Part shown: positions 1 through 64,000 of the stretch, piece after piece
Position numbering within the stretch: the stretch's first letter is position 1
How the letters are laid out: the number at the start of each line of letters is the position of its first letter
DNA from: Fodinicurvata sp. EGI_FJ10296
GTDB taxonomy: Bacteria > Pseudomonadota > Alphaproteobacteria > DSM-16000 > Inquilinaceae
DNA: 64,000 nucleotides
Direction of reading: 5' to 3'
Assembly: GCF_040712075.1 (NCBI RefSeq)
Contig: NZ_JBFCVL010000006.1
Coordinates: forward strand, 1-64,000
The notes under the pieces: generated by a model
Seen by the model: only the letters and a program-made list of their open reading frames with translations
The model's database searches: none
What the model was told of the DNA's origin: nothing
Program-made: the position numbers and the translations under genes

Positions 1-313
1 GTGGTCGTCTGGTCATGGTCTCTCCTGTCCCCGGCATCATGCCGATCTCAGGCCGAAAATCCACTTATCCCGACTGTCCAGATTCCCCGAACCACCTCTG
101 TCAAAGCAGGCGTGCAGATTGTAAAATACGGTGCTTTTGAATCCCGGAAGTGTAGTCTGTCATTCGCGGTTTGGCGTGTATGAGCTGGTTAGCTGCACTA
201 CGATTCATGGTTCGCTGCGGGGCGCAAGGTGCCGTTTGGGACTCGGCGCAACTACGAGCGTGAAAGTGTCCGGCGATGCTGCCGCACTTGGTGTCGAGGG
301 TGAAAGCCAATTC
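1..313. other. Left edge, no supported gene
   Basis: This 313-base stretch lies downstream of cobQ. The short open frames in it have no recognisable family signature and lack a convincing ribosome binding site. I see no tRNA, no strong hairpin followed by a T run, and no clear promoter pair. It may be the promoter or 3' region of a gene outside the window. Confidence 0.5.
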
Positions 314-1840
314 TCATTCGCCCCGTCCCACCAGCCCCAGCATCGCATCGACATCGAGGCAGGTTTCGAGGTGGTCGGCGAGGGCGTTGAGGGTGCGGTC
401 GATCATGGGGTCATAGGCTTGTCCTGCCGTTCGGCCGGTGCGGAATTCGGCCAGGAAGGCGGCGCGGAAGGCGTCGGTGGCGAACAGGCCGTGCAGATAG
501 GTGCCGGCGATCCGGCCGTCTGGCGAGACCGCGCCGTCGGGGTGCCCGCCCGAGCTGTTGTCGGCCAGGGTGGCGAAGGGGCGGGAGCGGTCGGGACCGT
601 CGGTGCGGCCGATATGCATTTCGTATCCCCCGATCGGGGTGGGGACGTCGTCACGGCCGCTGTTGCCGCCGCGATAGGTCCCCGAGGTCAGGGTCAATGT
701 CTTGTCGCCGCCCAGGATCGTTTCGACGTCGAGGTGTCCCAGTCCGGCGACGCTGCCGGGGAGGCCTTCGGTGCCGTCGGGGTCGTCCAGGCGGGTGCCC
801 AGCATCTGGTACCCGCCGCACAGGCCCAGCACCCGGCCGCCGCGCCGGATATGCGCGGCGAGGTCGATGTCCCAGCCGGTCTCGCGGAAGAAATTGAGGT
901 CCGATATCGTGCTTTTCGAGCCCGGCAGGATGACGAGGTCGAGGTCGCCCGGCAGCGGGTCGGGCGCGCGCACCATGATCAGCGAGACGTCCTCTTCGTT
1001 CGCCAGCGGGTCGAGGTCATCGAAGTTCGAGATGCGCGGCAGCACCGGCACGCCGACGCGGATGCCGCCTTTGCGTACGGGGGCCGCCTGTTCCAGCGCC
1101 ATGCTGTCCTCGGCCGGCAGCCGGGCGGCATCGGGGAAGTGGGTCAGTATGCCGAATGACGGCCAGCCGGTCGCCTTTGTGATCGCCGTCAGCGCCTCGG
1201 CGAACAGGCTGGTGTCGCCCCGGAACCGGTTGATGACATAGCCTTCGATCCGTTTGCGGTCGGCTGCGGTCAGCACCGTGGCGGTGCCGACCAGATTGGC
1301 GATCACGCCGCCGCGATGGATGTCGGCGACCAGCACCACCGGCAGGTCGGCGGCTTCGGCAAAGCCCATATTGGCGACGTCGCCGGCGCGCAGATTGGTC
1401 TCCGACGCGCTGCCCGCCCCTTCGACGATCACGATGTCGGCCTCGGCCTGAAGCGTTCGGAAGCTGGCCAGCGCGGCGTCGAGGAATTCCCGGTGGCGCG
1501 AGCGGAACGCGCCCGCCGCCAGCGTGCCGGCGACCCGGCCACGCAGGATCACCTGGCTGCCGCTGTCGGATTGCGGTTTCAGCAGGATCGGGTTCATGTC
1601 GACGCTGGGCGGCACCCCACAGGCCCGCGCCTGCAGTGCCTGGGCGCGCCCGATCTCGCCGCCGTCGGGCGTGACGGCGGCGTTGTTCGACATGTTCTGG
1701 GCCTTGAACGGGCGCACGGTCAGCCCGCGCCGTGTCAGCGCCCGGCAGAGACCGGCGACGACCAGCGACTTTCCGACATCCGAGCCGGTGCCCTGGATCA
1801 TCAGCGTCCGGGGTGGCCGGGGTGTGTCCCCGCCGCTCAA
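314..1840 (-). CDS. cobQ: Cobyric acid synthase (glutamine-hydrolysing)
   Basis: Amidates four side-chain carboxylates (b, d, e, g) of adenosylcobyrinic acid a,c-diamide, using glutamine and ATP, to give cobyric acid. The 508-residue product has the family's usual length. An N-terminal dethiobiotin-synthetase-like ATPase carries the loop [10 protein letters not shown], and a C-terminal triad-type glutaminase carries [10 protein letters not shown] (nucleophile Cys near residue 340) and TYLHGLF with the catalytic His. The chosen start is TTG, overlapping the cobO stop as TTGA, which implies translational coupling. An in-frame ATG at 1801 (MIQGTGSD) is the alternative but would leave almost no residues before the P-loop. 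It is the last gene of the riboswitch-led cobalamin operon. Confidence 0.95.
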
Positions 1841-2456
1841 AACTCGATCGCCGCCTGGGCCTTCACGCCGTCGCGGAACGGGTGTTTGATCATGGTCATC
1901 TCGGTGACCATGTCGGCGGCCTCGATCAGCGGTTCCTTGGCGTTGCGCCCGGTGATGATGACATGGGTATCGGCCGGGCGGGCGGCGAGCGTTTCCAGCA
2001 CCTCGTCCAGCGGCAGATAGTCATAGCGCAGCACGATGTTCAACTCGTCCAGCAGCACCATGCGGTATTCGGGATTGGCGATCATTTCCTTTGCCTGATC
2101 CCAAGCCGCGCGGGCGGCGGCGACATCGCGCTGGCGGTCCTGGGTTTCCCAGGTGAAGCCTTCGCCCATGGTGGCCACGGTCACCTGATCGGGAAAGGCC
2201 TCGATCACCTTTTTCTCGCCCGTCTGCCACTTGCCCTTGACGAACTGGACGACGCCGACCTTGAAGCCGTGACCGATGGCGCGGCAGACCATGCCGAAAG
2301 CGGCTGTCGACTTGCCCTTGCCCTTGCCGGTATGGACGATCAACAGCCCCTTTTCGATCGTCTTGGTCGCGATGATCTTGTCGCGGGCGATCTTCTTTTT
2401 GGCCATCTTTTCGGCGTGACGCCGGTTGATTTCCTCGTCGGTCATGCCTTCGGTCT

Positions 2457-2460
<4 letters not shown>
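1837..2460 (-). CDS. cobO: Cob(I)yrinic acid a,c-diamide adenosyltransferase
   Basis: Transfers the 5'-deoxyadenosyl group of ATP to the cobalt of the corrinoid (CobA/CobO/BtuR family), the step after cobalt insertion. The 207-residue protein has the nucleotide loop [10 protein letters not shown] near the N terminus and the family stretches [13 protein letters not shown] and [19 protein letters not shown]. The ATG at 2460 is chosen over an upstream in-frame codon at 2514 because GGAGGA lies just before it and because it overlaps the cobN stop as ATGA (2457-2460). It is coupled to cobN upstream and cobQ downstream, so the three products should be made together. Confidence 0.95.
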
Positions 2461-6251
<3,791 letters not shown>

Positions 6252-6260
6252 GGCAGAGGG

Positions 6261-7307
6261 TTATCCGTCGATGGCGCGGTGGAGGGCGGAACGCAGGCCA
6301 TCGGCGCCGCCGACGGCATTGCCGATGAAAACGAGGCGGGTGGTGCGGGATTCGTCGTCGCGCCAGTCGCGGTCGTAGTGGCTCTGGACCCGGCTGCCCA
6401 CGCCCTGGATGATCAACCGCATATCCTTGTCTTCGACGGCGGCGATGCCCTTGACCCGATAGACATCGCAGCTTTCCATCGCGGCCTTGACTGCGCGCGC
6501 CAGCGTGTCTGGGTCGGCGACGGCGGGCAGGTCGATGACATGAGACAGGAAATCGACGTGCTCGTGGTCGTCTTCGTGGTGGTCGTCATCATGATGGTCG
6601 TCTTCATGACCGTTCATGATGCGGTCGGGATCGAGGCCGAGACCCAGCAGCGCGTCGGCGGTCAGCACATGCCGGCCGCTTTCCAGCACCGTCTTGCCGG
6701 CGCCGTGGCCGCTGCCAGCGCGTTCGCGGGCGGCTTTGAGGCCGGCCTCGTCCAGCATGTCGGTCTTGGTCAGGACCAGCAGATCGGCGGCTTCGATCTG
6801 ATGGGCGAGCAGATCTTCCAGCGCCGTCTCGTGATCGAGCATCGGATCGGCGGTGCGCTGGGCATCGACCGCCGAGGTATTCGACACGACACCGCCCGTC
6901 GACAGCGCCAGCCCGTCGAGCACCGCGATCACGCCGTCCAACTGCGCCCGGTTGCGGATCTCCGGCCAGCGGAAAGCCCGCACCAGCGGCTGCGGCAGCG
7001 CCAGGCCCGAGGTCTCGATGATGATGTGATCCGGGCGATCCTCGCGGTTGAGGATCTTGGTCATGGTCGGGACGAAATCCTCGCCGACCGTGCAGCAGAT
7101 GCAGCCATTGGCCAGTTCGACGATGTCGTCGTCCTTGCAGTCCTCCAGACCGCAGCCTTTCAGGATCTCGCCGTCGATCGGCAGATCGCCGAACTCGTTG
7201 ATGATCAGCGCGATGCGCCGGCCGTTGACCGATGTCAGCAGATCCCGGATCAGCGTCGTCTTGCCGGCACCCAGGAATCCGGTGATGACCGTGGTCGATA
7301 TTTTCAT
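6261..7307 (-). CDS. cobW: CobW-family GTPase of the cobalamin operon
   Basis: A G3E-family P-loop GTPase, thought to act as a metallochaperone delivering cobalt for corrin synthesis. The protein has 348 residues. It opens with MKISTTVITGFLGAGKTTL (Walker A), then carries NEFGDLPIDG and the metal-binding CxCC motif in LANGCICCTVGEDF. A TKTDMLD guanine-specificity motif follows. Near residues 230-250 there is an acidic, His-rich stretch (HEDDHHDDDHHEDDHEH) of the kind that binds metal ions in this family. The open frame extends upstream of 7307, but that sequence is the antisense of cobU; the ATG at 7307 begins the canonical N terminus. It lies 14 bases after cobU. Confidence 0.94.
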   Translation of the reverse strand: MKISTTVITGFLGAGKTTLIRDLLTSVNGRRIALIINEFGDLPIDGEILKGCGLEDCKDDDIVELANGCICCTVGEDFVPTMTKILNREDRPDHIIIETSGLALPQPLVRAFRWPEIRNRAQLDGVIAVLDGLALSTGGVVSNTSAVDAQRTADPMLDHETALEDLLAHQIEAADLLVLTKTDMLDEAGLKAARERAGSGHGAGKTVLESGRHVLTADALLGLGLDPDRIMNGHEDDHHDDDHHEDDHEHVDFLSHVIDLPAVADPDTLARAVKAAMESCDVYRVKGIAAVEDKDMRLIIQGVGSRVQSHYDRDWRDDESRTTRLVFIGNAVGGADGLRSALHRAIDG

Positions 7308-7321
7308 GGCAGTTGGTTCCG

Positions 7322-7894
7322 TCAGGCTGATTTCAGGGAAAGGGGAAGACCGGCGGCGATAAAGGTGACCGTGTCGGCCACCGACGCAACGGCCTGATTG
7401 AGAATGCCGGCCTCGTCGCGAAACCGGCGGCCCAGAGGCGTTTCCGGCACGAGACCGAGACCGACCTCGTTGGCGACGAGGATGACGCTTGTGCCGTTTT
7501 CCGCCGCCGTTGCCAAAGTGGACAGCAGATCCGCGCGCGCCGTGTCGACCGGCCGGTCCGCCAGAATGACATTGGTCAGCCACAGCGTCAGGCAATCGAC
7601 CAGAACGACCGCGTTCGACTGGGCGGCCACGGCGGCGGGAAGGTCGAGTGGGGCATCGATCGTCGCCCATTCCGGGCCGCGCCGGGAGCGATGGTCGTCG
7701 ATGCGGGCGCGCATCTCGTCGTCGAACGCCTGGGCGGTGGCGATATAGACCGGCGGCACCGATCCGGCGGCGGCCAGATCGAGGCACAGGCGTTCACCAT
7801 GGCGGCTTTTGCCCGACCGCGCACCGCCGAGGATCAGCGCCGTCGTTTGCCGCCATGGCTTGCCGTCAATATTGGGGTCCGGATTCGGGTTCAT
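7322..7894 (-). CDS. cobU: Adenosylcobinamide kinase / guanylyltransferase
   Basis: Bifunctional enzyme (CobU/CobP) that phosphorylates adenosylcobinamide and transfers GMP to it, activating the corrinoid for attachment of the lower ligand. About 190 residues, the normal size. The P-loop is LGGARSGKSRHGE, and the family signature NEVGLGLVPETPLGRRFRDEAG lies in the C-terminal half (seen as NEVGLGLVPE followed by RRFRD and NQAVA). The ATG at 7894 has GAGG upstream and is preferred to a TTG seven codons earlier. It is the first gene of the operon and lies about 140 bases downstream of the riboswitch. Confidence 0.94.
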   Translation of the reverse strand: MNPNPDPNIDGKPWRQTTALILGGARSGKSRHGERLCLDLAAAGSVPPVYIATAQAFDDEMRARIDDHRSRRGPEWATIDAPLDLPAAVAAQSNAVVLVDCLTLWLTNVILADRPVDTARADLLSTLATAAENGTSVILVANEVGLGLVPETPLGRRFRDEAGILNQAVASVADTVTFIAAGLPLSLKSA

Positions 7895-8034
7895 GCCGCG
7901 CCGCCTCGATCGCAATTAATCCGGACGGGCGTGCTGAGGGCGCCGGAACGCATGGCGCCGGATGTCGGCACCACGAATGGCCGACAGGCGAATGCCGTTC
8001 CGATGACCCCGCCGATACACCCCGCCCGGCCGGT

Positions 8035-8213
8035 CTCGTCTGTCGTGGCTGCGGCAGGTCTCCTGGCTCGCGATCGATAGCCCTTGGCCGTCCTTCCCGG
8101 CAAGAATGCCAGTGGACCTGCATGGCCGCGGCGATCGCTGACAGTTGCGGGGGCAGCCATGGACGCGATCCCCGGATTGGGTCGACCGTTCCATGTTCCC
8201 TTTTCATCCGGGG
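8035..8213 (-). promoter_or_regulatory. Cobalamin riboswitch
   Basis: On the minus strand this leader contains the B12 box, GAGCCAGGAGACCTGCC (8053-8069), the most conserved element of the class. Upstream come the other conserved pieces in the right order: GATGAAAAGGGAAC near the 5' end (about 8196-8208), GCTGCCCCCGCAACTGT in the core, and CACTGGCATT followed by CGGGAAGG. Adenosylcobalamin binding normally lowers expression of the downstream genes. The 140 bases between the B12 box region and cobU (7895-8034) must hold the expression platform; I could not assign a terminator with a T run there, so control of translation initiation is likelier. Bases 8214-8323, towards the monooxygenase gene, show nothing further. 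Confidence 0.93.
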
Positions 8214-8323
8214 GCCGAACTCATGACCCACGGAACCGGCAGCACGTTCGGCCGCTACCCTATGCGCAAATTGCGTCGCGTCAAACCCCTAATGCGCCCC
8301 TGAAGCGCGCGGCCGTGCCATCG

Positions 8324-9796
8324 CTATGCTGGTGTGACGGCTTCGGCATCGGTCCATTCGTCGCCGAATACCTCGGGACGGTCGAAGGCTTGCAACTGCT
8401 CGTAATGCCAGTCGATGTCATCCCGATAAAAATGCGCGGCAATGCCCCGAGCCAGACGGGCGGCGCCGTCGCTTACGGCGGGGATATCGCCGCTGACCTT
8501 GCCGTGGGTCAGGGTCGAGGCATAGTTGAAGCAGTGAATGTCGCGCAGTTCCGGTGTCCGGCCCGCGTCCTTTTCCAGGAACTCGAACGCCGGTCCCAGA
8601 TAGGGATAGCCGGCCAGATCGGACTGCTCCTCGCCGCGCTCGACATAGACATCGCGCCAAAGCTTGATGTTGCCGGACTGCGCCGACAGTTCCGGTCGCC
8701 GGTCGAGATCGATCGCGAATCCGGTACCGGCGATGATGAAATCGGCCGTCCACTGCCGATGCGGTGTCGTCACGCGGACCCGGCCGCCGTCGACGGGTTC
8801 GGCCGACAGGATCGGGCTGGCCAGATGGATATGGGCATGAGGGTGGCGGGTGACCCGCAATACGCTGGAACGCGGCGGCGGTACCTGCGATCGGTCGGCA
8901 TAAGAAAGTATGCGCCAGCGCCAGGACTCCGGCAGATGCGGAAAGCTGTGCACCAGTCCGGGGCTGGAGATGCCGGTCAGTTTGTTGATGCGCGGGACGT
9001 CGGGTCGACGCACGAAAATCCGGACTTCGCCGGCGCCTGCCTCCAGCGCGCTGGCGGCATTGTCCACCGACGAGGCGCCGATGCCGATGACGGCGACCTT
9101 CTTCGACTTCAGGGCCTCGAAGTCGATGTCGTGGGCCGAATGGGCCCAGAGATGCGACGGCAAATCCTGGATGAACGGCGGCACATAGGGTCCGCCCAGA
9201 CCGTCGCGCCCGGTCGCCATCACCAGTTTGCGGGTCAGGATCGTCGTCGCGGTGCCGTTGTCGGTGACCGCGAGCCGGATACGCCCCTGTTGGTCGCGTT
9301 CGATCCCGTCGACGGCGACGCCGTTACGGACCGGCAGGTCGAGCGCGCGGCGATACCAGCGCAGATAGTCCATCCACATCGGCCGGGGAATCTTCTCCAG
9401 TGCCTCCCAGGCCTCGGGACCGAACTGCGCTTCGTACCACGCCCGAAAGGTCAGCGACGGGATGCCCAGTGCCGGGCCGACCAGTTGCTTGGGCGAGCGC
9501 AGCGTCTGCATGCGGGCATAGGTAACCCATGGGCCTTCCTGACCTTCCGGCGCGCGGTCGAGCAGGACGATGTTGCGGATGCCCGCGCATTGCAGGGCGA
9601 ATGCCGCCGCCAGCCCCGTCATTCCGGCGCCGACGATGACGACGTCGGCAATACGCTCACCCCGATCGTCGAATGTCGGGCGAACCCAGTCCGGCGGCGG
9701 CAGCGTCAGCCATTCCAGATCCTGACGAAGGCGGGCTTCCAGCCCGTCGAGCCCTTCCGGCGGCCGGGGGGGCAGGCGGGGCGGCGTCTCGGTCAT
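8324..9796 (-). CDS. FAD/NAD(P)-dependent flavin monooxygenase-like oxidoreductase
   Basis: A 490-residue two-dinucleotide-fold flavoprotein resembling class B flavin monooxygenases. The FAD motif is DVVIVGAGMTGLAAAFAL (near residue 50) and a second Rossmann motif VAVIGIGASSVDNAASAL lies near residue 235. MATGRDGLGGPYVP and IIAGTGFAIDLDRRPEL are typical of proteins that sense a flavin-bound substrate region. The substrate cannot be read from sequence. The start overlaps the stop of the upstream LysR gene by four bases (ATGA), so the two are probably co-transcribed. The divergent pair of AhpD-fold proteins suggests a shared oxidative catabolic role, which is inference. No signal peptide is visible, so it should be cytoplasmic. 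Confidence 0.8.
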   Translation of the reverse strand: MTETPPRLPPRPPEGLDGLEARLRQDLEWLTLPPPDWVRPTFDDRGERIADVVIVGAGMTGLAAAFALQCAGIRNIVLLDRAPEGQEGPWVTYARMQTLRSPKQLVGPALGIPSLTFRAWYEAQFGPEAWEALEKIPRPMWMDYLRWYRRALDLPVRNGVAVDGIERDQQGRIRLAVTDNGTATTILTRKLVMATGRDGLGGPYVPPFIQDLPSHLWAHSAHDIDFEALKSKKVAVIGIGASSVDNAASALEAGAGEVRIFVRRPDVPRINKLTGISSPGLVHSFPHLPESWRWRILSYADRSQVPPPRSSVLRVTRHPHAHIHLASPILSAEPVDGGRVRVTTPHRQWTADFIIAGTGFAIDLDRRPELSAQSGNIKLWRDVYVERGEEQSDLAGYPYLGPAFEFLEKDAGRTPELRDIHCFNYASTLTHGKVSGDIPAVSDGAARLARGIAAHFYRDDIDWHYEQLQAFDRPEVFGDEWTDAEAVTPA

Positions 9797-10755
9797 GGCG
9801 TTACCTCGAGATCAGCGGTCGCGGCGGATGACGGACCCTCGGTCCGGCAACTCGCCACGCATTGGGCGGCGGTCGCGTTGACCGCATCGATGAAATGCCG
9901 CGCGAGCCGGCCCGGCGGGCGCGACCCGGGTGTGATCACGGCGCAGCGGAACAGAACCTCCGGCTCGAACCGATGGACAGTGAGCGGCAGGCCGGGCAGG
10001 GCGGCGACCGCGAATGGTTCCACCACCGCCACGCCGACGCCGGCCGCAACCATGGCGCAGGCATTCACCGACGACCCGGTTTCGACCTTGATGCGGCGGG
10101 CGATGCCGGCGCGCGCGAAGGCCTGATCGACGATGCTGCGCAGCCTGAACGGATTGCTCATCGAGACGAAACCGTCGTCGCGGAGATCGGCCGGCGTGAT
10201 GGTGTCGGCCCCGGCGCGCGGGTGGCCGGGCGGGAGCAGACAGACGCACGGCGCGGCGATCAGGCATCGGGTTTCGACCCCCAGATGGTCGACCGGAAGG
10301 CTGGCCAGCCCGACATCGACCCGCCGATCCAGCACCCACTGGATGACCGTTTCGGCGTCGCCGGTCCAAAGGCTGATGTCCGGATCGAGACCGGTCCGCT
10401 TCATTCGTTCCAGTGCGCCGGGTATCAGACCGGCCGAAAGCGCCGAAATGGCGCCGACGGTCAGATGGCGTTCGGCGCCGCGTTGCAGTTCGGCCGCCCG
10501 GGCACCGATACGGCGCAGGCCCGCCAGGGACCGCTCGACTTCCTCGGCCAGTGCCAGGGCTTCGGCCGTCGGCGAGATCCGGGTGCCGTGGCGGACGAAC
10601 AGGGCGAAGCCGACAGAGGTCTCGAATTCCTGCAGCAACCGGCTGGTCGCTGACTGCGACCGGCCCAGCAGTCGCGCCGCCGCCGTGACGCTGCCAGCGG
10701 ACATCACCGCGCTGAAGGCTTCCAGTTGCCGGATATTCGTGGTCATCCTGGGCAT
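9793..10755 (-). CDS. LysR-family transcriptional regulator
   Basis: About 320 residues with an N-terminal winged helix-turn-helix (NIRQLEAFSAVMSAGSVTAA, then ARLLGRSQSATSRLLQEFE) and a substrate-binding-like effector domain. The ATG at 10755 is chosen because GCGGAG lies a few bases upstream; an in-frame ATG at 10782 has no such site and one at 10746 is also possible. It is translationally coupled to the flavin monooxygenase downstream and divergent from the CMD/AhpD pair. The usual LysR arrangement would have it bind the shared intergenic region (10756-10876) and control both units. The inducer is unknown. Confidence 0.88.
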   Translation of the reverse strand: MPRMTTNIRQLEAFSAVMSAGSVTAAARLLGRSQSATSRLLQEFETSVGFALFVRHGTRISPTAEALALAEEVERSLAGLRRIGARAAELQRGAERHLTVGAISALSAGLIPGALERMKRTGLDPDISLWTGDAETVIQWVLDRRVDVGLASLPVDHLGVETRCLIAAPCVCLLPPGHPRAGADTITPADLRDDGFVSMSNPFRLRSIVDQAFARAGIARRIKVETGSSVNACAMVAAGVGVAVVEPFAVAALPGLPLTVHRFEPEVLFRCAVITPGSRPPGRLARHFIDAVNATAAQCVASCRTEGPSSAATADLEVTP

Positions 10756-10803
10756 CGATCTCCGCTGGCCTGTCGAATGCATACGAGAATATCAATCCGC
10801 TTC

Positions 10804-10834
10804 TTGCATGCAAACCCGTTGTCGATGTTATAAT
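10804..10834 (+). promoter_or_regulatory. Candidate promoter of the CMD/AhpD pair
   Basis: A perfect TATAAT lies at 10829-10834, with TTGCAT 19 bases upstream (10804-10809), a wide spacer. The palindrome TTGCATGCAA overlaps the -35 region, and TGCAT recurs near 10778 and 10836, so this is a plausible LysR operator region. If TATAAT is the -10 box, an ATG at 10838 cannot begin the gene; this supports the start at 10877. Confidence 0.45.
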
Positions 10835-10876
10835 TGCATGTTCGAAACCCATGCGGCCACTGATCCGGAACAGCTC

Positions 10877-11437
10877 ATGACATCGAAATCCGACGGACCC
10901 CCCGAGAAGTCAGAGGGTAATGCACCGGACCCCATGGAGTCCCTGACCGTGGATCTGGCCCGTGACGGGACCGCGCGCCTGGACGCCGCCGGACCCATCG
11001 CCGAGGCGCTGACGGTGCGTGCCAACATCGTCGCGCTTGCCGATGCCAGCCACGACGCCGTCCTGACGCCGCGTGAGCCGGGCGGCATCGATCATGGGCT
11101 GCGGGCGGCGCTGGCCGCGCGCATGGCCCACCATAACCGGGACGATCGCATTGCCGCGCATTACGCCGAATTGCTGGATGTGGCCGGGCCGCCGCAAGCC
11201 GTCGCCGCGATCGCCGAGCCGGGCCACACCCCGTCGGATCCCCGCTTCGCGGCAATCGTGCGTCATATCGATCTGCTGACCACCCATCCCCGCGATGCCA
11301 CCAAGGGCGATGTCGACGCGTTGCGGAATGCCGGCGTCGCCGAGCCCGACATCGTCCGGCTGGCCGAACTGGCCGCCTTTGTCAGCTTCCAGGTCCGGTT
11401 TGCCATCGGTCTGCGGCTATTGGAGAGCGCATCATGA
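10877..11437 (+). CDS. CMD-domain protein without the CxxC pair
   Basis: A 186-residue protein of the carboxymuconolactone decarboxylase / AhpD-like helical fold, recalling the Avi_7170-type CMD proteins. Visible features are an acidic N terminus, the segment GLRAALAARMAHHNRDDRIAAHYAELL, and a C-terminal helical region (VARLAELAAFVSFQVRFAIGLRLL-like). It lacks the CxxC-x3-H active site of peroxidase-type members, so it may be a structural or non-redox partner. The stop overlaps the next start as ATGA, tying it to the CxxC-bearing gene downstream. An upstream in-frame ATG (10838) overlaps the likely promoter and was not used. Confidence 0.7.
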   Translation: MTSKSDGPPEKSEGNAPDPMESLTVDLARDGTARLDAAGPIAEALTVRANIVALADASHDAVLTPREPGGIDHGLRAALAARMAHHNRDDRIAAHYAELLDVAGPPQAVAAIAEPGHTPSDPRFAAIVRHIDLLTTHPRDATKGDVDALRNAGVAEPDIVRLAELAAFVSFQVRFAIGLRLLESAS

Positions 11438-12015
11438 CCGATACCGTCGTTACTGAATTCACCACCGATCTGCCGACCTGGCGCCCCTATCTGACGCCGG
11501 TCGCGCTGGAGAACGCGTCGCCGGAGCAACTCGACGCGCTCAAGGTGACGCCGTCGAACACCAAGGTATCGGACTACGTGCTGGTGCTGGCGCATGATCC
11601 GGAGTCGCTCTCGCACCGGACGCCGGTATTCAATGCCATCATGTACGACCGGGGCGGCCTGTCGCGCGCCGAACGTGAGGTCGGGGCCATCGGGGCGTCG
11701 ATCGTCAACCACTGCATCTATTGCACCGCCGTTCACGTCAACCGCTATACCATGCTGGCGAAGCGTCCGGAGGTCGTCGAGGAGATCTTCGCCCGCGGCG
11801 AAGAGGCAGTGCTGGACGAGCGCCTGCAGGCGATCTTCGACTATTCGGTCAAGCTGTCGAAGTCGCCGCCCGAGGCGACCGCCGATGATGTGCGCCGGTT
11901 GCGCGATCTCGGGATGAGCGACCTCGAAATCGTCGACTTGACCCTGGCGACCGCCATATTCGGCTGGGCGAACCGGCTGATGCACACATTGGGCGAGCCG
12001 GTTCGGGTGGATTGA
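11434..12015 (+). CDS. AhpD-like peroxidase-related protein
   Basis: A 193-residue carboxymuconolactone decarboxylase-fold protein with a complete AhpD-type redox motif, HCIYCTAVH (Cys94, Cys97, His101), preceded by the conserved Glu region RAEREVGAIG. It matches the 'uncharacterised peroxidase-related' group that often sits beside a CxxC-lacking CMD protein, as here. Members reduce peroxides or detoxify reactive intermediates with the cysteine pair; the donor and substrate are unknown. Translationally coupled to the upstream CMD gene, and divergent from a flavin monooxygenase, which could generate peroxide by uncoupling (inference). No signal peptide. Confidence 0.82.
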   Translation: MTDTVVTEFTTDLPTWRPYLTPVALENASPEQLDALKVTPSNTKVSDYVLVLAHDPESLSHRTPVFNAIMYDRGGLSRAEREVGAIGASIVNHCIYCTAVHVNRYTMLAKRPEVVEEIFARGEEAVLDERLQAIFDYSVKLSKSPPEATADDVRRLRDLGMSDLEIVDLTLATAIFGWANRLMHTLGEPVRVD

Positions 12016-12062
12016 TCGCCCTCTGACACCGTCCAAAGACCTTGATCCGCATGAGCCCGGTT
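12013..12062. repeat. Imperfect direct repeat, copy 1
   Basis: Begins at the stop codon of the AhpD-like gene. It shares TGATCGCCC, TGACACCG, GATCCGCA and GAGCCCGGTT, in the same order and at similar spacing, with 12172-12220. The two copies flank a GC-rich hairpin in a convergent intergenic region. Confidence 0.6.
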
Positions 12063-12094
12063 CCCGTTTCGCCTGTGGGAAGTTGCTGCGCGAG

Positions 12095-12115
12095 GTCCCC
12101 GCTCAAGGCGGGGAC
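12095..12115. terminator. GC-rich hairpin between convergent genes
   Basis: GTCCCCGC pairs with GCGGGGAC across the loop TCAAG, a perfect 8-bp stem. No T run follows on either strand, so it is only a possible bidirectional terminator. Hairpins of this kind are often dispersed repeats in high-GC alphaproteobacteria; whether this one is needs a genome search. Confidence 0.4.
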
Positions 12116-12171
12116 GATCAGGAGGGCGGCGGCACGAACGATCGCAAGACGGCCACCATCTTCCCCACCCT

Positions 12172-12220
12172 GATCGCCCCTGACACCGATCAGGGGCCCC
12201 GATCCGCACGAGCCCGGTTG
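12172..12220. repeat. Imperfect direct repeat, copy 2
   Basis: Second copy of the element at 12013-12062. Here it contains its own hairpin, CCCTGA / TCAGGG (12178-12195), which copy 1 lacks. It ends a few bases before the M20 peptidase stop. Confidence 0.6.
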
Positions 12221-12225
12221 GCGTC

Positions 12226-13605
12226 TCAATCGCCGTGGCCGATATCCCAGAACAGGCCCGTCATGATCGCCATCGCTTCCTCTGCGGTGGCGGCGAGCAG
12301 GTGTTCGTTCGGGGCGTGCTGAGAGCAGCCGCGATGGGAGTGGGGAATCCAGATCGTCGGCAGGCCCAGCGTTTCGGCAAAGACCTCGTTGGGCAGCGAC
12401 CCGCCGGAACTGGGCAGCACGGCGACCGTCTTGCCGGTGGTTTCCTTGATCGAGGCCTGAACCCGGGTCACCCAGGGGTTCGTCGGATCGGTTCGGGTGG
12501 CGCGGAAATAGCCCTTTTTCGCCGGCGTTACCGTGACTTGCGGGAATCCGTGGCGGTCGAGATGGTCGCGCAGCGCCGGCAACACACGGTCTGGATCGAC
12601 GCCGACCACGTAGCGCAACTGGCAATGGGCGCGCGCTGAACCGGCAATGGCGTTCACCGGCGCTTCGGGCCGGCCCGCGGTCTGTGCCAGGATGGCGAAA
12701 TTGCACCAGGTAAAGAGTTTCTCCGGACCGCTGAGGCCGGGCTCACCCCAGTCAGGATCCGGTTGGGGATCGTCCGGGCCGGGCGTCAGCGTCAGCGCGC
12801 GGGCCGCCTCGCGCACGGCCTCCGGCACATTTGCCGGGGTCCAGCCATCGACCAGAATGCGGCCCTTGCGGTCGGTGATCGTCGCCAGGGCATGGGCGAG
12901 GACGATCGCCGGATCGGCCAGAATGCCGCCCCAGTTGCCGGAATGATGCCCGCCGTCGCGGAAATCGCAGGTGATGTCGAAATTTATCGACCCGCGCGTC
13001 CCCAGAAAGATCGTTGGCTGATCGTCGGCAAGCCGGGGGCCGTCGGACGCAATGAACACATCGGCGGCGAACAGGTCACGGTGGCGCTCGCACAGCGCGG
13101 CCAGACCGGGAGAGCCGATTTCCTCGCCCATTTCCAGCAACAGTTTCACGTTGAAGCCAAGCGCGCCGTCGCGTTTCAGCAACAGGCCGAGCGCGGCCAG
13201 ATTGATCGTGTGCTGTCCCTTGTTGTCGGCCGTGCCCCGGCCATAAAGGCGGCCGTCGATGGATGCGAGCCTCCACGGGTCGAGGCCGTTCGCCCAGTCC
13301 TCCGCCATGCCGTGCAGTACGTCACCATGGCCGTAGGTCAGGACCGTCGGTTCAACCGGGTCTTCGATGCGCTCGGCGAAAAGAACCGGCGCGCGCTCAT
13401 CGACCGGGTTCTCCAGTATCCGGCAGGCAAAACCCATCTTTTCAAGGCTGGGCTGAATTTCCTCCGTCAGATAGCGGCGAAGATGCGGGCCGCTGTCGGC
13501 GCGCTGGCTTTCCGTCGCAATGGCGACGCGGCGGCCAAGTTCGGCCGCCAGCGTTCCGTCGGTGGCGAAGGCGCGGGCGGCGGTAATGGCGTCGGTGCGC
13601 GACAT
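12226..13605 (-). CDS. M20-family metallopeptidase
   Basis: A 459-residue zinc aminoacylase/carboxypeptidase-type hydrolase (ArgE/DapE/CPG2 superfamily). Expected di-zinc motifs are visible: the His ligand in TYGHGDVLHG, the bridging Asp in GRGTADNKGQH, and the catalytic and ligand Glu pair in LLEMGEEIGS. The C-terminal stretch HRGCSQHAPNEHLL supplies the last His ligand. A dimerisation lid domain sits in the middle. It belongs to the subgroup annotated as M20 peptidases of unknown substrate; a dipeptide or N-acyl amino acid is likely. The ATG at 13605 (MSRTDAITAARAF) is chosen; upstream in-frame sequence is Arg/Pro-rich and unlike the family. Confidence 0.88.
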   Translation of the reverse strand: MSRTDAITAARAFATDGTLAAELGRRVAIATESQRADSGPHLRRYLTEEIQPSLEKMGFACRILENPVDERAPVLFAERIEDPVEPTVLTYGHGDVLHGMAEDWANGLDPWRLASIDGRLYGRGTADNKGQHTINLAALGLLLKRDGALGFNVKLLLEMGEEIGSPGLAALCERHRDLFAADVFIASDGPRLADDQPTIFLGTRGSINFDITCDFRDGGHHSGNWGGILADPAIVLAHALATITDRKGRILVDGWTPANVPEAVREAARALTLTPGPDDPQPDPDWGEPGLSGPEKLFTWCNFAILAQTAGRPEAPVNAIAGSARAHCQLRYVVGVDPDRVLPALRDHLDRHGFPQVTVTPAKKGYFRATRTDPTNPWVTRVQASIKETTGKTVAVLPSSGGSLPNEVFAETLGLPTIWIPHSHRGCSQHAPNEHLLAATAEEAMAIMTGLFWDIGHGD

Positions 13606-13725
13606 GACGATCCCCGGGAATGGTGCGGTGCGGCCGTTCGGCCGAACGAGTCTGGTCCGGATTCCGCTATCGCACGGCGCGGGCTTTGGCAAGAGCTTAG
13701 GGGTCTATCGGTCCCGATTGAATCG

Positions 13726-16032
13726 TCAGGTCGACGAGGATTGGCGCCACGCTTCCGGCAGGGCGCGCCAGGCCGGGAGCTTGATCGTAAAGGTGCTGCC
13801 GTGGCCCAGAACGCTCGTCACATCGATGGTGCCGCCATGGAGAGAGGCGAAGGCGCGCGTGATCGACAATCCGATGCCTGTTCCCTCGTGGGTTCGGGTC
13901 AGGACATTGTCCACCTGGGCGAACGGCTCGAACACGCTGTGCAGTTTCGATTCCGGAATGCCGATGCCCGTATCGGTGACCGAGAAGCTGACATATTTCG
14001 AGGTGGCGCGCACGCCCAAGTGGACGTGGCCGTTCTTCGAGCTGAACTTGACCGCATTGGACAAAAGGTTCAGCAGCATCTGGCGCATGGCCTTGGTGTC
14101 GGCAACGATCCAGTTGCACCGGGGATCGAGATCGTGGTCGATGGTTAGCCCGTCTTCCTGCGACTTGATCCGGATGATCGCCATGACGCTGTCGATCAAT
14201 GCGGTGAGATTGATCGGCTCTTCGTTCAACTCATAGCGTCCGGCCTCGATCTTCGACAGATCGAGCACGTCGTTGATCAACGACAGCAAATGCTGGGCGC
14301 TGGTCAGTATATCGTTGCTGTAGTCCTTGTAGTTCGGGTGGCCGAGCGAACCGAACAATTCATTGTTGATGATATCGCTGAAGCCAATGATGGCGTTCAG
14401 CGGGGTTCTCAACTCGTGGCTCATATTTGCCAGGAACTGGGATTTTGCCTTGTTGGCCGTTTCTGCCCTTTCCTTGGCCCGCTGCAACTGCTGTTGCGAC
14501 TGGATCGTGTCGGTGATGTCGAATCCGAAGATATAGGCGCCTTCGGGGGTATTGCCATACGTCCCGTCCGGGGACCGGATGAAACGCGGCATCAGGTTGA
14601 GCCGGATATGCCGCCGCTCGCCGTCGGGGAACAGCCCGGCGTCCAGAATGGTGATCGATTCGCCCTCCAGTGCCCGCTTGATGCCGCTGGTGAGCCGTTC
14701 ATATGCTTCGCCGGACAGCAATTGCCGGATGGTTAATCCCATGACCTTGTCGCGCGGCACCTTGAACCAGTCTTCGAACGCCTGGTTGGCAAAGTTGATG
14801 ATCTCGCTGGTGTCGATCTGGGCGATCAGCGCCGGCAAGTGGTCGGCAATCCGGACCAGTTCTTCCTGCCGGGCCCGCAGTTCCCGCTCCAGTTGCTTTT
14901 GCCGCGTGATGTCGGTCAACATGGCGACCGTATAGTCGGGGCCGCTGCGGGTCCTGAGGCGGCTGCTGACGATGGACAGCGAGCGTGCCGGCGTCCCGTC
15001 CGCCAGCGAGGCCGGGATCAGGATCTCTTCTTGGCGTATGGTCTCACCCTTAAGTACGCGATTGTGCCAATGCTCAACATTGGCGCGCTGGGAATCCGGG
15101 ACCAGGTCCAGCACGCTCTTGCCGCGCAGGGCTTCCGGCGTGGTGCGGTAGAATCGGGCATAGGCGCGGTTGACGGCGACCAGATCGACATTGACGTCGG
15201 AAATGGCGATGCCGACATCGCTGCTGTCGAAGATCGATGCCAGCAATTCCTGGCTATGTTCGAGATTGGCCCTCGCTTCGACATCGTCGCTGATATCCCG
15301 CAGGATGCAGAGCACTTCACGCGAATCGACCGGCACCATTGTGACTTCTGCCGGGAGACGGCCGCCACTGAATGTCAGCGTCGCCGTCTGACGGCTGGTC
15401 TTGCTGGAGCCGGTGACGGCATTCATCTGGTGGGTCAGATAGCGCCATGTATCGGTCGGCATGAAGGCGGAAATCGGTGTGCCGTCGACCGGTTTGTCCG
15501 GCCCGACGATGAGCGCCTGGGTCGCTGCATTTGCCGCTTCGATGGCCGGGACCGGTCCGTGCCCGGACGAGGACAGCACGAAGACGCAGTCCGGCGTGCG
15601 GTCGAAAAGCGCACGATAGCGGGTGTTGGGGCTCCATTCCTCGGCGGCGGCGCGGCTGCGCGGTTCGGTAAAGGTTGTGATGCAGAACGGTCCCCGCGTC
15701 GGGCAGACCAATCGGCCACTTGATATCGTGATTGCCGACTCGACGCCGGATTGCGAGATCAGCCGCGTCGATAACGCCCGGGCGACACCGTTGTCCATGG
15801 TCCGCTGGAAGTGTTCGAAAACGGCGTTTCGATCCTCGCGCGGCAGGCCGAGGGTGGCGGGCGCGCCAATCTGGCGGTCGGCCGGCAGTTCCAGCCTTTC
15901 GGCCAGTGCTTCGTTGACCGCCACAACCCGAAAATCCGGCCCGACGAGCCGGCACCCCACATGGTCGACCGCTCGGACCGTCTGGACCATGCCCGTGAAG
16001 ATGTCGTCGTGTTTTGCGCTCGGGTCCGCCAT
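13726..16032 (-). CDS. Multi-PAS sensor histidine kinase
   Basis: A 768-residue hybridless kinase with no membrane segment, so a cytoplasmic sensor. About four PAS domains occupy roughly residues 10-510; PAS-like stretches include FDSSDVGIAISDVNVDLVAV and IADHLPALIAQIDTSEIINF. The dimerisation domain has the phospho-acceptor box SHELRTPLNAIIGF near residue 540. The ATPase domain has the N box NLLSNAVKFSS, G1 DTGIGIP and G2 GTGIGLS. No response regulator gene is adjacent, so its partner lies elsewhere. The ligand or redox cue is unknown. The gene stands alone between convergent or tandem neighbours on the minus strand. Confidence 0.9.
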   Translation of the reverse strand: MADPSAKHDDIFTGMVQTVRAVDHVGCRLVGPDFRVVAVNEALAERLELPADRQIGAPATLGLPREDRNAVFEHFQRTMDNGVARALSTRLISQSGVESAITISSGRLVCPTRGPFCITTFTEPRSRAAAEEWSPNTRYRALFDRTPDCVFVLSSSGHGPVPAIEAANAATQALIVGPDKPVDGTPISAFMPTDTWRYLTHQMNAVTGSSKTSRQTATLTFSGGRLPAEVTMVPVDSREVLCILRDISDDVEARANLEHSQELLASIFDSSDVGIAISDVNVDLVAVNRAYARFYRTTPEALRGKSVLDLVPDSQRANVEHWHNRVLKGETIRQEEILIPASLADGTPARSLSIVSSRLRTRSGPDYTVAMLTDITRQKQLERELRARQEELVRIADHLPALIAQIDTSEIINFANQAFEDWFKVPRDKVMGLTIRQLLSGEAYERLTSGIKRALEGESITILDAGLFPDGERRHIRLNLMPRFIRSPDGTYGNTPEGAYIFGFDITDTIQSQQQLQRAKERAETANKAKSQFLANMSHELRTPLNAIIGFSDIINNELFGSLGHPNYKDYSNDILTSAQHLLSLINDVLDLSKIEAGRYELNEEPINLTALIDSVMAIIRIKSQEDGLTIDHDLDPRCNWIVADTKAMRQMLLNLLSNAVKFSSKNGHVHLGVRATSKYVSFSVTDTGIGIPESKLHSVFEPFAQVDNVLTRTHEGTGIGLSITRAFASLHGGTIDVTSVLGHGSTFTIKLPAWRALPEAWRQSSST

Positions 16033-16089
16033 GTGTTGCCTTTTGTCCCTTGTTCAAGGCAACGTACTATCCGAAAAATTGAAAAATTT

Positions 16090-17037
16090 TCAACAAATCT
16101 CTTTTTTCGGGCGTTCCTGATCTGATTCCATAGCCCATTGATCCCAGGCGGGCGTCGTTCCGAACCGCTCGACCATGAAATCGACGAACGCGCGCACCTT
16201 GGCTGAAAGGTGTCGATTATGCGGATAGACGGCGTTGATCGTCAGCGGACGAGGGGCGTAATTGGTCATGATCGGCACCAGCGCGCCGCTGGCAAGGTGG
16301 GCGCCGGCGATAAAGGTGGGCAGCATCAGGATGCCGAGGCCGGTCAGGGCGGCGTCCATCAACGCCTCGCCGTTGTTGGCGCGCAACGGTCCGTTAACTT
16401 TGACGGTAACAGGACCCTCCGGCCCCGAAAGGTGCCATTCGCGGGGCGACGAGGAAATCGAATACAGCAAACAGCGATGGTTGACGAGGTCCTGGGGAAT
16501 CTGGGGCGTCCCGAATTTTTCGAGGTAACCCGGTGCGGCGCAAAGCACCAGCCGACACGGGGCGAGCTTTCGGGCGATCAGGCTGGAATCCGGCATCCTG
16601 GCAATCCGGATCGCCACGTCGAACCCTTCATCGACCAGGTCGATGACGCGATCGTTCAGGACCAGATCGACCGACATGTCGGGATAGCGGCCGAGCAGAT
16701 CCGGCAATGCCGGTGCGAGATGCATGGACCCGAAGGTCATCGGCGCGTTGATGCGCAGATCGCCGCGCGGCTCGCTCTGCAGTTGCGATGTCGCCCTGTC
16801 GGCTTCTTCCGCGTCCTGAACGATCTGGCGGCAGCGTTCATAGTATCCGGCACCGGCTTCGGTCAGGTTGAGCGTTCGGGTCGTGCGGTTGAGCAACCGG
16901 ACCGAGAGCCGTTCCTCCAGGGCCAGAACGTGCTTGCTGACCATGCCGCGCGACAGTTTCATGGCCGCGGCGGCGCCTGCAAAGCTGCCGCAGTCGACGA
17001 CCCGAACGAAGACTTCCATGCTGGTCAGTCGGTCCAT
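16090..17037 (-). CDS. LysR-family transcriptional regulator
   Basis: A 315-residue regulator of the DsdC/AaeR-like LysR branch, with helix-turn-helix MDRLTSMEVFVRVVDCGSFA followed by AAAMKLSRGMVSKHVLALEE, and an effector domain containing PMTFGSMHLAPALPDLLGRYP. Its C terminus ends at AT-rich sequence just upstream of the histidine kinase. The target is not evident, since the neighbouring genes run the same way. The peroxiredoxin gene lies 53 bases upstream, so co-regulation is possible but unproven. Confidence 0.88.
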   Translation of the reverse strand: MDRLTSMEVFVRVVDCGSFAGAAAAMKLSRGMVSKHVLALEERLSVRLLNRTTRTLNLTEAGAGYYERCRQIVQDAEEADRATSQLQSEPRGDLRINAPMTFGSMHLAPALPDLLGRYPDMSVDLVLNDRVIDLVDEGFDVAIRIARMPDSSLIARKLAPCRLVLCAAPGYLEKFGTPQIPQDLVNHRCLLYSISSSPREWHLSGPEGPVTVKVNGPLRANNGEALMDAALTGLGILMLPTFIAGAHLASGALVPIMTNYAPRPLTINAVYPHNRHLSAKVRAFVDFMVERFGTTPAWDQWAMESDQERPKKEIC

Positions 17038-17090
17038 CTCGATTCCATGATTCGCCGCAGGCCCAGACCATCAGGCGCCGAACGACCGGC

Positions 17091-17555
17091 CTATAGCTGT
17101 TTCAGTGCGGTGACGACCTCGTCGACATGCCCCGGCACCTTTACCTTGCGCCATGCATGGCGCACGATGCCGTTTTCGTCGATCAGGAAAGTGGACCGGT
17201 CAATGCCCATATAAGTTCGGCCATACATGTTCTTTTCAACCCAGGCCCCATAGGCTTCCACCGTCTTGCCTTCCTCGTCCGAAGCCAGGGTTACGGTCAG
17301 GCCGTGTTTGTCGCGAAATTTCGCCAGCCTCGGGACGGCGTCCTTCGAGATGCCGATCACCCGAACGCCCGTCGTTCCCAGCGCGGCGAGGGCTTCGGTG
17401 AAGCCGCAGGCTTCTTTCGTGCAGCCGGGTGTATCGGCCTTGGGATAGAAATAGACAATGACCGGGTTTCCCCTCAGGGCCGAGAGCTGAACATCGTCCC
17501 CATCGGCGGTCGGTAGTGAGAAGTCGGGAGCGGGCTGGCCTTCTTCGACGGTCAT
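17091..17555 (-). CDS. bcp: Thioredoxin-dependent peroxiredoxin (BCP/PrxQ)
   Basis: A 154-residue atypical two-cysteine peroxiredoxin that reduces hydrogen and organic peroxides with thioredoxin. The peroxidatic Cys45 lies in DTPGCTKEACGF and the resolving Cys50 five residues later, the PrxQ arrangement. YFYPKADTPGCT and the C-terminal STFLIDENGIVRHAWRKVK are classic for the family. Length is normal. Cytoplasmic. It stands between glnE and a LysR gene, all on the minus strand. Confidence 0.94.
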   Translation of the reverse strand: MTVEEGQPAPDFSLPTADGDDVQLSALRGNPVIVYFYPKADTPGCTKEACGFTEALAALGTTGVRVIGISKDAVPRLAKFRDKHGLTVTLASDEEGKTVEAYGAWVEKNMYGRTYMGIDRSTFLIDENGIVRHAWRKVKVPGHVDEVVTALKQL

Positions 17556-17661
17556 GGCGTTATCCTCGGGGTTGTCGGCACTGGATCGGCAAATGGACCG
17601 GGATCGGATCAGCTAATTTAGCGATTGTCGGGGTGGCGGCAAGGACGAGCATGACCCATCG

Positions 17662-20600
17662 TCATTCCGGCCCGGGGACGCCAACGATCTCCTGGAAATG
17701 GCGATGGCTGCGGGCCAGTGTCTCCTCCAGCAATCGCTCGGCCGCGGCAAAGTCCACCGGCCGTTTCTGATCCGGATCGACGGCAAGCGCCAGCCCCTCG
17801 ACCTGCGGACGGGCCGCCGTTGCCGGTCGGAATTCCTTGTCGGTGACCAGACGGAGATAGGCCTGAATCCGACGGCAAAGCGACAGCGCCTGCTTGAGGT
17901 CGTCACCAACGGCGGCGGCAAGGCAGCCATGGGCGGCCAGCCGATCGATGGCCTCGGTCGTCGAGGGGACGAGTGTGTCGGGATAGGCATGCCCCTCGCG
18001 CAGGAGCAGGTACTGGACGATGAAATCGATATCGACCAGGCCGCCCCGGGCATATTTGACCTCCCAAAGATTTTCGGTGCCGTGCTGCCGGTCGATCCGG
18101 TCCCGCATCGAGGCGACATCGGCGCGCAGTCTCTCCGCGTCGCGCGGCTCGCGCAGAATCCCCTGAATCGCGTCGGTAATCTTGTTCCGCATGGCGGGTT
18201 CGCCGGTGATCGGGCGCGCGCGGGTCAGCACCATATGCTCCCAGGTCCAGGCCGCTTCGCGTTGATAGCGCACGAAGGACTCCAGGCTGGTTGCGACCGG
18301 CCCGGAATTGCCCGACGGCCGCAGCCGCATATCGACCTCGTACAGCGCGCCGTCGGCGGTCGGAGCCGTGATCGCGGATATGATGCGGTGAATCAGCCGT
18401 GCGTAATAGACGGTGGGCGATAGCGGCTTGGGCCCGTCGGACTCGGCGGTGTCGCTGGAAACATCGTAGATGACGATCAGATCCAGGTCGGACCGGATGC
18501 TCATGTCGCGGCTGCCCAGCTTGCCGAGCGCGACGATGGAAACGCCGGCACCGTCGAAGGTGCCGTGGCGTCTTTCGAACTCCGCCACCACCAGCGGCTG
18601 CAGGTTGACCAGCGCGGCTTCGGCGACGTCCGACAGATAGCGGCCGCAGGATTCGACCGTGGACAGGTTCTTCAGGATATGAATGGCGGCGCGGAAACGG
18701 TGATCGTTGGTCCAGCGCCTCAGTACATTCAAGGCGTCCTCGTAGTTGTCCACTGTATTCAGCAGTCCGGTGACTTCGTTCTGCAGTGCGTTGAAATCGG
18801 GCAGACTTTCCATGAAGCCGGGTGTGAGGACGCTGTCGAGCAGGATCGGATTCCGGGCCAGGTGATCCGCCTGCCGTGACGACGTGCCCAGGATGTCGGC
18901 CAGCAGGGTCAGCAACTCGGGGTTGGCGTGGAACAGCGAGAAAATCTGAACCCCGGCCGGAAGTCGGGCGATGAATTGGTCGAATCTGAGGACAGCGTCA
19001 TCGGGTTGCTGGGTGGCGGCCAAAGCGTGGACGATCGCCGGCGCCAACTCGGCCAGGAGCGTCCGGGCCCGGTCAGATCGGGTCGAGCGATAGCGGCCGT
19101 GCAGCCAGGATCGCACCGTCGACAGCACCGACGCCGGATCGGCAAAACCCATCTCGGCCAGCTGACGCACCGTGTCCGGATCGTCGTCGGCGCCGGTGAA
19201 GGCCAGGTCCGAATCGCTGCGCAGGTCCGGCTCGTCGGCAAAGAGACCATCATACGCGCTCTCGATTCGGGTCAGCGTCGCGGTCAGGTGGGCCCGAAAC
19301 GCGGCCGTATCGTCCCAGCCGAGAAAGCCGGCCAACGTATCGACGCCTGCTGCTGTATCAGGCATCTTGTGGCTCTGCCGGTCCTCGATCATCTGAATGT
19401 GATGTTCGATTCGCCGCAGATCCCGATAGGCCTCGATCAGCGGAGCGGCGGCATCCGGTGCCAGGCGAAGCCCGTCGGCCAGGGCGTTGATCGCCGAGCA
19501 CGTATCCATGACCCGCAGGGCCGGTTGGCGCCCGCCAAAGATCAGTTGCTGGGCCTGAGCGAAGAATTCGATCTCGCGGATGCCGCCGCGCCCCAGTTTC
19601 ACGTCGTGACCTTCGACGGCGATCGAACCGTGTCCCTTGTGCCGGTGAATGCGGCGCTTGATGGCGTGAATATCTTGAAGTGCGGCGAAATCGAGCGATT
19701 TGCGCCAGACGAAGGGCCTGAGGAACCGTGCAAAGGCGGCGCCGGCTTCGGCATCTCCGGCGATCGGCCGTGCCTTGATCATGGCGGCGCGTTCCCATGT
19801 CTGGGCCATGGAACTGTAATACGTCTCCGCCGCGGTCATGTTGACCGCCAGCGGCGTGGCCCCCGGATCCGGGCGCAGCCGCAGATCGACCCGGAAAACG
19901 TAACCGTCGGCGGTCCGGTCATCGAGAAGGCGCACCATATCCCGCGCGATTCGCACGAAAGTTCGGCCAATCCGGTCGGGTCGGGGGCTTTGCACGACCT
20001 CGTCGTCATAAAGAATGATCAGGTCGATATCGCTGGAATAGTTCAATTCGCGAGCGCCAAGTTTTCCCATGCCCAGAACGACGAGGCCTGACCCGAATTC
20101 GGGCGCTGCGGGATCCGGCAACGTGATGTCGCCGCGCCTGGCGGCGGCGCGCAGGAGATGACGGACGGACGCCCGAACGGCGGCTTCGGCCAGACTGGAC
20201 AGATTGGCGCAGACGGTTTCGACCGGCCAAAGCCGCGCCATGTCGGCGGCGGCGATGGCGAAGGCGGCGGTCCGGCGCCGACGGCGAAGGCCGCTCATCA
20301 GCGCCTTCTCGTCATCGAGGGCCGACAGCGGCCCGGCAATCTCGTTCAGGACATCAGTGAGGACGGGCGTAGGGCCCCGGCGCGCCAGATCCGAGACAAG
20401 GGCCGGATCACGGGTGGCGATGTCGGTCAGAAAAGGGCTGTACGCGAACATCGCATCCAGCATGGGTCCGGTCACCGGATGGTCTTTCATCGCCTCGACC
20501 GTCGGAGCGCCCGTCCCGTCGTCCACAGTCCCATCGTCCACCGGCCCGCTGCGCCGTGCGAGGGTTTCTTCCAGGCGGCGCCATCCGTTCTGTCGATCGC

Positions 20601-20667
20601 TGCCATCCGGGGCACCTGGCCATCGTGCCGGGGACCAAGGGCTTGCGATGGAGCCTGTCTGCGTCAT
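17662..20667 (-). CDS. glnE: Glutamine synthetase adenylyltransferase / adenylyl-removing enzyme
   Basis: Bifunctional regulator that adenylylates or deadenylylates glutamine synthetase according to PII and glutamine levels. The 1001 residues, slightly longer than usual, contain two nucleotidyltransferase domains: an N-terminal one with GMGKLGARELNYSSDIDLI (near residue 220) and a C-terminal one with ALGKLGSRDMSIRSDLDL (near residue 730). Both keep the metal-binding DxD pair. The extra N-terminal region of about 60 residues, rich in Ser, Pro and Gly, accounts for the length. It is divergent from the AsmA-like gene, with a 15-bp tandem repeat between them. Confidence 0.95.
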   Translation of the reverse strand: MTQTGSIASPWSPARWPGAPDGSDRQNGWRRLEETLARRSGPVDDGTVDDGTGAPTVEAMKDHPVTGPMLDAMFAYSPFLTDIATRDPALVSDLARRGPTPVLTDVLNEIAGPLSALDDEKALMSGLRRRRRTAAFAIAAADMARLWPVETVCANLSSLAEAAVRASVRHLLRAAARRGDITLPDPAAPEFGSGLVVLGMGKLGARELNYSSDIDLIILYDDEVVQSPRPDRIGRTFVRIARDMVRLLDDRTADGYVFRVDLRLRPDPGATPLAVNMTAAETYYSSMAQTWERAAMIKARPIAGDAEAGAAFARFLRPFVWRKSLDFAALQDIHAIKRRIHRHKGHGSIAVEGHDVKLGRGGIREIEFFAQAQQLIFGGRQPALRVMDTCSAINALADGLRLAPDAAAPLIEAYRDLRRIEHHIQMIEDRQSHKMPDTAAGVDTLAGFLGWDDTAAFRAHLTATLTRIESAYDGLFADEPDLRSDSDLAFTGADDDPDTVRQLAEMGFADPASVLSTVRSWLHGRYRSTRSDRARTLLAELAPAIVHALAATQQPDDAVLRFDQFIARLPAGVQIFSLFHANPELLTLLADILGTSSRQADHLARNPILLDSVLTPGFMESLPDFNALQNEVTGLLNTVDNYEDALNVLRRWTNDHRFRAAIHILKNLSTVESCGRYLSDVAEAALVNLQPLVVAEFERRHGTFDGAGVSIVALGKLGSRDMSIRSDLDLIVIYDVSSDTAESDGPKPLSPTVYYARLIHRIISAITAPTADGALYEVDMRLRPSGNSGPVATSLESFVRYQREAAWTWEHMVLTRARPITGEPAMRNKITDAIQGILREPRDAERLRADVASMRDRIDRQHGTENLWEVKYARGGLVDIDFIVQYLLLREGHAYPDTLVPSTTEAIDRLAAHGCLAAAVGDDLKQALSLCRRIQAYLRLVTDKEFRPATAARPQVEGLALAVDPDQKRPVDFAAAERLLEETLARSHRHFQEIVGVPGPE

Positions 20668-20722
20668 AGTCCTGACTTTCCTGGGGCATAATCTCGATCA
20701 GGCTCGGTCCTCGCGCGGCTAT

Positions 20723-20752
20723 AGTCAAGGCACCGGGAGTCAAGGCACCGGG
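20723..20752. repeat. Exact 15-bp tandem duplication
   Basis: AGTCAAGGCACCGGG is present twice, head to tail (20723-20737 and 20738-20752), in the divergent space between glnE and the AsmA-like gene. It may be an expandable slippage site or a paired operator. Confidence 0.8.
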
Positions 20753-20838
20753 CTCGGGCAGGACAGGCTCCGATGGATACGGGGAGGCGTTTCCTGCAGC
20801 GCTTTCGAATTGTTGGGGGTACCGATCGAAGTGTGGCC

Positions 20839-23800
20839 ATGACTCGAACGCCCACCGGAGACGGGGAGACAACGCGCGAACGGCCCGGGCGTTCGGCCGG
20901 ATTGCTGGTCGCCGCGCTGGCGGGGCAGGGATTGCTGGCCTTGCTCGTGCTGGCGATGCTGGCCGTCGGCGGCGTTGCCTGGCGCCTGTCGAGCGGGCCG
21001 ATCGACGCCGCGTTCCTGATCGGGACGATCGAAGGCGCGATGAGCGACGAGCTCGTCAATCTGGATATAGGCCGCATGCAATTGGAGTGGCGCGACTTCG
21101 ACCAGCCATTGATCCTGGTCGCCGAGGACGTTTCGGTGACCGGCCCCGAGGGCACGGCGATGGCCAGTCTGCCCGCCATGGAAGTCACACTCAGCCACCG
21201 CGCCCTGCTCGGCGGACGGATCGCACCGGCATCGCTGAGTGTTATCGAGCCGCGCTTTGCTGCGGAGCGTCTGGCAGAGGGCGGGTTCGAGATCGTCCTC
21301 GGACCGGCGGAACACGCCGATTTGTTGCCGCCGACGGATATCGTCATCACCCTGCTCAACTCCCTGCTTGCGCCACCGGGCACTACCGACGCGCCGATGT
21401 CGGAGATCGAAAGGCTGACGGTCCGCGATGCCCGGGTCGATCTGATCGATCACCATAGCCGAACCGAATGGATAATGAGCGGATTGTCGATCGACCTGGA
21501 GCGCGGCCTTGCCAGCATCGCCGGCGGCGCCGCAGCCGTTGTCTCGGGGCCGGGAGGGATGGAGAACGGCTGGCTCACCGCCGATATCGGCTTTGATATG
21601 GAGGCCGGGGAAACGGCGCTCGGAGTGACTTTCGGCGGAATCGTGCCCGCGGTTGTGGCCCGGCTCGATGACACGCTCGCGCCGCTGGCGGCGATCAGAT
21701 CGCCCATCGACGGCCGGGCGCGCACGACATTATCGCCGGACGGGCATCCGCAAGCAGTCGAATTCCGGCTGGATGGCGATGCCGCCGTGCTCGACATACC
21801 CGGTCTGTATGACGCACCGATGAGCGTCGCCGGTGTGACCGCTCAGGGCACGGTCGATTTCGGTGCCGGCCGGCTCAACCTGCCCAATATCGGCATCGAT
21901 ATCGGCGGACCGGTGCTTGTGGCTGGCTTGTCCGCGATCTCCGGCCGGGGCCGTGGGGATGAATTTGCGATCGACCTCAACGTCCGGGCGACCGATCTGC
22001 CGCTGGACTTTCTGCCACGGTACTGGCCCACAGCCGTGGCGCCGAAGGCGCGGGACTGGGTCACTGCCAACATCACGCGCGGCATTGTTGACGAGGCGAC
22101 CCTGACGCTCGACACCACCGTCATTCGGGAAGACGGCTTCAGTGAAGGCGCCTCGTGGCGGCTTGCCGAGGATGCCGGAGAACCGCCTGCTTTGACGTCG
22201 ATGATCCGCTTTTCGGGTGCCACTTTGACGTATCTCGATGATCTGCCGCCAATAACGGGCCTTTCGGGCGCCGCACGATACGCAGATGGCGTCTTCTCGG
22301 TCGAAACGGGCGGCGGCCGGAGCGCCGGACTGTCAGCCGATGCGGCATCGATCGAGATCACCGGCTTCGATCGCCGCTTCCAGACGATCGACATCGATCT
22401 GGTAACCTCGGGACCGCTGTCGGAAACGCTAGATTTTCTCGGCCGGCCGCGCCTCGGATTCACCGACGATATCGGTATCGACATGCAAGAGGTCGGTGGC
22501 TCCGCAGTAACACGTCTTCGTTTCGGCTTTCCGCTCAGGGCCGTGTTGAGGATGGATCACGTCTCCGTCGCCGGCTCATCGGAGATCACCGGCGCCAGCA
22601 TGGTTCTGCCGGGATTGCTGCCTGGATCGCCATCGGATCTGCGCGTGGATGCCTTCGACGGCCGTCTGTCGGTCGATGGGCAACGGCTGGCGCTGTCCGG
22701 CAACGGCGTCGTGGCGGGGCAGTCGCTCGACTTTGCGTGGAGCCGTGGATTCGACGAGGGATCTCCCGATCGTTTGGAGGTGCAAGGGGCACTGGACGCG
22801 GAAACCCTGGCCGCGTTGCTGCCGGACGGAAACGGTGGGGCGGCGTCCGGCGTGACCTGGTCGACCGGCCCGGGCGGTGTCGCACCGCTGTCTGTTGCGG
22901 CAACCTTTGCTGCGGGCGGTCGCGTGACGGCGGATATCGAGGCCGACATTGCCGATTTGGGCATTGCGGTTCAGGGGTTCGATATCGCCAAGCCGCCCGG
23001 CGTCCCCGGCACTGTATCCGGGCGGGTCACGGCAAATGCCGGCGGCTTGTCGTCGTTGGACCGGCTGGCGCTGGAGACCATGGGATTGTCGTTCCAGGGC
23101 TCGCTCGGTTTCTCCGGCGGCGAAATGCGTACCGCGGTCGTGGAACGGCTGGTGCATAACGGCTCCCGCCTTGCCGGGCGTTTCGAGCGCACCGCCGAGG
23201 GGGGGATAAGCGGTCGTCTGACTGGAGAAATGCTCGACCTGTCCAGCATGCTCGGGGGTGACGGCGAGACGAATGACCCGGAGGCGCCCGGCGCAACCGC
23301 CCGGCTGCATGATTTCCTGAATGGGCCGGTTGGCGCCGGCGAGGGGATGGATATCGCCTTCGATTTGGACGGCGTCAGGCTGCCGGAAGGCGGAACAGGG
23401 GCTGTCACCGGGCAAATCGTCAGGACCGCTGCAACCCGCCGGGTGGAGATTGACGGCACGACCGCTGGCGGACTGCCGTTCGATTTTCAGGCTGTCCGGG
23501 AGGGCGCGATCACCCGCATCTCCGGGGCGGCACAGCAACTGGGTGGAGTATTGGCGGCGTTCGGCATCCATGATGGCCTGACCGGCGGCAGTCTGGAGCT
23601 GGTACCGACGACCGGATCGGACGGGGCGGCCGAGGCCATTCTGGATATCCGCAATGTCAGGGTCGTGCACGCCCCGGTTCTGGCCCGCCTGCTGGCCGCA
23701 ATGTCCGTCGGTGGATTGACCGATCTGCTTGGTGGCGGCGGCGGTTTGCCTTTCGACAGCATTCAGGCGCGGCTGCGGATCGAGAACGGCCGCGTCCAGA

Positions 23801-24084
23801 TATCGGACGCGACGGCTTCCGGCGGTGCCCTTGGCCTGACGGCGAATGGCTGGATCGACCTCGGCACCGGCACGATGAGCGTGGCGGGCGATGTGATCCC
23901 CATCGCCGGCGTCAACGAGGTTATCCGGTCGATCCCGCTTGTGGGCGATCTGGCGACCGGCGGAACCGACGCCGTTTTTGCCTTTACCTACCGGATCGCA
24001 GGTGCTCTTGATCAGCCGAGCGTAGTCGTCAATCCGCTGTCGGTGCTTGCTCCCGGAGTATTACGACGCCTGTTCACCGGGTGA
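20839..24084 (+). CDS. AsmA/YhdP-like envelope protein (DUF3971-type)
   Basis: A protein of about 1081 residues with one N-terminal membrane segment (LLVALAGQGLLALLVLAMLA-like, near residues 25-50) and a long periplasmic beta-rich part. The composition is rich in Gly, Asp, Thr and Val, and the C-terminal end FAFTYRIAGALDQPSVVVNP, followed by LSVLAPGVLRRLF, is the signature end of YhdP/AsmA-like proteins. Relatives are bridge-like proteins implicated in moving phospholipid between inner and outer membranes. The ATG at 20839 is preferred; an upstream in-frame ATG (20773) gives a less typical N terminus and lies next to the tandem repeat. It is convergent with tyrS, with only five bases between the stops. 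Confidence 0.82.
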   Translation: MTRTPTGDGETTRERPGRSAGLLVAALAGQGLLALLVLAMLAVGGVAWRLSSGPIDAAFLIGTIEGAMSDELVNLDIGRMQLEWRDFDQPLILVAEDVSVTGPEGTAMASLPAMEVTLSHRALLGGRIAPASLSVIEPRFAAERLAEGGFEIVLGPAEHADLLPPTDIVITLLNSLLAPPGTTDAPMSEIERLTVRDARVDLIDHHSRTEWIMSGLSIDLERGLASIAGGAAAVVSGPGGMENGWLTADIGFDMEAGETALGVTFGGIVPAVVARLDDTLAPLAAIRSPIDGRARTTLSPDGHPQAVEFRLDGDAAVLDIPGLYDAPMSVAGVTAQGTVDFGAGRLNLPNIGIDIGGPVLVAGLSAISGRGRGDEFAIDLNVRATDLPLDFLPRYWPTAVAPKARDWVTANITRGIVDEATLTLDTTVIREDGFSEGASWRLAEDAGEPPALTSMIRFSGATLTYLDDLPPITGLSGAARYADGVFSVETGGGRSAGLSADAASIEITGFDRRFQTIDIDLVTSGPLSETLDFLGRPRLGFTDDIGIDMQEVGGSAVTRLRFGFPLRAVLRMDHVSVAGSSEITGASMVLPGLLPGSPSDLRVDAFDGRLSVDGQRLALSGNGVVAGQSLDFAWSRGFDEGSPDRLEVQGALDAETLAALLPDGNGGAASGVTWSTGPGGVAPLSVAATFAAGGRVTADIEADIADLGIAVQGFDIAKPPGVPGTVSGRVTANAGGLSSLDRLALETMGLSFQGSLGFSGGEMRTAVVERLVHNGSRLAGRFERTAEGGISGRLTGEMLDLSSMLGGDGETNDPEAPGATARLHDFLNGPVGAGEGMDIAFDLDGVRLPEGGTGAVTGQIVRTAATRRVEIDGTTAGGLPFDFQAVREGAITRISGAAQQLGGVLAAFGIHDGLTGGSLELVPTTGSDGAAEAILDIRNVRVVHAPVLARLLAAMSVGGLTDLLGGGGGLPFDSIQARLRIENGRVQISDATASGGALGLTANGWIDLGTGTMSVAGDVIPIAGVNEVIRSIPLVGDLATGGTDAVFAFTYRIAGALDQPSVVVNPLSVLAPGVLRRLFTG

Positions 24085-24089
24085 TGCTC

Positions 24090-25370
24090 TCAAACCAACC
24101 TGAGCGCGGCGTGCCGCTTCTTGCCGGCGCTGAGCTTGATGATTCCGTCGCGCAGATCGTCGCGGCCAACGACGTGCTCCTCGTTGTCGATCCGCTCGTC
24201 ATTGACGCGGGCGCCCCCCTGCCGGACCAGCCGTCTGCCCTCGCTGTTCGAAGCGGCAAGGCCGACCATCTGAAGCGCCTGCAGCAGCGGAACCCCTGCT
24301 GCCAGCGCATCGGCTGCAATATCGGTACCGGGCAGTCCGGTCGCCATATCGCCCTGCTCGAACGTCCGGCGGGCCGTTTCCGCAGCCAGCTCCGCCGCTT
24401 CCCGGCCATGGCAGAGCGCCGTGGCTTCGGTGGCGAGGACCTTCTTGACCTCGTTGATCTCCTGACCGCCGAGTTGCTCCAGCCGCGCAATTTCGTCCAT
24501 CGGCAATTCGGTGAACAGCTTCAGGAATCGCACGACGTCAGCGTCTTCGGTGTTGCGCCAGAACTGCCAGTATTCATAGGGGCTTAGCCTGGCCGGGTTG
24601 AGCCATACGGCGCCTCCCATGCTCTTGCCCATCTTCTGGCCCGAGGCGGTCATGATCAGCGGGCAGGTCAGGCCGAATACCTCCTGCCCGGTGACCCGTC
24701 GCGTCAGTTCGACGCCGTTGACGATGTTGCCCCATTGGTCGGACCCGCCCATCTGCAGGCGGCAGCCGTACCGGCGCGAAAGCTCCATGAAGTCGTAAGC
24801 CTGGAGAATCATGTAATTGAATTCCAGGAAGGTCAGGGGCTGTTCGCGATCGAGGCGCAGCCGGACACTGTCGAATGTCAGCATCCGGTTGATGGTGAAG
24901 TGTCGGCCGATATCGCGCAGGAACGGAATATAGGCGAGTTCGTCGAGCCATTCGGCGTTGTTGGCCATCATCGCCGATTGCTGGCCGTCCATCGCGCCGG
25001 ATCGGGCACGGCCGGCGCCGTCGTAATCCAGGAAGTTGCGAAACGTGTGTTCGATGCCGGCGCGGTTCACCGCGATCTGCTCGTCATCCAGCATGCGACG
25101 GGTTTCGTCACGTCCGGACGGATCGCCGATCCGGGTCGTGCCGCCGCCGAGCAGCGTGATCGGCCGATGGCCGGTCTTCTGCATCCAGCGCAGCATCATG
25201 ATCGAGACCAGATGGCCGATATGAAGGCTGTCGGCCGTCAGATCATAGCCAACATATGCAGTGATGCATTCCTTGGCGGCAAGAGCGTCGAGCGCCGCCA
25301 GGTCGGTGGCCTGATGGATGAAGCCGCGTTCCTGCAGCGTCGCCAGGAACGACGAACTCAGCGTGGACAT
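24090..25370 (-). CDS. tyrS: Tyrosyl-tRNA synthetase
   Basis: Charges tRNA-Tyr. The 426-residue class I enzyme has the HIGH motif in [14 protein letters not shown], the KMSKS-like loop as KMGKS (in [15 protein letters not shown]), and the tyrosine pocket stretch [15 protein letters not shown] followed by [11 protein letters not shown]-terminal S4 RNA-binding domain ([22 protein letters not shown]-like) is complete. The open frame runs 48 codons further upstream, but [17 protein letters not shown] at 25370 is the conserved N terminus. The 147 bases upstream, before the hydrolase stop, hold no gene I can support. Confidence 0.96.
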
Positions 25371-25517
25371 TTCCCGTATTCCGTCATGGCTGGACTGTAA
25401 AAGGGAGGAATCTTCGATGCTGCCTATCACAGCCGCGATCGCAGGAGCAAGCTCCCGACCGACTGCATCCGTCGCCGGAACGGTCGGCAGGGGCTCACTT
25501 CGTGCCGGAACCACCGG

Positions 25518-26189
25518 CTATTTCGGTTCGGCGGCCGTCTGATCCCATACCCCGGCCAGCGCGCGGTCCAGATAGCGGTCGATCGCCCCGGTCAACTCGT
25601 CGCCACGATGATGGAAATAATGGTTGGCCCCGGCGATGATCTCGTGGTCGACCACGATGTCCTTTTGCTGGCGAAGTTTGCCGACCAGTTTCTGCACGCT
25701 TTCCTTCGGGACGATATCGTCCTTGTCGCCCTGGACGATCAGACCGGAAGAGGGACAGGGCGCCAGAAAGCTGAAGTCGAACATGTTGGCGGGCGGTGCG
25801 ATGGAGATGAATCCGTCGATCTCCGGACGCCGCATGAGCAATTGCATGCCGATCCAGGCGCCGAACGAGAATCCGCCGACCCAGCAGGCCGCCGAATTCG
25901 GATTGTTCGTCTGAAGCCAGTCCAGCGCGGCCGCTGCGTCGGAAAGCTCGCCCTCGCCACGATCGTACTCGCCCTGACTGCGCCCCACGCCGCGAAAGTT
26001 GAAGCGCAGCGCCGAGAATCCCCGCCTGGAAAAGGCCTGGAACAGCGTATAGACGAGCTTGTTATTCATCGTCCCGCCATGCTGCGGGTGCGGGTGCAGC
26101 AGCAACGCGATCGGCGCGTTGCGCTCCTTGCTCTGCGAATACCGACCTTCGAGTCGGCCTTCCGGGCCGTTAAAAATGATTTCGGGCAT
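25518..26189 (-). CDS. Alpha/beta hydrolase
   Basis: A 223-residue cytoplasmic hydrolase-fold protein widely conserved in alphaproteobacteria. It has the oxyanion-region HPHPQHGGTMNNKLV, the nucleophile elbow GFSFGAWIG, the acid in VQGDKDDIVP and the catalytic His in GANHYFHHR. The pattern places it with small dienelactone-hydrolase/acylpeptidase-like proteins; the substrate is unknown. It is divergent from the cysE-iscR-suf block and shares its intergenic region, so IscR might affect it, although no separate box is seen on its side. A short in-frame sequence upstream is not supported. Confidence 0.85.
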   Translation of the reverse strand: MPEIIFNGPEGRLEGRYSQSKERNAPIALLLHPHPQHGGTMNNKLVYTLFQAFSRRGFSALRFNFRGVGRSQGEYDRGEGELSDAAAALDWLQTNNPNSAACWVGGFSFGAWIGMQLLMRRPEIDGFISIAPPANMFDFSFLAPCPSSGLIVQGDKDDIVPKESVQKLVGKLRQQKDIVVDHEIIAGANHYFHHRGDELTGAIDRYLDRALAGVWDQTAAEPK

Positions 26190-26313
26190 ATGTCCCTTCC
26201 GTCCCCCCGGGGTTGAACCCGTTCAGCCTCGCCCGCAAATCGAGCGTCTCTTGATCGATAGCCCCGGAATATTGTCGGGAATTGCAGCCGGTAGCATGAC
26301 CGATTCCAGGTCG

Positions 26314-26338
26314 ATACTTGACCTGCGCACTTGGGTAT
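26314..26338 (+). promoter_or_regulatory. IscR type 1-like operator
   Basis: A 25-bp partial palindrome, ATACTTGACC (26314-26323), then five bases, then ACTTGGGTAT (26329-26338). It matches the known IscR type 1 pattern in the ATASYYGAC half, in the closing RRSTAT, and in total length; the inner part of the right half is degenerate. It sits between, and overlaps, the -35 and -10 boxes of the promoter at 26318-26345. Fe-S-loaded IscR bound here would block that promoter, giving autoregulation of the cysE-iscR unit. Confidence 0.65.
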
Positions 26339-26345
26339 CTATAAT
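26318..26345 (+). promoter_or_regulatory. Sigma-70-type promoter of the cysE-iscR-suf block
   Basis: TTGACC (26318-26323) and a perfect TATAAT (26340-26345) are separated by 16 bases. It is the best promoter seen in the window. Transcription would begin near 26352, giving a leader of about 110 bases before the cysE start. Confidence 0.7.
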
Positions 26346-26464
26346 CTGAGTGGACATGGTGTCCTCCCGGTTTGTCCTGCCGGCGGGCAGGCAGCGCGTG
26401 GGTCGGACGGATGCGATTCATGCGTCCGGCGGCTACAAGTACTTATATCATAGGGTAATTCCGC

Positions 26465-27256
26465 GTGTTCAAGCGTCTTCGGGAAGACATTGCCAGCGTT
26501 ATCGAGCGCGACCCGGCCGCAGGGTCGCCGATCGGCGTCCTGCTTTTCTACCCGGGCATTCACGCGATCATCGGTTATCGCCTCTCGCATTGGCTCTGGT
26601 CATGGCGTCTGGCGTTCCTGGCATCGCTTGTTTCCTATCTGACTCGGATCGTCACCGGCATCGAAATCCACCCCGGCGCGACCATCGGGCGGCGTTTCTT
26701 CATCGACCACGGCACGGGTGTGGTGATTGGCGGCACCGCCGAGATCGGCGACGACGTCACACTCTATCAGGGCGTGACACTGGGCGGCACCACGCTTTCG
26801 AAAGGCAAGCGGCACCCGACATTGTCCGACGGCGTCATTGTCGGGGCCAATGCAACCATTCTCGGACCGTTAACGGTCGGCCGCAATGCGCGTGTCGGCG
26901 CGAACGCGGTCGTTTTGCGCGACGTCCCCGAGGGCTATACGGCCGTCGGCGTGCCGGCCCGAATGCTGCGCCCCGAACGGCAGAGCAGGGGCGACGCAGC
27001 CGAATCGTTCTTGCCCTATGGAACGCCGTGCCGCGACATTCCCGATCCGGTCGCCCGAACGATTTGCACGCTGCGGGACGAAGTGAATGCGTTGCGCTCA
27101 CGGCTCGACAGGCTGGAGGGTGACAGCACAAAGGGCGGCGCGGGGGCCGCGACCGGTACAAGCTCCGGAGATGGAGTCGCAGACGAAAGCATGCCGCCGC
27201 CGGAGGTCCAGGCGGACGAAGTGCCGGTCAGGCGATTCACAGGAACAGGTCAATGA
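26465..27256 (+). CDS. cysE: Serine O-acetyltransferase
   Basis: Makes O-acetylserine from serine and acetyl-CoA, the first step of cysteine synthesis. It is 263 residues, of the short EpsC/CysE type: an alpha-helical N terminus ([20 protein letters not shown]), then a left-handed beta-helix of hexapeptide repeats with [20 protein letters not shown] and YQGVTLGGT. The C-terminal 70 or so residues after [12 protein letters not shown] are an atypical, low-complexity, hydrophilic tail. Start GTG at 26465 with AGGG nine bases upstream. The stop overlaps the iscR start as ATGA, so regulation by IscR would directly set cysteine supply for the Fe-S genes that follow. Confidence 0.92.
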
Positions 27257-27780
27257 AACTCAGTACCAAGGGACGCTATGCCGTCATGGCGATGGTCGAC
27301 CTCGCGAGAAGCGGGCGCGATCATCCGGTGGCCCTCGCGGACATTGCCCAGCGTCAGGAGATTTCCCTGTCCTATCTGGAGCAATTGTTCGCCAAATTGC
27401 GCCGGGGCGGGTTGGTGCGCAGCGTGCGGGGACCGGGTGGCGGATATCTGATCGGCCGCGAACCCGATCGGTTGCGGATATCGGATATCATCGTTGCCGT
27501 GGACGAACCGATCAGGGCAACCCGGTGTTCTCCCAGCAGTTCGGCCGGTTGCCACTCGGATAAATCCCGGTGCCTCACTCACGATTTGTGGGAGGAGCTG
27601 GGCACGCAGATTCATCTGTTCCTGTCGTCGGTGACGCTCGAAGATGTCCTGAGTCGCCGCGTTCTCGGCGCCAGCCGGGTTTTCTCGCTGTCAGGCCTGG
27701 CGGTGAGCGAGCCTGAGCGCGACTCCGGATCCGACCCGGGACCCGAGATGACCGAGCCGAAAAAGGTCGCGGTTCAGTAA
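27253..27780 (+). CDS. iscR: Fe-S-responsive Rrf2-family regulator IscR
   Basis: A 175-residue winged helix-turn-helix regulator ([19 protein letters not shown], then [19 protein letters not shown]) that holds a [2Fe-2S] cluster. Cys92, Cys100 and Cys107, with His110, match the cluster ligands of IscR, with spacing of eight and seven residues rather than six and six. Holo-IscR normally represses its own operon, and apo-IscR can activate suf genes. The two boxes at 26314-26338 and 29571-29595 are its likely sites. A C-terminal extension of about 20 acidic residues is not unusual. Translationally coupled to cysE. Confidence 0.94.
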
Positions 27781-27812
27781 GCTGCTTCAATGCTGCGGGA
27801 TTCACGCCGAAG

Positions 27813-28955
27813 ATGACTGTTCGACCGCCGCCGATCTATCTCGATCATAATGCGACCACCCCGATTCGCCCGGAAGCCCGCGCTGCACTGGTGGCCGCGC
27901 TCGACACCGGCGGCAATCCTTCCAGCGTCCACGGTGTCGGCCGCGGCGCGCGCGCGACGGTCGAGCGCTGCCGACGCCGCGTCGCCGGCGTGTTCGATGT
28001 GGCGGCGGACCGGGTCACATTCGTTTCCGGAGCAACAGAAGGCAATGCGCTGGCCCTTGCCGGCGCAAAGACGGTGCTGGCCGGGGCGACCGAGCATGAC
28101 AGCGTCGCCGCCTGGGCGCATGAAACCCTGCCGGTTTCCGCCGCGGGAACGATCGACATCGATAGGCTGGCGGCAAGACTTGCGACAATGACGGATCCGG
28201 GAGCGGTCGTGGTTTCGGCGATGGCCGTCAACAACGAGACCGGCGTGATCAACCCGATCGGCGAGATTGCCGCCCTTTGCCGCGAAGCGGGCGTCCGTCT
28301 GCACTGCGATGCCGCACAGGCGGTCGGTCGACTGGATTTGGCCGGTGCCGTCGCGGGTGCGGATATCGTCACGCTGTCGGGCCACAAATTCGGCGGGCCG
28401 CCGGGCATCGGTGTGGTCGTCGTCCCCGGCGGGCCGGTGCCAGCGGCAAGGATGCGCGGCGGCGGACAGGAAGGCGGCCGTCGGCCGGGCACGGAGAACC
28501 TGCCTGCGATTGCCGGATTCCACGCCGGGTTCGACGCAGCATTGGCGGCATTCGAAGCCGGTGACGCAGAGCGGCTGGGGGTACTGCGGGACCGCGCCGT
28601 GTCGGCAATCAGGTCGGCGGTGCCCGAGGCGATCGTGGCGGGTGAAGGGGCAAGCGGGGTCGGAAATACCTTGTGCGTTTCCATGCCGGGGGTTAAGGCC
28701 GAAACGCAGGTGATGGCCTTCGATCTCGAAGGGGTCGCCCTCAGCGCAGGGTCCGCCTGCTCATCCGGAAAGGTCAGGACGAGTCCCGTGCTGCTTGCCA
28801 TGGGCTTCGATGCCGACACGGCCGGGACATTCATCCGGGTCAGTCTCGGCTGGACTACGACAGAGGCCGACATCGATCGGCTGGTCGATGTCTGGCGGCG
28901 GCTTCATGCACGCCTCGCGCCCGGAGAAAACGGGGTTGTCCGCGGCGCCGCCTGA
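27813..28955 (+). CDS. Cysteine desulfurase, NifS/IscS type
   Basis: A 380-residue class V PLP aminotransferase-fold enzyme that takes sulfur from cysteine. It shows YLDHNATTPIRPEA, the NNETGVINPIGEI segment, the PLP lysine in TLSGHKFGGPPGIG, RPGTENLPAIAGF, and the persulfide-forming Cys in SAGSACSSGKVRTS. The longer Cys loop makes it group I (NifS/IscS-like), distinct from the group II SufS coded further along, so the cluster has two desulfurases. This one may serve tRNA thiolation (mnmA lies at the end of the block) or general sulfur transfer, while SufS feeds SufBCD; that division is inference. It follows iscR by 32 bases. Confidence 0.92.
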   Translation: MTVRPPPIYLDHNATTPIRPEARAALVAALDTGGNPSSVHGVGRGARATVERCRRRVAGVFDVAADRVTFVSGATEGNALALAGAKTVLAGATEHDSVAAWAHETLPVSAAGTIDIDRLAARLATMTDPGAVVVSAMAVNNETGVINPIGEIAALCREAGVRLHCDAAQAVGRLDLAGAVAGADIVTLSGHKFGGPPGIGVVVVPGGPVPAARMRGGGQEGGRRPGTENLPAIAGFHAGFDAALAAFEAGDAERLGVLRDRAVSAIRSAVPEAIVAGEGASGVGNTLCVSMPGVKAETQVMAFDLEGVALSAGSACSSGKVRTSPVLLAMGFDADTAGTFIRVSLGWTTTEADIDRLVDVWRRLHARLAPGENGVVRGAA

Positions 28956-29018
28956 AACCGCAGCAGGCAGAAAATCCCGCGCCGATAATCGAAAATTCGT
29001 CATGAGTCTGGAAACAGG

Positions 29019-29348
29019 ATGCCCAAGATAGTATTCATCGAGCCCTCGGGCGAGGCGCGAGAGGTTGACGCACCGGTCGGGCTTTCGGTGCTGGAAATTG
29101 CGCAACAGAACGATATCGATATCGAGGGCGCCTGTGAGGGGTCGCTCGCCTGTTCCACATGCCATGTCATCGTCGACCCGGCCTGGAGCGCTCGCCTGGA
29201 GCCGATCCAGGACGACGAGGAAGACATGCTGGACCTGGCCTTTGGCGTGACGCGGACGTCGCGGCTCGGCTGCCAGATCATCATGACGGAAGGGCTGGAC
29301 GGGCTGAGGCTGACGCTGCCGTCGGCGACCATCAACATGATGGGCTAG
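29019..29348 (+). CDS. fdx: [2Fe-2S] ferredoxin, adrenodoxin type
   Basis: A 109-residue electron carrier. The cluster ligands are Cys39, Cys45 and Cys48 in GACEGSLACSTCHV, and Cys85 in RLGCQI, the adrenodoxin/ISC ferredoxin pattern. DDEEDMLDLAFGVTRTSRLG is the acidic surface helix that binds reductase partners. In ISC systems this ferredoxin supplies electrons for cluster assembly. Here it stands inside a SUF-type block next to an ISC-type desulfurase, a mixed arrangement. It lies 63 bases after the desulfurase gene. A 291-base leader follows before sufB. Confidence 0.94.
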   Translation: MPKIVFIEPSGEAREVDAPVGLSVLEIAQQNDIDIEGACEGSLACSTCHVIVDPAWSARLEPIQDDEEDMLDLAFGVTRTSRLGCQIIMTEGLDGLRLTLPSATINMMG

Positions 29349-29497
29349 CGGCAGGGTCGGTAATCGCGTCAATCGGGTTTTTTTACCGAGCGGGCTATGC
29401 TATACCCCAGTGTGTTGGTCGGGTAATCAGGTTCAGCGACCGGCTGACTGGCGGTCTTTCCGTCCCGCCGATATACAGACGGAAGATGAATGAATAT

Positions 29498-29518
29498 CCG
29501 GAATGCCTGACATTCCGG
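29498..29518 (+). terminator. Hairpin between fdx and sufB
   Basis: CCGGAATG pairs perfectly with CATTCCGG around a five-base loop (CCTGA). There is no T run after it, so it may be a weak terminator, an RNA-processing site or a protein site. Together with the next hairpin it separates fdx from sufB. Confidence 0.4.
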
Positions 29519-29530
29519 GCTTGGTGACGC

Positions 29531-29561
29531 GGCACAGTCTGGCAACCCTTGCCGTTGTGCC
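29531..29561 (+). terminator. Second hairpin between fdx and sufB
   Basis: A two-part stem: outer GGCACA (29531-29536) with TGTGCC (29556-29561), inner GGCAA (29541-29545) with TTGCC (29549-29553). It ends nine bases before the IscR-like box at 29571. No T tract follows. Confidence 0.4.
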
Positions 29562-29570
29562 TTGGATGCA

Positions 29571-29595
29571 TTACTTGACTGGTGCGATAGGGAAT
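29571..29595 (+). promoter_or_regulatory. IscR-like operator upstream of sufB
   Basis: The 25-bp site begins TTACTTGACTGG and ends GATAGGGAAT, and agrees with the cysE box (26314-26338) at 17 of 25 positions by direct count. TTGACT inside it could be a -35 box, but I see no good -10 at the proper distance. It lies 44 bases before the sufB start. It may allow the sufBCDS genes to be controlled separately from cysE-iscR. Confidence 0.55.
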
Positions 29596-29639
29596 TCGGG
29601 GCAGCAGCCCCGACGACACGCCGGAGATGAGGAGCGGGT

Positions 29640-31112
29640 ATGGCTGCGGTCACGGAAACGATCGAACAAGTGGAATCGGTAACCAATAATAAGTACAAAT
29701 ACGGTTTTTCCACTGATATCGAAATGGATCTCGCGCCCAAGGGGCTCAGCGAGGATATTGTCCGTTTGATTTCCGCGAAGAAGCACGAGCCCGATTGGCT
29801 GCTCGAATTGCGGTTGAAGGCATATCGGACATGGCTGGAAATGCCCGAGCCGGATTGGTCAAAGGTCAGGTTTCCGCCCATCGACTATCAGGACGCGTAC
29901 TATTACGCCGCGCCGAAGAAAGCCGATGATGGGCCGGAGACACTGGAAGACGTCGACCCGAAGCTTCGCGAGACCTACGAGAAGCTCGGTATTCCGCTGG
30001 CCGAGCAGGAATTGCTGGCCGGCGTGAAGAACCGGCAGGTGGCGGTGGATGCCGTTTTTGACAGCGTGTCCGTCGCGACGACCTTCAAGGAAAAGCTGAA
30101 GGAAGCCGGCGTCATCTTCTGCCCGATCTCCGAGGCCGTGCGCGATCATCCCGAACTCGTGCAGAAATATCTGGGTTCGGTCGTTCCGGTGGCCGACAAC
30201 AAGCATGCCTGTCTCAACAGCGCCGTCTTCACCGACGGATCGTTTGTTTATATTCCACCGGGCGTTACCTGCCCGATGGAACTGTCGACCTATTTCCGGA
30301 TCAATGCCGCCAATACCGGACAGTTCGAGCGGACGCTGATCATCGCGGACAAGGGTTCGTATGTCAGCTATCTCGAAGGCTGCACGGCGCCGCAGCGCGA
30401 CGAGCACCAATTGCACGCAGCTGTGGTCGAGCTGATTGCTCTGGACGACGCCGAGATCAAGTATTCGACGGTTCAGAACTGGTATCCTGGCGACGAAGAA
30501 GGCAAGGGCGGCATCTACAACTTCGTCACCAAGCGGGGTCTGTGCCGGGGCAGGAATTCCAAGATTTCGTGGACGCAGGTCGAGACCGGCTCCGCCATCA
30601 CCTGGAAGTATCCGAGCTGCGTGCTTCAGGGGGATAATTCGGTCGGCGAATTCTATTCCGTTGCGATCACCAATAATCGTCAGCAGGCCGATACCGGGAC
30701 GAAGATGATCCATATCGGCAAGAACACGCGCTCGCGCATCGTTTCCAAGGGTATCAGCGCCGGCAAGTCCGACAATACCTATCGTGGACTCGTCCGCGTC
30801 CTGCCGGGGGCAACGGGAGCCAAGAACTATACCCAGTGCGACAGCCTGCTGATCGGCGACCAGTGCGGCGCGCACACCGTGCCCTATATCGAGACCCGCA
30901 ATCCGACGGCGCAGGTGGAGCACGAAGCCACGACGTCCAAGGTGTCGGACGAGCAGCTTTTTTACTGCCGCCAGCGCGGTATTGGCGAGGAAGAGGCGGT
31001 GACCCTGATCGTCAACGGCTTCTGCAAGGAAGTGCTGCAAGCGTTGCCGATGGAATTCGCGGTCGAAGCGCAGAAACTGGTCGGGATCAGCCTGGAAGGC
31101 TCGGTCGGCTGA
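29640..31112 (+). CDS. sufB: Fe-S scaffold subunit SufB
   Basis: Core scaffold of the SufBC2D complex on which clusters are built. The 490 residues are typical. Conserved features include [20 protein letters not shown] near the N terminus, the central stretch [20 protein letters not shown] with a conserved Cys, and [21 protein letters not shown], then [24 protein letters not shown] with the sulfur-accepting Cys region. [27 protein letters not shown] closes the beta-helix. It has ribosome site GAGGAGCGGG just before the ATG, and its own upstream leader with an IscR-like box. Confidence 0.97.
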
Positions 31113-31223
31113 GGAAATCAATTCATCCGCGACGCCGGTCAAGGCGATTCGCTGCTGCGACCGGCAGGGCGAACGTCGTTGATGTCAGGCAGACGGTCAA
31201 ATTCAGGTAAACGGAACGTAATC

Positions 31224-31970
31224 ATGCTCGAAATCCGCGATCTTCATGTTTCTGTCGAGGACAAGCCGATCCTGAAGGGCGTCACGCTCACAATCCCGGA
31301 GGGTGAGGTTCACGCCATCATGGGGCCGAACGGTTCGGGCAAATCGACCCTGAGCTATGTTCTCGCGGGGCGGGACGGATACGAGGTCACCGGTGGCAGT
31401 GTGCTGTTCAAGGGTCAGGAGATCCTGGACATGGATCCGGAGGACCGGTCGCGGGCCGGCCTGTTCCTGGCATTCCAGTATCCGCTGGAAATCCCCGGCG
31501 TCGGCATGTCGACCTTCTTGCGCACCGCGATCAACGCCCACCGGCGCTCCAGGGGTGAGGATGAACTCGATCCGATGGCCTTCGCCAAGCTGGTGCGGGA
31601 AAAAGCCAAGGAACTCGAAATCGATCCGTCCATGATGAAGCGTGCGGTCAACGCCGGTTTCTCCGGCGGCGAGAAAAAGCGCAACGAGATCCTGCAGATG
31701 GCGCTGCTCGAACCCAGTCTGGCCATTCTGGACGAGACGGATTCCGGGCTCGACATCGACGCGCTCAAGATCGTCGCGGAGGGCGTCAACCGTCTGCGCC
31801 GTCCTGACAATTCGACCCTGGTGATTACACATTATCAGCGGCTGCTTAACCACATCGTGCCCGATCGGGTCCACGTCCTGTCGGGCGGCCGGATCGTCGC
31901 CTCCGGCGACAAATCATTGGCGGAAAAGCTGGAAGCGGAAGGTTATGTCAACGCGGCTTCGGCCGCCTGA
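31224..31970 (+). CDS. sufC: Fe-S assembly ATPase SufC
   Basis: ABC-type ATPase that drives conformational change of SufB and SufD. It has 248 residues. Walker A is [12 protein letters not shown], the signature is [11 protein letters not shown] (typical of SufC rather than transport ATPases), and Walker B runs [16 protein letters not shown]. There is no membrane part. The ATG at 31224 (MLEIRDLHV) is chosen; upstream in-frame codons from 31179 give an unrelated basic N terminus. It lies 111 bases after sufB. Confidence 0.96.
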
Positions 31971-32021
31971 CTCGCCTCCCTCCGGTTATCGCCAAGAGAC
32001 CCATTCCCGAGAGTACGACTT

Positions 32022-33338
32022 ATGACCACGAACAACGTTCTGCCGTTTGCCGACAAGATCGAAACTGTGAAAGCGTCGTTACCGGGACGTGGCGGTTCCG
32101 CGATGGCCGTGCGCCGGGCGGATGCGGCAGACCGGTATGGCCAATTCGAATGGCCGCACCGGAAGATCGAGGCGTGGAAATACACAGATCTGTCGCGCTG
32201 GGCGGTGGCCTTCGCCGAAGGGCAGGCGCCGGTGCCGCAAGCGGTCGACCGCGCGGATGTTGCGGCAAGGGTCGATGCCGTCGCGCCGGAAGGCCCCCGG
32301 CTCGTGGTCGTTGACGGCCGTTTCGACCCTGATCTTTCACGCATGGACGATCTCCCGCAGGGCGTGGAACTGGCAAGTGTCGCAGCGTTGATCGAATCGG
32401 ACGACAGCCGACTGCAGGACGCGCTCAAGGCAGCGATTCCGGCGCCGGGGCGGATTTTCGTGGCGTTGAACGAGACGTTGGCCGGCGACGGCTTTTTCCT
32501 GGATATAGCGCCGGAGACCGTGGTCGAGCCGGTGATCTCTCTTTGCTTCGTGAACACGGGCGCGATTGCCGACGGGACCCATACCCGCAACGTCATCCGT
32601 GTCGGTCAAAACGCGGCTGCGGCGATGTGCGAATATCATCTGGGCATGTCCGACGGGCGCTATTTCGCGGATATGCTGACGGATGTATCGGTCGCCGACG
32701 GCGCGAAATTCCGTCACTACAAGCTTCAGGACGAGGGGCCGGGCGCTCTGCATATCGCGAACATCCTGTCGCGCGTTGGCCGCGACGCGACCTATGACGG
32801 GTTCGTATTGTCGGCGGGCGCCGACACGGCGCGCAACGACCTGTATAGCCTGCTTGAGGCGAGCGGCGGCGAGACCCGGCTGTCCGGCGCCTATCTGGGG
32901 TCGGGCAAGCAGCATCTCGACACGTCGATTCTGGTCGACCACGCGGCGCCGGATTGTATCAGCAGACAAGTCTACAAGGGCGTTCTGGACGATCAGGCGC
33001 GTGGCGTGTTTCAGGGGAAGATCATCGTGCGCCGGGATTCGCAGCGTACCGACGGATTCCAGATGAATCGCGGGCTGTTGCTGTCCCCCCGGGCCGAGAT
33101 GAACGCCAAACCGGAACTGGAAATCTACGCCGACGATGTAAAGTGTTCCCACGGATCAACCGTTGGTGAAATCGACGAGGAAGCGCTATTCTATATGCAG
33201 GCGCGCGGGATCGGTTTGGCCGAGGCCCGGTCTTTGCTGATCGCGGCCTATGTCGAAGAGGCGATCGAAGAAATCGAGATATCGTCGATTCGCAAACAGT
33301 TTTCCGAGCGGGCGCGGCTCTGGATGGCCGCCAGATAG
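32022..33338 (+). CDS. sufD: Fe-S scaffold subunit SufD
   Basis: Partner of SufB in the SufBC2D scaffold. The 438-residue product has a divergent N terminus with RKIEAWKYTDLSRWA, the family's common early motif, and the right-handed beta-helix C-terminal part with VLDDQARGVFQGKIIV, QRTDGFQMNRGLLLSPRAEM, and the hallmark DDVKCSHGSTVGEIDEEALFY. The conserved His in CSHGST is a proposed cluster-site residue. It sits 51 bases after sufC and 38 before sufS. Confidence 0.96.
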   Translation: MTTNNVLPFADKIETVKASLPGRGGSAMAVRRADAADRYGQFEWPHRKIEAWKYTDLSRWAVAFAEGQAPVPQAVDRADVAARVDAVAPEGPRLVVVDGRFDPDLSRMDDLPQGVELASVAALIESDDSRLQDALKAAIPAPGRIFVALNETLAGDGFFLDIAPETVVEPVISLCFVNTGAIADGTHTRNVIRVGQNAAAAMCEYHLGMSDGRYFADMLTDVSVADGAKFRHYKLQDEGPGALHIANILSRVGRDATYDGFVLSAGADTARNDLYSLLEASGGETRLSGAYLGSGKQHLDTSILVDHAAPDCISRQVYKGVLDDQARGVFQGKIIVRRDSQRTDGFQMNRGLLLSPRAEMNAKPELEIYADDVKCSHGSTVGEIDEEALFYMQARGIGLAEARSLLIAAYVEEAIEEIEISSIRKQFSERARLWMAAR

Positions 33339-33376
33339 GGGCCCCGGATAGGGCTCCAGGGAACAAGGAGGCGGCG

Positions 33377-34699
33377 ATGCCAGGAGCGGAAGCACCGGTA
33401 GGATCCGCGGCGGGCAAGCCGCCGCTGACAGTGGTCGGCGAGGACGACGATATCATGGAACGACATCGAAGCGCGGTTGGAGCCTATGATCTGGCAGCCA
33501 TTCGCTCGGATTTTCCGATCCTCGACCAGATGGTCCATGGAAAGCCGCTGGCCTATCTCGACAATGCGGCCTCTGCGCAAAAGCCCCATGCCGTTATCGA
33601 CAGTCTGGTGGCGCTTTACAGCCATGATTACGCCAATGTCCATCGTGGACTGCATGCGCTGTCGTCACGAGCCACTGACAGATACGAAGCCGCGCGTGAG
33701 ACCGTGCGCGAACATCTGAACGCCCCGTCCGAGCGCGAGATCGTTTTTACCAAGGGCGCGACCGAGGCGCTCAACCTTTTGGCCGCCTGTCTTGGCCAGG
33801 GCATCCTGCGCCAGGGTGACGAGGTCATCATCACGGGCCTGGAGCATCATTCCAACATCGTGCCGTGGCAGCTCTTGCGCGACCGCATGAGGATCGTCCT
33901 CAAAATCGTGCCGGTCGGCGACAATGGCGACGTCGATCCCGCCGATCTGCGGGCGCTTCTGACCGACCGGACACGGGTGGTTTCGGTCGCCCATATGTCG
34001 AACGCGCTGGGCACCATCCTTCCGGTCGAGGAGATGGTAGCGGACGCGAAAGCGGCCGGTGCGATCACCATTCTCGACGGGTGTCAGGCCGTCAGCCACA
34101 TGAAGGTGGATGTTCGGGCTCTTGGCTGCGATGCCTATGTCTTCTCCGGCCACAAGGTCTATGGGCCGACCGGGATTGGTATCCTTTGGGCGCGCGAAGA
34201 CCTGCTGGATCGTCTGCCACCCTATCATGGCGGTGGCGAGATGATCCGCTCGGTCACCTTTGAAAAATCGACCTGGGCCGATCTGCCTGCTAAATTCGAG
34301 GCCGGCACGCCACCGATCGCCGGGGCGGTTGGATTGAAGGCAGCGCTTGATTACGTCAATGGCATCGGCATGGAACTGATTGCCCGCCACGAAGCCAGCG
34401 TGTTCGACTATGCCGTGGATTGCCTGGAGTCGATCGAGGGCGTGAGCCTGATTGGCAAGGCCCGGCGGCGGGCGTCGATCCTGTCGTTTGTGATGGACGT
34501 TGCCCACCCGCACGATATCGCCACGCTTGTCGACCGCCAGGGGGTGGCGGTGCGCGCGGGCCACCACTGCGCACAGCCCCTGATGGACCGATTTGGCCTG
34601 CCGGCGACGGCGAGGGCGAGTATCGGACTTTATAACAGCATCGCCGAAATCGACCAATTGGCCGAGGCATTGCATCGGGTTCGACGGCTGCTGGCATAA
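33377..34699 (+). CDS. sufS: Cysteine desulfurase SufS
   Basis: Group II PLP desulfurase that supplies sulfur to SufB. The 440 residues include NAASAQKPHAVIDSL, the active site ITGLEHHSNIVPW, the PLP lysine in FSGHKVYGPTGIGILWAR, and the Cys loop VRAGHHCAQPLM with a short loop typical of SufS. The start at 33377 has a strong GGAGG site; an internal ATG at 33455 would remove a 26-residue N-terminal tail that looks unusual for the family, so the true start may be there. No SufE or SufU activator is in the window. Confidence 0.95.
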   Translation: MPGAEAPVGSAAGKPPLTVVGEDDDIMERHRSAVGAYDLAAIRSDFPILDQMVHGKPLAYLDNAASAQKPHAVIDSLVALYSHDYANVHRGLHALSSRATDRYEAARETVREHLNAPSEREIVFTKGATEALNLLAACLGQGILRQGDEVIITGLEHHSNIVPWQLLRDRMRIVLKIVPVGDNGDVDPADLRALLTDRTRVVSVAHMSNALGTILPVEEMVADAKAAGAITILDGCQAVSHMKVDVRALGCDAYVFSGHKVYGPTGIGILWAREDLLDRLPPYHGGGEMIRSVTFEKSTWADLPAKFEAGTPPIAGAVGLKAALDYVNGIGMELIARHEASVFDYAVDCLESIEGVSLIGKARRRASILSFVMDVAHPHDIATLVDRQGVAVRAGHHCAQPLMDRFGLPATARASIGLYNSIAEIDQLAEALHRVRRLLA

Positions 34700-34870
34700 A
34701 ACCATGGCCGGTGAGCGGCATTTCAAGGGGTCCGGACAAGACGACACGCCCTGGACGCAGGATTTGTTAAGCGGCGGCGAATGATTATATGATTGGTAAC
34801 GGTACCGGATTCCGGAACCTGTCACCGGACGAAACAAGTCTCCGGCGGCCCACCAGACGAGAGGTTGACG

Positions 34871-35242
34871 ATGGTTCAGCTAAAGCCGATCACCATCACG
34901 GACCGTGCCGCGGCGCGGGTCAAGACGCTGATGGCGAAGACGGACCAGCCCGTGATCGGGTTGCGCGTCGGGGTCAAGAAAACCGGATGTTCCGGGTTGT
35001 CCTATAAGATGGACTATGCGACGGAGGTCGGGAAATTCGAGGAAGTGCTCGAAGACAAGGGCGTCACCATCCTGATCGAGCCCACCGCAAGCATGTTCCT
35101 GCTCGGCACTGAAATGGATTTCGTCGAGGAGGAAATCGGCTCCCGGTTCGTCTTCAACAATCCCAACGAAGTCGATCGGTGCGGCTGCGGCGAAAGCTTC
35201 CGCGTTGCCGATGGCAAGGAGCAGGCGTCGGCGACAAGCTGA
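34871..35242 (+). CDS. sufA: A-type Fe-S carrier SufA/IscA-like
   Basis: Carrier of newly made clusters. The 123-residue protein has the three conserved cysteines of the family: Cys40 in KKTGCSGLSYKMDY and Cys104 and Cys106 in VDRCGCGESFRV. The ATG at 34871 gives the expected N terminus (VQLKPITITDRAAARVKTLM). It is separated from sufS by 171 bases; that gap holds an in-frame 26-codon ATG frame (34704-34784) without homology I recognise, and it was not annotated. sufT follows after 53 bases. Confidence 0.94.
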   Translation: MVQLKPITITDRAAARVKTLMAKTDQPVIGLRVGVKKTGCSGLSYKMDYATEVGKFEEVLEDKGVTILIEPTASMFLLGTEMDFVEEEIGSRFVFNNPNEVDRCGCGESFRVADGKEQASATS

Positions 35243-35295
35243 CGACCGCCCCGGTCCGAGCTGGGCCCGGGCCGTTCGGAGATAAGGAATATCTG

Positions 35296-35712
35296 ATGGT
35301 AGCGAGCAGCGAACCTACGTTGCGCGACTTTATGACGGAACTCCATGTCGAGGAGCCGGACTGGATTCATGTGACAACGCATGAGACCGTCGTTCCTGAT
35401 CCGCTCGACACCGAGGCCGTCAAGCAGGCGATCATCGACAACCTGACACAGATCCACGACCCCGAGATCCCGATCAACATCTACGATCTGGGGCTGATCT
35501 ATGATATTTCGGTGTCTGAAGACGGTCGGGCAGCGATTCTGATGACATTGACGGCGCCCAATTGTCCGGTGGCGGGTAGCCTGCCGCAATTGGTGGAAAA
35601 GGGCGCAGGGCTGGTTCCGGGCGTGAGCGAAGCGAAGGTCGAGCTGACCTGGACGCCGGCCTGGACCATCGAACGCGCAAGCGAGGATGCCAGATTCGCG
35701 CTCGACATGTAG
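35296..35712 (+). CDS. sufT: SufT-like Fe-S maturation protein (MIP18/DUF59 family)
   Basis: A 138-residue protein of the MIP18 (DUF59) family, which helps mature Fe-S proteins. The DPEIPINIYDLGLIYDISV motif and the LTAPNCPVAGSLPQLVE stretch with its reactive Cys are diagnostic, and WTPAWTIERASEDARFALDM is the usual C terminus. The 45-residue N-terminal region before the domain is normal for bacterial SufT. The ATG at 35296 has AAGGA upstream. The order sufA-sufT is common in alphaproteobacteria. Confidence 0.93.
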   Translation: MVASSEPTLRDFMTELHVEEPDWIHVTTHETVVPDPLDTEAVKQAIIDNLTQIHDPEIPINIYDLGLIYDISVSEDGRAAILMTLTAPNCPVAGSLPQLVEKGAGLVPGVSEAKVELTWTPAWTIERASEDARFALDM

Positions 35713-35765
35713 GCAGCCACATGTAGCCAGGAGCATGTTGTCGGGGGGCTGGCAGTTTGGAAGTT

Positions 35766-36974
35766 ATGAACAGTTTGGGTTTCGATAAGCCGCCGTCCGA
35801 AACGCGGGTGGTTGTGGCGATGTCAGGTGGCGTCGACAGTTCGGTGACGGCGGCGCTTCTGGCCGAGGAGGGCTATGATGTCGTCGGTGTGACGCTGCAA
35901 CTATACGATCATGGCGCCGCGCTTGAGAAAAAGGGCGCGTGCTGCGCCGGCATCGACATTCACGATGCGCGGCTGGTGGCTGAGTCGATTGGTTTTCCGC
36001 ACTACGTTCTCGACTATGAAAGCCGGTTCTCTCAGTCGGTCATGGACGATTTCGCCGACAGCTATCTGCGCGGCGAGACCCCGATTCCATGCGTGCGCTG
36101 CAATCAGACCGTGAAATTCCGCGATCTTCTGGCGACGGCGCGCGATCTGGGGGCGGACTGTATGGCGACCGGTCATTATGTTCGCCGCGTTTCGCCCCCC
36201 CATGCCGGGGACGAGGCGGGGACCGATGCCAGCACTGATGGCGTGCCCGAATTGCGGCGCGGCATCGATCCGTCCAAGGACCAGAGCTACTTCCTGTTCG
36301 CCACGACGCCCGAGCAGCTTGCCTTCCTTCGCTTTCCGCTGGGTGGCCAGACGAAAGATGAAACCCGTCGCCACGCCGAACGTCTGGGGCTGGAAGTGGC
36401 CGACAAGCCCGACAGCCAAGACATCTGCTTTGTTCCGACCGGCGGCTATGCCCGTATCGTGGAAAAGCTGCGACCGGGGGCGGTCGAGCCGGGCGATATC
36501 GTCGATACGTCGGGCCGGGTCATGGGCCGCCACGACGGCATCATCAACTTCACCATCGGCCAGCGCCGGGGCATCGGTGTCGGCGGTACCGCACATCCGC
36601 TTTACGTCGTGCATCTGGACCCGGACCGGCATCAGGTCGTGGTCGGGCCGAAATCGGCCCTGGCCCGCGATATCGTTGAGATCGACGAGTTGAACTGGCT
36701 CGGTAGCTCCATTCCGGCATCGGGTGTGGACTGCCAGGTGAAGCTGCGCTCGGCGCAGCCCGCGGTCGCAGCGCGTGTTTATGCCCAGGGCGGTGGCCGG
36801 GCGGAGATCCGCCTCGTCGAGCCGGAATACGGCATCGCGCCGGGGCAGGCCGCCGTTCTCTATGACGATGAGCGGGTGCTGGGCGGCGGCTGGATCCGCC
36901 GCGCCGCAGCTTCGGGCCGCATCGACGCTGGCCTTGACGAGCCGGCGCGCGACGACGCGACGAAAGTCGCTTGA
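35766..36974 (+). CDS. mnmA: tRNA 2-thiouridylase MnmA
   Basis: ATP-pyrophosphatase-type enzyme that makes 2-thiouridine at position 34 of tRNAs for Lys, Glu and Gln, using sulfur from a desulfurase relay. The PP-loop is [14 protein letters not shown]. Catalytic cysteines are in [11 protein letters not shown] and [10 protein letters not shown]. Other family stretches are ATGHYVR and [14 protein letters not shown]. About 402 residues from the ATG at 35766; a TTG nine bases earlier is in frame. Placement right after the suf block points to shared use of cysteine sulfur. Confidence 0.95.
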
Positions 36975-37000
36975 CAGGCGGGCATGGTTGCCCCTATACG
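36971..37000 (+). promoter_or_regulatory. Promoter of tRNA-Met
   Basis: A consensus TTGACA (36971-36976), overlapping the mnmA stop codon, and TATACG (36995-37000) are separated by 18 bases. The tRNA begins 41 bases after the -10 box, so the tRNA probably has its own transcript. Confidence 0.6.
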
Positions 37001-37040
37001 ACTTGCCGCGACGACCGGCTGATGCCGGTTCGTCCCCGGT

Positions 37041-37117
37041 GGCTGGGTAGCTCAGTTGGTTAGAGCACGGGAATCATAATCCTGGTGTCGGGGGTTCAAA
37101 TCCCTCCCCAGCTACCA
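37041..37117 (+). tRNA. tRNA-Met (CAT), elongator type
   Basis: A full cloverleaf: acceptor GGCTGGG with CCCAGCT (a G-U pair at 1-72), D-arm GCTC/GAGC with the AGTTGGTTA loop, anticodon stem CGGGA/TCCTG around ATCATAA (anticodon CAT), variable loop GTGTC, and T-arm GGGGG/CCCTC with TTCAAAT. The CCA end is encoded. The paired 1-72 position and absence of initiator features suggest elongator Met rather than initiator; the Ile2 (lysidine) type has different acceptor bases. Confidence 0.97.
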
Positions 37118-37170
37118 CCGATCTTCCCTTTTTCATAGCGACTGTGCGTTACGGCCCCCCAAGGGTCGCA

Positions 37171-38319
37171 TCAGCGTTCCGAACCGATCTGCGGTGAGCG
37201 GCCGGTTGATGGGTCGCGCGCGTCCTCTGCGCTGCTTTCCGGCTCGATCCCCATTTGATACCGGCGTTCCCGGGCTTGCGAGCGGGGCCAGGCCCGCAGC
37301 ACGGCCTGGACAACAGTCGCAAGTGGAATGGCGAAGAAGACCCCCCAGAACCCCCAGATGCCACCGAAAAACAGGATGGCGACCACGACCGCGACGGGAT
37401 GAAGACTAACGGCCTCCGAGAACAGCAGCGGCGCCAGGACGTTGCCGTCGATGGCCTGGATGATGGCATAGGCGATCAGGATCCAGACGAGTTCGCTGCC
37501 CCAGCCGAATTGCAGATAGCCCAGCACAGCAACGGGAAAGGTGACCATCGCTGCGCCGATATAGGGTATCAGGACCGACAGGCCGGTCAAAACCGCCAGC
37601 AGCACGGCATAGGTCATGTCCAGCATCCAGAAGACGATGAAGGTCACGACGCCGACGATCAGGATTTCCCAGAATTTGCCGCGGATATAATTGCCCAGCT
37701 GCACGTCCACTTCTTCCCAGACCTGCGCTGCGAGGCGCCGATCCTCGGGCAGGAAGCTGGTGAACCATGCCAGAATCCGGTCCTTGTCCTTGACCATGAA
37801 AAACACCAGCAACGGCACCAGAATCGCGTAAACCAGCAAAGTGGCGATGCTGACGATCGAGGCGAGCGAATAGGTCAGCACCTGCTGGCTGAACGAGATC
37901 ACCTCGCTGCGGATGGCCAGAAACATCTGGTCGACCTGATCGGCGGAGAAGACGTTCGGATATTCCTCCGGAAGCCGCCTCATCAGTTCCTGGGCGTCGT
38001 TGAGCATTGACGGGACCTGTTGGATCAACAGGGTGATCTGGCTGAAAATGAGAGGGATCACCGCCAGGATGACGAACAGGAAGAATCCGAAGAAGATGAG
38101 AAAGACGCAGAGAATGGCCGCGATTCGCGGCACGCCCAACCGCTCCAGCCGAGAGACAACGCCCTGCATCAGATAGGCAATGATCGCCGCCGCCAATGCC
38201 GGCAGAAGCATATTGGCGAAGAATACCAACATAGCGAACAGCGCCGCCAGCAGCACAATCAACAGGACCACCTGAGGATCGTTGAAATGCCGCTTGAACC
38301 AATCGCGAATGAAGTCCAT
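37171..38319 (-). CDS. AI-2E/PerM-family membrane permease
   Basis: A 382-residue inner-membrane protein of the AI-2 exporter (PerM/UPF0118) family. Hydrophobic segments appear at VVLLIVLLAALFAMLVFFAN, AAIIAYLMQGVV, AAILCVFLIFFGFFLFVILA and again in the C-terminal half (TLLVYAILVPLLVFF, PYIGAAMVTFPVAVLG and LFFGGIWGFWGVFFAIPLAT). The substrate is not predictable; relatives include autoinducer-2 exporters and Na+/H+ antiporters. The start at 38319 is chosen with GGAG upstream; in-frame codons further up overlap the nested inverted repeat. It is divergent from hrpB. Confidence 0.88.
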   Translation of the reverse strand: MDFIRDWFKRHFNDPQVVLLIVLLAALFAMLVFFANMLLPALAAAIIAYLMQGVVSRLERLGVPRIAAILCVFLIFFGFFLFVILAVIPLIFSQITLLIQQVPSMLNDAQELMRRLPEEYPNVFSADQVDQMFLAIRSEVISFSQQVLTYSLASIVSIATLLVYAILVPLLVFFMVKDKDRILAWFTSFLPEDRRLAAQVWEEVDVQLGNYIRGKFWEILIVGVVTFIVFWMLDMTYAVLLAVLTGLSVLIPYIGAAMVTFPVAVLGYLQFGWGSELVWILIAYAIIQAIDGNVLAPLLFSEAVSLHPVAVVVAILFFGGIWGFWGVFFAIPLATVVQAVLRAWPRSQARERRYQMGIEPESSAEDARDPSTGRSPQIGSER

Positions 38320-38335
38320 CCGTGCGTCACTCCTG

Positions 38336-38376
38336 CCGGACGTCATACTGACGTGCAAGTGTACGTCATCGTCCGG
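38336..38376. promoter_or_regulatory. Nested inverted repeat between PerM-like gene and hrpB
   Basis: CCGGACG (38336-38342) pairs with CGTCCGG (38370-38376), and inside it TGACGT (38349-38354) pairs with ACGTCA (38363-38368). ACGT occurs four times within 45 bases. It can form a two-stage hairpin or be a dyad operator for both divergent genes. Confidence 0.6.
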
Positions 38377-38393
38377 AGACATACGTACGCCCC

Positions 38394-38399
38394 TATAAT
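38394..38399 (+). promoter_or_regulatory. -10 box upstream of hrpB
   Basis: A perfect TATAAT, 18 bases before the GTG start. With a 17-base spacer the -35 position would be GTCCGG, the right arm of the inverted repeat, and poor as a -35. An extended -10 or an activated promoter is possible. Confidence 0.4.
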
Positions 38400-38417
38400 G
38401 CGCATTGAGAACACATA

Positions 38418-40994
38418 GTGCAAACGCCAATGATGCCCCAATGGATTGAGAAGTCGCCGCTTTCCGCCGGTTGGGGCCGATTGCCGATCGATGCGGTGTT
38501 GGAGGACGTCCGTACGACTGCCGGTACTTCCATGCGGTTGGTGATCGAGGCACCACCGGGCGCGGGCAAGACCACGCGGGTTCCACTGGCGCTCGACGGC
38601 GCCCCCTGGATCGGGGGAAATCGGATACTGATGCTGGAGCCCCGGCGCCTGGCCGCCAGGGCCGCGGCCGACCGGATGGCCGCGACCATGGGTGAGCCGA
38701 CAGGCCGCACCGTCGGCGTGACCACGCGGTTCGACCGGCGCACCGGCCCGGAGACCCGCATCGAGGTGGTTACCGAGGGCATCCTGACGCGTCGCCTGCA
38801 AGCGGATCCGTCATTGGCCGGCATCGGCGCGATCATATTCGATGAATTCCACGAACGCAGCCTGCAAGGCGATCTGGGCCTGGCACTGGCTTTGGAGGCG
38901 CAGGAGGCATTGCGCGAGGATCTTCGGATTCTGGTCATGTCTGCGACCCTGGATGGGGTGGCGGTGGCGGACCTTCTGGGCGGAGCCCCGATCATTCGTG
39001 CCGAAGGCCGCATGCATCCGGTCGAAACGCGCTATCGACCACCAGTGGCGGCGCGGGGCCGGAGCGGCGATCCGGTCGCGGCGCTGGCCAGCACGATCGC
39101 CGAGGCGCTGTCCTCCGACGAGGGCAGCGTTCTTGCGTTTCTGCCGGGACAGGGTGAGATCCGGCGGGTGGCGGCGGAACTTGCCGGCCGGGACCTCGGA
39201 CCGGATGTCGATGTGCTGCCGCTCTATGCCGATCTGCCTGCCGACCGGCAGCAGGCGGCCATCACACCAGCGCCTGAGGGGCGCCGCAAAGTCGTTCTTG
39301 CGACGACCATCGCCGAAACCAGTCTGACTATAGACGGGATCAGGATCGTCATCGATACCGGCCTGAAACGGGCACCGCGTCTTGATCCGTCGGTCGGGCT
39401 AAGCCGTCTGATGACGGTCGGGATTTCGCGCGCCGCCGCCGACCAGCGACGGGGCCGCGCCGGCCGGACCGCGCCGGGACTGTGCTATCGACTATGGGCC
39501 GAAGCGGGGCACGGCGCCTTGCCGGCCCATGACCGGCCTGAAATTCTCGACGCCGATCTCGCCGGTCTGGCGCTCGACCTCGCTTGCTGGGGCCTGGACG
39601 ATCCCGGCCTGCTGGCGTGGCTTGACCCGCCGCCGGAAACGGCCTGGCTGGCGGCCCGCTCGCTGCTGGTCCGGCTTGGTGCGCTGGACGCGGACGGCCG
39701 CATTACCGCCCATGGCCGGGCCATGGCCGAGGTGCCGCTGCATCCCCGCCTGGCGCATATGGTCCTGTCCGCCGGCAAGGGGCCCCAGCGGCGTCTCGCT
39801 GCCATCCTTGCCGCATTGCTGGACGAACGCGACCTGACGGCGGTTCCGGGCGCGGATATCGTCGAGCGTGTCCGCCGGCTGGCCGGAAAGGGGGCGCTGG
39901 CGCCCGGTGACAAGGGATTGAAGGACCGGGTGAAGCGTCTGGTGACGCGGCTGAAGCCCCTGATCGGCCCAATAATCGGCAAAACGTCCGAGGGCGCTGA
40001 TCTGTTTGGCGGTCTTCCGTTGGAGTCGGTCGGGCACCTGACGGCGCTGGCCTATCCCGACCGCATCGCGCGGCGCCGAAAGGACGGGCAGGGCGAGTAT
40101 TTGCTGGCCAATGGCCGGGGCGGCGTGCTCGACGTCGACGATGCTTTGGCGCAGGCGTCGTATCTGGCCGTTGCCGACATGACCGGCGATCGCCGGGCCG
40201 GTCGCATTCGTCGAGCGGCGGCCCTGGACCGCCAGACGGTTGAGGGCCTGTTCGCAGATCGGATCGTCGACCGGACGGAAGTGCGCTGGGATGAGGGCCG
40301 GGGGCAGCTGGTCGCCCGCGATGTCCGGCGGCTGGACGCCCTGGTGCTGAACGAGACCGGGCGCCCGGTACCGGCGGGCGACCAGCCGGTCGAGGCGATG
40401 CTGGCCATGATCCGCGAAAAGGGTCTTCGCTGCCTGCCCTGGAACGACGCGGCCCGCCGATTCCAGGCCAGGGTCGCCTTTGCCCGCGAGCATGACGGCG
40501 ACGATCAGTGGCCGGATTTGTCGGACGCGGCGTTGGCCGAATCGCTGGAAAAATGGCTGGGGCCGATGCTGCCGGGCGTGACGACGGCCGAGGGTGTGGC
40601 GCGGCTGGACATGAGCCAGCTGATCTCCGGCTGTCTGACATGGGACGAGCGCCGGACCCTCGATCGGCGTTTTCCCGATACCGTATCGGTGCCGTCGGGC
40701 AGGAAGGTCGCCATCGATTATTCAGCCGTCGGCGGCCCTGTGCTTGCGGTCCGACTGCAGGAAGTGTTCGGCCTCGATACCTCGCCGACCGTGGCTGGCG
40801 GTGCGGTGCCGGTCACCGTTGCGCTGTTGTCGCCCGCTGGCCGGCCGCTGCAGGTGACCGGCGATCTGGCCGGATTCTGGCGTGGCACCTATGCCGAGGT
40901 GCGGCGCGAAATGCGCGGCCGTTATCCAAAACATGAATGGCCGGAGGATCCGACAGTGGCTGTCGCCAGCCGTCACGGCCGCAAGCCCCGATAG
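38418..40994 (+). CDS. hrpB: ATP-dependent RNA helicase HrpB
   Basis: DEAH-type helicase of about 850 residues. Walker A is APPGAGKTTRVPL, the DEAH box reads DEFHERS, and motif III is VMSATLDG. The Q-rich motif QRRGRAGRTAPGLCYRLW is motif VI. The C-terminal HrpB region, with KVAIDYSAVGGPVLAVRLQE and the end YPKHEWPEDPTVAV, is specific for HrpB rather than HrpA. Bacterial HrpB's cellular target is still poorly known. The start is GTG 38418 or ATG 38430/38433; the difference is only a few residues. Confidence 0.94.
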   Translation: MQTPMMPQWIEKSPLSAGWGRLPIDAVLEDVRTTAGTSMRLVIEAPPGAGKTTRVPLALDGAPWIGGNRILMLEPRRLAARAAADRMAATMGEPTGRTVGVTTRFDRRTGPETRIEVVTEGILTRRLQADPSLAGIGAIIFDEFHERSLQGDLGLALALEAQEALREDLRILVMSATLDGVAVADLLGGAPIIRAEGRMHPVETRYRPPVAARGRSGDPVAALASTIAEALSSDEGSVLAFLPGQGEIRRVAAELAGRDLGPDVDVLPLYADLPADRQQAAITPAPEGRRKVVLATTIAETSLTIDGIRIVIDTGLKRAPRLDPSVGLSRLMTVGISRAAADQRRGRAGRTAPGLCYRLWAEAGHGALPAHDRPEILDADLAGLALDLACWGLDDPGLLAWLDPPPETAWLAARSLLVRLGALDADGRITAHGRAMAEVPLHPRLAHMVLSAGKGPQRRLAAILAALLDERDLTAVPGADIVERVRRLAGKGALAPGDKGLKDRVKRLVTRLKPLIGPIIGKTSEGADLFGGLPLESVGHLTALAYPDRIARRRKDGQGEYLLANGRGGVLDVDDALAQASYLAVADMTGDRRAGRIRRAAALDRQTVEGLFADRIVDRTEVRWDEGRGQLVARDVRRLDALVLNETGRPVPAGDQPVEAMLAMIREKGLRCLPWNDAARRFQARVAFAREHDGDDQWPDLSDAALAESLEKWLGPMLPGVTTAEGVARLDMSQLISGCLTWDERRTLDRRFPDTVSVPSGRKVAIDYSAVGGPVLAVRLQEVFGLDTSPTVAGGAVPVTVALLSPAGRPLQVTGDLAGFWRGTYAEVRREMRGRYPKHEWPEDPTVAVASRHGRKPR

Positions 40995-41028
40995 GGTCCG
41001 GCCGCGACAGCCGCCGGATCATGACAGG

Positions 41029-41817
41029 TCATTCCATATGGCGGTATTTGTCGATCTGCGACTCTACCAGGTGCCGGCGCAGTTCCGGCGCGGGTGGGTG
41101 GTCCGGATCGATCAGCGGCGTTGCCAGGGGTGGATCGACGAACCCGGCCTGAAATTCCAGGGCCAGACTCAGCCGCGGGCCGCTGGCGACTTCGCGGGCG
41201 GTTCCGCCCCAGTGCCACACATCCTGGCGCCAGCCGAGCACCGAGCCCGCCGGCGCCGGCAGACAGATGGGCAGGGGCCTGCCGGCGCCGGGGGCGGCAC
41301 CGGAAGGCAGAACGGTCATGCAACCGTTCTCGGGCGTCGCGTCCGTCAGCGGAATCCACAGCGACAGGCTCATCAGCATTTCCATGCCGCCGGCGTCGAG
41401 AACCGTTTCGCCATCGGCGTCGCAATGGGGTGGCCATCCCGACCTTGTTCCGCCGGGACCGACATGCCATGCCCAGAGATGGGGTAGGAGACGCGCCGTG
41501 TCGCCCAGCAGATAGCGGGCGATTGGCGCCACGGCGCGCACCAGATCCCATGCTTCATCGAACATGAAGATTGAGACCGGTGGGTGGCTGCAGCGTGTCA
41601 GGGCTTCGACGCCACGTGCAAGGCGGTCGATCGGCGTTCGCTCGAAGTGAGGCCGTAGCGCGAAATAGCCGTCGCGCCACAACGGCCCGGAGACGTCCCG
41701 GGAAAATTCGACCGCGCCGACTGGGAGCGGCTCAGCGCCGCGATGGCCGCTCGCGTTCAGCCAGGGGGCGATTTCGTTCAGACGCGCAAGGTCGGCCGGG
41801 GGTGCGGTGTCGGTCAT
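41029..41817 (-). CDS. Phytanoyl-CoA dioxygenase-like protein
   Basis: A 262-residue Fe(II)/2-oxoglutarate-type dioxygenase (PhyH superfamily). The metal triad is visible as PPHCDAD (His and Asp) and DVWHWGG (distal His), and the 2-oxoglutarate-binding Arg in GPRLSLALEF. WAWHVGPGGTRSGWPPHCD places it with plant and bacterial PhyH-like enzymes. The substrate is unknown. It lies 24 bases downstream of the DsbA-like gene and may be co-transcribed with it. Confidence 0.82.
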   Translation of the reverse strand: MTDTAPPADLARLNEIAPWLNASGHRGAEPLPVGAVEFSRDVSGPLWRDGYFALRPHFERTPIDRLARGVEALTRCSHPPVSIFMFDEAWDLVRAVAPIARYLLGDTARLLPHLWAWHVGPGGTRSGWPPHCDADGETVLDAGGMEMLMSLSLWIPLTDATPENGCMTVLPSGAAPGAGRPLPICLPAPAGSVLGWRQDVWHWGGTAREVASGPRLSLALEFQAGFVDPPLATPLIDPDHPPAPELRRHLVESQIDKYRHME

Positions 41818-41841
41818 GGTTCTGTGGCGTCCGCGCTGCCG

Positions 41842-42627
41842 TCAGGACGCCGATCGGTTGTCATCGATCAGTTGGCGCAATGTTTCCAGTTCCGCCGCCC
41901 CGGGCAGAAAGTCGTCGCCGACGATGAAGGCCGGGGTCCCGCGAATGCCGATCTGCTCCGCCAGTTGCCTGTTGCCGACGATTTCCTGGCCGATCCAGCT
42001 GCTTTCCATGTCCTGGCGCAGCCTGTCGGCGTCGAGTCCCAGATCTCCAGCCAGGGCCATCACGGTATCGATGTCGAAGTTGCCGCGATGAGTCATCAGC
42101 GCTTCGTGCATTTCACGATAGGCGCCCTGGACGGAAGACGCCAGAGCGGCGCGCGCGGCAATCACCGATCCTTCGCTAAGGATGGGGTATTCCTTCATGA
42201 CCACGCGAAGGTTGGGGTCTTCATCGATCAACGTGGCAACGGAACCGGCAACGGCTTTGCAGTAGCCGCAATTGTAGTCGAAAAACTCTACCAACGTGAC
42301 GTCGCCGTCGGGATTGCCGAGGACGGGGGTCGTTGCGCGGCTGTACAACTCTGCTTCGTATTCCGTCCGGGTGGCTTGTTCTTCCCGCGTCCGGTACGCA
42401 TTCAAAGCGTCGATGATGACCTCCGGGTTCTCCATGAGGTAATCCCGCACGACGGCCTCGATGTCGGCACGCTCGCCGCTGCCAAGGCCGCTATCGGCAC
42501 TGGCGTCGTTGGCCGCAGCCAAGCCGAGGACACCGGCACCCGCGCAAACTCCGGCGGTCATTGTCACGGTTCGGGCGACGCGTAAAAGTTTTCGCGGCAC
42601 CGTTCGCAGGGCATTGAGCATGATCAT
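41842..42627 (-). CDS. Exported DsbA-like thiol:disulfide protein
   Basis: A 261-residue secreted thioredoxin-fold protein of the Com1/ScsC-like branch. An N-terminal signal or anchor (basic residues, then VTMTAGVCAGAGVLGLAAA) ends at about residue 45. A stalk with DYLMENPEVIIDALNAYRTREEQ is typical of ScsC-like oligomerising proteins. The active site is CGYC (Cys120-Cys123) in EFFDYNCGYCKAV, and the cis-Pro loop is IGIRGTPAFIV. It may act as an oxidase, isomerase or reductase. It lies six bases after the M48 protease gene, suggesting a shared envelope quality-control role. Confidence 0.9.
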   Translation of the reverse strand: MIMLNALRTVPRKLLRVARTVTMTAGVCAGAGVLGLAAANDASADSGLGSGERADIEAVVRDYLMENPEVIIDALNAYRTREEQATRTEYEAELYSRATTPVLGNPDGDVTLVEFFDYNCGYCKAVAGSVATLIDEDPNLRVVMKEYPILSEGSVIAARAALASSVQGAYREMHEALMTHRGNFDIDTVMALAGDLGLDADRLRQDMESSWIGQEIVGNRQLAEQIGIRGTPAFIVGDDFLPGAAELETLRQLIDDNRSAS

Positions 42628-42633
42628 GATGTG

Positions 42634-44010
42634 TCAATCGTCCGTGGTTGTAAGAATGTCCTGAGCCTTCAGCCAGCCGGCCGAGCCGTTGGCGAGTTGG
42701 CTCTGCGCCCGCCGGGCCTGCGTTCGGGCCGCTTCGTTGTCGCCAAGGGCGAGGGCTTCTTCGGCAAGGGCGACCGATGCCATGCCGACATCGCCCGTCT
42801 TGCCATAGGCGGTAGCCAGAAGACGCCAGGTCAAGGGCGACCTGCCTTCGGGTCGCCCGGTCGCCTGTTCCAGTATGCGAATGGCCTCGCGCAAAAGGTC
42901 GCCGTCGTCGGAGGCGACGAGGGTCTGGGCATAGGATACGCCGATCAGCGGTTCGTCCGGCGCCAGCGAAAGCGCCTGGCGATAGGGTTCGCGCGCTTCG
43001 GCGATCCGACCTTGTTCGAACAGGATCTGGCCGTGCAATTCGTGAAAATACGGGTTGTTCGGTTCGCGCGCGATCAGGGCGCCTATTCCGTCCAGGGCGG
43101 TTGCCGTGTCGCCGCGGCGGTAATTGGCAATGGCACGACCGTATTGCGCGGCCACGGCGGTGTCGGCGGCATCGTAAAGTCGCAGCGCCTGCTGAGGTTG
43201 CATGAAGCCGAGCAACTTGGCCTGCATGCGGTCGAAGTCCTCTTGCATGCTGGCCGGCATGCGATTGCCCGTCGCCGGAGACCGGGAAACGTGGCCCTCG
43301 ACGGTCAGTGTGCGCTCCCGCGTTACCGGATGTGTTCGAGTATAGGCGCTCTGCCGGCTGCTGGGCAGCAGGTCCTGGTCTTCCAGCCGCCTGAGAAACG
43401 TCAGCATGCCTTCCGACGTCCAGCCCAGACGGTCGAGATAGGAGAGCGATGCCTGATCGGCGGACGATTCCATCACCCTGCTATAGGCCAGGAAGTTGCG
43501 CTCGGCCATGGAACCGCCGCCGGACATGATGGCGGCGCCGGCCCGGCCGTCGCCGGTTGCCAAAGCAGCGGCCAAACCCACGAGCGACGAGATCAGGACG
43601 TTGCGCTGTGCCCGCTCAAGCTCGTCGCGGCCCCGCGCAAGGTGGCCGGCGGCAATGTGTCCGGCCTCATGGGCAATGACGCCGACCAGTTCCTCCGGTG
43701 ATTGGGTGTCGAGGATCAAGCCGGTGTGAAGGTAGATGTTCTGTCCACCCGCGACGAACGCGTTCAGACTGTTGTCGGAGACAATATGGATCTCGACCCC
43801 GGATGGTGCGACGCCGGCGACCCTCAGGATTGGATCGGTCATATCGCGCAGGATATTCTCGATCTCGGCATCCCGGATCAGCGATATGCGCGATTGAGCG
43901 GCGGCCTGCACCGTCAATGCTGCGATCAGGCACAGCGATAGAACGGCAACAGCAGCACCGCGTACCGAAGTAACGCGTCGGATGCCGATCTGTGTCGTCA
44001 TTCGGGGCAT
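42634..44010 (-). CDS. BepA-like periplasmic M48 metalloprotease
   Basis: A protein of about 455 residues with a signal peptide (VRGAAVAVLSLCLIAALTVQ then AAAQS), a zinc site HEAGHIAAGH and the third ligand region ESSADQASLSYLDRLG. The C-terminal half is helical repeats, TPR-like (GAIANYRRGDTATALDGIGA-like, FHELHGQILFEQGRIAEARE). This is the BepA/YfgC layout; relatives degrade or assist outer-membrane proteins such as LptD. The start is uncertain: ATGs at 44001, 44010, 44013 and 44028 are all in frame. The DsbA-like gene follows six bases after the stop. Confidence 0.88.
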   Translation of the reverse strand: MPRMTTQIGIRRVTSVRGAAVAVLSLCLIAALTVQAAAQSRISLIRDAEIENILRDMTDPILRVAGVAPSGVEIHIVSDNSLNAFVAGGQNIYLHTGLILDTQSPEELVGVIAHEAGHIAAGHLARGRDELERAQRNVLISSLVGLAAALATGDGRAGAAIMSGGGSMAERNFLAYSRVMESSADQASLSYLDRLGWTSEGMLTFLRRLEDQDLLPSSRQSAYTRTHPVTRERTLTVEGHVSRSPATGNRMPASMQEDFDRMQAKLLGFMQPQQALRLYDAADTAVAAQYGRAIANYRRGDTATALDGIGALIAREPNNPYFHELHGQILFEQGRIAEAREPYRQALSLAPDEPLIGVSYAQTLVASDDGDLLREAIRILEQATGRPEGRSPLTWRLLATAYGKTGDVGMASVALAEEALALGDNEAARTQARRAQSQLANGSAGWLKAQDILTTTDD

Positions 44011-44226
44011 CATTAGGGCAGCAGACATCCAGACACCCATTGTCACGGTTGGAGTGGCGCCATATCGCCGGTGGAAGATCGGCGTCAAATATGGTGACCT
44101 GACGGCAACCCGCCGGGGAGCGCTCCGATCAGGGTTGCGTTCATTGGCGTTTACCGTCAAGGACCATATCCGCAACACCGGATCTACGATAGTGGGTCCG
44201 GCTCTGCTATCGATGCGAGGAACAGG

Positions 44227-45441
44227 ATGACCGACAACCCGCAATACCACCCGGAGCCGTATCGGGAAAGCCATAGTGCGCCGGCACTCAAGGTTGCGGA
44301 TCGGGCGAAGGTATCTCCGTTCATCGTCATGGACGTCATGTCGGCCGCCGCCCGCCGGGCCGAGACCCATGGCGATGTGCTCCACCTGGAGGTCGGACAG
44401 CCGGCGACGCCGGCCCCCGAGGGCGTGCGGCGGGCGGCGAAAACCGCGATCGATACCCGCGTGCTGGGCTACACCGTCGCCTTCGGCATTCCTGAGTTGC
44501 GCGCGCGCATCGCGCGGCATTACGGCGACGCCTATGGCGTGTCCGTCTCGCCCGACCGGATCGCGGTAACGACCGGGTCATCCAGCGGATTTCAGCTGGC
44601 GTTTCTGGCCGCCTTCGAGCCCGGCGACCGGGTCGCGCTCGTGGCACCGGGCTATCCGGCCTATCGCAACATCCTGTCGGCGCTTGGCTGTGTGCCGGTG
44701 GAAATTCCGGCCGGGCCGGAGACGCGATTTCAGCCGACACCGGATCTGCTCGACGCCTGGCAGCGCGAACACGGCGAAAGGCTGGCCGGTCTGATCGTGG
44801 CCAGCCCGTCCAACCCGGCCGGCACGATGGTGTCGCCGGACGAGATGCGCGATCTGGCGGATTATTGCCAGCGTGCGGGAATCCGTCTGGTTAGTGACGA
44901 GATCTATCACGGGATTACATTCGCGCGGCCGGCAACCACGGCGCTTTCGGTGTCCGGCAGTGCCATCGTCATCAACAGCTTCTCCAAATATTATTCGATG
45001 ACCGGATGGCGATTGGGCTGGATGGTGCTGCCGGAGGATCTGGTCCGTCCGATCGAGTGCCTGGCGCAGAACATGTTCATTTCGTCACCCAGTGTTTCGC
45101 AGTATGCGGCGATCGCCGCCTTTGACTGCACCGAAGAGCTGGAAGCCAATCTCGCGGTCTATCGCGTGAACCGGGACTTGCTGCTGGAGTCGCTACCGAA
45201 AGCGGGCTTCGGCGACCTCGCGCCGGCCGACGGTGCTTTCTACATTTATGCAGATGTCAGTCATCTGACGGATGACAGTCCCGCATTCTGCCGCCGCATA
45301 CTGGATGAAACGGGGATCGCCGTGACGCCAGGGGTCGATTTCGACACCACGCGCGGGCATCGCACCCTGCGCTTTTCTTTTGCCGGTTCGACGGCGGATA
45401 TGGGCGAGGCCATGGAACGGCTGACCGACTGGGTCCGATGA
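44227..45441 (+). CDS. PLP-dependent aminotransferase, class I/II
   Basis: A 404-residue fold-type I aminotransferase. The PLP lysine is in NSFSKYYSMTGWRLGW, the substrate-carboxylate region is VASPSNPAGTMVSPDEM and the Asp partner lies in LVSDEIYHGITF. The pattern resembles aspartate and aromatic or LL-diaminopimelate-type enzymes, but substrate choice cannot be read. The ATG at 44227 has AGGAACAGG before it. It is divergent from the BepA-like gene and 63 bases upstream of mtgA. Confidence 0.9.
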   Translation: MTDNPQYHPEPYRESHSAPALKVADRAKVSPFIVMDVMSAAARRAETHGDVLHLEVGQPATPAPEGVRRAAKTAIDTRVLGYTVAFGIPELRARIARHYGDAYGVSVSPDRIAVTTGSSSGFQLAFLAAFEPGDRVALVAPGYPAYRNILSALGCVPVEIPAGPETRFQPTPDLLDAWQREHGERLAGLIVASPSNPAGTMVSPDEMRDLADYCQRAGIRLVSDEIYHGITFARPATTALSVSGSAIVINSFSKYYSMTGWRLGWMVLPEDLVRPIECLAQNMFISSPSVSQYAAIAAFDCTEELEANLAVYRVNRDLLLESLPKAGFGDLAPADGAFYIYADVSHLTDDSPAFCRRILDETGIAVTPGVDFDTTRGHRTLRFSFAGSTADMGEAMERLTDWVR

Positions 45442-45504
45442 TGGGGGTCCGGTGACCGTGGCCCGAACAGATCTGATCCGGTAACGAGCAGGGGTAGGGG
45501 CGCG

Positions 45505-46206
45505 GTGAAGCGGTCATTTTTCCGCCGGTTCGCCCTTCGCAGGCTTTTGCGGCGATTGGCGATTCTGGTGCTGGTCATTTTCGTTCTGCTGCCGGTGCTT
45601 CTGGCTGTCGTCTACAAAGTCGCGCCTGTTCCGCTGACGCCGCTTATGGTCATCCGCACGCTGGAGGGCGAGGGGTTCGACAAGGATTGGGTGCCGATGG
45701 AGCAGATTTCATCGCATCTGATGCCGGCGATCCTCGCCGCTGAAGACAATCTGTTCTGCCAACACCGCGGCTTCGACTGGGGCGCTTTTCGTGAAGTGCT
45801 GGATGAATTCAGACAGGGCGAAAGATTGCGCGGCGGAAGCACCGTCAGTATGCAGACCGCCAAGAACGTTTATCTTTGGCCTGGCCGAAGCTGGATCCGA
45901 AAAGGGCTGGAAGCCGCCTATACGCCGATGCTGGAATTGTTGTGGGGAAAACGCCGGATCGCCGAGGTCTATATGAATATCGTCGAATTCGGGCCGGGCG
46001 TATATGGCGCCGAGGCGGCAGCACGGCATCATTTCGGCGTATCGGCGGCGGATCTGACGTCGCGACAGGCAGCTGTGCTCGCCGTGGTGCTTCCAAATCC
46101 GCGGCGTTTCGACGCCGGCCGACCCAGCGGATATATTGCCGAACGTGCATCGGTCATCCAACGGAGAGTTGGTCAGTTGGGCCCGCTGGTTGATTGTGTC
46201 AGGTAG
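45505..46206 (+). CDS. mtgA: Monofunctional peptidoglycan glycosyltransferase
   Basis: Polymerises lipid II into glycan strands. The 233-residue protein has one N-terminal membrane anchor ([20 protein letters not shown]) and the GT51 motifs: [17 protein letters not shown] with the catalytic Glu, [16 protein letters not shown], and [19 protein letters not shown]. The start is GTG. It lacks a transpeptidase domain, so it is MtgA rather than a class A PBP. An AT-rich, gene-free stretch follows (46207-46483) with a perfect 18-base palindrome. Confidence 0.95.
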
Positions 46207-46253
46207 CCACGATCCAATCGCAAGGATATATTTCCCCTATAAATAGTATGAAG

Positions 46254-46271
46254 GCTCCGAAATTTCGGAGC
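46254..46271. promoter_or_regulatory. Perfect 18-base palindrome
   Basis: GCTCCGAAATTTCGGAGC is its own reverse complement. It lies 48 bases past the mtgA stop, in an AT-rich gap of 277 bases that precedes a histidine kinase. No T run follows, so it is likelier to be a protein site, or a hairpin, than a rho-independent terminator. The rest of the gap (46272-46483) is AT-rich and probably promoter sequence, but no consensus pair stands out. Confidence 0.55.
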
Positions 46272-46483
46272 AGGTGTATCGGATTTGATAAATATCGGCA
46301 TGGTTTCTTGAAACTGGCTACAAATTAGAAAAAACGGGCTGATCGTTTGTGTATTGACGATCGTGAATATTAACCCGCCGTTAATTGATATCCGGTAGAT
46401 AAAAGGCATCTTTTGAGTCTGCGACGTTTGTGTGCACCATGACCGGCTGGTCCCGGCGTGCCCAAGACAGTAACCAGGTAGCC

Positions 46484-48307
46484 ATGAAGCAACTGTCCAG
46501 AAACCGGCGCGCGGATACCGTGCGGGAAGGCAGATCTTCCGGCAAGCTGGTCGTCTGGCCGCTCCTTCTCGGAATCGTGGGTTTGTTCGCAGCGTCCCTG
46601 GCAGCGCTGGCCGGGGCATTCGTATTGACAAGCAACGAGGCCGACGAACTTGCCGATGCCCACACGGCTGAACAATTCGTGGCGGCGCTTGAACAGGCCG
46701 CCGAAGATCTGGCGATGCGCAATCTGGATTGGGCCTGGTGGGACGAGGCAATCGACAAGTTCGTCATCTCGCCGGACGAGATATACGCCAACGAAAATCT
46801 GGGAATCTATGCGCAGGAAATCCTCGGTGTATCCGTAGCTCTGGTTGCCGTTCCGGATGGCGGTCTGTCATTCGCGTTCCTGGACGGCGCTCGCATTCCC
46901 CGGCCTGAACACGATGAATGGGCGGCTGTCGCAGCCCCCCTCGTGAGGGCGACACGGAATTCGTCCGCGCCGGATCAACCTCAGCCGGAAACGGGCTTCG
47001 TTACCGTCGGTTCGGACATTTTTCTGGTTTCTGCAAGCGCCATGGCGCTGGAATCGGGTGCTCCCATCGTCGGATGGGCGTCGCGTCCCGCCGTTCTGGT
47101 CTTTGGTCGTCGCCTGGACGACGGGTTCCTGCGGCAAATGAAACGGATTCTGGGGCTGGAATCGCTGGAATTGGTGCCGGCCGAGGAAGCTGGGCGCGCA
47201 TCCATAGCGATCACCGATACCGACGGCGATTCGATCGGCCATCTGCAATGGAGGCTGAACTATCCCGGCGAACGGATCGTAGCGACGCTGTGGCCGACGG
47301 CGGCAGTGATCGCGGTTGCCATGCTCGTTTTGGTAGGCATGCTGATGCTGTGGATCGCCAGCCACACGCGTGAATACCGCCTCGATCGAGAGCGGCGCGA
47401 GTCCGAACTCATCGAAGCGGAGCAACGCGCCACGGCGGCCGATCGGGCCAAGTCGCTATTCCTGGCCAATACCAGCCATGAATTGCGCACCCCGCTGAAT
47501 GCTGTCATCGGCTTTGCCGAAGCATTGCGACTGGAATATCTCGGTCCATTGAACGTACGGCAGCGGGAATATCTCGCCCATATAGAGGACGGAGGGCGTC
47601 ATCTGCTTTCCGTCCTGCACGACGTTCTGGACATGGCGCGGATCGAAGCGCGGCGCGAAGAACTCGAAGAAACCGATTTGTGTCTCAGCGACATCGTCAG
47701 TCGCGCCGTCGTATTGGTGGAGCCAAAGCGGCAGAACCATGAGTTGACGGTCGGTCGGACGGATTCCGCAACCGGGTTCCGACTGCGCGCCGACGAACGG
47801 CGCCTGCTGCAAATGCTCTTGAACATCCTTTCAAATGCGCTGAGTTTCTCGCCTCCGGGAAGCGGTGTCGATGTTTCAATAATCGCGGAGCGTTCTGCCG
47901 ATCTCGACACAGAAGAAGCTGGCACTGCCTTGGAGGCCGGGGGGCGTGATCTTCCGGGCCTGACGATTTCGGTTCGCGACCATGGGCCCGGCATTCCCGA
48001 CGCGGATATGCAGCACGTTTTCCGGCCGTTTCATCGGCCACTCGACCATTCCCATGACGGCAACAGGGAAAGCAACGGCCTGGGGCTGCCACTCACGGCC
48101 ATGCTAATGACTCTTCATGGCGGCAAACTGGAACTGGCCAATGCCGAAGATGGCGGTCTCCGTGTTTCGATGCGCTTTCCCCGATCGCGAACCATCGCCG
48201 CAGCGAAAGGCGGGACGAAACGTCATGCCCCGCGATTAGCAGCCTCCAGGCCCGACGAAGCAGTGCCGGCGGAATCCGCCGAGCAGCCGGTAGCGCTTTC
48301 GCGCTAG
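46484..48307 (+). CDS. Membrane sensor histidine kinase with CHASE4-like domain
   Basis: A kinase of about 607 residues. A membrane segment near the N terminus (VVWPLLLGIVGLFAASLAAL) and a second near residue 285-305 (VIAVAMLVLVGMLMLWI) flank a periplasmic region with LDWAWWDEAIDKFVISPDEI, the CHASE4 hallmark. The cytoplasmic part has the phospho-acceptor box SHELRTPLNAVIGF, N box NILSNALSFSPP and G boxes DHGPGIP and SNGLGLP. There is no adjacent response regulator. The ATG at 46484 follows AGGTAG; upstream in-frame starts at 46430 and 46439 add an unlikely tail. The gene ends about 165 bases before the peptide-modification region and might control it, but that is speculation. Confidence 0.87.
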   Translation: MKQLSRNRRADTVREGRSSGKLVVWPLLLGIVGLFAASLAALAGAFVLTSNEADELADAHTAEQFVAALEQAAEDLAMRNLDWAWWDEAIDKFVISPDEIYANENLGIYAQEILGVSVALVAVPDGGLSFAFLDGARIPRPEHDEWAAVAAPLVRATRNSSAPDQPQPETGFVTVGSDIFLVSASAMALESGAPIVGWASRPAVLVFGRRLDDGFLRQMKRILGLESLELVPAEEAGRASIAITDTDGDSIGHLQWRLNYPGERIVATLWPTAAVIAVAMLVLVGMLMLWIASHTREYRLDRERRESELIEAEQRATAADRAKSLFLANTSHELRTPLNAVIGFAEALRLEYLGPLNVRQREYLAHIEDGGRHLLSVLHDVLDMARIEARREELEETDLCLSDIVSRAVVLVEPKRQNHELTVGRTDSATGFRLRADERRLLQMLLNILSNALSFSPPGSGVDVSIIAERSADLDTEEAGTALEAGGRDLPGLTISVRDHGPGIPDADMQHVFRPFHRPLDHSHDGNRESNGLGLPLTAMLMTLHGGKLELANAEDGGLRVSMRFPRSRTIAAAKGGTKRHAPRLAASRPDEAVPAESAEQPVALSR

Positions 48308-48391
48308 AGCCGGGACGATACCGACGCCCCACCGCCGCCACCGCCCTGGCAGACTGATAATTGCGGCAACGAGAATCTTTAAGATAACTAA

Positions 48392-48419
48392 TTGCGGTGT
48401 TGATGGATTTTGTTATAAG
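48392..48419 (+). promoter_or_regulatory. Candidate promoter of the peptide-modification region
   Basis: TTGCGG (48392-48397) and TATAAG (48414-48419), with a 16-base spacer, in a locally AT-rich stretch. The -10 box agrees at five of six positions, the -35 at three. The first gene begins 52 bases after the -10 box. Confidence 0.45.
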
Positions 48420-48471
48420 ATTTTTCGGGGCGCTTGGGCTTTTTCGTCAATCATGGATCTGGAGAATCACC

Positions 48472-48798
48472 ATGCCCGAGCCAGACGAGACGCGAATCCG
48501 ACTCCTCGAAGAGTCGTTGAGAGACCTTCGCAATAATCTGGGGCCGACGGTCGTCAACCGGCAGCCCCGTCCGATCGATCCAAGTCCGATAGCGGGACGC
48601 ATCGATGCGGCGGAGAAAACGGTCGAACGCATCGTTTCCGCCGGCGTGCTCAAGGATCAGGAGGCGGGCCGGTTCAAGGATCTTGCCAGCGCTGCCATCA
48701 ACGATCAGGTCCGCGAAATAATGCGCGGCGGAACCGGCGATGTCGCTGCCACAATCAACGTGACGGTTTCCGGCACGGGCACGATCTCGGTTTCATAG
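48472..48798 (+). CDS. Candidate modified-peptide precursor
   Basis: A 108-residue protein I do not recognise. It begins MPEPDETRIRLLEESLRDLR, has a helical, charged N-terminal part, contains no Cys, and ends after Gly86-Gly87 with a 21-residue tail of Thr, Ser, Val, Ile, Asn and Gly in which polar and hydrophobic residues alternate (ATINVTVSGTG, then TISVS). The ATG is preceded by GGAG. The Gly-Gly could be a leader cleavage point, as in many peptide natural-product precursors. It is the first gene upstream of a PqqD-like and three radical-SAM/SPASM-type genes. Precursor status is inference; it could also be a small structural protein. Confidence 0.6.
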   Translation: MPEPDETRIRLLEESLRDLRNNLGPTVVNRQPRPIDPSPIAGRIDAAEKTVERIVSAGVLKDQEAGRFKDLASAAINDQVREIMRGGTGDVAATINVTVSGTGTISVS

Positions 48799-48921
48799 CG
48801 TATTTTCGTATCGGCGTCGGTGAAGTTCGGTCGTCGGTGACGGCGGCCGGAAAGGGGGATTGCGTGCGCGGTCTCCCTGCCGACATCGATGCCGCTCGTC
48901 GCTCGATCCGGAGATCGCACA

Positions 48922-49281
48922 ATGGCACCGACATCCCAGAATTGGGAGGAGGCGACGGTTGCCGCCGTCTCCCGGTCGCGCCTGAAGCGCGGCCCGCATG
49001 CACGCGCCGTCGACTTCGGACAGAGCCTCCTGTTCGTCCTCGCGTCGCGCAGCCGTCCTGTCTACAAGCTTCATGCGACGCCGGCTCAGGCTCTGGTCTG
49101 GAACGTTCTGGCGGAATCCCGCACCCTCGGCGACATTATCGACCTTCTCCGCCGCGACTTTCCTGAATTGCGTCCGATCGATGCCGCCTGGATCGTGGCC
49201 GATCTTCGCCGGCGCTCTATCGTCATCGCATTGGAAGAATCGGATCCGCCCGGCGTCGCGCGGCCAAGGAGCGCGCTATGA
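48922..49281 (+). CDS. PqqD-like peptide-recognition protein
   Basis: A 119-residue protein with the PqqD/RiPP recognition-element pattern: three short beta strands (DFGQSLLFVLASRSRPVYKL-like), then ATPAQALVWNVLAESRTL and a helical end DAAWIVADLRRRSIV. Known members bind leader peptides and bring them to radical-SAM enzymes. The start at 48922 has GGAG eight bases upstream; an ATG at 48889 is in frame. The stop overlaps the next gene as ATGA. There are 123 bases between it and the candidate precursor gene. Confidence 0.75.
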   Translation: MAPTSQNWEEATVAAVSRSRLKRGPHARAVDFGQSLLFVLASRSRPVYKLHATPAQALVWNVLAESRTLGDIIDLLRRDFPELRPIDAAWIVADLRRRSIVIALEESDPPGVARPRSAL

Positions 49282-50675
49282 ATTCGCCAGCCGACCGGAC
49301 TCCGGCTGCATCGGCGCCGGCGGACGAAGGCGGTTCTCCCGAACCGTCCCGGGAGTCGATTGGCAAGCCATTCCTGTGCGCCGTGCCGCGTCCGGATGGC
49401 GGTGCCTTCGTCATCGATGCACCGACCGGCGCCATGCTCCGGCTTTTGCCGGGCGACGTCGACGATTTGCTCGCGGGTGCGGTCCCTGTGGATGAGCACA
49501 GCGATTCAGGCGACATCGGGCCGGGGGCCGAATCGGGCGCGAAGCAGGACGTGGCGTCGGGACCCGGCGAGGCGGAACTGTTTCGCGAAGCATGTACAGA
49601 GGTGCGGTCGGCCGATGCAATAGCAGCCAGTCTCCGGCTTGGCTTCGTGGTCGATCGGTTGTCCGACGATGAGGCCGCCGAGGCCGTCGCGGACGCCTGC
49701 GACCGGCTTGCCCATTCAACGGCCGAGCGGATCTTCGTCCATTTCTGGGTCGGCGACGCCGATGCGTGGGACAAAGCAGGCAGTATTGCCCGCACTCTGT
49801 CCACGGCCGGCGAGGGCCGCATCTCGGGCGTAAGCCTGACGCTCGACCCCAGCCTGCCGATAACGCCGGCGGCGGAGGCGGCGACGCTGGAATTGGCGGG
49901 CCTGGCGCCGCGCGGGCGTCAGGTCGTTTTTCGTCTCGGTCCCGATGCCCTGGCCAGAGCCGGCGATCCCGACCTTCTCGCGCGCATGACCTTTGCCTGG
50001 CAGGGGGTCCTGTTCCGCCAGCGGTTCTCGCCCAGCTTCGTTCTTGCCGTGACGCCGTCCACGCTCGAAGCGATTGGCGGATCGGTGTTCGAGGCTCTCT
50101 GTTTCTCAGGCGTTTACCCGCGCAATGTCTTTGTCGTCTTTGCCGCCGACGGTGCGCAGAATGCGGGGCTGTGCGAGGTCTACGACACGAACTGGGACGC
50201 CCATGGCGCCCTGGCGCCGGCATTGCTGTCGCGGCCGACACACCGGCTGGTCGAACCGCTGGCGCTGGGGCTGGCGGATGTGATCCGGGGGTTCATCCTT
50301 TCGGACAAACGGTGGATGCGGACCTCTGGTTGCCCCTTTCCGCGCCAGGGCGTCGTTTATGCCGGCGGCTTCGCGGCGCGCTGCCCGGTTGCGGCCGTCA
50401 AGGCGGCGGGATCGGCTCTGCCGCCATCGATGGCGGCGGGGGTCCCGGAGTTTTCCAGGGGGCAGGGCAGCGGGCAAGTCTGGCCCGATGAGTGGTCCGG
50501 GCGTGGTCCCCAAAGTGTCCCGCAGTGCAAGACATGCCGAGTGGCACCGCTTTGCGGGTCGGGCTGTGCCGTTCGCGCCTATGAGACGCACGGGCACCTG
50601 ATGGCGCCCGACTGTCCGCCGATAGGCCGCGTGCTGACTGCCGAAGGGGCGATATGCGCGGCAGCCGACGTTTGA
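49278..50675 (+). CDS. SPASM-domain protein lacking the radical-SAM cysteines
   Basis: A 465-residue protein whose C terminus has a SPASM-type cluster-binding pattern: Cys417, Cys420, Cys426 and Cys430 in CKTCRVAPLCGSGCAVRAYE, then Cys446 in APDCPP. Earlier cysteines occur in SGCPFPRQG and ARCPVAA. The middle looks like a TIM-barrel of the radical-SAM type (IFVHFWVGDADAWDKA at the first strand), but the CxxxCxxC motif is absent. It may be a degenerate enzyme acting as a partner or scaffold. The N-terminal FVIDAPTGAMLRLLPGD region is shared by some peptide-modifying enzymes. Coupled to the PqqD-like gene by ATGA overlap. Confidence 0.72.
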   Translation: MNSPADRTPAASAPADEGGSPEPSRESIGKPFLCAVPRPDGGAFVIDAPTGAMLRLLPGDVDDLLAGAVPVDEHSDSGDIGPGAESGAKQDVASGPGEAELFREACTEVRSADAIAASLRLGFVVDRLSDDEAAEAVADACDRLAHSTAERIFVHFWVGDADAWDKAGSIARTLSTAGEGRISGVSLTLDPSLPITPAAEAATLELAGLAPRGRQVVFRLGPDALARAGDPDLLARMTFAWQGVLFRQRFSPSFVLAVTPSTLEAIGGSVFEALCFSGVYPRNVFVVFAADGAQNAGLCEVYDTNWDAHGALAPALLSRPTHRLVEPLALGLADVIRGFILSDKRWMRTSGCPFPRQGVVYAGGFAARCPVAAVKAAGSALPPSMAAGVPEFSRGQGSGQVWPDEWSGRGPQSVPQCKTCRVAPLCGSGCAVRAYETHGHLMAPDCPPIGRVLTAEGAICAAADV

Positions 50676-50724
50676 GTTTTCCCGTCCCCGCGATCCGATC
50701 GGGGCTAAGCACGAGGAGGGCCTC

Positions 50725-51897
50725 ATGACGAGTGAGTTCGAAGCCGCGTCAACCGGCAGTTCCGCCACCGCTCTTGCCAGTCCGCCACCTCTCGTGCGGG
50801 GGCCTGATTTGGGGCCGGATCTGGCTGACGACATTCAGGCGTCGCTGGCCGGAGCCTATATCCTTGATGACCGGCTTCAATGGGTGGAAGCACTTGCGGC
50901 ACTTGGCGGGGTGCGGGGACGGGAAGCCTGGTACCGCTTGGCCGGCATGAAGCCGGACGGCGTCAATCCGCGTCCGCTGGCTGCCCAGATCGAGTTCACC
51001 CAGAGATGCAACTTGACCTGTTCCTTCTGCTACAATGACAGCGGTCCCGACAATCGGGACGAATTGTCGATGGATTGCCTTGCCTCGGTCTGTCAGCAAC
51101 TGATCGATCTCCAGGTTGCGGAACTGATCATATCGGGCGGCGAACCCCTGATGCGCCCGGCCCATCTGGGGCTGGTTCTGGACATCTTTTCCGGCAGCGG
51201 CATTCCCATCCATGTCCTGACCAACGGCACGTTGATGACCGATGCCTGGTGCCGGCGGCTCAAGGACGCGGGAGCGGTCACCCTTCAGGTCAGCCTGGAT
51301 GGCGGCGATCCTGCGGTGCACGACGTCGTGCGCGGCCGCCGTGGATCCTGGGCAAAGGCGCTGGGAGGCCTGGCCATGGCGGCCGACCACGGGCTTCATA
51401 CCTTTGTGTCGACCGTTTTGACCCGCGACAACGTCGCCTCGCTGCCGGCGCTGGTCGACGCCTGCTATCTTGCGGGTTGCCGGACTTTGAATATCGGCGA
51501 CCTGATTACCTGGGGGCGCGGCGACCCGTTCATGGCGTCCGGCGCCTGTACGGATGACCAATATGACGATGCCGCCGAGTTCATCCGCGCACGCGGTCTG
51601 GCGCTTCAGGACCATATGGATATCCGGCTGGCGGTCAGCATGTATTTCTATATCTGCCAGCTTCGCTATCGCGGGCAGGAAAGCATGCTGATCCGGGGCG
51701 ACGGCAGCGTTCGGCCGCATTGCACGCTCTCTGGAATCGTCTGTGGCTCGGTACACGAAGAAAGCCTGGCCGAGATCTGGGACCGGCGCCTGGCGGCCGT
51801 TCACCGCAGTGCGGAACTCGACGCCGTGCTTGCGGCCCATCAACTCGTCGTCACGCCCCGTCTTCGGCAGATCCGCTGCGCTCGGAGGTCATCATGA
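50725..51897 (+). CDS. Radical-SAM enzyme with partial SPASM/Twitch tail
   Basis: A 390-residue enzyme with the canonical CxxxCxxC (Cys95, Cys99, Cys102 in QRCNLTCSFCYND), the GGEPL motif in LIISGGEPLMRP, and LTNGTLM and SLDGGDPAVHD typical of peptide-modifying radical-SAM proteins. The C-terminal part has RGDGSVRPHCTLSG and GSVHEESLAEIWDRR, a Twitch/SPASM-like end with few cysteines. A 94-residue N-terminal extension precedes the barrel. GAGGAG lies before the ATG. The stop overlaps the next start as ATGA. Confidence 0.85.
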   Translation: MTSEFEAASTGSSATALASPPPLVRGPDLGPDLADDIQASLAGAYILDDRLQWVEALAALGGVRGREAWYRLAGMKPDGVNPRPLAAQIEFTQRCNLTCSFCYNDSGPDNRDELSMDCLASVCQQLIDLQVAELIISGGEPLMRPAHLGLVLDIFSGSGIPIHVLTNGTLMTDAWCRRLKDAGAVTLQVSLDGGDPAVHDVVRGRRGSWAKALGGLAMAADHGLHTFVSTVLTRDNVASLPALVDACYLAGCRTLNIGDLITWGRGDPFMASGACTDDQYDDAAEFIRARGLALQDHMDIRLAVSMYFYICQLRYRGQESMLIRGDGSVRPHCTLSGIVCGSVHEESLAEIWDRRLAAVHRSAELDAVLAAHQLVVTPRLRQIRCARRSS

Positions 51898-53285
51898 AGG
51901 TTGCTCTGGTTATCGCCGTCAGCGAATACGCTGCATATACCATGCTCGATCAGGAATCGGATCCGCCCCTGGGGGTGCTTTACCTGGCGACCATCATCCG
52001 CGATCGCCACGAGGTGCGGATTTTCGACGGGCAGCTTTCGCTGTCGAGTCCGGAGGATTATGCCGCGGAGGTTCTGGCCTGGGAGCCGGACGTCGTCGGT
52101 TTTTCGGTCAATTTCTCGACCGTTGCCCGCAATACATGGCGTATGGCCGAGGCCGTGCGCGCGGCCCGGCCGCAGATGCCGATCGTGCTGGGCGGCAATT
52201 TCGCAACCTTCCATGCCGAGGAGGTCATGGGCAAGGCCCCGGTGGACTACGTCCTGCTGCACGAGGCCGAGGTGAGTTTTCCGGCGCTGCTCGACCGTTT
52301 GGCCGACCCCACGTCGCCGATGCCCGATGGCATCGTGTTCCGCGACGGCGACGGGAGTCCGGTCCGGCTGCCATTCGGGCGCTATATCCAGGATCTGGAC
52401 GAGCTGCCGTTTCCCGATTTCGATCTATTCGACGATCCCTCGCGATACGCCAAATCAATGGTAACCAGCCGTGGGTGCCCCTACACCTGCGTTTATTGCT
52501 CGACGCGGGAAATGTGGAAGAAATGGCGCAGCCGGAGCGCAGAAAACATGGTCGATGAGATGATGGCGCTTCAGGCGCGATATGGCTGTTCGCAGGTTCT
52601 GCTTGCCGACGATATCTTCATCGTCAACAAGAAGCGCGTTCACGAAGTCTGCGATCTTCTGATCGAGCGAGGCTCGCTGGTGCGCTGGGGGTTTTCCACC
52701 CGGCTTGAAACCCTCAAGGACGAGATGATGCCAAAGCTGGCCCGTGCCGGCGTCACCGGTATCTTCCTGGGCATTGAAAGTGCCTCGGAGCGCGTGCTCG
52801 CGCATATGGAGCGCCGCTATACCCGACAGGAGATCATCGACAAGATCGATCGCCTCGCCGATTTCGGCATTACGGCATCAGCCAGTTTCATCATCGGCCT
52901 GCCATGGGAAACCGAGGAGGATGTGCGCGTGACCTTCGAGACGATGCGCCGCATCCGAACTCACCGCGTCCTGCTGAACATCTTTACCCCGTTGTCCGGC
53001 ACGCTGTCGCTCAGCCGTCCGGAAGACTACGGCCTGGAATTCATCGAGACCTATGACCCCGAACGGGCCGTCGTCGGCCATGGATACGTGAACTTCAACA
53101 CGCCTCATCTGACGGCGCAGCGCATCAAGCATCTCTGGCTCGAAGGTCAGGCAATCGTCATCGCCAAAGGCCGCGAGAAAAGCCGCCTGGAAGCGGAATT
53201 GAGCCGCAACCGCTATGGCCTGCTGGCCGACCCGGCAGCGGAGTCAGCGCAAGCCGAGGAGACACAATCGCACGCCTTCGGATGA
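51894..53285 (+). CDS. Cobalamin-binding radical-SAM enzyme
   Basis: A 463-residue class B-type radical-SAM protein. The N-terminal half is a B12-binding Rossmann-like domain (PLGVLYLATIIRDRHEVRIF, VVGFSVNFSTV, IVLGGNFATFHAEEVM, DYVLLHEAE), and the radical-SAM motif is CxxxCxxC (Cys195, Cys199, Cys202 in SRGCPYTCVYC). GIESASERVLAHMERRY and SFIIGLPWETEEDV are usual for the family. Known relatives methylate unactivated carbons or rearrange bonds. The AGGTC-type site and ATGA overlap with the upstream gene place it last in a coupled set. The substrate is not known; the precursor-like gene upstream is the best guess. Confidence 0.88.
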   Translation: MKVALVIAVSEYAAYTMLDQESDPPLGVLYLATIIRDRHEVRIFDGQLSLSSPEDYAAEVLAWEPDVVGFSVNFSTVARNTWRMAEAVRAARPQMPIVLGGNFATFHAEEVMGKAPVDYVLLHEAEVSFPALLDRLADPTSPMPDGIVFRDGDGSPVRLPFGRYIQDLDELPFPDFDLFDDPSRYAKSMVTSRGCPYTCVYCSTREMWKKWRSRSAENMVDEMMALQARYGCSQVLLADDIFIVNKKRVHEVCDLLIERGSLVRWGFSTRLETLKDEMMPKLARAGVTGIFLGIESASERVLAHMERRYTRQEIIDKIDRLADFGITASASFIIGLPWETEEDVRVTFETMRRIRTHRVLLNIFTPLSGTLSLSRPEDYGLEFIETYDPERAVVGHGYVNFNTPHLTAQRIKHLWLEGQAIVIAKGREKSRLEAELSRNRYGLLADPAAESAQAEETQSHAFG

Positions 53286-53306
53286 CGGCACCTCGCTGTC
53301 CCATCG

Positions 53307-53331
53307 CCGGAGGCGCGAATGCGCCATCCGG
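53307..53331. terminator. Hairpin between convergent radical-SAM and pyk genes
   Basis: CCGGA-GGCGC pairs with GCGCC-(A)-TCCGG around GAAT, a 10-bp stem with one bulged A. It sits about 22 bases from each stop codon. No T run follows on either strand. Confidence 0.45.
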
Positions 53332-53354
53332 ATTCCACACGCTCAGCGGGAGCT

Positions 53355-54791
53355 TTATGCCTGAACCCATGCGATGCGCAGAATATTCGTCGAACCCGGC
53401 GTGCCGAACGGGACGCCCGCCGTAATAACAAGCCGCTGGGCTTCCTGGGCAATGCCGTCCATGAACGCGATCCGGCAGGCTTTTTCGACCATCTCGCCGA
53501 AATTGGCGATGTCTTCGGTGTGGACAGCGTGAACGCCCCAGCACAAGGCGAGCCGCCGGGCGGTTCGAATGTCGGCCGTCAGGCAGAGGATCGGAACTTC
53601 GGGACGCTCTCTGGCCGCCCGCAGCGTTGTTGAGCCGGACGAGGTGTAGGTGACGATCGCGGCCGCCCTCACGGTATGGGCGACCTGCCGGGCCGCGGCG
53701 GTGATGGCGTCGGCGCTGGTGTTCTCGGGCTCGTAGCGCTGGCTGTCCATCAACGTGCGATAGATGGGGTCGCCTTCCACGCGGAACGCAATGCGGTTCA
53801 TGATCGAGACCGCTTCCTTGGGATAGTCCCCGGCCGCCGTTTCCGCCGACAGCATGACCGCATCGGCGCCGTCATAGACGGCGGTGGCGACGTCGGACGC
53901 TTCCGCCCGTGTCGGTGTGGGAGCGGTGATCATGCTTTCCAGCATCTGGGTGGCGACGATGACGGGTTTGCCCGCCAGCCGGCAGGCCCGGATGATCCGC
54001 TTCTGGATCGAGGGCACGTCCTCCGCCGGCAATTCGACCCCCAGATCGCCCCTTGCCACCATCATGGCTTCGGACATCTCGACCAACTGGTCCAGATGAT
54101 GGATCGCGAGCGGCTTCTCCATCTTGACCAGGAGATGCGCGCGTCCGGCAATCAGTTTGCGCGCTTCGGCCACGTCCTCGGGCTTCTGGACGAAGGAAAG
54201 CGCGATCCAGTCGACTTCCATATCCAGGGCAAAGGCCAGATCGGACCGGTCCTTGTCGGTCAGTGGCGAGACGCGGATAAACGTGTTGGGAACGTTCAGT
54301 CCCTTGCGCTCGGAGATCCTGGTGCCGACCTCGACCACGGTTTCGGCATGGTCGCTGGCGGCCTTGGTGACGCGAAGGCGGACCTTCCCGTCGTCCAGCA
54401 GCAGTTCATGGTCGACCTCGAGCGCCTCGAAGATTTCCGGGTGGGGCAGGTGGACGCGGGTTTCGTCCCCCGGCGCCGTATCGCTGTCCAGCCGGAAAGT
54501 CTGGCCAGGAGTCAGAGGCACCGATTTGTCCTTGAAGGTACCGATGCGGAGTTTCGGTCCCTGCAGATCGGCCATGACGGCGATCGGGCGACCGTATTCC
54601 TCCTCCAGCTCGCGTATGATCGTCAGCCGTTCTTTGTGGCCTTCCTGGTCGCCATGACTGAAATTCAGCCGGAAGACGTCGACGCCGGTCAGGAACAGCG
54701 TACGGATCATCTCCTTGCTCGCGCTGGCAGGTCCGAGCGTGGCGACGATTTTCGTCTTCCTGTCCCGGCGGAGGGGGTTCGTTCTGGTCAT
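53355..54791 (-). CDS. pyk: Pyruvate kinase
   Basis: Converts phosphoenolpyruvate and ADP to pyruvate and ATP. The 478-residue product has TKIVATLGPASASKEMIR, RLNFSHGDQEGH, the signature LVKMEKPLAIHHLDQLVEMS with the catalytic Lys, and VARGDLGVELPAEDVPSIQK, plus IVATQMLESMITAPTPTRAEA. It is the homotetrameric bacterial type with a C-terminal regulatory domain. It is the second gene of a possible unit with glycerate kinase (120 bases upstream), which feeds 2-phosphoglycerate toward pyruvate. Confidence 0.96.
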   Translation of the reverse strand: MTRTNPLRRDRKTKIVATLGPASASKEMIRTLFLTGVDVFRLNFSHGDQEGHKERLTIIRELEEEYGRPIAVMADLQGPKLRIGTFKDKSVPLTPGQTFRLDSDTAPGDETRVHLPHPEIFEALEVDHELLLDDGKVRLRVTKAASDHAETVVEVGTRISERKGLNVPNTFIRVSPLTDKDRSDLAFALDMEVDWIALSFVQKPEDVAEARKLIAGRAHLLVKMEKPLAIHHLDQLVEMSEAMMVARGDLGVELPAEDVPSIQKRIIRACRLAGKPVIVATQMLESMITAPTPTRAEASDVATAVYDGADAVMLSAETAAGDYPKEAVSIMNRIAFRVEGDPIYRTLMDSQRYEPENTSADAITAAARQVAHTVRAAAIVTYTSSGSTTLRAARERPEVPILCLTADIRTARRLALCWGVHAVHTEDIANFGEMVEKACRIAFMDGIAQEAQRLVITAGVPFGTPGSTNILRIAWVQA

Positions 54792-54911
54792 TTTTCGGGG
54801 CCTTGGTCGCGGTCATTGACGGTCGGATACGAAGGCCGGCGCCCTGATTGTCCGGCAGGCGGCGTCTGGCAGGGGGCGACTGACAGGGGGGCCGTCTGGC
54901 AGGTGCGGCCT

Positions 54912-56201
54912 CTATGGCACTGGCATAATCAGGATGGCTCGGAAATCGTTGACATTGGTTTGCGTCGGCCCGGTAATCACCAGGCCGCCGACTGCTGCAA
55001 AATAACCATATCCGTCGTTGTCTTCCAAGTGACGTTGTGCAGATGCGCCGATTTCCAACCCGAGGTGGAACGTGTTCGGCGTCATCAGCACACCGGCGTT
55101 ATCTTCGCTGCCGTCGATTCCGTCGGTGTCGCATGCCATGGCCCAGATGCCGGGCTTGCCCGCCAGGTCTGCGGTCAGGGCGGTCAGGAACTCCGCATTG
55201 CGCCCGCCGCGCCCGCCGCCCTTGACCGTCACCGTCGTCTCGCCGCCGCTCAGCAGGACGCAAGGGGGACGGGCAATGGGTCGGGTGCTTTCATCGTCGT
55301 CGGCGGCGTCGGCCACATGACGGGCTATGGCTGCGTGAACAAGCGCCACGTCCGCCGCCTCGCCCTCGATGCGGTCGGACAGAATGACAGGGGCGACGCC
55401 CGCGCTCTTCGCGACGACAGACGCGGCCTGCAGCGCGCCCAGCGGCGTTGCGGCCATGGATACCCCGTTGCCGGCAAAAACCGGGTCGCCCGGCTTGGGA
55501 GTCTCTGCCGCCGGGTCGTTCAGCCGCGCGGCCACCGCCGCAGACGGATCGATGGCGTATTTCGCCAGGATCGACCGTGCCTCGGCCAGGGTCGAGGGAT
55601 CAGGCACCGTCGGTCCCGAGGCGATGACGGAAGGGTCGTCGCCGGGCACGTCAGAAATCAGGATCGTATGCAGTCGCGCGGGCGCGACCGCGGCGGCAAG
55701 CTGGCCACCCTTGACCGCCGAGAGATGCTTGCGCACCGCGTTCATCTCGTGAATGGTCGCCCCGGAGCGCAGCAGAGCGCGGGCGACAGCCTGCTTGTCG
55801 TCCAGGGTCAGGCCGGGAGCCGGCAGCGCCAGCAGGGACGAGCCGCCGCCGGAGATCAGCGCGATCACCAGATCATCGGGGCCGGCGGTTTGAACCAGCG
55901 CCAGTATGCGTTCCGCCGCGTCGAGGCCAGCGGCGTCGGGCACCGGATGGGCCGCTTCGACGATCTCGATTCGCCGGCAGGGGGCAGTATGGCCATAGCG
56001 CGTCACCACGAGACCTTCGACCGGCCCGTCCCACGCGTTTTCCAGCGCCGCCGCCATGGCCGCCGATGCCTTGCCGGCACCGATCACGATGGTGCGGCCT
56101 ATGGGCGGGGCGGGCAGATGGGCCGGTACGCATACCTCCGGCCGGGCGGCGCGGACCGCCGCGTCGAACATTTGCCTCAGCAAGGCTTCCGGTTCGGGCA
56201 T
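54912..56201 (-). CDS. Glycerate kinase, MOFRL type
   Basis: A 429-residue D-glycerate 2-kinase of the GckA/TtuD type (older name hydroxypyruvate reductase). It has GAGKASAAMAAAL near the N terminus, VIALISGGGSSLLALP, the DVPGDDPSVIASGPTVPD stretch, and the C-terminal MOFRL region with LLSGGETTVTVKGGGRGGRN and DTDGIDGSEDNAG. It makes 2-phosphoglycerate from glycerate, linking glyoxylate or tartrate breakdown to glycolysis and to pyk next to it. The ATG at 56201 gives the normal start (MPEPEALLRQMFDAAVR); the upstream in-frame extension overlaps the IclR gene's 5' end. Confidence 0.92.
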   Translation of the reverse strand: MPEPEALLRQMFDAAVRAARPEVCVPAHLPAPPIGRTIVIGAGKASAAMAAALENAWDGPVEGLVVTRYGHTAPCRRIEIVEAAHPVPDAAGLDAAERILALVQTAGPDDLVIALISGGGSSLLALPAPGLTLDDKQAVARALLRSGATIHEMNAVRKHLSAVKGGQLAAAVAPARLHTILISDVPGDDPSVIASGPTVPDPSTLAEARSILAKYAIDPSAAVAARLNDPAAETPKPGDPVFAGNGVSMAATPLGALQAASVVAKSAGVAPVILSDRIEGEAADVALVHAAIARHVADAADDDESTRPIARPPCVLLSGGETTVTVKGGGRGGRNAEFLTALTADLAGKPGIWAMACDTDGIDGSEDNAGVLMTPNTFHLGLEIGASAQRHLEDNDGYGYFAAVGGLVITGPTQTNVNDFRAILIMPVP

Positions 56202-56388
56202 GATCACCTGGGTTCGCAGTGGCTGATGATGGGGCGATTGACGGGGCTGGTCCGCTTGAGTGCCGGCACACCGTAATGCACGGTAAGCCAGAGCCGCCTT
56301 TATGCCAATGGTGATTGACGGCAGGAGAACCGGCGGATCAGCGACAGCAGGCTTGCCTTGGCGGCTGGTGTCGGCATTGTTGCGGGTC

Positions 56389-57234
56389 ATGAAGAATCGT
56401 GACGACGACAGCTCCGAGCTTCCTGCCGCCGCCCCGGCCCGTGATCGCGCTGGCGGTCAGGTCCAGTCGCTCGGCCGGGCACTGACGCTGCTGGAGCATC
56501 TGGCCCGGCGCCCCGACGGGCGCAGCCTGTCCGATCTGGCGGCGGCCGCGGAACTGGCGCCGAGCACGGTCCACCGCCTGCTGAAAAGCCTGGAGAGCCG
56601 GGGATTCGCTGCCGTCGATGCCGACACCGGGCTGTGGTGCGTCGGCATTGCCGCATTTACCGTCGGCAACGCCTTTCTCCGCGGTCGCAGCTATATCGCT
56701 GTCGCTCAGCCGCATATGCGCTCGCTGGCCGAAACGACCGGCGAAACCATCAATCTGGCGGTTCCCGATCACGGCGCGGCGCTGTATGTTGCGCAGATCG
56801 AAAGCCAGCACATGATGCGAGTATTCGCGCGCATGGGCACATGGGTACCACTGCACTGTTCGGGCGTCGGCAAGGCGATCCTGATCGGCCTGTCCGCCGA
56901 GGACAGGTCGGCGATGATCCGGTCACGCATTCGTCTGACGCGTTTGACGGACCGGACCCTGACCGAACCCGAAGCACTGGCCCGCGACCTGGCGGCGGCT
57001 GAAGCGCGTGGCTATGCCATCGACGATGGCGAACATGCCGTTGGCCTGCGCTGCGTTGCCGCTCCGATTTTCGACAATGCTGGCATGCCGTTGGCGGCGG
57101 TGTCGGTCTCGGGCCCGGCCGCGCGGGTGACCGACGAACGCGTCGCCGATATGGGGGCGGCCGTTGCCGCGACGGCGGCCAGCATCACCGCGCGGCTGGG
57201 TGGGAGACGCGGGGGCGGGCATTCAGGTGTCTGA
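56389..57234 (+). CDS. IclR-family transcriptional regulator
   Basis: A 281-residue regulator with an N-terminal winged helix (QSLGRALTLLEHLARRPDGR, LSDLAAAAELAPSTVHRLLK) and an IclR effector domain (GTWVPLHCSGVGKAILIGL, GYAIDDGEHAVGLRCVAAPI). Divergent from glycerate kinase, so a likely regulator of it, as IclR proteins such as GclR control glyoxylate and glycerate genes in other bacteria. The ATG at 56389 is chosen; in-frame sequence from 56302 is possible but lies over the promoter region. It is convergent with the GntR-type gene that follows. Confidence 0.9.
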   Translation: MKNRDDDSSELPAAAPARDRAGGQVQSLGRALTLLEHLARRPDGRSLSDLAAAAELAPSTVHRLLKSLESRGFAAVDADTGLWCVGIAAFTVGNAFLRGRSYIAVAQPHMRSLAETTGETINLAVPDHGAALYVAQIESQHMMRVFARMGTWVPLHCSGVGKAILIGLSAEDRSAMIRSRIRLTRLTDRTLTEPEALARDLAAAEARGYAIDDGEHAVGLRCVAAPIFDNAGMPLAAVSVSGPAARVTDERVADMGAAVAATAASITARLGGRRGGGHSGV

Positions 57235-57249
57235 ACGACCCGACGGCAT

Positions 57250-57990
57250 TCAGATCCGGTTGTCGATCGATGCCCGCCGATAGCGGTCGAGAATCCATTG
57301 CAGGTGCGCGCCCATGGCTGCTTCGGCTTCCCGAGGGCGGTGGGCGGCGATGGCCTCGAAAATGGCGCGGTGCTGGGAAAGCAGAGTCTCATCGTCGCCG
57401 GGCGCGGCGAACAGCCGATAGCGATGGTAGCTCAGCATCTGAGTGAGCACGTCGCGGACGACGGACAGGATGTGCATGTAGACCGGGCTGCCGGCGGCGG
57501 TGCCGATGGCGACGTGGAAGCGGACATCCTCGATCGCTTTTCCCGGACCGAAGCGGCCTTGGGGTTCCGCAGCCGCCATGGCGTCCAACCGGGCGCGGAT
57601 CTCGGCGATTTGATCCGGAGTGGCCCGCTCCGCCGCTCGCCGGGCGGCCCAGGTTTCCAGCGACAGCCGGATCTCGGCGAGATCGTGCAGATTGTCGAGT
57701 TTCGAACGCACCAGATCGGTCAGCGCGGTGTCCATTTCGGCCGCCGACGAGACAACCCGCGTACCGCCGCCGCGCACGGAGACCACGAATCCCTGGGCCT
57801 TCAGGCGCTGAAGTGCGGCGCGTACCGAGACGCGGCTGGCGCCCATCTGCTCCGCCAGCCGCCGCTCGCCGGGCAGACGTTCTCCCGGCGCCAGCCGGCC
57901 ATCGGCGATGCGTTCGTGGAGGGCGTCGGCCACGCGGTCGGCAACGCCGCGATCCGCCGATTCGGGGTCGTTCGTGTTGTCGATGTCCAT
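57250..57990 (-). CDS. GntR-family (FadR subfamily) regulator
   Basis: A 246-residue regulator. The winged helix reads RVADALHERIADGRLAPGER, LPGERRLAEQMGASRVSVRA, ALQRLKAQGF. The C-terminal FCD effector domain has the metal-binding FHVAIGTAAGSPVY and HRAIFEAIAAHRP. FadR-type regulators sense organic acids or other small metabolites. It lies five bases downstream of the EamA gene on the same strand, so the two are probably one unit. Starts upstream of 57990 are in frame but are the transporter's antisense of itself in another frame; the ATG at 57990 is clear. Confidence 0.9.
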   Translation of the reverse strand: MDIDNTNDPESADRGVADRVADALHERIADGRLAPGERLPGERRLAEQMGASRVSVRAALQRLKAQGFVVSVRGGGTRVVSSAAEMDTALTDLVRSKLDNLHDLAEIRLSLETWAARRAAERATPDQIAEIRARLDAMAAAEPQGRFGPGKAIEDVRFHVAIGTAAGSPVYMHILSVVRDVLTQMLSYHRYRLFAAPGDDETLLSQHRAIFEAIAAHRPREAEAAMGAHLQWILDRYRRASIDNRI

Positions 57991-57995
57991 CGCTG

Positions 57996-59066
57996 CTATC
58001 TGTCGTGGTCGATTTTCTGCGACTCCGGCTCCTCGGCAGCGGTCACGGGGTCTGTCCCGGGGCGCCGGGGGGTGCCGAAGCGCGCCATGACGATGCCGGC
58101 CAGGACCACCCCGGCGCCCATGGCCTGGATCGACCCGATCGCTTCGCCCAGTACCAGCCAGGCCAGTCCGGCGGCTGCGACCGGCTGGACCAGAAGGCTG
58201 ACCGACGAAAAGGCAGCGGGCAGATGGGCGAGAGCATAGGTGATCAGGCCTTGCCCGCCGGCATGGCTGATCAGGGCCAGCGCGACCAGAATGGCCCAGC
58301 CGGTCATCGTCGCTGGCAGGAATGATTCGCCCGACAGCAGGCCGGCGGGAATCAGGAATGCCGTCGTCGCCAGCGCGCTCCACGCCATGATGGTTGCGGT
58401 GGAAAACCGCGCCCTGAGACGTCCGATGGCGATGATGTAGCCACCATAGAACATGGCCGTGATCACACCCAGGAAATCGCCGAACAGCGTTTCCGGACTG
58501 ACCGTCAGGCTGTCGCTCATCAGCAGGGCCGCGCCCGCGAGCGACAGCACCATGCCGATCAGGAACAGGCGCGTGACCCGTTCGCCGAACAGCAGATAGC
58601 TGACCCCCGTGACGATGACCGGCGCCAGATTCGCCAACAAGGTGGCATTGGCGACCGAGGTGAAGTTGATCGACCAGTGCCAGAACGCGAGATCGCCAGC
58701 GAACAGAAAGCCTGCCAGCGCCAGCAGCGCATAGTCGCGAAGGCCGCGCGGTACGGCGGGTTTCGCCGATTTTGAGTGCCGCATGCCGCCGTTTTCGGCA
58801 GCCATCCACATCATCAGTGCCGGGACCGCGATCGCGACCCGCCAGACCGCCGTGGTCGTCGGCCCGATCTCGGACAGGCGCACGAAGATCGGCGACAGCG
58901 CGATCGCCAGGGCGCCGAGAATCAGCAGGGCGAATGCGATCGCGGCCGTCCGGCCGGTGGCCAGAGTTACGACTGTACCCCTGCGGCGGCGCGATCGGTT
59001 GCTGTCGTGGGCGATCGTCGATTGGGAGGTTGTCGTCCGGTGTTGCGGCGAGGTCATATTGGGCAC
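57996..59066 (-). CDS. EamA-family drug/metabolite transporter
   Basis: A 356-residue ten-helix inner-membrane transporter of the DMT superfamily, made of two EamA repeats. Hydrophobic segments start at AAIAFALLILGALAIALSPI; VATGVSYLLFGE-like and PVAAAGLAWLVLGEAIGSIQ mark the end of each repeat. The first 30 residues are a basic, hydrophilic tail (MPNMTSPQHRTTTSQST), so the start may be 59066 or 59057. Members export amino acids or other metabolites; the substrate is unknown. Divergent from the N-formylglutamate hydrolase gene. Confidence 0.9.
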   Translation of the reverse strand: MPNMTSPQHRTTTSQSTIAHDSNRSRRRRGTVVTLATGRTAAIAFALLILGALAIALSPIFVRLSEIGPTTTAVWRVAIAVPALMMWMAAENGGMRHSKSAKPAVPRGLRDYALLALAGFLFAGDLAFWHWSINFTSVANATLLANLAPVIVTGVSYLLFGERVTRLFLIGMVLSLAGAALLMSDSLTVSPETLFGDFLGVITAMFYGGYIIAIGRLRARFSTATIMAWSALATTAFLIPAGLLSGESFLPATMTGWAILVALALISHAGGQGLITYALAHLPAAFSSVSLLVQPVAAAGLAWLVLGEAIGSIQAMGAGVVLAGIVMARFGTPRRPGTDPVTAAEEPESQKIDHDR

Positions 59067-59152
59067 TATTCAGAACAGAGTCGATTGCGGGTGGAGCGAA
59101 GGCCGAAGCCGCCGCTGCGCAGAGTGAGATCGAAAAGGGAATTCCAGATCGG

Positions 59153-60022
59153 ATGCGAGCCAGCGATGAAAACAGCGTGAATATCACCGAAACGCCAGCC
59201 CCGGAAGCCGAACATGGACTGGCGGCCCATCTGGCAGCGGCTGGCCCGCCGCGCCCCGACGGTCTCGGGGTCGCCGATCCGGACGTCTACGACGTGGTCA
59301 ATCCCGGCGGGCGGAGGCCGGTACTGTTGCTGGCCGACCATGCCGGCCGTGCCATACCCGACGGACTGGGCAAGCTGGGACTGCCGGAGTCGGAGCTCGC
59401 GCGGCACATCGCCTATGACCCCGGCGTCGACGCGATCACGCGGCATATGGCACTTGCTCTGGACGCGCCGGCGATCATTCATCGCTATTCCAGATTGCTG
59501 ATCGACCCCAACCGTCCGCTCAACGACCCGACCTCGATCTGCCAGATCAGCGACGGCACGATCGTGCCCGGAAACCGCGCGCTTTCCATGGCCGACCGTC
59601 AGGCACGGGCCCGGACCTTCTTCGAGCCCTATCACCGCGCCGTGGCGGCGGCGATTGACTGGATGAAAGGCCGCACCGGCCCGCCGGCCGTGGTCTCGGT
59701 CCACAGCTTCTCGCCCGTCGTCCGCGGTCGCCGGCGGCCATGGGAGATCGGCGTGTTGTGGGGTGACGACGCTCGCCTTCCAGTGCCCTTTATGGAAAAA
59801 ATGCGCGCGGAAGGGTTGTGCGTCGGCGATAATGAACCTTACAGTGGCAGGAATTTGCATGGCTATACGATGGAGACGCATGTCCTGCCCTTCGGGTATG
59901 CGAACATCCTGCTGGAACTGCGGCAGGACGAAGTCGCCGATGCGGCATCTCAGGATCTCTGGGCAACGCGGCTCGAAGCGGCGTTGCGCCCGATTCTCGA
60001 GGATCTGAACAAGAACGGATAA
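59153..60022 (+). CDS. N-formylglutamate amidohydrolase family protein
   Basis: A 289-residue metal-dependent hydrolase of the FGase (HutG-like) family. Family stretches include VLLLADHAGRAIPDGLGKLG, HIAYDPGVDAITRHMALAL, YSRLLIDPNRP and VVSVHSFSPVVRGRRRPWEI, with conserved His and Asp or Glu ligands. It removes the formyl group from N-formylglutamate or a similar N-acyl amino acid. No hut genes are near, so the substrate is open. The ATG at 59153 follows AAGGGA; upstream in-frame sequence belongs to the EamA gene's opposite strand. It lies 22 bases before the carboxylate-amine ligase gene. Confidence 0.86.
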   Translation: MRASDENSVNITETPAPEAEHGLAAHLAAAGPPRPDGLGVADPDVYDVVNPGGRRPVLLLADHAGRAIPDGLGKLGLPESELARHIAYDPGVDAITRHMALALDAPAIIHRYSRLLIDPNRPLNDPTSICQISDGTIVPGNRALSMADRQARARTFFEPYHRAVAAAIDWMKGRTGPPAVVSVHSFSPVVRGRRRPWEIGVLWGDDARLPVPFMEKMRAEGLCVGDNEPYSGRNLHGYTMETHVLPFGYANILLELRQDEVADAASQDLWATRLEAALRPILEDLNKNG

Positions 60023-60044
60023 CAAATCCGGAATCGAGGAACTG

Positions 60045-61178
60045 ATGAACCTGGACGGGTCCGAATTCACGATCGGCATGGAGGAGGAATATCTTCTGGT
60101 CGATCCCGAGACGCGCGATCTGATGATCGAGCCGCCGCCGGCCTTCCTCAAGGCGTGCGAGGACGAACTGGGCGGCCGCGTCAGTCCGGAATTCATGCAG
60201 TGCCAGATCGAAGTCGGCACGCCGGTGTGCCGCTCGATTGCCGAGTTGCGCCGGGAAATCGTAGCCCTGCGCGATACCGTCTGTTCGGTCTCACAGGCGC
60301 ACGGCCTGGCGGTAATCGCGGCCTCGACCCATCCATTCGCTTGCTGGCGTCCGCAGCGGCCAACCGTTAACCCTCGCTACGACAAGCTTGCGGCCGAAAT
60401 GGGCACGCCGGTCCGCCGGCTGCTGATCAGCGCCATGCATATGCATGTCGGCATCGAGGACCCCAATCTGCGCATCGATCTGATGAATCAGGTCCGGTAC
60501 TTTCTGCCGCATCTTCTGTCCCTGACGACTTCGTCACCGTTCTGGCGCGGTCAGGATACAGGGCTGAAGTCCTATCGTCTGGCCGTCTTCAACGAAATGC
60601 CGCGCAATGGCACGCCGGAGCAGTTCGTCAGCTATGGGGAGTACGAGCAACATCTTCAGGCGCTGATCGACGTTGGCGCGATCGAGGACGGCACCAAACT
60701 GTGGTGGGATATTCGGCCCAGCGCGCGATTCCCGACCCTGGAAATGCGCATCTGCGATATCTGCACCTCGGTCGAGGACGGGATCACCGTTGCCGCGCTC
60801 TATGCCTGCATTCTGCGCATGCTCTGGCGGCTCAAGCGCGACAATGTGCAGTGGCGGCGCTACAAGACCATGCTGCTGAACGAAAACCGCTGGCGCGCGA
60901 TGCGTTATGGCATCGATGGGCGGCTGATCGATTTCGGCCGGCGGCAGAGCATCGCCTTCCCCGAGCTGATGGAGGAAATTCTCGATCTCACCGAAAAGGA
61001 TGCCGAGGCGCTCGACTGTGTTGCGGAAGTGCGCCGCGCGCGCGAGATTCTGTCCCGCGGCACCTCCGCCCATCAGCAGGTCGCTACCTATGAACGCGCG
61101 TTGGCCGACGGCGCGACGGAGTCCGAGGCACAGCAGGCCGTGGTCGATTGGCTGATCCGGGCCAGTCGGCCGGAGTGA
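60045..61178 (+). CDS. Carboxylate-amine ligase (GCS2/YbdK-like)
   Basis: A 377-residue ATP-grasp-like glutamate-cysteine ligase type 2 protein. It has the family start FTIGMEEEYLLVDPETRDLM, QCQIEVGTPVCRSIAELRRE, ASTHPFACWRPQ, MHMHVGIEDPNLRIDLMNQ and LWWDIRPSARFPTLEMRICD. YbdK has weak glutamate-cysteine ligase activity; many relatives have unknown carboxyl and amine substrates. It is paired with an N-formylglutamate hydrolase gene, which suggests a small amide or peptide pathway (inference). Confidence 0.9.
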   Translation: MNLDGSEFTIGMEEEYLLVDPETRDLMIEPPPAFLKACEDELGGRVSPEFMQCQIEVGTPVCRSIAELRREIVALRDTVCSVSQAHGLAVIAASTHPFACWRPQRPTVNPRYDKLAAEMGTPVRRLLISAMHMHVGIEDPNLRIDLMNQVRYFLPHLLSLTTSSPFWRGQDTGLKSYRLAVFNEMPRNGTPEQFVSYGEYEQHLQALIDVGAIEDGTKLWWDIRPSARFPTLEMRICDICTSVEDGITVAALYACILRMLWRLKRDNVQWRRYKTMLLNENRWRAMRYGIDGRLIDFGRRQSIAFPELMEEILDLTEKDAEALDCVAEVRRAREILSRGTSAHQQVATYERALADGATESEAQQAVVDWLIRASRPE

Positions 61179-61275
61179 ACGGCGGTCCGGCCTTTCGGTC
61201 AGATCGTCGGCGGGTTATCTATGGGGGGCGATTGTACATCCGCCGGCAGTGCCGGTGTCACCCAGGGAGATGATC

Positions 61276-61569
61276 ATGGACGACCGGACCCGAACCGAAG
61301 TGGAAGCTGCGGCATTCCGCACCCTGGTCGAGCATCTGAGAACCCGCACCGATGTTCAGAACATCGACCTGATGAATCTGGCCGGCTTCTGCCGCAATTG
61401 CCTGTCGAAATGGTACCGCGCGGCGGCGGAGGAGCGGGGCGAGACCCTGTCTTACGAGGAAGCGCGCGAGATCGTCTACGGCATGCCCTATGCCGAGTGG
61501 AAGGAAAAGCACCAGACCGAAGCCGGTCCGGACCAGAAGGCGGCGTTCGGGAAATCCGCCTCCCATTGA
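61276..61569 (+). CDS. DUF1244 protein
   Basis: A 97-residue protein of the DUF1244 family, common in alpha- and gammaproteobacteria. The conserved core is VQNIDLMNLAGFCRNCLSKW (with a CRNC pair), then SYEEAREIVYGMPYAEWK. Helical and cytoplasmic; function is unknown. The ATG at 61276 has AGGGAG upstream; the ATG at 61270 is an alternative. Confidence 0.88.
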   Translation: MDDRTRTEVEAAAFRTLVEHLRTRTDVQNIDLMNLAGFCRNCLSKWYRAAAEERGETLSYEEAREIVYGMPYAEWKEKHQTEAGPDQKAAFGKSASH

Positions 61570-61611
61570 CGGGCCTGGTCTCATCTACCGACAATCATGG
61601 ATCCACCCGCC

Positions 61612-61640
61612 TTGCACTGGCGCCGCCGCGTCATTATACC
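61612..61640 (+). promoter_or_regulatory. Candidate gapR promoter
   Basis: TTGCAC (61612-61617) and TATACC (61635-61640), with a 17-base spacer. The boxes are weak, three and four of six. Transcription would begin near 61647, upstream of the GC hairpin. Confidence 0.35.
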
Positions 61641-61664
61641 GGCGGCTGTCGAGCCGGGACCGGT

Positions 61665-61682
61665 CCCGGGGCCGCCCCCGGG
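61665..61682. other. GC hairpin in the gapR leader
   Basis: CCCGGGG (61665-61671) pairs with CCCCGGG (61676-61682) around CCGC, 52 bases before the gapR start. It could end the DUF1244 transcript or be part of the gapR leader. Confidence 0.4.
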
Positions 61683-61733
61683 GCTGCACTTGGAACCGGT
61701 GCTGTCGCCAATCCATTGAAGGGTTTCTGATCC

Positions 61734-62009
61734 ATGTCCGATGTCGGTGGAATCGCCGGTGACCAGTTGCGTTCCTATATCGAGCGGATCGAACGACTCG
61801 AAGAGGAAAAGGCGACGCTTCAGAACGATATGAAAGAGGTCTTCGCCGAAGCCAAGGGCAACGGCTTCGACGTCAAGATCATGCGACAGGTCCTGAAGCT
61901 GCGGAAAATGGAAGCCGCCGACCGGAGCGAGCAGGAAGAACTGCTCGAACTTTACAAGCGCGCGCTGGGGATGGATGGGGCGCCCGCCGGCGATCCGGAC
62001 GACGAATAG
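61734..62009 (+). CDS. gapR: GapR-family nucleoid-associated protein (DUF2312)
   Basis: A 91-residue coiled-coil DNA-binding protein of the GapR family. The sequence is DQLRSYIERIERLEEEKATL, then DMKEVFAEAKGNGFDVKIMR, QVLKLRKMEAADRSEQEELL, all strongly conserved in alphaproteobacteria. In Caulobacter it encircles overtwisted, AT-rich DNA ahead of replication and transcription and helps topoisomerases. It stands alone, convergent with the ABC exporter gene by six bases. Confidence 0.95.
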   Translation: MSDVGGIAGDQLRSYIERIERLEEEKATLQNDMKEVFAEAKGNGFDVKIMRQVLKLRKMEAADRSEQEELLELYKRALGMDGAPAGDPDDE

Positions 62010-62015
62010 ACCCCA

Positions 62016-63959
62016 TCATCCGGCAACGGAACTGGCCCGTGCTTGCGCCTCGGCTTCGGTCAGCCCGAGAAAACCCCCGGATTGTCGACGCCAGAGATCG
62101 GCATAGAGGCCGCCGCGCCGCAGCAGTTCGTCGTGAGTTCCAGTTTCGACGATCCGCCCTTCGTCCATGATGATCAGCCGATCCAGAACGGCGATGGTCG
62201 ACAGCCGGTGGGCGATCGCCATCACGGTCTTGCCTTCCATCAGCGTGTAAAGCTGCTCCTGAATGGCGGCTTCGACCTCGGAATCGAGGGCCGAGGTCGC
62301 TTCGTCCAGGATCAGGATCGGCGCATCCTTCAGCAATACGCGCGCGATCGCGATTCGCTGACGCTGCCCTCCGGAAAGCTTTACCCCGCGCTCGCCGGCA
62401 TGGGCGTCGAGGCCGGTGCGGCTCTGGGTGTCGACCAGATCGTTGATGAAGTCGTCGGCATGGGCGCGGCGTACGGCCTGCATAATCTGGTCATCGGTCG
62501 CGTCGGGGCGGCCATAGGCGATGTTGTCGCGGATCGAGCGATGCAGAAGCGCCGTGTCCTGGGTGACCATGCCGATCTGCCTGCGCAGCGATTCCTGGGT
62601 CACGTCGGCGATGTTCTGGCCGTCGATCAGGATACGCCCGCCTTCCAGGTCATGGAACCGCAACAGCAGATTGACCAGCGTCGACTTGCCGGCACCGGAG
62701 CGTCCGACCAGGCCGATCTTTTCCCCAGGCTGAATGGTCAGCGACAGGTCGTCGATGATCCCCGTCTCGCGGCCATAGTTGAAGCGGATGTTCTCGAACC
62801 GGATCTCGCCCTTCCGGACAGTCAGTTGTGCTGCATCGGGCTTGTCGGTCACCGAAAGCGGCCGGGCGATGGTGTTGATGCCGTCCTGGACCGTGCCGAT
62901 GTTCTCGAACAGCCCGGCGATTTCCCACAGCACCCATTCCGACATCGACCGGATCCGCATGACCAGCGCGATCGCCACGGCAATGGCGCCCAGCGTGATC
63001 GCCGACAGGTACCAGCTATAGATCGCCACTCCGGCAATGCCGGCCAGCAACAGGGCGTTGACCGTCTGCAGGCTGAGCGTCAGCATCGTGACCAGCCGCA
63101 TCTGCCGGTGGACGGTAACCATGAAACCGCCCATGGCGTCGCGGGCATAGGCCTGTTCGCGCCGGGTATGGGCGAACAGCTTGATGGTCTGGATGTTCGT
63201 ATAGCTGTCGACGATGCGGCCCGTCATTTGCGCGCGGGCGTCGGCCTGTGCCATCGAGACTGCGCGCAGTTTGGGGACGAAATACCACAGGATCACGATA
63301 TAGGCCGCCAGCCACAACAACAGCGGCAGCGTCAGCCACAGATCGGTGCCGCCGACCAGGAACAGGGCGCCGGTGAAATAGACGACGACATAGACCAGAA
63401 CGTCCATCAGCTTCATGACGGTTTCGCGGATCGCCAGGGCCGTTTGCATGACCTTTTGCGATACGCGGCCGGCGAATTCGTCCTGAAAGAACGCCATGCT
63501 CTGGCTGAGAACATAGCGATGAGCCAGCCAGCGCGCGATCATCGGATAGTTACCGAACACCGTCTGATGGGTGACCAGCGACTGGGCCAGCACCAGTAGC
63601 GGCAAGCCGATCACGATCAGGGCGGCCATGCCGACCAGCGCCCATCCATGATCGGCAAAGAACGTCGCGCGTTCGGCATTGGCCAGCCAGTCGACCAGTG
63701 TTCCCAGATAGCTGAGGAAGACAAGCTCCACGACCGAGATGGCCGCCGTCAGCAGCGACATCCCGATGAGCCAGGGCATCATCGGCCGCGAATAGTGGTA
63801 GACGAAGCCGAGCAGGGTTTCCGGCGGCCGTGCCGGTTCGCTGGCCGGGAAGGGGTCGACCAGCCGCTCGAAGGCGTCGAACACGCGGGAGAACGGTCCG
63901 CTGTTCGACACCGGTACTTCCTTCGACGGCGGCGGCGTAGTTGGATCGGTGGTGGCCAT
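62016..63959 (-). CDS. ABC exporter half-transporter (permease-ATPase fusion)
   Basis: A 647-residue fused protein. The membrane domain has about six helices (MPWLIGMSLLTAAISVVELV, ALVGMAALIVIGLPLLVLAQ and others). The ATPase domain begins near residue 380 and has Walker A VGRSGAGKSTLV, the signature LSGGQRQRIAIARVLL, Walker B ILILDEATSALD and the H-loop IAHRLST. It would act as a dimer. The nearest types are lipid A/MsbA- and multidrug-type exporters, so the cargo is unknown. It begins with a 40-residue cytoplasmic tail. Bases 63960-64000 at the right edge hold only its upstream region. Confidence 0.93.
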   Translation of the reverse strand: MATTDPTTPPPSKEVPVSNSGPFSRVFDAFERLVDPFPASEPARPPETLLGFVYHYSRPMMPWLIGMSLLTAAISVVELVFLSYLGTLVDWLANAERATFFADHGWALVGMAALIVIGLPLLVLAQSLVTHQTVFGNYPMIARWLAHRYVLSQSMAFFQDEFAGRVSQKVMQTALAIRETVMKLMDVLVYVVVYFTGALFLVGGTDLWLTLPLLLWLAAYIVILWYFVPKLRAVSMAQADARAQMTGRIVDSYTNIQTIKLFAHTRREQAYARDAMGGFMVTVHRQMRLVTMLTLSLQTVNALLLAGIAGVAIYSWYLSAITLGAIAVAIALVMRIRSMSEWVLWEIAGLFENIGTVQDGINTIARPLSVTDKPDAAQLTVRKGEIRFENIRFNYGRETGIIDDLSLTIQPGEKIGLVGRSGAGKSTLVNLLLRFHDLEGGRILIDGQNIADVTQESLRRQIGMVTQDTALLHRSIRDNIAYGRPDATDDQIMQAVRRAHADDFINDLVDTQSRTGLDAHAGERGVKLSGGQRQRIAIARVLLKDAPILILDEATSALDSEVEAAIQEQLYTLMEGKTVMAIAHRLSTIAVLDRLIIMDEGRIVETGTHDELLRRGGLYADLWRRQSGGFLGLTEAEAQARASSVAG

Positions 63960-64000
63960 CGGATCCCATGCTCCTGGCGATTTCTGGTTCGGTCGAGCGC

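Follow-up and report, generated by a model that had tools for sequence, protein, structure and literature searches.

Among described systems, one that is close in architecture to the locus reported here is GeoRSP, which comprises a PqqD family protein, a SPASM protein without a radical-SAM domain and a radical-SAM/SPASM protein. Likenesses of other kinds are found in SynChlorMet (ScmE/ScmF), in the Tvg/Tig cyclopropylglycine RiPPs (the Tig core motif is TIGSVS), in proteusins such as polytheonamide, which has an alternating residue pattern, and in ApyD, whose chemistry acts on Tyr. Both PQQ and mycofactocin are made from Tyr-containing cores. In the available part of the tvg report the core motif is TVGG, and five genes are listed that encode a precursor, a radical-SAM enzyme, a dioxygenase and two transporter-type proteins (PMC9062424). 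Proteusin B12 methyltransferases have been proposed to act on Met, Gln, Ile, Thr and Val, and PoyB and PoyC carry a Cx7Cx2C motif, according to the accessible sections of the source (PMC5682303). In the titles and abstract openings listed, the nearest set was an MNIO cluster in which a recognition-element protein is accompanied by a B12-binding radical-SAM enzyme (PMC12257519); the available text of that article does not mention ApyD.

In the window (the whole stretch of 64,000 nucleotides that was analysed), the five predicted genes at 48392-53285 encode, on the forward strand and in this order, a small protein (P0001), a PqqD-like protein (P0002), a SPASM protein (P0003), a radical-SAM protein (P0004) and a B12-binding radical-SAM protein (P0005), with the genes and frames given in a first-pass annotation of this DNA. 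Of the tight junctions claimed there, two ATGA overlaps, at 49278 (P0002 and P0003) and at 51894 (P0004 and P0005), and one gap of 49 nt between P0003 and P0004, with a GAGGAGG site, were borne out; the small protein is separated from the PqqD-like protein by 123 nt. The best start of P0001 is the ATG at 48472, with GGAG upstream, and not 48392. The region before it (48308..48471, + strand) may contain a promoter (G+C 50.6% vs 64.3% for the window), and a sigma-70 scan of this region returned no site. Stable hairpins are common downstream of RiPP precursor genes, and the intergenic stretch after P0001 (48799..48921, + strand) can form such structures: folding of 48790-48925 as RNA gave a z of -3.0, with 3 of 200 shuffles equally or more stable.

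The P0003-P0004-P0005 trio recurs in the same order in a Sneathiellales metagenome-assembled genome (MAG), with 36, 55 and 61% identity, respectively. The ATGA overlap between the two radical-SAM genes is kept there, and the start of the contig, which begins at the SPASM gene so that the first two genes would lie beyond it, is compatible with the second ATGA overlap. The same gene succession in a different taxonomic order of the class shows that the arrangement is more than chance. The enzymes form a genuine and rare set: none comparable was found beyond this MAG in the genomes searched. The family and order of the source genome (17 genomes) and the order of the MAG (nine genomes) yielded only the source genome and the MAG, respectively. 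With at most four candidates scored per genome, a class search with P0003 (385 genomes) gave eight genomes at E<=0.01, namely the source, the MAG and six at <=22.4 bits that are taken as chance, and a phylum search (398 genomes) gave the source and one match of 19.9 bits; the alignments of the radical-SAM and B12-binding proteins, scored likewise, reached 17 of 385 class genomes at 1e-25 (neighbourhoods were examined for two of the 15 besides the source and the MAG) and 2 of 385 at 1e-50. Pattern scans of genome contigs, which demand exact short matches and so miss distant relatives, gave 318 stretches and no relative for P0003, and 98 stretches for the radical-SAM alignment with the Sneathiellales contig as the only relative. 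Among plasmids, P0003 had no match at E<=1e-3, P0005 matched nine records (all <=33.7% identity) and P0004 matched 248 (all <60%; the best 20 of the 248 at 26.7-30.4%); no PqqD-like gene was named in the context of three plasmid regions with enzyme matches, and viral contigs held no relatives.

P0004 (50725..51897, + strand, 390 aa) is a radical-SAM protein as annotated, with a Pfam Radical_SAM match of 6.3e-28 and a CX3CX2C motif at residue 95. Its SPASM domain is partial (23.1 bits vs a cut-off of 21.5) and without CX2CX5CX3C. The best solved relatives are SkfB (9.6e-23) and PqqE (1.2e-16), which fit a peptide-maturase-like enzyme, and P0004 scored far from the PqqE and MftC equivalogs (90.8/381 and 94.9/265 bits). 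P0003 (49278..50675, + strand, 465 aa) was correctly called a SPASM protein without radical-SAM cysteines: it has CX2CX5CX3C and the flanking Cys of a full SPASM domain, and no CX3CX2C. Its predicted structure has a mean pLDDT of 46 and is good at about residues 121-250; when the barrel-like region was compared by VIA-align, radical-SAM enzymes took the first ten places among the 50 entries listed (Z 9.7-7.6), several viperins and lipoyl synthases being among them. Foldseek with the P0003 model gave nothing at E<=0.001, the first rows being mostly other TIM barrels, and a profile search of the PDB returned nothing but zinc-finger chains rich in Cys (best 0.011) and one procathepsin. The weak NCBIfam matches of P0003 and its relative are mainly to peptide maturases.

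A feature that the first-pass annotation had not pointed out is that, in the source genome and the MAG alike, the cysteine motifs of the two proteins are complementary: P0003 and its relative carry CX2CX5CX3C without CX3CX2C, P0004 and its relative carry the reverse, and in neither organism were both motifs found in one chain. Judged by these motifs, P0003 and P0004 resemble a single SPASM enzyme divided between two polypeptides. This reading is weakened by the existence of enzymes with a single auxiliary cluster; many SPASM/twitch enzymes carry just one, according to the available part of a published account (PMC9012708). Because such enzymes exist and the SPASM match of P0004 lies just above the cut-off, P0004 may be a complete catalytic chain that needs no partner.

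P0005 (51894..53285, + strand, 463 aa) matches Pfam Radical_SAM (6.9e-28) and B12-binding (5.7e-19), in agreement with its annotation, and has CX3CX2C at residue 195. The first NCBIfam profile for P0005 (192.5 bits) and for its relative (167.6 bits) is the RiPP enzyme ApyD, below the cut-off of 750, and ApyD, BchE and AprD4 are close to P0005. None of these three is known to be a methylase, which makes methylation by P0005 a guess.

The call of P0002 (48922..49281, + strand, 119 aa), a putative recognition element, as PqqD-like stood only in part. Its sole Pfam match is PF05402 (PqqD), below threshold (E 0.2, 12.5 bits vs a cut-off of 23.4), and 0 of 10 shuffled versions matched any Pfam family at E<=1. 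There was no PqqD match in NCBIfam, and a PDB sequence search retrieved only the unrelated TRIM72 (E 0.25). Our own PqqD/MftB model of three sequences, which were sought in five plasmid regions (two without annotation) and hardly align with each other, did not rank P0002 above shuffles, and the single-sequence fold (pLDDT 42.7) was too poor for use. PqqD identity is thus weakly indicated. P0002 matched nothing at E<=1 in plasmids or in the whole Sneathiellales MAG, and one search gave a 0.13 match on contig C4.

P0001 (48472..48798, + strand, 108 aa) is the candidate precursor. As annotated, it is Cys-free and has a Gly-Gly motif (residues 86-87); it also lacks Trp and Tyr. Its N-terminal part looks helical by eye, and the proposed core, residues 88-108 after the Gly-Gly (48733..48795, + strand), contains TINVT (94-98) and TISVS (104-108) within a C-terminal tail of 16 residues in perfect hydrophobic/polar alternation. 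In a post hoc test in which the last 24 residues were shuffled 100000 times, such alternation was reached 22 times; among the 280 ORFs of 40-160 aa in the window, only P0001 has an alternating tail of at least 13, and a run of 15 is also present in another ORF frame of the window. With TINVT and TISVS in this tail and no Cys, Tyr or Trp, P0001 could plausibly offer a core on which radical enzymes act at aliphatic positions. Conservation of the precursor beside the enzymes, on which the first-pass annotation had staked its reading, could be followed only so far: no homologue was detectable in 372 class genomes (20 of 372 at E<=0.05, the source and 19 others, all <=18.9 bits), and the sole related cluster lies on a contig whose first gene is the SPASM one, so that the position of P0001 falls outside it. 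Twenty of the MAG's approximately 280 contigs (six of them to 20,000 bases only) gave no tblastn match to P0001 or P0002 at E<=1, and none of the 946 small ORFs of 20 MAG contigs, the cluster contig included, has an alternating tail of at least 13. P0001 had no match at E<=1 in plasmids or Pfam, and two unrelated NCBIfam matches at E<=1 (E 0.11 and 0.12); its two PDB sequence matches, at E 0.019 and 0.4, are regarded as chance hits.

The first-pass annotation knew of no named class with exactly this set; searches found no named five-part set, and GeoRSP is closer than it had allowed. GeoRSP (TIGR04303 and partners) shares the PqqD-type, SPASM-only and radical-SAM/SPASM parts, and differs in that P0004 reaches 85.8 bits where the cut-off is 400 and that a B12-binding radical-SAM enzyme and a small protein are added here. 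No GeoRSP model is among the matches of P0002, P0003 or the P0003 relative, and the only TIGR04303 match in the source genome reaches 85.2 bits vs 400. P0004 also matches the profiles of the SynChlorMet radical-SAM/SPASM enzymes weakly, with 85.7 and 81.4 bits vs cut-offs of 400. With the Tvg/Tig RiPPs the locus shares a radical-SAM/SPASM enzyme and a candidate core with Val/Ile beside Thr, Gly or Ser, the TINVT and TISVS of P0001 being candidates for the Val/Ile core motif of cyclopropyl synthases; no PqqD-like or B12-binding radical-SAM gene is among the five tvg genes in the available part of that report, and TigE (8vpo) is absent from the 17 PDB sequence matches of P0004. Proteusins recall the alternating tail and combine a radical-SAM epimerase with B12 methyltransferases, whereas P0005 has CX3CX2C instead of the Cx7Cx2C given for PoyB/PoyC in the accessible sections cited above, and P0001 matches no leader family in Pfam or NCBIfam, nitrile-hydratase-like and Nif11-like leaders included. 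The Tyr chemistry of ApyD is impossible on P0001, and no Cys is available for the thioethers of sactipeptides or ranthipeptides. The open-licence library searched contained no description of GeoRSP, SynChlorMet or a degenerate radical-SAM protein with SPASM, and the titles and abstract openings listed from it on PqqD, SPASM, B12 and RiPPs showed no such set; both absences are weak evidence.

We favour, by a narrow lean, a peptide-modification (RiPP-type) pathway of no assigned class with P0001 as the putative substrate. This reading, already that of the first-pass annotation, is supported by the maturase-like P0004, the weak matches of the SPASM partners and the ApyD profile match of P0005; within it, P0001 is a candidate precursor and P0002 a weakly indicated PqqD-like protein. 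The N-terminal part of P0001 would serve as leader, bound by P0002, which would hand P0001 on; P0004 would abstract hydrogen from aliphatic residues of the tail, with P0003 as the partner providing the auxiliary Fe-S cluster(s) of the SPASM type missing from P0004, and P0005 would introduce a further modification, for which C-methylation at Val, Ile or Thr is one option. Proteins from other loci would then trim and export the product, or it would remain as a modified protein. A bolder form, which we place on the unlikely side, is a new RiPP class in which a split radical-SAM/SPASM heterodimer (P0004 and the pseudo-radical-SAM P0003) and a B12-binding radical-SAM enzyme act on the alternating aliphatic tail to yield a strand bearing C-methylation, epimerisation or cyclopropanation. 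If the proposed pairing of P0003 and P0004 is right, SPASM auxiliary clusters can be supplied in trans, and their role as electron conduit or in substrate binding could be tested directly by omitting the partner. A five-gene set with a candidate core free of Cys, Tyr and Trp would also provide a clean setting in which to study radical reactions of aliphatic side chains.

It is unlikely that the enzymes instead tailor a small molecule, such as a tetrapyrrole or another cofactor, with P0001 unrelated or a carrier. The top NCBIfam profiles of P0004 (haem synthase AhbD, NirJ and NirJ2), the second-best profile of P0005 (BchE), the lack of a peptidase or exporter beside the cluster and a gene resembling protoporphyrinogen oxidase (by eye) next to the two next-best class matches of P0004 all suit this explanation, but the scores are far under the curated cut-offs (AhbD 104/500, BchE 160.5/481 bits), and the two clusters score 814 and 833 bits where the next class genome reaches 124, a gap that is partly by construction as the P0004 model was built from those two. 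A PqqD-like protein and SPASM partners with weak matches to peptide maturases also suit peptides better.

That a peptide pathway acts on another substrate, with P0001 as an adjacent or accessory protein and the real precursor encoded elsewhere or by an unrecognised short ORF, appears distinctly improbable: P0001 lacks conservation evidence and is followed by the 123-nt gap, yet it lies first in the operon on the same strand with a good ribosome site, its tail is unusual and hairpins are predicted in the gap. Very unlikely is a pathway that makes a redox cofactor from a peptide, as for PQQ or mycofactocin, which the adjacency of a PqqD-like protein and SPASM-type radical enzymes recalls; P0001 has no Tyr, and no additional Pqq- or Mft-type enzyme is present among the seven neighbours scanned.

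The same seven neighbouring ORFs (42.6-57.2 kb) bear on the annotated lack of a peptidase or exporter nearby: no exporter is among them, and neither function is seen immediately beside the cluster, but one ORF, at 42634-44520 on the opposite strand, encodes an M48 peptidase with TPR. Export of P0001 in trans is possible. Export through the one C39 protein of the source genome is doubtful, as this protein has its own group of four small double-glycine ORFs beside it (by eye) and P0001 matches their leaders only in part: read by eye, the four leaders beside the C39 exporter follow [LM][TN]xxE[IV]xx[IV]xGG, and the P0001 segment INDQVREIMRGG keeps the Gly-Gly, the N and the hydrophobic ends but lacks E[IV]. 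A permease-like ORF was noted by eye at 57996-59066.

The operon occupies positions 48472-53285 on the plus strand, and its five genes encode a small candidate precursor (P0001, 48472-48798, 108 aa), a PqqD-like protein (P0002, 48922-49281, 119 aa), a SPASM protein without the radical-SAM motif (P0003, 49278-50675, 465 aa), a radical-SAM protein (P0004, 50725-51897, 390 aa) and a B12-binding radical-SAM protein (P0005, 51894-53285, 463 aa). This arrangement, described in the first-pass annotation, was confirmed, with junctions of 123 nt, ATGA, 49 nt and ATGA from 5' to 3'. All five starts are preceded by a GGAG-type ribosome site, and the codon-position G+C of the genes is similar to that of four other genes measured. 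A CHASE4 histidine kinase (46430-48307, plus strand) lies directly upstream, 164 nt away; no response regulator was found among the 7 neighbours scanned. Pyruvate kinase follows downstream on the opposite strand. The gap between P0001 and P0002 (48799-48921) can form stable hairpins (fold of 48790-48925, -63.8 kcal/mol, z -3.0), possibly an attenuator or mRNA stabiliser.

The most interesting new point is that the SPASM motifs are divided between two conserved adjacent chains, P0003 and P0004. P0003 and its relative from a Sneathiellales MAG share the auxiliary-cluster motif CX2CX5CX3C and the flanking cysteines of a full SPASM domain (C352, C369, C417, C420, C426, C430 and C446 are identical), and both lack the radical-SAM motif CX3CX2C. 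P0004, in which the SPASM domain is partial, and its relative carry CX3CX2C, lack CX2CX5CX3C and have six more cysteines in common, three of them C-terminal (311, 333, 385). This division suggests that P0003 helps P0004 in trans; alternatively, P0004 may already be complete with a single auxiliary cluster.

By profile, P0003 scores 23.1 bits against the SPASM model TIGR04085, just under the cut-off of 27 (26.0 for the relative), and matches nothing in Pfam. Other weak matches of the pair are mostly to peptide maturase C-termini, the relative adding PorD and a bacteriocin-precursor model. An AlphaFold model made from two sequences is confident only at about residues 121-250, where strands and helices alternate. 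Among the 50 VIA-align entries listed, radical-SAM enzymes hold ranks 1-10 (Z 9.7 to 7.6, with a tool warning that values below 8 may reflect a common arrangement), followed by mixed TIM barrels and more radical-SAM enzymes. Given this warning, and since the first Foldseek rows are mostly other TIM barrels, the ranking supports, but does not prove, a decayed radical-SAM barrel.

The P0003 homologue (36% identity) was found in 1 of 385 alphaproteobacterial genomes, as the first gene of contig JALXAG010000260.1 of the Sneathiellales MAG, followed by homologues of P0004 (55%) and P0005 (61%) with the ATGA overlap between these two conserved. The first 29 bases of that contig, comprising eight open codons and an ATGA overlap into the SPASM gene, are compatible with a coupled upstream gene, such as the PqqD-like gene in the window, and are too short to show one. 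In the same genomes the next-best genome trails P0004 and its homologue by at least 690 bits, and only the two cluster genomes pass the P0005 model at 1e-50, gaps that are partly by construction because each model was built from the same two sequences. The family is narrow and rare among the genomes searchable.

A peptide-type pathway, as proposed in the first-pass annotation, is the best reading of the operon, favoured at slightly better than even confidence, but membership was established for none of the named classes tested, each comparison being negative or undecided. The best profile for P0004 is AhbD (104 bits), none of the models listed reaching its cut-off, and the closest solved structures are SkfB and PqqE. 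P0005, with B12-binding and radical-SAM domains, matches ApyD (192.5 bits) and BchE (160.5 bits), both below cut-off, and is closest to the structures of AprD4 and OxsB. The PqqD-like assignment of P0002 is weak. Its single Pfam match is PqqD (E 0.2 over 24,736 models; by our own arithmetic about 8e-6 for that one model, the hypothesis being fixed in advance), spanning only 25 profile positions, and ten shuffled sequences gave no match at E<=1; however, there was no NCBIfam match, a PDB sequence search returned no PqqD, and a PqqD/MftB model from three sequences did not separate P0002 from shuffles.

No homologues of P0001 were found in 372 class genomes or in plasmids. In its tail, ATINVTVSGTGTISVS, small/hydrophobic residues take turns with polar ones for 16 positions, and T-I-x-V-x occurs twice. 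In a test picked after inspection, shuffling the last 24 residues 100,000 times gave an alternation of this length 22 times, and none of 85 ORFs of at least 250 aa from three stretches of the same genome reached it (longest run 15, in one ORF); P0001 alone among 280 short window ORFs has an alternating tail of at least 13. Because the protein lacks Cys, Tyr and Trp, its tail cannot undergo thioether, tyrosyl or indole chemistry; methylation, epimerisation, cyclopropanation and ether-type links remain. TvgB converts Val of a TVGG repeat to cyclopropylglycine (PMC9062424) and PoyC methylates Val at C-beta (PMC5682303).

A single C39 peptidase turned up in the genome, as an ABC exporter in a microcin-like cluster on another contig (C1:390000-408000, 7075-12977, minus strand). 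Read by eye, this cluster also encodes an HlyD-like protein, proteins resembling DsbA/DsbB and four short ORFs of the double-glycine type. The GG context of P0001 fits these four precursors only partially, so a leader may not be removed at all and P0001 may stay whole. One of the double-glycine ORFs has, by eye, a repeated YPxPGP tail and another is Gly-rich with two Cys. An M48 peptidase gene lies on the opposite strand less than 4 kb from the cluster both in the window (42634-44520) and in the MAG contig (3887-4996), there directly beside the B12 radical-SAM gene; this proximity is probably coincidence, since the peptidases differ and TPR matches occur in the window's only.
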